Positions 1 to 37,075 of a stretch of DNA of 37,075 nt are shown piece by piece. This DNA is from Spirochaetaceae bacterium (lineage in GTDB: Bacteria; Spirochaetota; Spirochaetia; DSM-2461). The notes beneath the pieces were generated by a model. That model was given only the letters and a program-made list of their open reading frames with translations. It was not told the origin of the DNA and ran no database searches. The stretch lies in NCBI GenBank assembly GCA_016342385.1, contig JAEINM010000002.1, positions 1 to 37,075 of the forward strand, given 5' to 3'. Both the position numbers and the translations under genes were made by a program. Numbering within the stretch: position 1 is the first letter of the stretch; the number at the start of each line of letters is the position of its first letter.

Positions 1-2357
1 TTCAGATCTTCACGCTTGATGACTCCAATTGTCGTTCCAGGCACTATTGTGGCTATATTTCTAAGGGCAATTCGTTTACCTTCAACAATCAGCTGAAGAT
101 TCTGTAAACTCTGTAATGAGTCTCTTGAATCTTCTTTATACCTGACGTTAATGTCGTATTCATCATCACCGACTCTATATTTACCGACAGATGATCCATT
201 GATAGCACTCCTGATAGTCGATGCAATTGCCTGTGTGCTCAATCCATAAAAAGCGGCTTTTTCTCTATTAACTTCAATGAGAAACTCAGGTTCTGAAGCT
301 TCAAAATCTGTATCTGCAATTTTTACCTCATCATATTCTCTTATAATAGATAAAAGGCGAGTACTCAATTCCCCAAGAATTGTATAGTCATCTCCGATCA
401 CCCTGTATGAGATATCATTTCCACCCATACCCGTATCACTTTCAACAATAATATTGGCACCGGTAATAGTGGCAAGATTCTGACTCAACGCCACCTGGGC
501 ATCTTCACCGGAAATTTCCCTATCATTGTAATCGGTATAATTTACGGTAATAGATGCATCACCTCCTGCATTGGTATTTGAGGTAAAACTGGCTAATGAC
601 GCAGGTGATGTTGGTATAACTGCTTCTATTCTCTTAACGATTTGATCGGTCTCCTCTATTGAGGTTCCGCTGGGAGCATCAATGCTAACCCGAACCTGAC
701 CGGGATCCATATCGGGAAAAAATACAGGTTCTTTCCCGAAAAGGCCATAGAGGACCATTCCAACAATGCAGATGACTACTGAAATGACAATGAACCGCAC
801 TGCTCTTTTTATAGAAAAAGTGAGTACTTTATAATAGCCATGCTGAAGTTTTCCGAAAAAACCGCCTCCATCTACCATCTTTTTTTGTGCTTTATCTGAT
901 ATTCTTAAAAATTTGGAACAAAATACTGGTGTGATTGATAAACCGACAGCTAAAGATGCCAGAAGAACAATAATGACTGTTTTGGGAATGAAGGACATGA
1001 ATTCACCCATTATTCCCGGCATAAATAAAATAGGAAAGAATACCAGACAGGTTGTCATCGTTGATGCGATAATGGCTCCCGCCACCTCTTTTGTACCATC
1101 AATGGCAGCCTCTTTCCGTGCTTTACCCATTGCTGCATGGCGGAAAATATTCTCAACTATAACGATTCCATTATCCACCAGCATTCCCAGGGCCAGAATA
1201 AGACTGAATAATACCATCTGATTGAGAGTTATACCTAATAGCTGTAGAACAAAAAATGAGATTAACATGGAAAATGGTATGGCAATGGATACAAATATGG
1301 AATTAGTTTTTCCCAGAAAGAGGAATGTCACCAGTAAAACCAGAATAATACTGGTGAACATATTGTTCTCGAGGTCGGCAATCATATTATTGATAATATT
1401 TGAATTATCACTGGTTATAATAATCTCTCCACCGCTGGGCATTTGAGATTCCATCTGATTAATAATTACTTTTGCACTATCGATTAACGCTAAGACATTA
1501 GCACCGACCTTTTTCTTAACCTGAAGAGTAATGGCGGATTCACCATTAATTCTCGCATAGGATTCAGGATCCGCCGGCTTAAAAGAGACATTTCCCAGAT
1601 TGCTCAATTTAACCTTTTTCCCTTCAGACTGCACTATTATATCAGCAAATCCATAGGGATTTTTTATCTCGCCTGTTACAGAAAGAGAATAGTTTTTCCT
1701 GCTGTTTTTTAAGATTCCTCCGGGAATCGTCGTGTGTTCACTCATTATAGCATATTGAACATCGTCTATAGAAAATCCGTAGTGTTCCAGTTTTACCGGA
1801 TCCAGTTCGACAGCTAGTTCCCATGTCTGATCTCCAGACATGGTTGTATCTAAAACTCCATCAACAGTGTTTAACTGCTCCTGTAAATCTTTTGAAAAAC
1901 TATCCAGGACAGCAACTCCTTTGGGGTGAGAGAGTACAATTGTCAGTACCGGTGCCCAGTCTGACATAGTCACTTCTTTTACAACCGGTTCATTGGCATC
2001 TTCAGGAAGATCACTTTTTACACTGTCTACACGGTCTTTAACTAACCTCAGAGCCTCTTCGACAGTTTTATCAGCAGAAAACTCAAGCCATATGGATGAA
2101 TAACTCTGATAAGTGCTTGATGAAATTAGTTCAAGCCCATCGAGACCGTTGAGTTCGTTCTCTATTTTTGTGGTTATGAGAGACTCAATATCACCGGCAG
2201 ATACGCCACCATAAGCAGTATTGACCATAATCCATGGGACTTTGATCTCCGGTTCAGCTTCTCTCGGCAGGGTTTTATAGGCATTAACGCCGACAATAAC
2301 AATTAGCAGGGCAAAACAGAGAACAGGTATGAATTTGTTTACAAGAAATTTGATCAT
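1..2357 (-). CDS. RND-family efflux transporter, inner-membrane permease (C-terminus truncated by window edge)
   Basis: Reverse-strand translation from ATG at 2357 is open to the window edge and absent from the ORF track. It reads MIKFLVNKFIPVLCFALLIVIVGVNAYKTLPREAEPEIKVPWIMVNTAYGGVSAGDIE..., then ...LALGMLVDNGIVIVENIFRHAAMGKARKEAAIDGTKEVAGAIIASTMTTCLVFFPI, the typical RND/AcrB-like signature. Confidence 0.93.
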   Translation of the reverse strand, partial: MIKFLVNKFIPVLCFALLIVIVGVNAYKTLPREAEPEIKVPWIMVNTAYGGVSAGDIESLITTKIENELNGLDGLELISSSTYQSYSSIWLEFSADKTVEEALRLVKDRVDSVKSDLPEDANEPVVKEVTMSDWAPVLTIVLSHPKGVAVLDSFSKDLQEQLNTVDGVLDTTMSGDQTWELAVELDPVKLEHYGFSIDDVQYAIMSEHTTIPGGILKNSRKNYSLSVTGEIKNPYGFADIIVQSEGKKVKLSNLGNVSFKPADPESYARINGESAITLQVKKKVGANVLALIDSAKVIINQMESQMPSGGEIIITSDNSNIINNMIADLENNMFTSIILVLLVTFLFLGKTNSIFVSIAIPFSMLISFFVLQLLGITLNQMVLFSLILALGMLVDNGIVIVENIFRHAAMGKARKEAAIDGTKEVAGAIIASTMTTCLVFFPILFMPGIMGEFMSFIPKTVIIVLLASLAVGLSITPVFCSKFLRISDKAQKKMVDGGGFFGKLQHGYYKVLTFSIKRAVRFIVISVVICIVGMVLYGLFGKEPVFFPDMDPGQVRVSIDAPSGTSIEETDQIVKRIEAVIPTSPASLASFTSNTNAGGDASITVNYTDYNDREISGEDAQVALSQNLATITGANIIVESDTGMGGNDISYRVIGDDYTILGELSTRLLSIIREYDEVKIADTDFEASEPEFLIEVNREKAAFYGLSTQAIASTIRSAINGSSVGKYRVGDDEYDINVRYKEDSRDSLQSLQNLQLIVEGKRIALRNIATIVPGTTIGVIKREDL

Positions 2358-2358
2358 T

Positions 2359-3408
2359 TTAAGCCTCTTTATTTATAACTGCGACCTGTTGAGAATCGAC
2401 TATGAGGTGAAGTCCTTCGTGAACGATGATTTCTCCTCCGTTCAATCCGGAAAAAACAACGCATTCAGTTACATCCGATGGTCCCAATTCCACGTAGCGT
2501 TTGATAACTGTCTCACCTTCAAGAATCATAACGTAATCCCCGCTGTCTTCTCTTATTATGGAATCTGCCGGCAGTACAATATGATCGTCGTATCTATTTC
2601 GAAGAAGTTTTACTTTAGCAGTCGTCCCTGATAGAATCTTACTATCTTCATTATTGACAAGTATTGTTGCAGAAAATGTCAGATTTCTATCGGAACTTTT
2701 TCTGGAAAAGCGAACTAACTCACCCTCCCAAATTCGGCCTGGAAATAGATCCAGGGTAATCTGTGCGGGACTCCCCTCTTGAATACCTTCCATATCGGCT
2801 TCGGGTATTCCGATTTTAATTTCAATTTGTGAGAGATCTTCAATTAAAAAGGATTCATGCCCCGGACTGATCTCATCATCAGTATCAATATTTCTCGATA
2901 CAACGACTCCTGATATGGGAGCTATACAAAATGCACCGTTATAGGCTTTTTCCGCATCGAGCAGCTGTGCTTTGCTATTGAGCCACTGGAGATGAGCCTG
3001 ATCCACATTTATCTGGGAACTAGTACCGCTTTGGAGGAACCGTTTTAAAGCATTGTAATTGTCATGGCTGATTTTCTCATTTAAGATTGCCGAATCAAGT
3101 GTTAGCTGTGCTTTCTCTGATGAAATCAAAGACAAAGATTCGCCTTCAGAGACCAATGATCCCTCAGCGACATTAACCGACTCTACAGTTCCGCCAGTCA
3201 TACTGATTATGGAGGCTCGCTTGACTCCCTGAACACGGCCATAATACTCTCCGTATTCATAATAATCAGCTCTTTCCACTTTCAAAGTTGAAACTGGTGT
3301 TAAAGATATTTCTTTTTCAGATACAGTTGATTTTTCATTATTTCTGTTACAGCTGATAAAAAGTAATGTACATACTGCACATAGTATCCCGACACTTTTC
3401 TTCATCAT
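2359..3408 (-). CDS. RND efflux periplasmic adaptor (HlyD/MFP family), lipoprotein
   Basis: ORF 2359..3501. Likely start is the internal MMKKSVGILCAVCTLLFISCNRN (ATG ~3408, RBS GAGGAT, lipobox FISC). HlyD-like biotinyl/lipoyl hairpin region; immediately upstream of the RND permease. Confidence 0.88.
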   Translation of the reverse strand: MMKKSVGILCAVCTLLFISCNRNNEKSTVSEKEISLTPVSTLKVERADYYEYGEYYGRVQGVKRASIISMTGGTVESVNVAEGSLVSEGESLSLISSEKAQLTLDSAILNEKISHDNYNALKRFLQSGTSSQINVDQAHLQWLNSKAQLLDAEKAYNGAFCIAPISGVVVSRNIDTDDEISPGHESFLIEDLSQIEIKIGIPEADMEGIQEGSPAQITLDLFPGRIWEGELVRFSRKSSDRNLTFSATILVNNEDSKILSGTTAKVKLLRNRYDDHIVLPADSIIREDSGDYVMILEGETVIKRYVELGPSDVTECVVFSGLNGGEIIVHEGLHLIVDSQQVAVINKEA

Positions 3409-3682
3409 TATTTTATCCTCTACAAAAGAACACATGGTTCCAAGATTACTATTAGAAAACAAGATAGTAAAAAAAATGCCACTTGATAAAGTGAAAATCA
3501 TGGTTTTTTTAAATTGTAAACTGAAATTTAATATTTTCTAAAGAATATAAATGGAATTGTTAAATAAGACGACTCCTTTTTTTGTATATTTAAATTTTAA
3601 AATTATGTGTTCCATATAAAAATCATAAAGTATAATTGATTCCTATATTTGTAATAGAATTAACTATATGCCGGGAGTTGTT

Positions 3683-4465
3683 GTGAATAAAATCTTAATC
3701 TGTTGTATTGGATGCCTAATACTCGTCTTTGTTTTCAGTTGTGATACTTCTCTATCGGATGGCACAGATATACTGAGTTTTACCATTACCGGGATTGTGG
3801 GAAAGGCGGAAATAGATCCCATTAACAAGACAATTGACTTTCGTATACGGCCGATTAACCTTGTTGGTCTAAATCCTGTTATTACTGTAACAGAAGGAGC
3901 CATTTTTACTCTTGAGGGAGATCTTGTCGATGGTAAAGCAGTAGATTTAATAGTTACTGCAGAGAATGGGAAAGAAGCAAAATGGAGTATTACAGCAAAT
4001 ATGAATCGTGGCATCTACTATGAAATAGATGGTATACCCCACTCATTTTCTTATGGTTTTACCGATAATACCAACATAATAACAGCTGAAGAATGGGGAA
4101 ATGGTGAGCCTTGTATAACTTCAGACTTACGTATTTTTGCAGCTACCCATATATTCCATAAAAATTTAGTTTCCTATAATCCCGATGAATTTGTCATAAT
4201 CACCTTAAGCTCATTTAGCGCTGGAAATTATGATGAGAGCGACGTCGGTTTTTTATATTCCTTTGATGAAGACCAGAATAATTCTGCTGATTCGGGAATC
4301 ATAACAGTATCAATGAGTCTTGTTCTAGAAAATGAAAGCACTTTAGGTGATGATCTCTATGGAAGTTTTAATCTAATCGGAGAAGATCCTTTCCTTACTG
4401 TACCTATTCCTATAAATGTCACAAATGGTTATTTTAAAGTGCTTTCTATAGTTCATGCATTTTAA
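3683..4465 (+). CDS. Putative lipoprotein with N-terminal DUF5018/PKD-like beta-sandwich repeat
   Basis: The track starts at ATG 3668; GTG 3683 preceded by GGGAG gives a cleaner signal peptide (NKILICCIGCLILVFVFSC|D). The segment ILSFTITGIVGKAEIDPINKTIDFRIRP...LNPVITVTEGAIF...WSITAN resembles DUF5018-type repeats. Confidence 0.7.
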   Translation: MNKILICCIGCLILVFVFSCDTSLSDGTDILSFTITGIVGKAEIDPINKTIDFRIRPINLVGLNPVITVTEGAIFTLEGDLVDGKAVDLIVTAENGKEAKWSITANMNRGIYYEIDGIPHSFSYGFTDNTNIITAEEWGNGEPCITSDLRIFAATHIFHKNLVSYNPDEFVIITLSSFSAGNYDESDVGFLYSFDEDQNNSADSGIITVSMSLVLENESTLGDDLYGSFNLIGEDPFLTVPIPINVTNGYFKVLSIVHAF

Positions 4466-4609
4466 AATATAGGATGTATGATTTATCTCTATAAATTATA
4501 ATGAGGAAAAAGTTCCAATTTTTTTAATCCGATATTCTTTTCCGAAATTTTCTCACTATTGAAAATCCACCTATTTCTCAGATATTATTGAGAGGGAAAT
4601 TTATAAAAA

Positions 4610-4643
4610 AAGCCCTCCCGTTTTTCTGAAAACGGGAGGGCTT
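4610..4643 (-). terminator. Rho-independent terminator downstream of ppdK
   Basis: AGCCCTCCCGTTTTTCTGAAAACGGGAGGGCT hairpin followed on the minus strand by a T-tract (plus-strand AAAAAAA at ~4605-4611). Confidence 0.9.
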
Positions 4644-4664
4644 TGGTAATATTAAATATAAAAA

Positions 4665-7331
4665 TTATCTGTTGTTAATAACAGCATGTGCTGCAGCAAG
4701 TCTTGCTATGGGAACTCTGTAGGGAGAACAGGACACAACGTTAAGTCCCGCTCTATAGCAGAAGTCGATAGAAGACGGTTCACCACCGTGCTCTCCGCAG
4801 ATACTTGTTTTAAGGTCGGCTTTAGTCTGACGACCTTTAGCAACACCCATGTTAACAAGCTGCCCGACACCATCCTGGTCGAGAACCTGGAAGGGATCAT
4901 CTTTTAGAACTTTCTTGTTGATGTATTCCGGAACGAATCCACCGACATCATCACGAGAGTAACCAAAAGTCATCTGAGTAAGGTCATTTGTACCGAATGA
5001 GAAGAAGTCAGCGTATTTAGCCACTTCATCAGCCGTTAAAGCTGCTCTAGGAATCTCAATCATTGTACCGATCATATACTCAACTTTCGAACCGGTATTT
5101 TTTAGAACTTTATCAATGACAGCCTGAGCATTTTCTCTCAGAACTTTTAGCTCACTGACAATACCCACAAGAGGAATCATGATTTCAGGAAAGACTTTAA
5201 TACCTTTCTTAGTCATTGTAGCTGCTGCAGTCATAATCGCTTCTACCTGCATATCATAGATTTCAGGATAAGTGATTCCGAGACGACAACCTCTGTGACC
5301 AAGCATAGGATTCTGCTCTGAAAGACCTTCCAGTCTTATTTTAAGAGCTTTAGCATCCATACCCATTTTCTTAGCAAGAGAATTGATTTCATCATCTGTG
5401 TGTGGAACAAATTCGTGTAGAGGAGGATCGAGAAGACGTACAGTAACGGGAAGTCCGTCCATAGCTTCGAAGATTCCTTCAAAGTCTGTAATCTGGAGTT
5501 TCAGGATTGCTTTAAGAGCTTCTTTTCTCTCTTCAACAGTGTCGGAAACAATCATAACGCGGAATGCTTCAAGTTTTTCACCTTCGAAGAACATATGCTC
5601 AGTTCGACATAGACCAATACCTTCAGCTCCGAATTCTCTGGCTTTCCGTGCGTCTTCAGGAAGATCTGCATTGGTTCTTACACCGAAACCATCTTTTATT
5701 CCCTTTCTTCTTGCACCGAGTCGAACTTCATCAGCCCAGCCTAGGAATGTATTGAGGTTACCTGACAGTTCAGGAACTATCAGTTTTGCAGTACCCGAGT
5801 AAACATTACCATCAGTACCATTTATTGTGAGAGAATCACCTTCTTTATATATTTTTCCATCTATAGTGGCTGTTTTATCAGAGACTGAAATAACAACGGC
5901 TTTACATCCGGCAACACAGGGGCGCCCCATTCCTCTGGCAACAACAGCTGCGTGGGAAGTCATACCGCCAGTGGCTGTCAGGATACCTTCAGCAGCATTC
6001 ATTCCACCGATATCTTCAGGAGAAGTTTCTTTTCTTACAAGAATAACTTTTTCACCTTTAGCTTTTGCAATTTCTGCCGCTTCTGCAGTAAATACGATTG
6101 TACCTGCAGCAGCACCTGGAGATGCGTTGAGACCTTTTGCAATAGATACAAGATCTTTCTCATAAGCAGGGTCAATCATAGGGTGAAGGAGCTGATCCAA
6201 CTGGTCAGGAGAGACCATGATCAGGGCTTCTTCTTTAGTCCGCATTCCTTCATTTACCAGGTCAACTGCTATGTTTACAGCAGCATTTCCGGTTCTTTTT
6301 CCATTCCTTGTCTGGAGGAGATACAATTTCCCTTCCTGAATAGTAAACTCAAGGTCCTGCATATCTTTGTAGTGGCCTTCCAGTTTATCTTTAATATCTA
6401 CAAGTTCTTTGTATATAGCGGGATTCTGATCTTCAAGAGTAGACAGTTTCAGAGGAGTTCTTATTCCGGCAACAACATCTTCACCCTGGGCATTCATGAG
6501 ATATTCACCATAAAAATAGTTTTCACCAGTAGAAGGGTCTCTTGAAAAACAAACACCAGTACCGGAAGTGTCTCCATAGTTACCGTACACCATAGACTGA
6601 ACGTTTACGGCAGTACCAATCAGATCGGCAATTTTATTAATTTCTCTATATTTAATAGCTCTTTCGTTATTCCAGGAACCGAATACCGCATCGATTGCGG
6701 CCCAGAGCTGCTCTTTCGGATTTTGAGGGAAATCTTTTCCTGTGGTTTTTTTGTAAACAGCAAGATATCGCTGAACAACTTCTTTCAGGTCATCTGCATC
6801 AAGGTCAGTATCGAACTCAACACCTTTTTCTTTTTTAACAGATTCGAGAGCAACTTCAAAATCATGATGTTCACAACCGCTTACAACATCGCCATACATC
6901 TGAATAAATCGTCTGTATGAATCCCAGGCAAAACGAGGGTTACCTGTGTTTTTTGCGATACCCTCAACAGCTTCTGTTGTTAAACCAAGGTTCAGGACTG
7001 TGTCCATCATTCCCGGCATGGAAACCGCGGCACCTGATCTGATAGAAACGAGTAAGGGATCATTGGGATCACCAAGGGTTTTACCCATCTCTTTTTCAAG
7101 TTTAGCAAGATTTTCATCAACCTGTTTTTTAATATCATCTGTATAAGTACGGTTGTTATCGTAATAACTTTTACAAACTTCAGTTGCAAGAGTAAATCCG
7201 GGAGGGACAGGTACACCAAGATTTGTCATCTCACAAAGATTAGCACCTTTTCCACCAAGAAGGTTTTTCATAGATGCATCACCTTCGGTAGCATTTTTAC
7301 CGAAATAATAGACCAGTTTCTTATCACTCAT
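4665..7331 (-). CDS. ppdK: Pyruvate, phosphate dikinase
   Basis: 888 aa. N-terminal KNLLGGKGANLCEMTNLGVPVPPGFT; catalytic-His segment GGMTSHAAVVARGMGRPCVAG; C-terminal TIM-barrel motifs FGTNDLTQMTFGYSRDD and CGEHGG. Confidence 0.97.
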   Translation of the reverse strand: MSDKKLVYYFGKNATEGDASMKNLLGGKGANLCEMTNLGVPVPPGFTLATEVCKSYYDNNRTYTDDIKKQVDENLAKLEKEMGKTLGDPNDPLLVSIRSGAAVSMPGMMDTVLNLGLTTEAVEGIAKNTGNPRFAWDSYRRFIQMYGDVVSGCEHHDFEVALESVKKEKGVEFDTDLDADDLKEVVQRYLAVYKKTTGKDFPQNPKEQLWAAIDAVFGSWNNERAIKYREINKIADLIGTAVNVQSMVYGNYGDTSGTGVCFSRDPSTGENYFYGEYLMNAQGEDVVAGIRTPLKLSTLEDQNPAIYKELVDIKDKLEGHYKDMQDLEFTIQEGKLYLLQTRNGKRTGNAAVNIAVDLVNEGMRTKEEALIMVSPDQLDQLLHPMIDPAYEKDLVSIAKGLNASPGAAAGTIVFTAEAAEIAKAKGEKVILVRKETSPEDIGGMNAAEGILTATGGMTSHAAVVARGMGRPCVAGCKAVVISVSDKTATIDGKIYKEGDSLTINGTDGNVYSGTAKLIVPELSGNLNTFLGWADEVRLGARRKGIKDGFGVRTNADLPEDARKAREFGAEGIGLCRTEHMFFEGEKLEAFRVMIVSDTVEERKEALKAILKLQITDFEGIFEAMDGLPVTVRLLDPPLHEFVPHTDDEINSLAKKMGMDAKALKIRLEGLSEQNPMLGHRGCRLGITYPEIYDMQVEAIMTAAATMTKKGIKVFPEIMIPLVGIVSELKVLRENAQAVIDKVLKNTGSKVEYMIGTMIEIPRAALTADEVAKYADFFSFGTNDLTQMTFGYSRDDVGGFVPEYINKKVLKDDPFQVLDQDGVGQLVNMGVAKGRQTKADLKTSICGEHGGEPSSIDFCYRAGLNVVSCSPYRVPIARLAAAHAVINNR

Positions 7332-7366
7332 AGTCAGCTTTCATCCTTATAATTGTTTTCACAAAA

Positions 7367-7395
7367 ATCATAAAGGCTATGAAAACTGCTGTCAA
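7367..7395 (-). promoter_or_regulatory. Sigma-70-type promoter for ppdK
   Basis: Minus strand TTGACA (7395-7390), 17-nt spacer, TATGAT (7372-7367), ~35 nt upstream of the ppdK ATG. Confidence 0.7.
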
Positions 7396-7455
7396 TAGAA
7401 AGAGTCGTAAAGGGTAAAAAAATAGCAGCTATATGTCCTTACTGGATAAAGAATA

Positions 7456-7487
7456 AAGCCCCCCTACTGAATAGTGCCGGGGGGCCT
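7456..7487 (-). terminator. Probable terminator downstream of the sigma factor gene
   Basis: GCCCCCC (7458-7464) pairs with GGGGGGC (7479-7485), inner ACT/AGT pairing, followed on the minus strand by TTTATTCTTTA. Confidence 0.65.
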
Positions 7488-7505
7488 GGTTAGTTCTTCT
7501 TGAGT

Positions 7506-8378
7506 TTAAGCAACATAGGCTTCAAGATATTGTTTTCTCGAAGGATGCTGAAGCCTGGAAATGGCTTTCTTTTCAATCTGTCTAATTCTCTCTTTTGTCA
7601 AATTGTATTTATCTCCAATCTGTTTAAGAGATAGAGGTTTCTCGTGATTTAAACCAAAGCGGAACTGAAGAATTTCGGCTTCTTTTTCTGAAAGCGTAAG
7701 AAGTACACTGTTAATATCTTCAACAAGAGATTTATCCATAAACTCTTCTTCCGGTAATTTGTGTCCCTGATCTTCTATAAAATCACCTAGATTGGAAGAA
7801 TCACGATCAGTGTAAACAGGTGTATCGAGAGAAACAAGATCTCTGGATATATTCACCAGGTCATCAACAATATCTTTTGATAGATGAAGTTCCTTGGCTA
7901 TTTCCTCGTTTTCCGGTTCTATTCCCTTTAGAGATGTTAATTCTCTTCTCTTTTTTTCTATCTGAAGAAGTTCATTAGATCTGTTAAGAGGGAGTCTGAT
8001 CATTCTGGACTTTTCGCATATGGCTTTTAATATAGACTGTCTTATCCACCAGACCGCATAGGAAATAAAATGATATCCTTTGTCGGGATCAAATTTATTA
8101 ATTGCATTTATTAGTCCTATATTGCCTTCATTTATCAAATCATCAAGAGGTAGACCCTGATTCTGATATTTTTTTGCCACATTAACGACAAAACGGAGAT
8201 TTGATTGGATTAGTTTATTCTGAGCATCCTTATCTCCCGTAATAGCTTTTCTGGATATTATATCTTCTTCTTCTCTTGTTAAAAGAGGAATCTTATTAAT
8301 TTCTTTCAAATAGATTGATATTATACTTTTATCTTCGGAATATCTGTTTTCATTTTTGTTAGCAGTATTTAATGACAT
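7506..8378 (-). CDS. Sigma-70 family RNA polymerase sigma factor (no region 1.1; group 2/RpoS-like architecture)
   Basis: Sequence includes LIQSNLRFVVNVAKKYQNQGLPLDDLINEGNIGLINAINKFDPDKGYHFISYAVWWIRQSI (region 2) and LSLKQIGDKYNLTKERIRQIEKKAISRL (region 4.2). Start re-assigned from 8459 to MSLNTANK at 8378, preceded by ACAGGAGGCTTT. Confidence 0.92.
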   Translation of the reverse strand: MSLNTANKNENRYSEDKSIISIYLKEINKIPLLTREEEDIISRKAITGDKDAQNKLIQSNLRFVVNVAKKYQNQGLPLDDLINEGNIGLINAINKFDPDKGYHFISYAVWWIRQSILKAICEKSRMIRLPLNRSNELLQIEKKRRELTSLKGIEPENEEIAKELHLSKDIVDDLVNISRDLVSLDTPVYTDRDSSNLGDFIEDQGHKLPEEEFMDKSLVEDINSVLLTLSEKEAEILQFRFGLNHEKPLSLKQIGDKYNLTKERIRQIEKKAISRLQHPSRKQYLEAYVA

Positions 8379-8431
8379 AAAGCCTCCTGTAAAAATACTT
8401 GCAATTATGGTGCCAAAAAAAATGAATTTCG

Positions 8432-8480
8432 GAATATAATAGTTAATATCTTGTAACATAACAAATTAACTATTATATTC
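8432..8480. repeat. 16-bp perfect inverted repeat upstream of the sigma factor
   Basis: GAATATAATAGTTAAT (8432-8447), 17-nt spacer, ATTAACTATTATATTC (8465-8480); the arms are exact reverse complements. Confidence 0.9.
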
Positions 8481-8566
8481 TGCATAAAATAATTAGCAGA
8501 TACAATATCATCTAAAGAGAAGTGTGTCATATTTACTCAATTAGAAGTTTTCGTATATATTGTGAG

Positions 8567-9238
8567 TCAAAAATCCCCAACTTCCAATTCTTCACTTGTT
8601 TTAATGCGTCCGCAGCATTGACTAAAGAGTATACCGCTGCCGCAAAGACATAAATCATTCATAGATAATTGATGTCCCGAATGAAAATCCGTATAAATGA
8701 CTTCATTATCTTTTTCTAAATAGGATATATCTGCAACGGGAAAGATAATGTTCTGATTGCGGAAAAATTTCAGTTTTCTATCAACAGACATATGGTCAAA
8801 AATACCAGATTGCAGCAGATTCACCCAGTGTTGAGAGATAATATCCTTGATGACATCTTTTTCTACTTCAGAACAAAAGCGGCTTACCTTTTTCATTTTA
8901 ATATATTTCTCTAACTGAATACTCATAAATGCCGCTTTATCATCTTCAATGTTAAATGTATGGACCGGTTGACCATATTTATTGGAGTGTCTTTGGATCA
9001 TTTCTGTCGAATGTCCGTTGTCTTTTAATTCTCTTGCAATATGCCAACAACGAAAAGCGGAGTCAGAACGTCCTAACTTTTTTAATGTCACACCGAGATA
9101 AAAAAGTGATTTTTCCAATCCGGATTTAGAAGACACAGGACATTGTGTAACAGCTGATTCAAAACATTTTAAAGCTTCCTTCAGATTCCGATCCGATAGA
9201 TAATTTTTCCCTTTTTTAAATTCTTTTTTCCAGTACAT
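8567..9238 (-). CDS. TPR-containing protein with C-terminal SEC-C motif
   Basis: N-terminal TPR-like helices (NYLSDRNLKEALKCFESAV); C-terminal CLCGSGILFSQCCG matches the SEC-C zinc-binding pattern CxCxSxxxxxxCC. Confidence 0.75.
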   Translation of the reverse strand: MYWKKEFKKGKNYLSDRNLKEALKCFESAVTQCPVSSKSGLEKSLFYLGVTLKKLGRSDSAFRCWHIARELKDNGHSTEMIQRHSNKYGQPVHTFNIEDDKAAFMSIQLEKYIKMKKVSRFCSEVEKDVIKDIISQHWVNLLQSGIFDHMSVDRKLKFFRNQNIIFPVADISYLEKDNEVIYTDFHSGHQLSMNDLCLCGSGILFSQCCGRIKTSEELEVGDF

Positions 9239-9304
9239 AGTAATAAATAGTCTCCGCCATTAACTTACTAATTTTCAATAAAAAGGGCAAATTTTCTTTT
9301 TATC

Positions 9305-9334
9305 TTGACCTTTGAATATTGAAAGTTTTATATT
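9305..9334 (+). promoter_or_regulatory. Sigma-70-type promoter for groES
   Basis: TTGACC (9305-9310), 17-18 nt spacer, TTATAT/TATATT (9328-9334), ~40 nt upstream of ATG 9373. Confidence 0.6.
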
Positions 9335-9372
9335 GTCTAAAGATACTTTTAATTAGTAAAGAGGTTTGAATA

Positions 9373-9639
9373 ATGACAGTTAAGCCATTAGGTGATCGTG
9401 TTCTTATTAAAATGAAAGAAGTTGAAACGAAAACAGCTTCCGGTCTGTATATTCCACAGACTGCACAGGAAAAAACGACAACAGGAACAGTAGTTGCAGT
9501 TGGCGATGATAAAGAAGTTATTACAGTAAAAGTCGGGCAGGATGTTATGTATGACAAATATGCCGGTACTGCAATTACAATCGATAACGTTGATCATCTT
9601 ATTGTTTCAATGGGTGATCTAATTGCTATTGTTGAATAA
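9373..9639 (+). CDS. groES: Co-chaperonin GroES (Cpn10)
   Basis: 88 aa: [34 protein letters not shown]...GTVVAVGDD...YDKYAGTAI... Characteristic of Cpn10. Confidence 0.97.
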
Positions 9640-9660
9640 TTAGAACGTTACAATCTGTAT

Positions 9661-9692
9661 AAAAAAAGGCTGCACCCGCAGCCTTTTTTTTA
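9661..9692. terminator. Bidirectional rho-independent terminator between groES and the convergent gene
   Basis: AAAAAAAGGCTGCACCCGCAGCCTTTTTTTTATT: stem GGCTGC/GCAGCC flanked by an A-tract and a T-tract. Confidence 0.9.
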
Positions 9693-9698
9693 TTCTTT

Positions 9699-10109
9699 TT
9701 ACAGAAACCCGCCTTTTATCAGATCTCCCAGCATATGAACCACAGATCCTGTCTGTTCTGTCTTTTCTGAAAGCTTTCCCCCTGAATATCTGAAATAGAG
9801 AAGCAGCCCTTTTCCATTGGGAGATATAATCATATGATGTATCTCCAAATGAGGATACAGTTCAGCCAGTGAACAGATCTCAGATTCTGGGGAAAACCCT
9901 TCAGTTAAAAACAAATACACAAGGGAATGATCGTCCTTTTTTTTCCAACTGGCATCCGCTGCTGCAAAATCTAAGTTTTTATCCATTTGGGACAAATGGA
10001 AAACAGATCTAAGACTTTTTATCTGTTTTCTGAACTTTTCAGATTTTTTATCATCGGAAAATCCCTTTATTTCTATTTGATTAACAACAGTTCCTTCCAA
10101 GTAGATCAT
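9699..10109 (-). CDS. Hypothetical protein (136 aa), translationally coupled to the DHOD-like gene
   Basis: Complete ORF whose ATG overlaps the upstream gene's stop (4-nt overlap 10106-10109), followed by the shared terminator. No family recognised. Confidence 0.7.
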   Translation of the reverse strand: MIYLEGTVVNQIEIKGFSDDKKSEKFRKQIKSLRSVFHLSQMDKNLDFAAADASWKKKDDHSLVYLFLTEGFSPESEICSLAELYPHLEIHHMIISPNGKGLLLYFRYSGGKLSEKTEQTGSVVHMLGDLIKGGFL

Positions 10110-11092
10110 CCTTCATCGCGGATTGATTTCAGATATTGAAGTCTTTCATAGAATTCTTCTTTTACATCGGTATTGGATTCCATAGAGCCCTGAAAATCGG
10201 ATATAGCATCATATCCTTTGCTCTCCATCCATTTCTCTATACTAGTGAGCATTTCACTGATATAAGATAATCCCTTTTTATAGAGAACTGAACACAACTG
10301 AACTGTATTGGCACCGGCCATAAGTATTTTTACGGCTTCTTCCCAGTTGTGAATACCAGTTGTTGCTGATATTTCACAGTCTTCAAGTTGTGACGCTATA
10401 ATTGCTGTCCATCTCAATAAAGGGGGGAATTCTGCTTCTGTAGAATATCTTGAACCGGTTTTCATCTGCATTGTATCGATATCAATATCAGGATTGTAAA
10501 ATCTGTTAAACATTACGATACTATCAGCACCGGCATTGTGTAATCTGTAAACCATATTCGGAATGGATGTGAAATTTTGTCCGATTTTCACAGAAATAGG
10601 AATTTTTATCTTACCTTTAATCTGTTTAAATATGGCGACATATTTATCTTCAAGAATATCGGGATCTTCCCGATAGTTGTGAGCCATCAGCCCTATATTG
10701 AGTTCCAATGCATCAGCACCCATTTTTTCGACTGTTTCAGCATAATCTGTCCACCATTCTGTGGAGTAACAGTTTAATGAAGCTATTACAGGTATGGACA
10801 ATTCTTTTTTTGCCTTTTTTATTAATGCGAAGTTTTTATCTGCACTGTACAACATACCTGTTTCCTGAAGGTATGCATAAGCTTCAGGGTGGAGCATATC
10901 ATCAAAATTCTGCCCCATTTTTTTTACTTCCGATGTCATATCCTCTTCAAAAAGAGATTTTAATACTACAGCTGAAGCACCGGCTTTTTCCGCTTTTTTC
11001 AGGCTTTCAATTGTCGATGTTAATCCGGAACTGGATAATATAAGAGGATTTTTTAATTTCAATCCTAAATAGCTGGTAGATAGATCGGCCAT
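10106..11092 (-). CDS. Dihydroorotate dehydrogenase-like (PyrD/PreA superfamily) FMN oxidoreductase
   Basis: MADLSTSYLGLKLKNPLILSSSGLTSTIESLKKAEKAGASAVVLKSLFEEDM...ALELNIGL...IPISVKIGQNFTSI...TTGIHNWEEAVKILMAGANTVQLCSVLYKKG: TIM-barrel DHOD-like motifs. Confidence 0.88.
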   Translation of the reverse strand: MADLSTSYLGLKLKNPLILSSSGLTSTIESLKKAEKAGASAVVLKSLFEEDMTSEVKKMGQNFDDMLHPEAYAYLQETGMLYSADKNFALIKKAKKELSIPVIASLNCYSTEWWTDYAETVEKMGADALELNIGLMAHNYREDPDILEDKYVAIFKQIKGKIKIPISVKIGQNFTSIPNMVYRLHNAGADSIVMFNRFYNPDIDIDTMQMKTGSRYSTEAEFPPLLRWTAIIASQLEDCEISATTGIHNWEEAVKILMAGANTVQLCSVLYKKGLSYISEMLTSIEKWMESKGYDAISDFQGSMESNTDVKEEFYERLQYLKSIRDEG

Positions 11093-11149
11093 ATATGCAA
11101 GGTCTCCTTTTTTTATACAATTGCATAACTATAATACAGGGATATTCCC

Positions 11150-13591
11150 TTAGTTTCCACAAAGAAAATCTTCTATTTCCAATAAAATTGCTTCACTGTT
11201 TTTAATAGACCGGGAAGCCGGCGGCAGAGAATTAATAAAAATGGAGCCATATCTTTTTTTGACAACTCTCGAATCGAGGATCAACACTATACCCTTATCG
11301 CTCTGACGTCTCATCAGTCTGCCGAAACCCTGCTTGAATTTCATCACAGCTTCCGGCAGAGACAATTCCATAAAGGGATTTCCTCCCCTATTCTTTATGG
11401 CTTCCATCCTCGCCATAACAACGGGATCCGAAGGAACTCTAAAAGGAAGACGACAGATAATGACGAGTTTAAGTGATTCTCCGGGAGTATCAACTCCTTC
11501 CCAGAATGAATCTGTAGCGAACAAGACACTGGATACATTCTTTCTAAAATTATTGAGCAATCTCGTTCTATCATCATCACCTTGACGGTAAGCTGTTATG
11601 CCGAATTTCTGTAAGAGTGGCTGTAGATTGTTGTAAACTTTTTTCAGCATTTCATATGATGTGAATAAGAGTAATGCCCCTCCCTCTGAGAGCTCCAGTG
11701 CTTTTCCTGATATATCACATATAAACTGCACATAGAGTTCACTTTCTTCAGGCAGGGGGGCATCTGAAGGGACTGCCAGGAGGACACGATTTTCATAATC
11801 AAATGGCGAGGAAAACATCCTGTTCAACAGTCTGTCAGGATCGGTGAAATTCAGGCCGACTCTCGACTGCCAGAAATGAAAACTATTTTTTACTGTCAAA
11901 GTCGCTGAAGTACATATGACAGTTTTAAACTGCTCAAAAACGGTTTCATTCATCATGGAGGCAATATCCAAAGGTGTAATGACAAAGCGCTCAAAAAAAT
12001 CGCCGCTGCTGGTCCGCTTTTTCTCTATCCAGAATACAGATTCACCATATTCACTATAATTCCTGAATTTTTCACAGAATGAAGCCGATTCCTGCATTCT
12101 TCTTATAATAGCCTTGAATTCATAGACAAGAGAGTTTTCTTCATCATCGGGAGAAATCATTTTTAAGACATCTGTACATAATTCTGTCAGGAGCAGGAGA
12201 TTGTTCTGTAATTCCCCTATGGGTGCCAATACTCCGGACTGCAGATTCTCTCCCATATCTTCTGTAATTCTCCGATTGTAACTCTCTCCTGTAAAATCTC
12301 TTGATATACTGTCCAGAAGTTCTGCTTTCACACGGACATTGTTGATCTGCTGGGGAATATCCACAAGTGTTGAAGCGGGACCTGTTAAGGCTTCCATTCG
12401 TACAATAATTCCCAGAGCTTTGCCTCTTTTTTGTCTATAGAGGCGATTGAGTAGCTGAAAAATAGAATATTTACTTAATGATTCAGAGAAAAAGGATGTG
12501 GCGCTAGTTTCTATATTATGCGCCTCGTCAAAAATAATACGGTCATAAACGGGCAATACAGCGCCACTTTCATATCCCATTCCTGCCATTCTGAGACCCA
12601 GGTCGGCAAAAAGGAGATGGTGATTGACAACGAGTATTCCCGCAGAAGAGGCTTCTCTTCTGGCCCTCATAACAAAACAGCTTTCGAAGTGTGAACAACG
12701 CATACCGCTACATGTATCAGATTCACTGCAGACCTTTGACCAGAGAGATTCATCGGGATGGAAATTTAATTCTGTTCTACTTCCTGTTGCTGAGATTTGA
12801 GACCAGTGGTAAATAATTTTTAAGGGATCATCATCATCGAGAAACAGGCTGTTCTCATCGAGCTGCTCTTTCAACCTACTGTGACAGATATAATTCCTTC
12901 GCCCTTTGACCAGTACAGCTTTAATTTTTGAACCTGTCATTTTCTTAACCAGAGGAATATCTTTTTCGATAATCTGCTGCTGCAGATTGATTGTAGCAGT
13001 GGAGATGACTACCCTTTCCTCATTTTCATCGGCCCAAGTTAAGGCGGGGATGAGATAGGCAAAAGATTTTCCAACTCCCGTACCAGCTTCGGCGGCAATA
13101 ATCTTGTCTTCGTTAAACCCTCTGCATATGAGCTGTAGTAAATCCGTTTGAGAAGATCTATATTCATAATTGTCACTTATGGCATCGAGAGCTCCTCCCG
13201 GCATCAGTATAGAACTGAGAGATTCCTCATCAATAGAGATATTTCTTTTTCTTTTTATCGGTTCTGCAACGGCATAAAACCGCTTGAGATCGTTATCGAC
13301 AATAAAAAAACCGATTCCCTGATTTCCCAGGGAAGAGGCAACGGATAAATCAGCCTGACTCGGCTGGAGAACACCTGATGGGTGATTGTGAATTATGACA
13401 TCCCCTTTTTCCATATGGGGGAAAAGGGCCGGAACTTCCTGGTCAGTTCCCCTTGCCGCTACGGAAATGTGAGAAATCAAACCCTCTTCATCGAGTTGTC
13501 CCCACCATAAAACCTCATTAAACTCTGCTTCCTGTACATCGTTTATCATAAGAGAAAGAGCTTGCTGAGTAAATCTACCGGAAATTTCCAC
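11150..13591 (-). CDS. DinG/XPD-family FeS helicase with N-terminal JAMM (RadC-like) domain
   Basis: N-terminus contains IIHNHPSGVLQPSQADLSVAS (JAMM HxH...SxxD, RadC-like). Helicase core: AAEAGTGVGKSFAYLIPA (Walker A), IIFDEAHNIE (DEAH), a four-Cys FeS-type cluster (NYICHSR...CSESDTCSGMRCSHFESC), and ATDSFWEGVDTPGESLKLVIICRLPF. Confidence 0.93.
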   Translation of the reverse strand: MEISGRFTQQALSLMINDVQEAEFNEVLWWGQLDEEGLISHISVAARGTDQEVPALFPHMEKGDVIIHNHPSGVLQPSQADLSVASSLGNQGIGFFIVDNDLKRFYAVAEPIKRKRNISIDEESLSSILMPGGALDAISDNYEYRSSQTDLLQLICRGFNEDKIIAAEAGTGVGKSFAYLIPALTWADENEERVVISTATINLQQQIIEKDIPLVKKMTGSKIKAVLVKGRRNYICHSRLKEQLDENSLFLDDDDPLKIIYHWSQISATGSRTELNFHPDESLWSKVCSESDTCSGMRCSHFESCFVMRARREASSAGILVVNHHLLFADLGLRMAGMGYESGAVLPVYDRIIFDEAHNIETSATSFFSESLSKYSIFQLLNRLYRQKRGKALGIIVRMEALTGPASTLVDIPQQINNVRVKAELLDSISRDFTGESYNRRITEDMGENLQSGVLAPIGELQNNLLLLTELCTDVLKMISPDDEENSLVYEFKAIIRRMQESASFCEKFRNYSEYGESVFWIEKKRTSSGDFFERFVITPLDIASMMNETVFEQFKTVICTSATLTVKNSFHFWQSRVGLNFTDPDRLLNRMFSSPFDYENRVLLAVPSDAPLPEESELYVQFICDISGKALELSEGGALLLFTSYEMLKKVYNNLQPLLQKFGITAYRQGDDDRTRLLNNFRKNVSSVLFATDSFWEGVDTPGESLKLVIICRLPFRVPSDPVVMARMEAIKNRGGNPFMELSLPEAVMKFKQGFGRLMRRQSDKGIVLILDSRVVKKRYGSIFINSLPPASRSIKNSEAILLEIEDFLCGN

Positions 13592-13597
13592 TATATA

Positions 13598-14425
13598 TTA
13601 TTTACTGTTCAATTCCTGAACTATTCCCATAATTAATTCGACCATGTCATTCTGGACTTTTTTTCCTGTTTCAACAACCTCTTCGTGATTTAAAGGTTGA
13701 TCCAGTATGCCCGCCGCCATGTTTGTGGCACAGGAAAGGCCTATAACTTTCATCCCCAGCCAGTTGGCAACGATAACTTCCGGAACAGTTGACATACCCG
13801 CCAGATCGGCTCCGATGATTCGTGCCATTTTAATCTCTGCGGGAGATTCGTAGGAAGGACCTGTGAAGGCAGCATATACACCCTCTTTGAAGTCAGAGGG
13901 ATTAGAGAGAGTTTTTGCTGCAATCTTTTTGACAATAGTTCTCAATTCGGGAGTATAGGGATTACTCATATCGGGGAATCTGGCGCCCATCTTATCATTG
14001 TTGGGACCAATGAGGGGATTAGTTCCCATTAAGTTGATATGATCGTTCAGAAGAACAATATTGCCCGGAGAAAATGATTTATTCACTGCACCGGCAGCAT
14101 TGGTCACTATGAGGATTTCAACGCCTAAACCATGGAGCAGAGCTGTGGGAAGAACAACTTCATCCATAGTCCATCCTTCATAAAAATGGAAACGGCCGGC
14201 AAGTGTCACTGTATTTTCACCTATTTTCAGAAGACCTTTATGGCCAGCTACAGAAGGCTCCGGAAATCCTTCAATCTGACTGTATGGGATTTCAATACCA
14301 TCCAGTTTTTCAGAAATTTCCGCAAGACCGGAACCGAGAATCAATCCGATTTTAGGTTTTGCATCTGTTACTTTTCTTATGGATTTGACAGCTTTTTCCA
14401 CTCTGTCAGAAAAATCATTTCTCAT
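13598..14425 (-). CDS. punA: Purine nucleoside phosphorylase (trimeric PNP family)
   Basis: 275 aa: IGLILGSGLAEISEKL...GHKGLLKIGENTVTLAGRFHFYEGW...VTNAAGAVN...GPSYESPAEIKMARIIGADLAGMSTVPEVIVANWLGMKVIGLSCATNMAAG. Confidence 0.94.
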   Translation of the reverse strand: MRNDFSDRVEKAVKSIRKVTDAKPKIGLILGSGLAEISEKLDGIEIPYSQIEGFPEPSVAGHKGLLKIGENTVTLAGRFHFYEGWTMDEVVLPTALLHGLGVEILIVTNAAGAVNKSFSPGNIVLLNDHINLMGTNPLIGPNNDKMGARFPDMSNPYTPELRTIVKKIAAKTLSNPSDFKEGVYAAFTGPSYESPAEIKMARIIGADLAGMSTVPEVIVANWLGMKVIGLSCATNMAAGILDQPLNHEEVVETGKKVQNDMVELIMGIVQELNSK

Positions 14426-14506
14426 ATTTTATTCACCTCTTTTACTCTATTAAAGCAGAAATATAATCATTTGAATCTTTTTATTCAAGAATGACCCCTC
14501 TAATTG

Positions 14507-17500
14507 TCAGACAATTTCGAGAATACTGCGTCCACCGGCCAGTTTTTTAACTTTTATCTGTACTGAAATACGTTCTCTTATGGCTTCGATATGAGAAATT
14601 ATTCCAATTAATTTACCGCTGGATTGGAATGTTTCCAGAGCCGACAAGACGATTTCCAATGTATCGGGATCAAGGGTTCCAAATCCTTCATCGAGAAAGA
14701 GGGAATCAATTGTTACTTTATTCCCTACCAGTTCAGACAAACCCAATGACAGCGAGAGGCTGACGAGAAAACTCTCTCCTCCTGATAATGTGGTGGAAGG
14801 CCTGACAGTATCCGCCTGCCAGCAGTCAACAATTTCAATCTCAAGTTCTTTCTGGGAAGATCTTTCGATTCTGTATCTGTTGTTCAACTTTAGCAAGTGA
14901 TTATTCGCAAGATAGACCAGTTTTTCCAGAGTCAGACCCTGTACAAATCTTCGATATATTTTCCCATCGGCACTGCCGATAAGATTTTTTATTTTTGACC
15001 ACTTGAGGCAGTCTTTCTCCTGATTTTCAATCTGTAGGGATAAACCTTTGAGCTTTTCTCTTTTGTTGTTATCGCTCATGAGTTTTTCATCGAGTATTCC
15101 AATACCCCTTGAAGTTTCTTCTATCTCTTCTTTTAGCAATTTAAGATTACCTGATACATTCTCTAAGAATTGAATAGGGGGTTCTGATTTTTTATGCCCT
15201 TCTTCTACAGTCCTGGCATTGTGATATGCTTCCTCAGCACGTATTCTCTTTTCCTTAACACTTTCCAGTTGATCTCTTACCCTTATCATATCCTCTTCAA
15301 TGTCTTCTTTTTCAAAGTCTGACAGGTCAAGTTTTTCTCTTGACAGTATTGTTTTTAACTGAGAATCCAGGTCTGTTAACTGGTTAGTCATCTCGGGCAG
15401 TTCTTTGAGGTAATTTTCACAATTTCCCTTAATCAGAGATAGTTTTTCTCTCGTTTCCCCTATTTCTATCTTGGTATTTTCCAGCTCTTTTTCGCTACCC
15501 TCTTTAAGATTTCTGATTTTTTTTCTGATGGATTCAAGTGATTCCGTTCCGGATATTGTCTCTATTTCTGATTTTAGTCTGAGAATTTTAGAATTCATTA
15601 GTGCATTCTCATCGATTAATTGTTTCTGCTGCCGGGATAATTGGATCGTCTGAGCAGAGAAATTTTTCAAATTATTCTGAGTTTCGGATAAGTGCATCCG
15701 GATCTGAATGAGTTCATCACTTTTTGAGACATAAGCATCGCGGTAACTTTTAAGTAAACCTACCAGATTAGTCGTATCGGCGGTTAATTTAAGAGGTTGT
15801 ACTAGAGGATTGATAGAATCTTTCAGACATATCATTTCATTTTGCAGATCCAAGGTGTGAATACTTTTTTCATATTTTTTGTCTAAATGCTCACATGTCT
15901 CTTTCAGTATGCGCTCTTCATCTAATAAGCTGTTGTATTCATATTCCCAATTATTGTATTGAGCAATTTCACTTTCATTGAAGGAGTATATTTCATTAGC
16001 TGCATCTCGATGGGAAGGATGAAGATCGGGGAAAAAAGGTTTTTTATTTTCCGCCCATTCCTGTTCGAGCATTTCCTGCTTGACAGCTTGTTCCCGGAGG
16101 TCTTTTTCATTTATGCCTAACTGCTCATTGAGAACGTCTTTTCCCGATTCCAGTTTTTGAATTTCATTGCGAATCCTTTCCAGAATAATTTCATAATCTC
16201 TAGTGTCATCGCTTTCTGAAAAGGATGGCAGATCATGAACAGTGGCTCTGCATACTGGGCAAATATCTCCTTCAGAGAGATCTTTTCTAATAATTTGGGC
16301 ATGATTTACCATAGATTGTATCTTCTGTTCATCTTTGGCTAGGGAAAGTTCGTTTTTCTTTTTGTCCAGCTGAACAAGAGTTTTATTGAGAGCTGCTTCG
16401 CATTTCTTTTTGTTTTCCAGTAGATTTTTTTTATTTTCTATTCCTTTATTGTAACTTTTTCCAATGGGGCTTAATTTGAGTAGTATTTCTTTCTTTTTGT
16501 CTAATTCTTCTCTATTGGACGGTTTTTCATCTTTTACTTTTCTAATTTTAAAGGACAGAGATTTTAAAGCCTGTTTTTCCTTATCCAGACGAATCTTTAA
16601 CCGCTCTATATTCTGGATTGTCCCTTTTTTGAAAGAAGAAAGCTCACTCAAAAGTGACAGATAACGCGGTATCTTTTCTTTTACAAGAGGAAGGAAATCC
16701 ATTATTTCACCATATCCGGGATGAGATTCCAAATATTCCCTAAGAGCCATCTCTTTTTTGTTCAGAGTGGTTAGAAGCACTTCACAACTGTGAATGTTTT
16801 CCTCATTTTCCCGCATCTGATTTTTCAGATCTGCCATTCTTTCATTACTTTTTGAAAGAGTTTCTCTTTCAGATTCAGATCTCTGCTGAAGAATCTGGAT
16901 TTGTTCGATATTGTTCTGCAGTTCTATTATTGTTCTGCTGTTCTCAGATAGTGATTCTTTTTTATTTTCCAGGTCAACATATAGTTTCTCCAGTGTAATA
17001 TTGAGAGAGTTCTCCTGATTCTCAGAATCAATAAGTTCATTCTTTTTTCTGGATATTTCTTTACGGAGAGAAATATAGGATTTATATACAGGAAGATTAT
17101 TCACTATTCGTAATTTTTTTTCATATTCAGCTTTTAAGGGTTCCACTTCATTTTCAATTTTCTGAACCCTTTCCAGTTCATACTTTGCTCCGTCAACCCT
17201 ATTTTTTAATATGACATCCTGTTCCAGCCATTTCTGACTTTCCGAATAGGTAGTTATTTTATTTCTGATCTCTTCTCTTTTGTTATGAAGCGTATCCAGC
17301 GCGACAGTATACTCATTGCGCAGAGATACGTTTAGAATTTCCGTATCTCCCAGTTTTTCTTTTAATCTATCCAGTTTTTCATCTTCAATTTTAGAACGGT
17401 TAAAGGCTTCGATACTAATTCTTGTATAAATTTCACTACCGGTCATTTTTTCAAGAAGATCGGCTCTTTCGTTAACGCCAGCAATTAAGAAAGAAGCGAA

Positions 17501-17965
17501 ATTTCCCTGAGCCAGTAAAATTGACCGGGTGAACTGTTCATAATCCAGTCCGGCAATCTCCGTTACAATAAGAGGCACATTACTTTTTTTCTCTTCAATT
17601 ATTTCTTCTTTGTCACCATTTATCCGTGTTATGAACATCTTGGAATTCTGCAGTTTTCCGTCGGATTTGCCTCTGGATCTCCTTTGTTCCCATCGACTTC
17701 TATAGGTATTTCCGTCAATGGAAAAAGTCAGTTCGGAAAAACATTCACCACAGTGGCGGCTCATTATTTCATCGGGGTTTTTCAGCCGTGGTGTTCTGCC
17801 GTATAAAGCCAGGCATATGGCATCAAATATGGTTGATTTTCCGGCTCCGGTGGGACCCGTAATAGCAAAGAGTCCCGACCCGTTAAAGGGTTTTTTATTA
17901 AAGTGAATATCTGATCTTCCCTGAAGAGAATTCAGGTTTAAAATTGAAAGAGTTTCAATTTTCAT
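14507..17965 (-). CDS. sbcC: Exonuclease SbcC (Rad50-like SMC ATPase)
   Basis: Walker A GPTGAGKSTIFDAICLALYGRTPR, zinc hook GDICPVCRA, long coiled coils, ABC signature TLSGGESFLVSLSLSLGLSEL, Walker B SLFLDEGFGTLDPDTL. Start likely MKIETLSI at 17965 (track start 17986), overlapping the sbcD stop. Confidence 0.95.
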   Translation of the reverse strand: MKIETLSILNLNSLQGRSDIHFNKKPFNGSGLFAITGPTGAGKSTIFDAICLALYGRTPRLKNPDEIMSRHCGECFSELTFSIDGNTYRSRWEQRRSRGKSDGKLQNSKMFITRINGDKEEIIEEKKSNVPLIVTEIAGLDYEQFTRSILLAQGNFASFLIAGVNERADLLEKMTGSEIYTRISIEAFNRSKIEDEKLDRLKEKLGDTEILNVSLRNEYTVALDTLHNKREEIRNKITTYSESQKWLEQDVILKNRVDGAKYELERVQKIENEVEPLKAEYEKKLRIVNNLPVYKSYISLRKEISRKKNELIDSENQENSLNITLEKLYVDLENKKESLSENSRTIIELQNNIEQIQILQQRSESERETLSKSNERMADLKNQMRENEENIHSCEVLLTTLNKKEMALREYLESHPGYGEIMDFLPLVKEKIPRYLSLLSELSSFKKGTIQNIERLKIRLDKEKQALKSLSFKIRKVKDEKPSNREELDKKKEILLKLSPIGKSYNKGIENKKNLLENKKKCEAALNKTLVQLDKKKNELSLAKDEQKIQSMVNHAQIIRKDLSEGDICPVCRATVHDLPSFSESDDTRDYEIILERIRNEIQKLESGKDVLNEQLGINEKDLREQAVKQEMLEQEWAENKKPFFPDLHPSHRDAANEIYSFNESEIAQYNNWEYEYNSLLDEERILKETCEHLDKKYEKSIHTLDLQNEMICLKDSINPLVQPLKLTADTTNLVGLLKSYRDAYVSKSDELIQIRMHLSETQNNLKNFSAQTIQLSRQQKQLIDENALMNSKILRLKSEIETISGTESLESIRKKIRNLKEGSEKELENTKIEIGETREKLSLIKGNCENYLKELPEMTNQLTDLDSQLKTILSREKLDLSDFEKEDIEEDMIRVRDQLESVKEKRIRAEEAYHNARTVEEGHKKSEPPIQFLENVSGNLKLLKEEIEETSRGIGILDEKLMSDNNKREKLKGLSLQIENQEKDCLKWSKIKNLIGSADGKIYRRFVQGLTLEKLVYLANNHLLKLNNRYRIERSSQKELEIEIVDCWQADTVRPSTTLSGGESFLVSLSLSLGLSELVGNKVTIDSLFLDEGFGTLDPDTLEIVLSALETFQSSGKLIGIISHIEAIRERISVQIKVKKLAGGRSILEIV

Positions 17966-19175
17966 CGCAATTATCCCCTTCTTCAACCTTTATCATCAGT
18001 TCATTGTACAAAGGAAGGAGATCACTGATATCGTCTTCTGTTAAGCCGGATTTCTCACATCTTTTAATAAACACTTCTTCCACTGTCAGATCTTTGATCT
18101 CAATCGATCTCTCCGGTGATAGAATATTCTCTCCCTCTACTGTTAAAACCTTAATTCTCAGAAACTCAAAACCTTTACCCAAGGCTCTTTCATTCATCAG
18201 TTTATTAATATCTCCAATAGCCTTTCCTCCTGAAATTTCAGCATCTGCCCAGAAAGGTCCATCGGGGGGATCAAATTCGTCCAGTTGATTGATGACTTCC
18301 TCAAAATCCCCTTTAAATCGTATCAACTTTCTAAATTCAGGTACTTGTACAGAAATGACATTCAGTAGTTCAGATCCATTGAATTCTGAAATAAGTACCT
18401 GCTTGTCACCCTTTTCTCCGAAGTCCATATGCAGGGGAGAACCGCAATATCTGAGATCTTGTCTTGAAGCAACTTTTTGAGGCTTGTGAATATGACCCAA
18501 AGCCGTATAATCAAATCCGTCACTAAATATATCAGCGGGAATAGATCCTAGATTTCCAACATAGAGATCTCTCTGACCGGCTCCCGAAAGGCTGCCTGTA
18601 ATGAATAAATGACCCATGGCAAGAATTGGTATATTAGACTGATCTTTTACCTCAAGAGCTCTATGAAGAGTTCTTCTATAGTATGTCATTATACCATCTA
18701 TGACCGCGGTTTCTCTCTCCTGCCAGAATTCTCCGGCTTTTGGTATATGAACATCTCTTTCCCGTAGAAAAGGGACAGCACAGACTATCGCCATTGGCTT
18801 TCCACTAGAATCTCTTATGGTTATAACATCATCTTCGGGAGTATTACCTGTACCTCCATTGACATATACAGAAAGATGTCTGAGTAACTCTTTCGGGGAA
18901 TTGAGTTTCGTAATTGAATCGTGATTTCCCCCGATAATGACAGTGGCATGGCAGCAGCTTTCCCTGATGGAGCAGAGAAAATCATAATAGAGCATTTCGG
19001 CACTGTTCGGAGGATTTGTACTGTCAAAAATATCACCGGAAACCAGCAATATATCAATAGACTCTTTGTCTAAAGTTTCTCTGAGCCACATAAGGAATTC
19101 TTTTTGTTCATCTATTCTCTCTCTGTCGCATAATCGGGCCCCAAGATGCCAGTCAGAAGTATGTAAAATCCGCAT
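17955..19175 (-). CDS. sbcD: Exonuclease SbcD (Mre11-like)
   Basis: MRILHTSDWHLGARLCDRERIDEQKEFLMWLRETL...LLVSGDIFDSTNPP...IIGGNHDS...MGHLFITG...TALGHIHKPQ: SbcD metallophosphoesterase motifs. Confidence 0.95.
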   Translation of the reverse strand: MRILHTSDWHLGARLCDRERIDEQKEFLMWLRETLDKESIDILLVSGDIFDSTNPPNSAEMLYYDFLCSIRESCCHATVIIGGNHDSITKLNSPKELLRHLSVYVNGGTGNTPEDDVITIRDSSGKPMAIVCAVPFLRERDVHIPKAGEFWQERETAVIDGIMTYYRRTLHRALEVKDQSNIPILAMGHLFITGSLSGAGQRDLYVGNLGSIPADIFSDGFDYTALGHIHKPQKVASRQDLRYCGSPLHMDFGEKGDKQVLISEFNGSELLNVISVQVPEFRKLIRFKGDFEEVINQLDEFDPPDGPFWADAEISGGKAIGDINKLMNERALGKGFEFLRIKVLTVEGENILSPERSIEIKDLTVEEVFIKRCEKSGLTEDDISDLLPLYNELMIKVEEGDNCDEN

Positions 19176-19369
19176 GAATTGTATTATTCACCTTTTTGAT
19201 CAATATAGATAGTATCCAGCATTTATATAGGTTCAATCATAGTATTGCTCTATTGAGTAAATGATATTTTCCTATATTTCAGGACAATATCATTTTAATA
19301 AAGAAATCCTATACTTTAAAAGCACTATTTGATATTTTTACCCTGTCATCGGGGTTTTCAATATATCTT

Positions 19370-19398
19370 TTGACAAATTGTCAGACATATCATATTCT
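19370..19398 (+). promoter_or_regulatory. Sigma-70-type promoter for the 5'-nucleotidase gene
   Basis: TTGACA (19370-19375), exactly 17-nt spacer, TATTCT (19393-19398), upstream of AAGGAG RBS and ATG 19435/19441. Confidence 0.75.
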
Positions 19399-19403
19399 GA
19401 ATG

Positions 19404-19427
19404 GTGAATGTAACTAGTTCCATTCAC
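19404..19427. repeat. 24-bp near-perfect palindrome (candidate operator)
   Basis: GTGAATGTAACT|AGTTCCATTCAC: 11 of 12 positions pair. It sits at the expected transcription start, just upstream of the RBS. Confidence 0.75.
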
Positions 19428-19434
19428 AAAAGGA

Positions 19435-21249
19435 GTGTATATGAAAAAAAGTGTATTGAAAAAAGTTTTTTTGCCAATACTGGTAATCTCGACATTACTA
19501 TTTGCGGCCTGTCAGACCTCACCGGGAAGCGGTGAAAAACCTCAGGATTTTGTTTTAACTATTTTTGAGACCACCGATACCCATGGTGCTCTTCTCCCCT
19601 ATGATTTTATAAACGATAAGGATTCACCTACTTCTCTGGCTCAGGTGTACAGTTTGATAAAAGAAGCCAGAGCTGTTGAAGGTCAGGAAGTTCTATTACT
19701 CGATAATGGTGATATTCTTCAGGGACAACCCATTGTCTACTATTCCAATTTTGAGGATGTAAATAATCCTCATGTAGCCTCTGAAGTGATGAATTATATG
19801 GGTTATGATGCCGGTTCAGTCGGAAATCACGATATCGAAGCCGGTCATGCTGTTTATGATAAACTTGTAAAAGAATTGGATTTTCCATGGCTTGCAGCAA
19901 ATGTTGTTGACAAAAAAAGCGGGGAACCCTATTTCGAGCCCTATACAATTATCAACCGAAAAGGTGCTAAGATCGCTATCCTCGGATTATGTACACCTGG
20001 TGTTCCTACCTGGCTACCTGTAAATTTGTGGGAAGGAATGGAATTTAAAGGGATGGTTGAAACGGCCAAATTATGGATACCAAAAATCCAGGCAGAGGAA
20101 AATCCTGATCTGATTATCGGTTTATTTCATGCCGGTACAGATTTTGAATATAGTGGATATTCAGCAGATGATGTGATGAATCCCAATGCTTCACTCCTGG
20201 TTGCAGAGCAGGTTCCCGGATTCGATATCATATTTACAGGTCATGACCATCAAACTCATAATGATTGGGTGGAAAATTCAGATGGTGGCAAAGTTCTCAT
20301 TTTAGGTTCATTAAACGCAGCCAGAGCCATTGCTTCTGCGGAAATTGATATGGATTATAATGAAGAAACAGGTCTATGGAAGAAAACAATCTCCGGGTCT
20401 ATTATAGAAGGGGAAGAGCTTGTTGCCGATCCTGATTTTATCAATCAATTTGCCTCTGTAAAAGAGGAGATAAAATCTTATGTAAATAAACCTATTGGTA
20501 CATTTACATCTACCATCTCTACAAGAGAATCTATGTTTGGAGATTCTGCTTTTGTAGATCTTATTCATAGAATCCAGCTGGAGATAACCGGAGCAGATGT
20601 ATCATTCGCAGCCCCATTATCTTTAGATGCCAGCATATCTGAAGGTGAAGTTTATGTTCGTGATATGTTCAATTTATACAAATATGAAAATCTTCTTTAT
20701 ACAATGGAATTAACTGGTAAAGAGATAAAAGATTTTCTTGAGTATTCTTATGCATACTGGTTTTCCACAATGGAAGGCCCCTCTGATCATTTGATTAATT
20801 ATAAACGGGATGCCGATGGAAATATGATCTGGAATGAGAGATATTCTACTTATGATACAGCGACAAGATATTACAACTATGATTCTGCCGCTGGCATTGA
20901 TTATACAGTTGATGTTTCTAAACCGGAAGGATCACGTGTAGAAATCAGTGGTTTCTCCGATGGAAAAGCTTTTGTGGAAGGTGAAAAATACAAAGTTGCC
21001 ATAAACTCATACAGAGCCACTGGTGGTGGTGGTCATCTAACCAAAGGTGCCGGAATAAAATCAGAAGATCTTGAGGGACTCACTCTGACATCTACCGATA
21101 AGGATTTAAGATACTATCTCCTGAAGTGGATAGAAGGTCAGGGAACCGTTACTCCTTCAGCAATCGGCAACTGGTCAGTGGTACCGGTTGACTGGTGGGA
21201 GACCGCCAAAGAAGTAGACTATAAAATACTTTTTGAAGGTGCAAAATAA
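19435..21249 (+). CDS. 5'-nucleotidase / 2',3'-cyclic phosphodiesterase family lipoprotein (UshA/CpdB-like)
   Basis: Lipobox LLFAAC; metallophosphoesterase motifs ETTDTHGALLP, LLDNGDILQGQP, SVGNHDIEAG, FTGHDHQTH; C-terminal 5'-nucleotidase domain (YKYENLLYTMELTGKEIKDFLEYS; YKVAINSYRATGGGGH). Start may be 19441. Confidence 0.93.
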   Translation: MYMKKSVLKKVFLPILVISTLLFAACQTSPGSGEKPQDFVLTIFETTDTHGALLPYDFINDKDSPTSLAQVYSLIKEARAVEGQEVLLLDNGDILQGQPIVYYSNFEDVNNPHVASEVMNYMGYDAGSVGNHDIEAGHAVYDKLVKELDFPWLAANVVDKKSGEPYFEPYTIINRKGAKIAILGLCTPGVPTWLPVNLWEGMEFKGMVETAKLWIPKIQAEENPDLIIGLFHAGTDFEYSGYSADDVMNPNASLLVAEQVPGFDIIFTGHDHQTHNDWVENSDGGKVLILGSLNAARAIASAEIDMDYNEETGLWKKTISGSIIEGEELVADPDFINQFASVKEEIKSYVNKPIGTFTSTISTRESMFGDSAFVDLIHRIQLEITGADVSFAAPLSLDASISEGEVYVRDMFNLYKYENLLYTMELTGKEIKDFLEYSYAYWFSTMEGPSDHLINYKRDADGNMIWNERYSTYDTATRYYNYDSAAGIDYTVDVSKPEGSRVEISGFSDGKAFVEGEKYKVAINSYRATGGGGHLTKGAGIKSEDLEGLTLTSTDKDLRYYLLKWIEGQGTVTPSAIGNWSVVPVDWWETAKEVDYKILFEGAK

Positions 21250-21275
21250 TCATTTAATTTAAAAATATATCTATA

Positions 21276-21310
21276 AGGTGGATAGTTTCAGTGCTATCCA
21301 CCTTTTTTTT
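21276..21310 (+). terminator. Rho-independent terminator after the nucleotidase gene
   Basis: AGGTGGATAG-TTTCAGTG-CTATCCACCT followed by TTTTTTT. Confidence 0.92.
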
Positions 21311-21473
21311 GATTTGTATTAATTTTTTTTATTTTTTTTATATGCAATGAATCATCTCAGAGTATTTTCTAATATTACAAACAGTACTTATATATTGATA
21401 TCTCTATATAAGTATTTTACAATCTTCGGCTTTTTGTATATCTTTGTATTAGTTTATTTTTTAGGAGTCATAA

Positions 21474-23192
21474 GTGATAAGAAGAGTTATAATATCATTT
21501 TTCATATTAATATCTTTTTCCCAGGTTCATGGGCAATTTTTAAATAATCAGGAGATACCTGAAGTTGATGTCATTATTGAAGTAATCCCCAATGAACTTA
21601 TGAGTGGAGATTCTTTCACTATTTACGCTTCGTATACAATACCAGAACATTATCACATGTTTCACAATGAAGAACTATTTAATATTTTTATTGATAATAA
21701 TGCAGGTTTTGTCGTATCAGAGACTGATTTTCCTATGGAAGAATCAGAACCTCTTTTAGGACTTCCCTCCTTTAGCGGGACTGTTACAATTTCAAAAATG
21801 ATATTAATTCCTGAGAATTATAAATCCGGTGATTTTTCACTAGAGATTCGAGCTGCATACCAGATCTGTGAAGATGATGGAACCTGTCTTCTTCCGGATT
21901 CTTTTATTGACACCAGGAATATTACCATTATAAACAATCAGGATACTTCTAAATCATCATCTTTAATATGGACAATAATGTGGTATATACTACTCGCTTT
22001 TGCCGGTGGATTAATTCTGAATGTAATGCCATGTGTTCTTCCGTTACTCTCGGTAAAAGCCTTAAACCTCGTAGAGCAAAGTCATCACGACAGGAAAACG
22101 ATACTAGTCTCATCATTATTATATGGTCTTGGAATTCTCATCTCTTTCCTCTCTCTGGCACTTGCAGTCATCATCCTAAAAAGTTCAGGAGAATTGTTCG
22201 GTTGGGGATTTCAGTTTCAGAATCCCCTCTTTGTCCTATTTCTATTGACTATAATATTTGTCTTCTCTCTTTCCCTCTTTGATGTTTTCACTTTAAATGC
22301 TCCCCGGAAAAGTATGACTAAAGCTTCGGAATACAGTGTCGGGAGAAGTTATAGTGGTTCTCTATTAACCGGAATTTTTGCCGTTCTTATCGCAACCCCC
22401 TGCACAGCACCATTTATGGGTGCTGCATTGGGATTTGCTTTTTCCCAGACTCCTCTTGTTATACTCCTGATCTTTTCATCACTCTCCTTCGGTTTTGCCC
22501 TCCCTTTTATTTTATTGGGATTAAATCCAAAGTTAATCAAAAAAATCCCCAAGCCGGGAAACTGGATGAATACATTTAAGGAGATCATGGGATTTCTGCT
22601 GCTGGGAACAGTTGTCTATCTGCTGACAACTCTCCACAGTTTAATCGGAGCATCAATAAAAGGTGTATTGTGGTTTTTGCTATTTACAGGTCTTTCAATA
22701 TGGATCTTCGGAAAATTCGGTTCTGTAATTGAAAAAAAATCAAAGAGGATTATTGCGGCAATTGTAGCTATAGCCCTTATCGTCTTTTCTGCTATGACCT
22801 TTGTAAATCTTGAAAGTAAATCTGAAAAATCTTCAATTGAAGGAGGATCATGGCAGGTTTTTTCTTCAGAACTCGTACAAAATTACCGTTTGGAAAATAA
22901 AGCGGTTTTCATAGACTTTTATGCAGACTGGTGCACCTCCTGTAAAGTTAATGATGCAACTGTACTCAATACCAAGAAAATCTCTAATCTTTTTAAAGAA
23001 TATGATGTGCAGTTATTAAAAGGAGATTTTACAGCCGGAGATCGGGAAATTGCCCAATGGTTATCGGACTTTGGACGGGCGGGAGTTCCACTGTACATAT
23101 TGTTCCGCCCTGGGGAAGAGGCGGTTGTTTTCCCTGAATTTCTTACCCAGTCCCAGTTAGAAGAGGAGATTAAAAAAATTCGATTGGAATAA
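21474..23192 (+). CDS. dsbD: Thiol:disulfide interchange protein DsbD (N-terminal domain, CcdA-like TM domain, C-terminal thioredoxin domain)
   Basis: GTG start with TTAGGAGT RBS; YQICEDDGTCLLPDS (alpha domain), LNVMPCVLPLL and ATPCTAPFMGAALG (TM Cys), FYADWCTSCKVND (thioredoxin CxxC). Confidence 0.9.
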   Translation: MIRRVIISFFILISFSQVHGQFLNNQEIPEVDVIIEVIPNELMSGDSFTIYASYTIPEHYHMFHNEELFNIFIDNNAGFVVSETDFPMEESEPLLGLPSFSGTVTISKMILIPENYKSGDFSLEIRAAYQICEDDGTCLLPDSFIDTRNITIINNQDTSKSSSLIWTIMWYILLAFAGGLILNVMPCVLPLLSVKALNLVEQSHHDRKTILVSSLLYGLGILISFLSLALAVIILKSSGELFGWGFQFQNPLFVLFLLTIIFVFSLSLFDVFTLNAPRKSMTKASEYSVGRSYSGSLLTGIFAVLIATPCTAPFMGAALGFAFSQTPLVILLIFSSLSFGFALPFILLGLNPKLIKKIPKPGNWMNTFKEIMGFLLLGTVVYLLTTLHSLIGASIKGVLWFLLFTGLSIWIFGKFGSVIEKKSKRIIAAIVAIALIVFSAMTFVNLESKSEKSSIEGGSWQVFSSELVQNYRLENKAVFIDFYADWCTSCKVNDATVLNTKKISNLFKEYDVQLLKGDFTAGDREIAQWLSDFGRAGVPLYILFRPGEEAVVFPEFLTQSQLEEEIKKIRLE

Positions 23193-23269
23193 TTTTTATC
23201 TTCCTGTGGATAATATAGAAAAAAGAAATAATAATATAATAAATTTAAAAACAAATTTTTAGGAATCAA

Positions 23270-24613
23270 ATGAGAAATAAACTTTTAAAAAATCTACAGG
23301 GATCACGATACGTCTTATCTCTTGCTTTACCGGTTATGGGGACTCAAATTGCCAATACAATGGTTCAGCTTGTAGATACCATGTTTATCGGAAGAATTGA
23401 TGCTCTATCTTTAGGTGCTGTTGCATTAACAGGTACTCTTATCTGGAATTTCCAGATGATCTCTGAAGGTTTCTCAACAGGTTTAACCGCAACAATATCA
23501 AGAAGAATAGGTGAAAAAAAACCGGAAAAGGCATCAGAATTTCTCCGGACGGGATTATTATCTATTTTGATATTTTCGCTGATATTATTACCTCTTGTTT
23601 ATTTCGGATCGGAAAAATTATTATCATTAATTCGCGTTCCCGAAGATTTATTGACATTAGGCAATAGTTATTTCAAGACTTTTATGATATTTCTCCCATC
23701 TATATTTGGTTTGACTGCCATTCAGGCCGCTTTTAATGCCAGTGGTGAGACAAAGACAACGATGAAAGTCAGTATTATGATGAATATAATCAATATTATA
23801 ATGGACTGGGCGCTTATTTTCGGTCATTTAGGACTACCTGCATTGGGTATAGCCGGCGCGGCCTATGCTTCGGGAATCAGCTTTACATTCGGATTTATCT
23901 CATTGCTTTTTATCAGTTTTTTCAGAGAATGGAGTCCCCTTAAAGGATCGATAATCTATTCGTGGAAACATTTAAAGCTAATTGTTAAAATTGGAATACC
24001 GGCGCTTATCAGTAATATGGCTATGGCTATAAGTCAGATGTTAGTTATGGTGTTGGCAGTAACACCTCTTGGAAGCCTAAGTCTTGGAGCTTTCAATATA
24101 GTTATGAAACTGGCATCAGTCTCATTTATGCCGGGATTTGGTTTTGCTATTGCCGCATCGACCAGCACGGGACAATCTCTCGGTGAAGGAAATCCACTTA
24201 AAGCAAGAAAAATGACCATGATTGCGGCATTTTACTGCGTTTTAGTTATGGCTATTATCAGTATTACCTATTTTATAATTCCAGACCTGATGATTTCAAT
24301 GTTCACTACAGATCAAATTATCCTCTCAATGGCAAGAGATGCCTTGAGAATCTATGCTATATTTGCCGTTTTTCTTGCTCCGGCAATGGTTTTCGGTGGA
24401 ACCATTAGAGGGGCAGGTGATACAACTTTTGCAATGGTTGTTATGTTAATCAGCCGATTTATTCTCCGTTTGCCTGCCGCATGGATATTGGGTATTTATT
24501 TTGATGGTGGTCTTACAGGAGTCTGGTTAGCAATGTGCCTGGATTTTCTTGTGAGAGGAGCTATAATGTGGCTTCGTTTTAAGGGCGGAAAATGGGAAAA
24601 GGCCGTAGCCTGA
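23270..24613 (+). CDS. MATE family efflux transporter
   Basis: 447 aa, about 12 TM: LALPVMGTQIANTMVQLVDTMFIGRIDALSLGAVALTG...GAGDTTFAMVVMLISRFILRLPAAWILG. Confidence 0.92.
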   Translation: MRNKLLKNLQGSRYVLSLALPVMGTQIANTMVQLVDTMFIGRIDALSLGAVALTGTLIWNFQMISEGFSTGLTATISRRIGEKKPEKASEFLRTGLLSILIFSLILLPLVYFGSEKLLSLIRVPEDLLTLGNSYFKTFMIFLPSIFGLTAIQAAFNASGETKTTMKVSIMMNIINIIMDWALIFGHLGLPALGIAGAAYASGISFTFGFISLLFISFFREWSPLKGSIIYSWKHLKLIVKIGIPALISNMAMAISQMLVMVLAVTPLGSLSLGAFNIVMKLASVSFMPGFGFAIAASTSTGQSLGEGNPLKARKMTMIAAFYCVLVMAIISITYFIIPDLMISMFTTDQIILSMARDALRIYAIFAVFLAPAMVFGGTIRGAGDTTFAMVVMLISRFILRLPAAWILGIYFDGGLTGVWLAMCLDFLVRGAIMWLRFKGGKWEKAVA

Positions 24614-24618
24614 TCCCA

Positions 24619-24780
24619 TTAGTCCTGCCACATGACTTTAATTTTTTCCTGGCCGATCTTGTCGGTAATAATGTCGGCAAGCCGCAATAATTCCGGTTTA
24701 CAGCAATCAACAGTTTTACCATCATTTAATCTCTTTTTAAGTTCTGCGGCAAATTCAGAAATGCTTATCTCTTTTTCCAT
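24619..24780 (-). CDS. Small protein (53 aa), function unknown; not in the supplied ORF track
   Basis: Minus-strand ATG at 24780, TAA at 24619, AGGGAG RBS 7 nt upstream. Translation: MEKEISISEFAAELKKRLNDGKTVDCCKPELLRLADIITDKIGQEKIKVMWQD. Confidence 0.65.
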   Translation of the reverse strand: MEKEISISEFAAELKKRLNDGKTVDCCKPELLRLADIITDKIGQEKIKVMWQD

Positions 24781-24840
24781 ATATTTCTCCCTATAAATTA
24801 ATTATTCATATATTCTTTTCAAAAGCAAGAAATTATTTAC

Positions 24841-24877
24841 TTCTGTAGTGTACGGTATGCGACCGTACACTACAGAA
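24841..24877. repeat. Perfect 37-nt hairpin/palindrome (16-bp stem, 5-nt loop)
   Basis: TTCTGTAGTGTACGGT-ATGCG-ACCGTACACTACAGAA, with additional flanking GAAATT (24829-24834) / AATTTC (24878-24883). Lies between divergent genes; no T-tract on either strand. Confidence 0.95.
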
Positions 24878-24923
24878 AATTTCATTAGGAACTTAGAGGA
24901 TTATCATATATATTAATGGCTAT

Positions 24924-26660
24924 ATGAAAGCTGAACTGATTAATAAAAAATATAGAAGATATAAAGACGATATAGAAAATATTCTCAATGAGTTACTACC
25001 GGTTGTAAAAGATCTGGACTTACAGGAAATACAAAGTGATATTCAAAAACTCTATGAAAGCCTTGAAAGTCCCTTTATGTTTGTGGTGATCGGGGAAGTA
25101 AAGTCGGGAAAAAGTTCTTTTATAAACTCCCTGACCGGAGAAAATATCTGTGCCGTCGATGCTGATATCTGTACAGATAAAGTTCAGCAGATAGTCTATT
25201 CCAAAGAACCCTTCATCGATCATAAGGAAAAGTTTTTTGACATAAAGGGCATTAATGCCGAGATTTTAAAGGATATTTCTATAGTCGATACGCCAGGTAC
25301 TGATTCTGTCATATCAGACCATGAAAAAATCACCAGAAAATTTGCACCAAACAGCAATCTGATTTTTTTTGTTTTTCCTGCCATCAATCCCCATCACAGT
25401 TCATCATGGGAAATGCTGAATATAATGAAAGATCTCTGGAGCAGGAATATTGTTTTTATCGCTACCCAGGCGGACCGCTGTACAGATAAGGAGATCGAAG
25501 TTAATTGTCAAAAAATACGCCATTATGCTGCAGAACGGGGTATTCCCGATCCTGTTATATTTACCACATCATCCAAACGGGAGATTGAAGGTGAATTGGA
25601 AAATAGTGGATTTCAAGCTGTCAGAGATTTTATCACCGATACGACATCGGGCGGAAAACATATGATTATGAAACTCAATGATAGAGCAAAAATAGCTTCT
25701 ATTATATTTGAAAAACTGGATTCTGTTTTACAGAAGAGAAATGAAATCCTTACTATAGATAAAAGACTTAAGGAAAAGATTACAGATAAATATACAAGCG
25801 GTAAAGAAAACTCCATAAAGGAAATTGAAAAAATATTGAGCCGCATGACTTATGTATTCGAGCGTACTTCGGGAGATTTTCTGCATAAATTAAAAAGAGC
25901 CCTTTCTACAGGTAATATTCTAAAACAGGCTCTACCCATTGTGAGGTTTAAAAACAGCAAATCAAAAATTGATAGGAATTTTCTTGAATCTCTTATAAAA
26001 GATATGAATACAAGCCTTGAGAAGGATCTGTCTATTGAAGCTTCGGACAATGCCGCCTATTTTATCGACGGTATAAAATACCGATTCAGTGAAATTATCA
26101 GGGAAGTTGATAAGGCCAGAGACCACTATACGGAAAAAGAGGGCTTACAGGCTCTTGATCGTTTCAGCAGTAAAAGGGAAGAAATCTTAACTGAATTATT
26201 AAATGGCCTGACAGAAATGTCTGAGGATGCCTCATTAATTCCTGCCCTGGAAAAACACAACCCGGCCATTGGAGATACTGTGCTGAAAGGTGGAGCTATC
26301 GCCGCGGCAGGAGCTCTCCTGGCTATAATTGCACAAGGTGCTGTATTTGATGCTACTGGAGGGATTCTGTCAGCCTTGGGGATTCTGGGAGCCGGGGGAA
26401 TTATTCTGTTTAAGCGCAATCGACTGATAAAAGAATTTAAAAAAAATATCCAGGTATCAAATGATAAATTCCACAAAGAGCTTAAAACTCGTTTTGAGCG
26501 AAGGCTCGGGCTGATATTCGGAGACATTAAGAGACTATTTGAAAATCTCGACAATCACATTTCAATTGAATCTGGAAAGCTGGAAATCGCTGAAAGTACG
26601 TTTATTGAACAGCAGAAGATGTTGTTCAAAATTACAGAAGAGATAAAAAAAATACACTGA
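24924..26660 (+). CDS. Bacterial dynamin-like GTPase
   Basis: G1 GEVKSGKSSF, G3 VDTPGTDS, G4-like TQAD; long helical stalk; C-terminal hydrophobic hairpin GGAIAAAGALLAIIAQGAVFDATGGILSALGILGAGGIILFKRNR. Confidence 0.85.
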   Translation: MKAELINKKYRRYKDDIENILNELLPVVKDLDLQEIQSDIQKLYESLESPFMFVVIGEVKSGKSSFINSLTGENICAVDADICTDKVQQIVYSKEPFIDHKEKFFDIKGINAEILKDISIVDTPGTDSVISDHEKITRKFAPNSNLIFFVFPAINPHHSSSWEMLNIMKDLWSRNIVFIATQADRCTDKEIEVNCQKIRHYAAERGIPDPVIFTTSSKREIEGELENSGFQAVRDFITDTTSGGKHMIMKLNDRAKIASIIFEKLDSVLQKRNEILTIDKRLKEKITDKYTSGKENSIKEIEKILSRMTYVFERTSGDFLHKLKRALSTGNILKQALPIVRFKNSKSKIDRNFLESLIKDMNTSLEKDLSIEASDNAAYFIDGIKYRFSEIIREVDKARDHYTEKEGLQALDRFSSKREEILTELLNGLTEMSEDASLIPALEKHNPAIGDTVLKGGAIAAAGALLAIIAQGAVFDATGGILSALGILGAGGIILFKRNRLIKEFKKNIQVSNDKFHKELKTRFERRLGLIFGDIKRLFENLDNHISIESGKLEIAESTFIEQQKMLFKITEEIKKIH

Positions 26661-28685
26661 TCAGGAACTTATTTCCAGGATTCTGATATTTCCAGATTCT
26701 ATGATTAACCGGTCATGAATTTTCTGGCCTGTAAGAAGATCTATATAAGAATTCTGCATTATATCAATTGATGCATTTTTTATAGAAAAATTCAGAATAA
26801 AGGCATATTTTTTTCCATTTTGCTCTCTTATATTCAATTCAACACCTTCGGGAAGAGAAAATAAAGAATTGATGTTCTGTCTTAAACATATTTTACTCAA
26901 AAAAGCTTTTTTAAAATCAGGTTCTGTTTCAGTTCCTATATACCATGCTTTACCCTTTCCGAAATAATTATAGGTAATGGCAGGATATCCCTTTCCCAAA
27001 GCGTCACTGAATACGGCAAATATTTCAGCATCAACTATATGGATAATATCATACCAGAGCCTGGCTTTACTTGTTTCGGGAATGGTATCATCTATATCTG
27101 TAAGTGCAATTGTTGTTTTCATATCCGGAGTTAAAGGACAGAACTCCTCAATTGTTATTCCCAGTAATTCTTTTAAAGGACCGGGATATCCTCCGGGGAA
27201 AACACCATCCCATTCATCGACAATAGAACTGGAGAAAGTCGTTATATATTCACCGCCATCAGCAGTAAATCTTTTTATCTTTTCTGCATACCCCTCCTTC
27301 GTCATATATAAAAGAGGTGCTAGTAATATTTTATAGCCTTTCAGATTACTGTCTGTTCCGACTATATCCACAGGAATATTCATCTCATACAACGGTTTAT
27401 ACCAGTTTAAAATCTGGTCTCTATAAGTGACAGATTTACTCTGCCTGTCTTCATACTCAAATGCCCACATGTTTTCATAGTCAAATACGATGGCTATATC
27501 AGCTTTTCTTGTACTACCGGTAATACAATTGAGTTTTTTTAGTTCATGACCCAATTGTCTCACTTCTCTGAAAATTCTGGAATTACCGTCACCACTATGA
27601 GTTATGCAGGCGCTGTGAAATTTCTCAGCTCCCCGCAATGACTGACGCCATTGAAAAAACATGACTCCATCGGCACCGCGACCTACTGCCTGATAGGAAT
27701 ATAGCCTCATTAAACCGGGATGTTTATTGACGTTGATATCTCTCCAGTTAACCTGCGCAGGAGCCTGTTCCATAAGAATAAAAGGTCTACCGTTACCAAA
27801 GCCTCTCATTAAATCATGATCAAAAGCATTTAATGCCGGATTATAAGATGGCGCCGGATCGGGATAAGAGTCCCAGGATATAATATCGATCTCTTTTGCC
27901 CATTTGAAATAATCCAGCTTATCTATCCCCATTAAAAAATTCGTGGTGATTTTTAATTCTGGAGTTATTTGTCTTAATATTTCATATTCCATGGAGTAAC
28001 AATCAAGCAGGCTGTCGGACATAAATCTTTTATAATCCAGAACATGGGAGGGATTTTTCTTTCCCATTGTTGCCCGGGGAGGATATATTTCATCCCACTT
28101 GTAATAATACTGGCTCCAGAAACGGGTTCCCCATTTTTCATTGACTATACCAACGGATTTATAGCGTTTCTGCAGCCATTTTCTAAATGAAACTGCACAA
28201 TTATCACAGTAGCATTCTGCAGTGTGGCATCCATATTCATTGTTGATATGCCACATGGCAAGCGCCGGATGATTCTTATAACGTGCAGCTAGTGTTCGCA
28301 CTAAATGAGATGCCGCATTGCGCCATGACCTACTATTGGGACAGTAAGTCTGTCTGGAACCGTGAGTCATCTTCACTCCATCGGCACTGACTGGCATAAC
28401 ATCGTCATAAGCTATTGATAGCCAGGGAGGCTGGGAAGCTGTGGCTGTTGCCAGATCGACATAGATACCATTACTATGAAGCAGATCCATTATTTTATCG
28501 AGAAAAGTAAAATCAAAAGTATTCTCATCAGGCTGCAGTAGAGCCCAGCTGAAAATTGCCAGGGAGACAAAATTCACACCGGCCTCTTTCATCAGTTCCA
28601 TATCCTGAACCCAGACATCTTCAGTCCACTGTTCAGGATTGTAGTCTCCACCATAGCAGATTGAGTGTATATTTTTATTTATCAT
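26661..28685 (-). CDS. Beta-galactosidase, glycoside hydrolase family 42
   Basis: CYGGDYNPEQW, acid/base HINNEYGCH, Cys cluster CHTAECYCDNC, nucleophile region FILMEQAPAQVNW: GH42 hallmarks. Confidence 0.94.
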   Translation of the reverse strand: MINKNIHSICYGGDYNPEQWTEDVWVQDMELMKEAGVNFVSLAIFSWALLQPDENTFDFTFLDKIMDLLHSNGIYVDLATATASQPPWLSIAYDDVMPVSADGVKMTHGSRQTYCPNSRSWRNAASHLVRTLAARYKNHPALAMWHINNEYGCHTAECYCDNCAVSFRKWLQKRYKSVGIVNEKWGTRFWSQYYYKWDEIYPPRATMGKKNPSHVLDYKRFMSDSLLDCYSMEYEILRQITPELKITTNFLMGIDKLDYFKWAKEIDIISWDSYPDPAPSYNPALNAFDHDLMRGFGNGRPFILMEQAPAQVNWRDINVNKHPGLMRLYSYQAVGRGADGVMFFQWRQSLRGAEKFHSACITHSGDGNSRIFREVRQLGHELKKLNCITGSTRKADIAIVFDYENMWAFEYEDRQSKSVTYRDQILNWYKPLYEMNIPVDIVGTDSNLKGYKILLAPLLYMTKEGYAEKIKRFTADGGEYITTFSSSIVDEWDGVFPGGYPGPLKELLGITIEEFCPLTPDMKTTIALTDIDDTIPETSKARLWYDIIHIVDAEIFAVFSDALGKGYPAITYNYFGKGKAWYIGTETEPDFKKAFLSKICLRQNINSLFSLPEGVELNIREQNGKKYAFILNFSIKNASIDIMQNSYIDLLTGQKIHDRLIIESGNIRILEISS

Positions 28686-28704
28686 ACTCTACCGTAATAG
28701 TTCG

Positions 28705-29928
28705 TTAACCTTTAACTCCACTTGACATTATACTTTTCAGGTAATATTTCTGCATGGCAATAAAGACAAGAACAGGTGGTAGTATAGTCACTGCTGCTCC
28801 TGAGAGTATAAGATTCAACTTATCGGAAGAGCGTCCCTGCAATTGACTTAGAGCCAATGTCAAAACGGAATTTTCACTACCAATCTTGATAATAATCAGA
28901 GGCCACAGAAATGAATTCCATGCATACAAGAAGGAAAAAGTCGCCAGAGTAGCTATACCGGGCATAATGGCCGGGATAAAAATCTTCCTCAGCATTAGCC
29001 ATCGTGAAGCACCGTCAATATGAGCCGCCTCTTCAATTTCCAGTGGAATAGTCATAAAAAACTGGCGCATGAGAAATGTCCCGTATACAGAAAAGATCCA
29101 GGGTATTACTAAAGCTGTTGCTGTATTCACCCATGAAAGAGCCTGCATAACCTGATATAACGGTATAATCAGTACAACGAAAGGGATCATATAAGTTCCC
29201 AGATACAAGAGAAATAATTTATCTCTTCCGGGGAATTTGAGACGGGCAAAAGCATATCCACCCATTATACTGGTAATAAGCTGACCACAGACGACCAGGA
29301 TTGTGACTAATGTTGTATTGGTAAGACTTTTATAAAGTCCCTGAAGTTCAAAGACGTCTCTGTAGTTTTCCGGATGTGCTGAAAGTTTTTCAACTGGTTC
29401 AGATAATCTGAGATTTGCATAAATGACTTCGGTCTGATTTTCAGGATTGACAAATTTTCCCACAGCTGTCTGTGAAATTTGTATCATTGGAATAATTTGT
29501 CCATTGACATCGACATTCCAAAGACCAACGTCTTCCCCCTGATAAGTGATTTTTTCCTGATCATCAAAATATCCACCTTTGGGAGTGACTTCTTTTGAGA
29601 ATCTTTCATAAGTTATGTCCGGTGAATCGGGATCTGCATAGACTCCAATTCTGATATTTTTTTCAATCAGAGCAAATTCTTTTTTCTCCGTCTCCCCTTC
29701 TGCGGTCAGGTAGAATATGGGAAGTTCACCTGTAAATCCCTCGATGGTCTCCATTTTCTGGTCTCTCGGGAGGAGCTTTGGGGGAGATCTGAATGTATCA
29801 GTAGGTGTCTTGAGGGATGTTGTCAGCATATAAGTAAAGGGAAATAACATAAAATAGGCAATTACTATTAATACTATATATATTATCGAATTTCTGATTT
29901 TTTCTTTAGTTTTAGTCTTCACTATCAA
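28705..29928 (-). CDS. ABC sugar transporter permease (MalG/CUT1 type) with extended first periplasmic loop
   Basis: EAA loop EEAAHIDGASRWLMLRKIFIPAIMPGI; TM1 then a large hydrophilic insertion before the core TMs. 407 aa versus about 280-300 aa typical. Confidence 0.9.
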   Translation of the reverse strand: MIVKTKTKEKIRNSIIYIVLIVIAYFMLFPFTYMLTTSLKTPTDTFRSPPKLLPRDQKMETIEGFTGELPIFYLTAEGETEKKEFALIEKNIRIGVYADPDSPDITYERFSKEVTPKGGYFDDQEKITYQGEDVGLWNVDVNGQIIPMIQISQTAVGKFVNPENQTEVIYANLRLSEPVEKLSAHPENYRDVFELQGLYKSLTNTTLVTILVVCGQLITSIMGGYAFARLKFPGRDKLFLLYLGTYMIPFVVLIIPLYQVMQALSWVNTATALVIPWIFSVYGTFLMRQFFMTIPLEIEEAAHIDGASRWLMLRKIFIPAIMPGIATLATFSFLYAWNSFLWPLIIIKIGSENSVLTLALSQLQGRSSDKLNLILSGAAVTILPPVLVFIAMQKYYLKSIMSSGVKG

Positions 29929-29934
29929 CTCCTT

Positions 29935-31596
29935 TTAATAAATATCATCTGCTGACTTCTGTCGTCTGTACTGGAAAAATGTAACAATAAAAATCAGAAG
30001 AAATAAAACCCAGGCTGTTGCTGAAGCATAACCCTGTCTAAAGTTTTCAAAACCGCTCTGGTAAAGATAAAAAACAACAGTTAGAGTGGCATTATTAATG
30101 TATTCCGGATTACTAGTTGCTATATAGACCTGTTCAAAAAGCTGAAGGGCCTGTATAGAAGTAGTAGCAACGACAAAAAAGGTTGTCGGTGCCAGCATGG
30201 GTATAGTAATTTTAAAAAATTTCCTTACCGGTCCAGCTCCGTCAATAGTACTGGCTTCATAGAGACTTTTGGGAATATTCTGCAAACCGGCTAGAAATAG
30301 TACTGTATTAAATCCAACCGTCTGCCAGACCGCCATAATGGCAATGGCGAAAAGCGCGATATTGGGATTACTTAACCAATTGATATTTTCCCAGACAATA
30401 TCATGAATTAAAAATATATTCAAAAAATCTACAACCTGGGAAAGTCCGTAATTGATAAAACCGACTATTCCGTTATATAACCATTTCCAGATAAGAGCCA
30501 CTCCTACTATGGCGGCAATTGAAGGAATAAAAAACAAAACTCTGAAAAGTTTCATCCCCGGAATATCACTATTGAGAATATTGGACAGGATTAGGGCAAA
30601 AGCAACACTCAGCGGCACAGACATAAGAGCAAATCTTATCGTATTTCCGAGAGCTATCCAGAATAGGTTATCTTTTGCTCCGATAACAAACCATTTTCCA
30701 AATAGTGAAAATCTACTCAATTCAGAAAAAATAGCGGCATCCATGACCTGATTCAGGGGCTGGCTCTGGGAAGAAAGACTCGCTGCAGAAAGGGTGAATA
30801 TATTAAGGTAATTACCTAATCCAATAAATTGAGGAGGATCAGGGCTCAAAACATCCCAATGGAAAAAACTCATAAAAAAAGAAAGCAAAAGTGGTCCTGC
30901 AAAGAATATGAGAAATCCCAGTAGATTCGGAGTCAGAAAAAGATAACCGGCAATCGCTTCTGAATGCCTTCCCGATGTTACATAGTATTTCTGAAAAGGA
31001 CTGGAGTTTAATACAATTGAGATTATTCCCAATAAGATAGTTCCGAGAAATAACCCTATGGTAATGGAATTGTTCAAGTTCAGTAAAATACGGAAAAAAA
31101 TCTGAAGGAGCTCTATCTGAACTATGAATAGGATAGCAATAGCACCTATGACAGAATTGGAGACTATATTATATATCCTGTTTTCTGAATTTCTAAAAAA
31201 AGCCGATTTGATCCACCCTTTAATAATGAAAGATATAATAAGAATAATCAGAGTAAAAAATCCTTGTGGAAATGTTTTGGCCAGATCATTGATGATCAGG
31301 AAAAATCCCAGACGCTGTATTGTTCCGATAGCACAGATCAGAAATACTATGTAATTGACTGCTAGAGCCCAGAATCTGGAATTCTTTTTATTTCCAAGCA
31401 TCTTAATACCGGCAATAGATGACACTATAGCGACACCTGATAAAACCAGCAGGGCAATTATTTTAACCATTTGACTCAAAGAGGGATTCATTACCACTGC
31501 CATAGCGATGACAACGGAAGTAAAGGTTAAAATGAAATTCCAGAAGGATATAATTGAAACTAACGCGCGTATATTTTTATTAATAAATGAGTTCAT
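29935..31596 (-). CDS. ABC sugar transporter permease (MalF/UgpA type) with N-terminal multi-TM extension
   Basis: C-terminal half: AGYLFLTPNLLGFLIFFAGPLLLSFFMSFFHWD...LYEASTIDGAGPVRKFFKITIPMLAPTTFF (EAA loop). About 200 extra hydrophobic residues at the N-terminus. Confidence 0.9.
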   Translation of the reverse strand: MNSFINKNIRALVSIISFWNFILTFTSVVIAMAVVMNPSLSQMVKIIALLVLSGVAIVSSIAGIKMLGNKKNSRFWALAVNYIVFLICAIGTIQRLGFFLIINDLAKTFPQGFFTLIILIISFIIKGWIKSAFFRNSENRIYNIVSNSVIGAIAILFIVQIELLQIFFRILLNLNNSITIGLFLGTILLGIISIVLNSSPFQKYYVTSGRHSEAIAGYLFLTPNLLGFLIFFAGPLLLSFFMSFFHWDVLSPDPPQFIGLGNYLNIFTLSAASLSSQSQPLNQVMDAAIFSELSRFSLFGKWFVIGAKDNLFWIALGNTIRFALMSVPLSVAFALILSNILNSDIPGMKLFRVLFFIPSIAAIVGVALIWKWLYNGIVGFINYGLSQVVDFLNIFLIHDIVWENINWLSNPNIALFAIAIMAVWQTVGFNTVLFLAGLQNIPKSLYEASTIDGAGPVRKFFKITIPMLAPTTFFVVATTSIQALQLFEQVYIATSNPEYINNATLTVVFYLYQSGFENFRQGYASATAWVLFLLIFIVTFFQYRRQKSADDIY

Positions 31597-31709
31597 ATTT
31601 TCTCCTGTTAAAAATTATATTTAAGTTGTCCAGGATGACAAGCTACAAGAAATATAATTTGTTATAGCTTCTCAACCTGGCCCTTAATCAAATCATCAAG
31701 GGCAGATAA

Positions 31710-31739
31710 AAAAGGGTCAGGAATTTTCCTGACCCTTTT
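31710..31739 (-). terminator. Rho-independent terminator/attenuator after the sugar-binding protein gene
   Basis: AAAAGGGTCAGGAA-TT-TTCCTGACCCTTTT, 14-bp perfect stem, followed on the minus strand by TTTTTTATC. Lies between the SBP and permease genes. Confidence 0.85.
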
Positions 31740-31752
31740 CTGATATTAGATC

Positions 31753-33057
31753 TTATTCGAAAGTTTTATCCAGTTCGTCCTGAATGCTGCCCGCGAAATC
31801 GTCAATCGACATTTCTCCCAGCAATACAGAAGCCATTTTTGCTCCGAGTATAGAATCGAACTCAGGCCAGCTGCCTTTCCATAGAGGGCCTTCAGCAACA
31901 GGGTTATCTGCAAGACCATTGAGGAATGCCTGGTTATTGGCCGGAGGTGTAAAGGTAAGGAATGCATCTAAGGCATCCTGACTCTTTCTACTTGGGATGT
32001 TAGCACCAAGTTCAGCTATCTGAGCCTGTACTTCAGCTGAAGTCAGTTTCTGAAGAAGTTTAAAAGCCGCTTCAGCATTAGGTGTATTTTTATTCACAAC
32101 ATAAGCACCCCAGAAAAGCCAGTTTCTAGCTGATCCTGAAGGACCTTTTGGAAGTTCAACAACATCCCAGTCAAAATCTACACCGCTTCTCATTCCAGGA
32201 GTTGCCCATCGGCCATTCTGAAACATACCGACTTTACCAGCACGGAATGGAGGTTCAGGATCTTCTCCCCAGGGTGTAGCATATCCGGCAGAATAGAATT
32301 TCTGCTGAAATTCCAGACCGGCCAATGATCCTTTAGTGTGCATCATAGAAGCTGTTCTGTCATCATTATAGAAACCGCCCCCGCCTGCATGAGACCAGAC
32401 TCCCGCAGGACCCCACCATGCGCTCTGACCATAACCATAAACATCATCTCCCAGAGCTGAAATCGCTGCCATTACCTGATAAAAAGCATCCCATGTCCAT
32501 TTCCCCTGTTCTGCCAGGACTCGTGGATCAGGAGCACCTGCTTCTGCAATCAGATCAAGATTGAGATATAAAGCGAAAGTAGATACATCTCTTGGAATTC
32601 CCCAGAGAGCTTCTCCGGCTTTTCCGGTTTTAGGATTATAAGTCATGTGATACATAGGACCGGGATAAAAATCACTGTCTTTATGATCAGTTTTATCAGC
32701 GACTTCTCTCATATCCAGTAAAAGATCTCTTTTTACAAAATCTGCAATATCTGTTCCGGGAATCCAGAATAGATCCGGTGCAGTTCCAGAGACAAGTTCT
32801 GTTTTCAGAACATCCTGATAACTGGACGTTTCGCTTCCACCGGGTTCATAAACAAGAGTAATTCCATCAAGTTCTGCACTTATCTGGTCACTGATAGATT
32901 GATACACAGCAATTTCTTCCTGATTATCCGGTCTGGTTCTCCAGTGTAAGACAATGTCTTCTCCAGTTGCTGCGGCTTCCTGCTGCCCCCCAGCAAATAA
33001 TGAAGCAGCACTTAAAACTAAAATCGTAATCATTAAAATAGAAAATACTTTTTTCAT
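31753..33057 (-). CDS. ABC transporter extracellular sugar-binding protein (family 1)
   Basis: Signal peptide MKKVFSILMITILVLSAASLFAGGQQEAA; family-1 SBP features (WIPGTDIADFVKRDLLLDM; GKVGMFQNGRWATPG; NTPNAEAAFKLLQKL). Confidence 0.93.
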   Translation of the reverse strand: MKKVFSILMITILVLSAASLFAGGQQEAAATGEDIVLHWRTRPDNQEEIAVYQSISDQISAELDGITLVYEPGGSETSSYQDVLKTELVSGTAPDLFWIPGTDIADFVKRDLLLDMREVADKTDHKDSDFYPGPMYHMTYNPKTGKAGEALWGIPRDVSTFALYLNLDLIAEAGAPDPRVLAEQGKWTWDAFYQVMAAISALGDDVYGYGQSAWWGPAGVWSHAGGGGFYNDDRTASMMHTKGSLAGLEFQQKFYSAGYATPWGEDPEPPFRAGKVGMFQNGRWATPGMRSGVDFDWDVVELPKGPSGSARNWLFWGAYVVNKNTPNAEAAFKLLQKLTSAEVQAQIAELGANIPSRKSQDALDAFLTFTPPANNQAFLNGLADNPVAEGPLWKGSWPEFDSILGAKMASVLLGEMSIDDFAGSIQDELDKTFE

Positions 33058-33127
33058 AATTTCTCCTTTATTAGTTACTTCATTCTTACTCTAAGTAAGT
33101 AATCCGTCAACAATAGGATTTTCAACT

Positions 33128-33144
33128 CTATATAAAAATATGAA
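33128..33144. repeat. 17-bp direct repeat, copy 1 (upstream of SBP gene)
   Basis: CTATATAAAAATATGAA, identical to 34232-34248. Confidence 0.85.
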
Positions 33145-33200
33145 TATAATAGATGAGATTTCCCTATATAACAGAAAAAAATAAAAAAGGAGTACTAACT

Positions 33201-34082
33201 TTAAGTGGCCGGGTGGAGATATTTCTGATGCAGGTGAAGTTCTCTGAATTTACCGGGACTGATGCCTTCTATTTTTCTAAATATACTACAGTAGTAACTT
33301 GAGCTTTCATAACCTGAACTCAAAGAGACTTCTTCAATTTTCATATTGGGATTTTTCAGCAGGAGATCTTTGCTTTTATTAATACGGACGTTATTCAAAT
33401 ATTCTATAGGTCTTTGCTTAATTATTTTTTTAAAAAGGATACAGAGATATTGGGGTGTAACAGATATGATTTCTGATAAATCTTCAATCGAAATAGTTTT
33501 TTCATAGTTTTTATCTATATATATGAAAACGGGATTGAGACGACTGTGAAGACTGGAGACGGTATCGCCCTCTCCGTCAATATGGGCATACTTTAAAAAA
33601 GATATGAGAAATTCATAAACAATAGCAGAGGCTTCAAGACCTTTCATGGGGCTGGAGGATCTGAGAAGGTCTAATGATTTGCGTATCTTACTGGTGAATA
33701 TCTCACTTTGAACGACAGAATATACACCTGATCTATCTATATGAATGTAATTTAAGAATTCTTCAATATGATAGCCATTAAATGTAAACCAGTTAACTAT
33801 CCAGGGAAAATCAATGGCATGATACTCATGAGGTACATCGGGGAATATTAGTATTCCCTGATTTTCTCCAACCAGCAGAGTCTCCCCATTTATATTAACT
33901 TCACCGGACCCTTTCACAACCTGAATCCATTGATAGTGGGGATACCCTTCAGGACGCTCATGGGGATCCAATTCCTGGTGAAAATCAAATCCCGCACCTA
34001 CCAGATAAAAGGGGAGCTTTTTTTCAGTCTCAGAAAGCATTGCAAAGATAAAATCACCTGTACTCAAAAGAGACCTCCCCAC
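33201..34082 (-). CDS. AraC family transcriptional regulator (cupin sensor + HTH)
   Basis: N-terminal cupin-like region (YPHYQWIQVVKGSGEVNINGETLLVGENQGILIFPDVPHEYHAI); C-terminal AraC HTH (ISIEDLSEIISVTPQYLCILFKKIIKQRPIEYLNNVRINKSKDLLL...SGYESSSYYCSIFRKIEGISPGKFRE). Confidence 0.94.
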   Translation of the reverse strand: MGRSLLSTGDFIFAMLSETEKKLPFYLVGAGFDFHQELDPHERPEGYPHYQWIQVVKGSGEVNINGETLLVGENQGILIFPDVPHEYHAIDFPWIVNWFTFNGYHIEEFLNYIHIDRSGVYSVVQSEIFTSKIRKSLDLLRSSSPMKGLEASAIVYEFLISFLKYAHIDGEGDTVSSLHSRLNPVFIYIDKNYEKTISIEDLSEIISVTPQYLCILFKKIIKQRPIEYLNNVRINKSKDLLLKNPNMKIEEVSLSSGYESSSYYCSIFRKIEGISPGKFRELHLHQKYLHPAT

Positions 34083-34231
34083 AATAAATGATTCAAATTT
34101 TAATATTATATTAATATATCACAATCTGTCTCTCGGGAGAAGAAAAAATTTTGTCCCTTTGAAGGATATAAAAAAAAGAAAAACATAATAATATTTGAAA
34201 CTACTTTCTTATTTTTTATGAAATATTAAAG

Positions 34232-34268
34232 CTATATAAAAATATGAAACTAGAAAATTCATATTTTT
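34232..34268. repeat. 17-bp direct repeat copy 2, with an inverted 11-bp copy
   Basis: CTATATAAAAATATGAA (34232-34248) then TTCATATTTTT (34258-34268), the exact reverse complement of AAAAATATGAA. Confidence 0.85.
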
Positions 34269-34457
34269 CTCTAATTATTTAAGAGAACTATTGCGCGATT
34301 AATAAAGCTGCCATATGATTCAAATACGTTTTTGATACACTGACTCTATGAGATTTTTATTTTCAAAACGGCACTGTCCAGGAAACATGCCATTTTTAGA
34401 AAAGTTTAATGACAAAGATCCAATGAGAAATAAATATAATAAAACAGGAGAGAGAAC

Positions 34458-35993
34458 ATGAAAATGGAGAATGGAAAATACACTTTATATGGAAATCCCA
34501 TAAGTCGATCCGAAACAAAAAAAGTCCAGAAATGGCAGAACATGTTCAAAAAGAAATTTAAGTATAATCCCGATGAGAAATACAATCTCAGTCTGGTTGA
34601 AAATAAACAACTCGGTCCTATATTTGGATTACAGAATATTGTCCGGGATCAGAAGGGTGATCCTATTAAACCGGGTAAAGGAGTTATTATTTCAACCATA
34701 AGAATGGGATTCGGACATTATAGAATTGCCATGGCCGGTGTTTCCGCTGCAAAAGCCATGGGGTATACACCCTATTGGCTGGATTTATTAGCTATCCCAG
34801 GTATGCCGACTCATATTATAAATCACTGCAATACATGGTACAGCAGGTTTTCCAGAATATCCCAGAGAAGCTCCTGGTTTAACAGACATATATGGGAACC
34901 TGTAACTACAGGGGAGAAAACTTTACCTGTATTAAATGCTATTTTAAATAGCTGGATCGTGGGCTGGCCATGGCGTTTTCTGAAAACAAATGTCAAAGAT
35001 TATATGATGTCGGAATTAATCGGCAATCTTCACAAGGATCTTCCTTCGGATATGCCGGTTCTCACTGCTCATATGTGGAACTGTATGGCTGCTGTTTCCG
35101 GGGGTATGACAAATGTTGTGGATATGATGTTTGATAATTGGCCCATGGCTTTTCAACTCACGGAAGGAGCTAAACATGCCGTTCAGTCACCTTCGGGATA
35201 TTATGGTTTCAGAGCTATGAGAGGATTTGATTCTAAAGGTAAAATCCTCAAAGCTACTCCTTCCGATGCCATTCACTTCACCGGCCATCATGTCGACCAT
35301 GAACTGGTTCACAATATAGAAGCAGATTGTCAGGCGAGAATGGATAGAGCCGCTAAAGGGGCGCCCCGACGTTTCATGATTACAATGGGGGGCGCCGGAG
35401 CTCAGAAAGAACTGTTCAAAGCTGTTATCGATCACGCTATTCCTTTGATAAAACAAAATAAAATTACATTATTTGTCAATCTTGGCGACCACGGGGATAA
35501 CTGGGAGTGGCTCAAAGGAGAAGTTCAGGATTCTATGGATCTTATAACCACTCACTTTGACTGGGAAGACACAAAGCAATTTACCGATGATATTCGTGAA
35601 GGAGATGCAAAAGGTCTCCATATATTTCTTCATGATAACACTTTTCACGGTGTATACGCCACGAACTACCTTATGAGAGTTACAGATATTATGATTACAA
35701 AACCCAGCGAACTGGCTTTCTACCCTATTCCCAAAATTTTTAATGAAAGGGTTGGAGGTCATGAAATGTGGGGGGCTGTAAGAGGTTCGGAAGTGGGTGA
35801 TAGTACTGTTGAAGTGGCTACCATTCCGCAACTCATTCAGGCGATTGATCTGCTGACTCATGAAGATGATCTTCTTAAGATGTTTTGTGACTGTATCGTG
35901 AAAAATAAGAGTATCGGCATATATGACGGTGCCTATCATAGTGTCGCACTTGCAACAGGAACAACTTTTGACAGATCTAAACTCAAGAACTGA
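34458..35993 (+). CDS. Uncharacterised protein with GT-B/MurG-MGDG-synthase-like motifs
   Basis: 511 aa, good RBS (ACAGGAGAGA). GVIISTIRMGFGHYRIAMAGVSAAKAMGY (cf. GxGH N-terminal motif), RRFMITMGGAGAQKELF (domain switch), DIMITKPSELAFYPIPKI (cf. KPGG motif). Confidence 0.75.
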   Translation: MKMENGKYTLYGNPISRSETKKVQKWQNMFKKKFKYNPDEKYNLSLVENKQLGPIFGLQNIVRDQKGDPIKPGKGVIISTIRMGFGHYRIAMAGVSAAKAMGYTPYWLDLLAIPGMPTHIINHCNTWYSRFSRISQRSSWFNRHIWEPVTTGEKTLPVLNAILNSWIVGWPWRFLKTNVKDYMMSELIGNLHKDLPSDMPVLTAHMWNCMAAVSGGMTNVVDMMFDNWPMAFQLTEGAKHAVQSPSGYYGFRAMRGFDSKGKILKATPSDAIHFTGHHVDHELVHNIEADCQARMDRAAKGAPRRFMITMGGAGAQKELFKAVIDHAIPLIKQNKITLFVNLGDHGDNWEWLKGEVQDSMDLITTHFDWEDTKQFTDDIREGDAKGLHIFLHDNTFHGVYATNYLMRVTDIMITKPSELAFYPIPKIFNERVGGHEMWGAVRGSEVGDSTVEVATIPQLIQAIDLLTHEDDLLKMFCDCIVKNKSIGIYDGAYHSVALATGTTFDRSKLKN

Positions 35994-36018
35994 TTAAAAA
36001 AAGCTTATATAAATAAAA

Positions 36019-36065
36019 TAAAAAGCCTCACTCACGCTCTGAAATGAGAGGGAGTGAGGCTTTTT
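36019..36065. terminator. Bidirectional terminator between convergent genes
   Basis: AAAAAGCCTCACTC ... GAGTGAGGCTTTTT with inner CTCT/AGAG pairing. Confidence 0.9.
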
Positions 36066-36070
36066 GTCTC

Positions 36071-36859
36071 TCAATCTATCAGATCCGCCGTATCACCGGG
36101 TATCCAGCATGTTCTTCCATCGCTTAATTCAATAAAAAACCAGCCATTTCTCTCATTTAGCAATAAAAATTCCACTCCTTCAGTGAGAGGCCGGGTAAAA
36201 CTGCTGTCATATCCCTCACTATCGCCTTTCCTGGCAATGACTTCTGGGGAGATGATAACACCCTGTTCCTTCGAACTAATATCGATCAATATGGATATAC
36301 AGAATATGAGCAGAATAATACTCAATATATACTGTACGTTTCTGATGATTTTATTAATATTAAACAGCAAAATAGAAGCACAGGCAATAGTCAGGAATAA
36401 TAAGACAATCATTGAGATAACACGCATTTGAAAGGACAGATCATAATGAATGAAAAAAAGCGTCTTTACTATGGGATTTGCCTCTATCCTTTCAATATGA
36501 TTTTCAACTTCGCTTCTTGCCAATTCCAGATTATTTTTAATATTGCTGTTTGAAGGAAGCCGGTTTAATGCTTTCCTGTAGTTCAATATGGCTCTTCCAA
36601 TATTTCCGGATTTGAACCATCCATTTCCGGCATTGTAGTAAAGATAGCCATTATCCAAGTTATAATCTTTGGCAGCCTGTTCCAGAGACAGAGCTGAACG
36701 GATGAAAAACTCCGATCTATCAGGCTCTTCGGCGGTAATAGCTTTTCTAAAATATTGTTCAGATTCTTTTAATAAGGGATAGTCATCCACAGGGGAAATA
36801 GAAGACTGTGAACAGGAACAAAGAAATATGATAAATATAGAAAGTATGATTTTATTCAT
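36071..36859 (-). CDS. TPR/SH3-like lipoprotein, probable BatE of a Bat (aerotolerance-type) operon
   Basis: Lipobox FLCSC; TPR (LYYNAGNGWFKSGNIGRAILNYRKALNRLPSNSNIKNNLELAR); two TM helices; SH3-like C-terminus (RNGWFFIELSDGRTCWIPGD). Start overlaps the upstream stop (ATGA). Confidence 0.75.
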   Translation of the reverse strand: MNKIILSIFIIFLCSCSQSSISPVDDYPLLKESEQYFRKAITAEEPDRSEFFIRSALSLEQAAKDYNLDNGYLYYNAGNGWFKSGNIGRAILNYRKALNRLPSNSNIKNNLELARSEVENHIERIEANPIVKTLFFIHYDLSFQMRVISMIVLLFLTIACASILLFNINKIIRNVQYILSIILLIFCISILIDISSKEQGVIISPEVIARKGDSEGYDSSFTRPLTEGVEFLLLNERNGWFFIELSDGRTCWIPGDTADLID

Positions 36860-37074
36860 TTTAACTCCTGACTTAAGGAATAGAATGTTGTAAGAATTTT
36901 GCGATTGTCCAGCTGTATATTTTCAGTAGAAAATTCAGCCTTTTCAAAGTCTGATAAAATATCTCTTACGGCTGATGAAATTTCCACATCATTGTTTTTT
37001 GAGACTAAAATTCTGTATATTTCTTCGGGGCTCACATATCCTGCATCAAAAGCACAGTATCTTTCCAGAAAATC
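36856..37074 (-). CDS. C-terminal end of an upstream gene (BatD-like by position), truncated by window edge
   Basis: Open minus-strand frame ...DFLERYCAFDAGYVSPEEIYRILVSKNNDVEISSAVRDILSDFEKAEFSTENIQLDNRKILTTFYSLSQELK*, ATGA overlap with the TPR/SH3 lipoprotein. Confidence 0.55.
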   Translation of the reverse strand, partial: DFLERYCAFDAGYVSPEEIYRILVSKNNDVEISSAVRDILSDFEKAEFSTENIQLDNRKILTTFYSLSQELK

Positions 37075-37075
37075 T

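Follow-up and report, generated by a model that had tools for sequence, protein, structure and literature searches.

The thioether motif of the PapB-type ranthipeptides, which are made by radical SAM/SPASM enzymes, is CX3D/E. Among the bacterial dynamins, LeoA, LeoB and LeoC have been described together (PMC4159319), and most dynamin genes of bacteria come as pairs in an operon (PMC6104087). The window analyzed here, the whole stretch of 37,075 nucleotides at the start of contig JAEINM010000002.1 of a Spirochaetaceae bacterium, carries a 578-residue dynamin-like GTPase gene that is divergent from a short ORF for a 53-residue protein, and the original prediction was that the two genes and the palindrome between them may form one functional unit. 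We found instead that the small protein belongs to a conserved family tied to an apparently undescribed RiPP-type cassette, and the reading that we consider probable is that it serves this cassette as a dithiol accessory, being unlinked from it in the window's genome, where the dynamin and the hairpin are incidental. The features of the locus and of the cassette are collected in Table 1.

Table 1. Features of the window and of the cassette encoded elsewhere in the same genome
Feature	Sequence	Location	Position	Strand	Basis or remark
MATE family transporter		window	23270-24613	+	Pfam MatE E = 1.3e-55; convergent with small ORF, 5 nt apart
53-aa vicinal-dithiol protein ORF	MEKEISISEFAAELKKRLNDGKTVDCCKPELLRLADIITDKIGQEKIKVMWQD	window	24619-24780	-	homologues, dN/dS, AlphaFold
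Shine-Dalgarno motif of small ORF	GGGAG	window	24787-24791	-	6 nt before ATG; read from sequence
Inverted repeat (perfect arms of 16 bp, loop of 5 nt)		window	24841-24877		species-specific
578-aa dynamin-like GTPase		window	24924-26660	+	Pfam Dynamin_N E = 1.1e-19
Trx-TrxR		contig C86 (L118)	1416-2708	same strand as cassette	
Radical SAM gene		contig C86 (L118)	about 2701-4026	same strand as cassette	
Cassette peptide	MKSLVRNKKAADKKVAQCCAKISTVVAGCHD	contig C86 (L118)	4083-4178	same strand as cassette	
ArsM-like gene		contig C86 (L118)	4210-4848	same strand as cassette	cassette all on one strand

The positions given in the original prediction for the small ORF, the GTPase gene and the hairpin all proved right, the ORF sequence being exact, and its proposal that an ORF below the size cut-off might be a genuine gene is borne out by the good ribosome-binding site, by homologues and by purifying selection. 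Searching 61 relatives gave 17 strong homologues outside the window's own genome, at E ≤ 3e-9, with 43-87% identity and from many families, and scanning a single genome for each species gave 26 loci, which span many spirochaete families and include two Bacteroidetes and two Myxococcales MAGs. Compared with the nearest sister, pS is ∼0.66 and pN is ∼0.08; the dN/dS ratio, which had been suggested as a check, is ∼0.05-0.1 (0.053 against G001). The small ORF is thus a real gene, well outside what chance would give, of a family under purifying selection, and this 53-residue protein family is conserved and previously undescribed. Among the 26 sequences there is no residue change at Ile-5, Leu-14, Arg-17, Thr-23, Asp-25, Cys-26, Cys-27, Lys-28, Glu-30, Leu-31, Val-49 and Trp-51, so that the signature TxDCCKxEL is invariant and the vicinal cysteines, already singled out as unusual, are both retained in all 26. 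A selenocysteine variant of this pair was considered and rejected, since none of the strong homologues contains an in-frame stop.

The neighborhood of the small gene differs between lineages. The arrangement with the MATE gene recurs in the congener G002, where, as in the window, that gene is intact, and in the sister genome G001 the MATE gene is present only as fragments (L041 9158-9355). In genus g4 (L032, L034, L036 and L038) the small gene occupies another constant neighborhood, without the cassette, its neighbors there including a 537-residue protein with a Schlafen/AlbA_2 domain (L032, L034 and L036), a chromate transporter gene (confirmed by profile in L036) and a 347-residue putatively exported protein.

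The AlphaFold2 model of the small protein (pLDDT 89.5) has a β-α-α-β arrangement in which Cys-26 and Cys-27 lie in a loop immediately ahead of the second helix, residues 28-42. The protein is therefore predicted to be a folded domain that exposes its dithiol, unlike a precursor made of leader and core. The PDB, searched by sequence and by fold, returned no relatives, and comparison with Pfam and NCBIfam gave no match to ArsD or VcpD, the best Pfam hit having an E-value of 0.017, below the cut-off.

The neighboring GTPase has a clear Dynamin_N domain (71.5 bits against a cut-off of 27), and its AlphaFold model is too low in confidence to use (pLDDT 41). Its orthologues are confined to the same genus, in G001 (80%) and G002 (62%) (3/61 relatives), and a three-sequence profile run at E ≤ 1e-20 against 393 genomes of the phylum recovered it in its own genome only. 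Elsewhere in the window's genome there is a single Dynamin_N match, on contig C50 and unlinked to the window, which is a shorter GTPase frame of 311 residues (G000:C50:5196-5540). The divergent pair of small gene and dynamin is kept in the window's genome, G001 and G002, and in the fourth congener, G003, both genes are missing, a pattern that would fit the small protein, palindrome and dynamin acting as one co-regulated functional module. However, the radical SAM gene and the peptide of the cassette described below are missing from G003 too, so that the co-loss is equally well explained by the cassette; all other searched carriers of the small gene, dozens of genomes, are without a dynamin of this family; and outside the genus no homologue of the small protein stands beside it. 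By the conditions that the original prediction itself set for its refutation, a module of this kind fails beyond the genus, and overall we hold it to be very improbable; we judge the dynamin to be a genus-restricted, incidental neighbor that is not part of the small protein's system.

The 37-nucleotide palindrome between the two start codons is there as described, with perfect 16-bp arms and a 5-nt loop. Its RNA form folds with an energy of -26.3 kcal/mol (z = -7.8), no such hairpin is expected by chance in the window, and it occurs once in the 4.08-Mb assembly with up to 3 mismatches allowed. When sought between the two genes in G001 and in G002, it was absent from both, although these sister genomes retain the divergent gene pair, so that it can be considered neither part of a module nor a conserved operator. 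Among other candidate identities, an Rfam RNA was rejected, the only matches (mir-5856 and RAGATH-22) being below threshold and taken as chance; and a terminator, as which the plus strand does score, is unlikely because the site lies between the 5′ ends of divergent genes. We regard the hairpin as a species-specific addition that is incidental to the small gene.

The partners that recur beside homologues of the small gene are not dynamins but an ArsM-like methyltransferase, a radical SAM/SPASM protein, a thioredoxin-thioredoxin reductase fusion (Trx-TrxR) and, often, a DUF1847 protein. In nearly every such cassette the gap between the methyltransferase and radical SAM genes holds a short ORF for a Cys-rich peptide of 30-50 residues, typically MKSLIxKK...AQCCAKxSxxxAGCHD. 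Of 62 radical SAM loci, 54 have the peptide beside the enzyme gene under a strict pattern, and two more with a GCHN ending bring this to 56/62; of the six exceptions, four are truncated by contig ends (G042, G118, G436 and G441), one has the peptide displaced by a few kb (G070; L136 10401-10502) and one has a more distant enzyme (G059). The peptide matches no family in Pfam or NCBIfam, and a search of open-licence papers yielded no description of the cassette or of the peptide motif. Before this peptide was found, the small protein itself had been entertained as the main precursor of the cassette, an idea that was then dropped.

In the window's genome the whole cassette is found on contig C86, and the small gene lies unlinked on another contig. 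Just downstream of this cassette (L118, G000:C86, 171-1411) are two ORFs whose products by eye resemble a γ carbonic anhydrase and an MTA/SAH nucleosidase, and the latter, putative enzyme would fit a SAM-consuming pathway. Some cassettes that have no linked small gene adjoin MarR-family regulators or a DUF5714 Cys-rich protein (L122 10638-11045, L123 10114-10575 and L148 9361-10110), neighbors that possibly indicate thiol- or metalloid-responsive regulation of the cassettes.

Presence of the small gene follows that of the cassette. In a sample of 393 genomes of the phylum, the small gene (E ≤ 1e-15) was present in 18 and the radical SAM gene in 38, with an overlap of 17 (Fisher p = 1.9e-18, a value that overstates the strength of the association because the genomes are phylogenetically non-independent, repeated operon linkage being the better evidence). 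The radical SAM gene is likewise found in 16 of the 18 small-gene carriers among the 61 relatives and in 14 of the 17 genomes reached via other loci, among them the two Myxococcales MAGs and one of the two Bacteroidetes MAGs; with these samples, mostly MAGs, pooled and repeats removed (recognized by contigs of identical length), it is present in about 41 of 45 small-gene genomes. The four exceptions (G022, G053, G254 and G447) are drafts in which the radical SAM gene and, by search, the peptide are absent, the first three being 74-85% complete. Physical linkage was seen in 16 loci, in which 24-782 nt separate the small gene from a cassette gene; the small gene is on the same strand in 15 and mostly the last gene, and these linked loci are spread over several distant branches of the radical SAM tree. 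The presence of the small gene requires 13 changes on this tree, at least 5 of them forced, which indicates that the association has outlived repeated gain or loss. A small gene is recognizable in only about half of the genomes that have the radical SAM gene, and the small protein is thus accessory and not essential to the cassette.

Co-occurrence of this kind partly reflects common ancestry and an anaerobic habitat, and it might do so entirely if the small protein served anaerobic spirochaetes in a general way, in thiol redox reactions or metal binding. The small gene does stand alone beside unrelated genes in several genera, and the pairwise distances of the small protein and the radical SAM protein correlate with r = 0.55 only, which none of 2000 permutations equaled but which shared ancestry alone could also produce. 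Against this, operon linkage turns up repeatedly in branches of the radical SAM tree that lie far apart, the gene is patchily distributed (5 to 13 changes) and yet nearly always accompanied by the cassette, and the association extends to the Myxococcales; we therefore consider such a general function unlikely.

The partner enzymes have kept the residues on which their chemistry would depend. In the ArsM-like methyltransferase Cys-21, Cys-109 and Cys-159, which, as in CmArsM, would be the As(III)-binding cysteines, are invariant in 29/29 sequences and align with cysteines of the solved arsenic methyltransferases (4kw7/4fr0). The radical SAM protein has an invariant CxxxCxxC motif and invariant SPASM cysteines in 29/29 homologues, and both redox CxxC motifs of the Trx-TrxR are invariant. 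Against curated profiles the radical SAM enzyme scores 155 bits for CefB (NF038107), 124 for TIGR04463 and 118.5 for PapB (NF047865), far below the respective cut-offs of 600, 525 and 340, and overall the scores range over 130-157 bits against the 600 of CefB. Since all known maturase families fall below their curated cut-offs, we class the cassette as one that works like the radical SAM RiPP systems, without assigning it to any named family.

An alternative is that the radical SAM/SPASM enzyme acts on the 53-residue protein as well, as a second substrate, through the CX3E motif that Cys-26 and Glu-30 form and that resembles the PapB-type thioether motif. In favor of this, both residues are invariant, the enzyme matches the PapB profile (E about 1e-33 over its length, though under the curated cut-off), and in G132, G160, G165, G175 and G187 the small gene comes immediately after that of the radical SAM enzyme. 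Unlike a leader and core, however, the small protein is conserved over its full length and has a compact predicted fold, nearly every complete cassette offers a better precursor in the AQCC...GCHD peptide, and many cassettes have no small gene at all, leaving this alternative rather unlikely.

For the small protein as a dithiol accessory of the cassette, what the data support directly is that the gene is real and conserved, that it co-occurs with the cassette and is linked to it in operons, and that the partner enzymes retain their catalytic and ligand cysteines. A mechanism can be pictured in which the radical SAM/SPASM enzyme would modify the Cys peptide, the Trx-TrxR would hold the CC pairs in the reduced state and the ArsM-like enzyme would methylate either a soft element held by the peptide (similar to As(III)) or a thiol group. 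The 53-residue protein may then be a dithiol carrier or exchange partner that moves cargo or electrons between the cassette components, the candidates being a metalloid, sulfur or electrons. A bolder version has the product as a ribosomal organoarsenical peptide or cofactor, in which the 53-residue protein would pass As(III) on to the peptide's CC...C thiols, the ArsM-type enzyme would methylate it there, the radical SAM enzyme would fix the arsenic or the thiols covalently and the Trx-TrxR would regenerate the dithiols. To our knowledge no such kind of peptide or cofactor is known. No ars resistance genes were noticed beside the cassettes that were read, so that the case for arsenic comes from the ArsM homology, and we hold this version to be decidedly unlikely.

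What appears to be new is a conserved small-protein family tied to a RiPP-type cassette in which ArsM and radical SAM chemistry and a thioredoxin system of its own come together on a Cys peptide that is highly conserved. The occurrence of the cassette across many anaerobic spirochaete lineages and in other phyla suggests a conserved cofactor or metalloid function and not a variable antibiotic. It is also a lesson in how a wrong function can be assigned from a single genome when a gene has been left next to an unrelated neighbor.

Compared with known systems, the window GTPase resembles those of Eleos (LeoA/LeoBC) weakly, at 50 bits to LeoBC and 39 bits to LeoA with the PADLOC profiles, but it has no adjoining second dynamin gene; its neighbors are the small ORF and MATE and GH42 genes, and there is no side-by-side LeoA and LeoBC pair. 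The small protein shares with the ArsD-type metallochaperones, including VcpD (NF047871), a vicinal Cys pair with a presumed role in handling a soft ligand, a likeness by analogy only, but differs from them in having no significant profile match and a predicted β-α-α-β fold that has no counterpart in the PDB. The best solved relatives of the cassette methyltransferase are arsenic methyltransferases with the aligned cysteines kept, whereas the cassette enzyme has about 212 residues compared with 320-390 in the solved ArsM chains, scores 196 bits against the PRK11873 cut-off of 263 and has the genes for a peptide and a radical SAM maturase beside its own. With the radical SAM/SPASM RiPP systems of the CefB, TIGR04463 and PapB types the cassette has in common a CxxxCxxC and SPASM maturase with the gene for a short Cys peptide immediately upstream; it differs from them in that its peptide matches no NCBIfam or Pfam family and in having an ArsM-type methyltransferase and a Trx-TrxR as constant partners.
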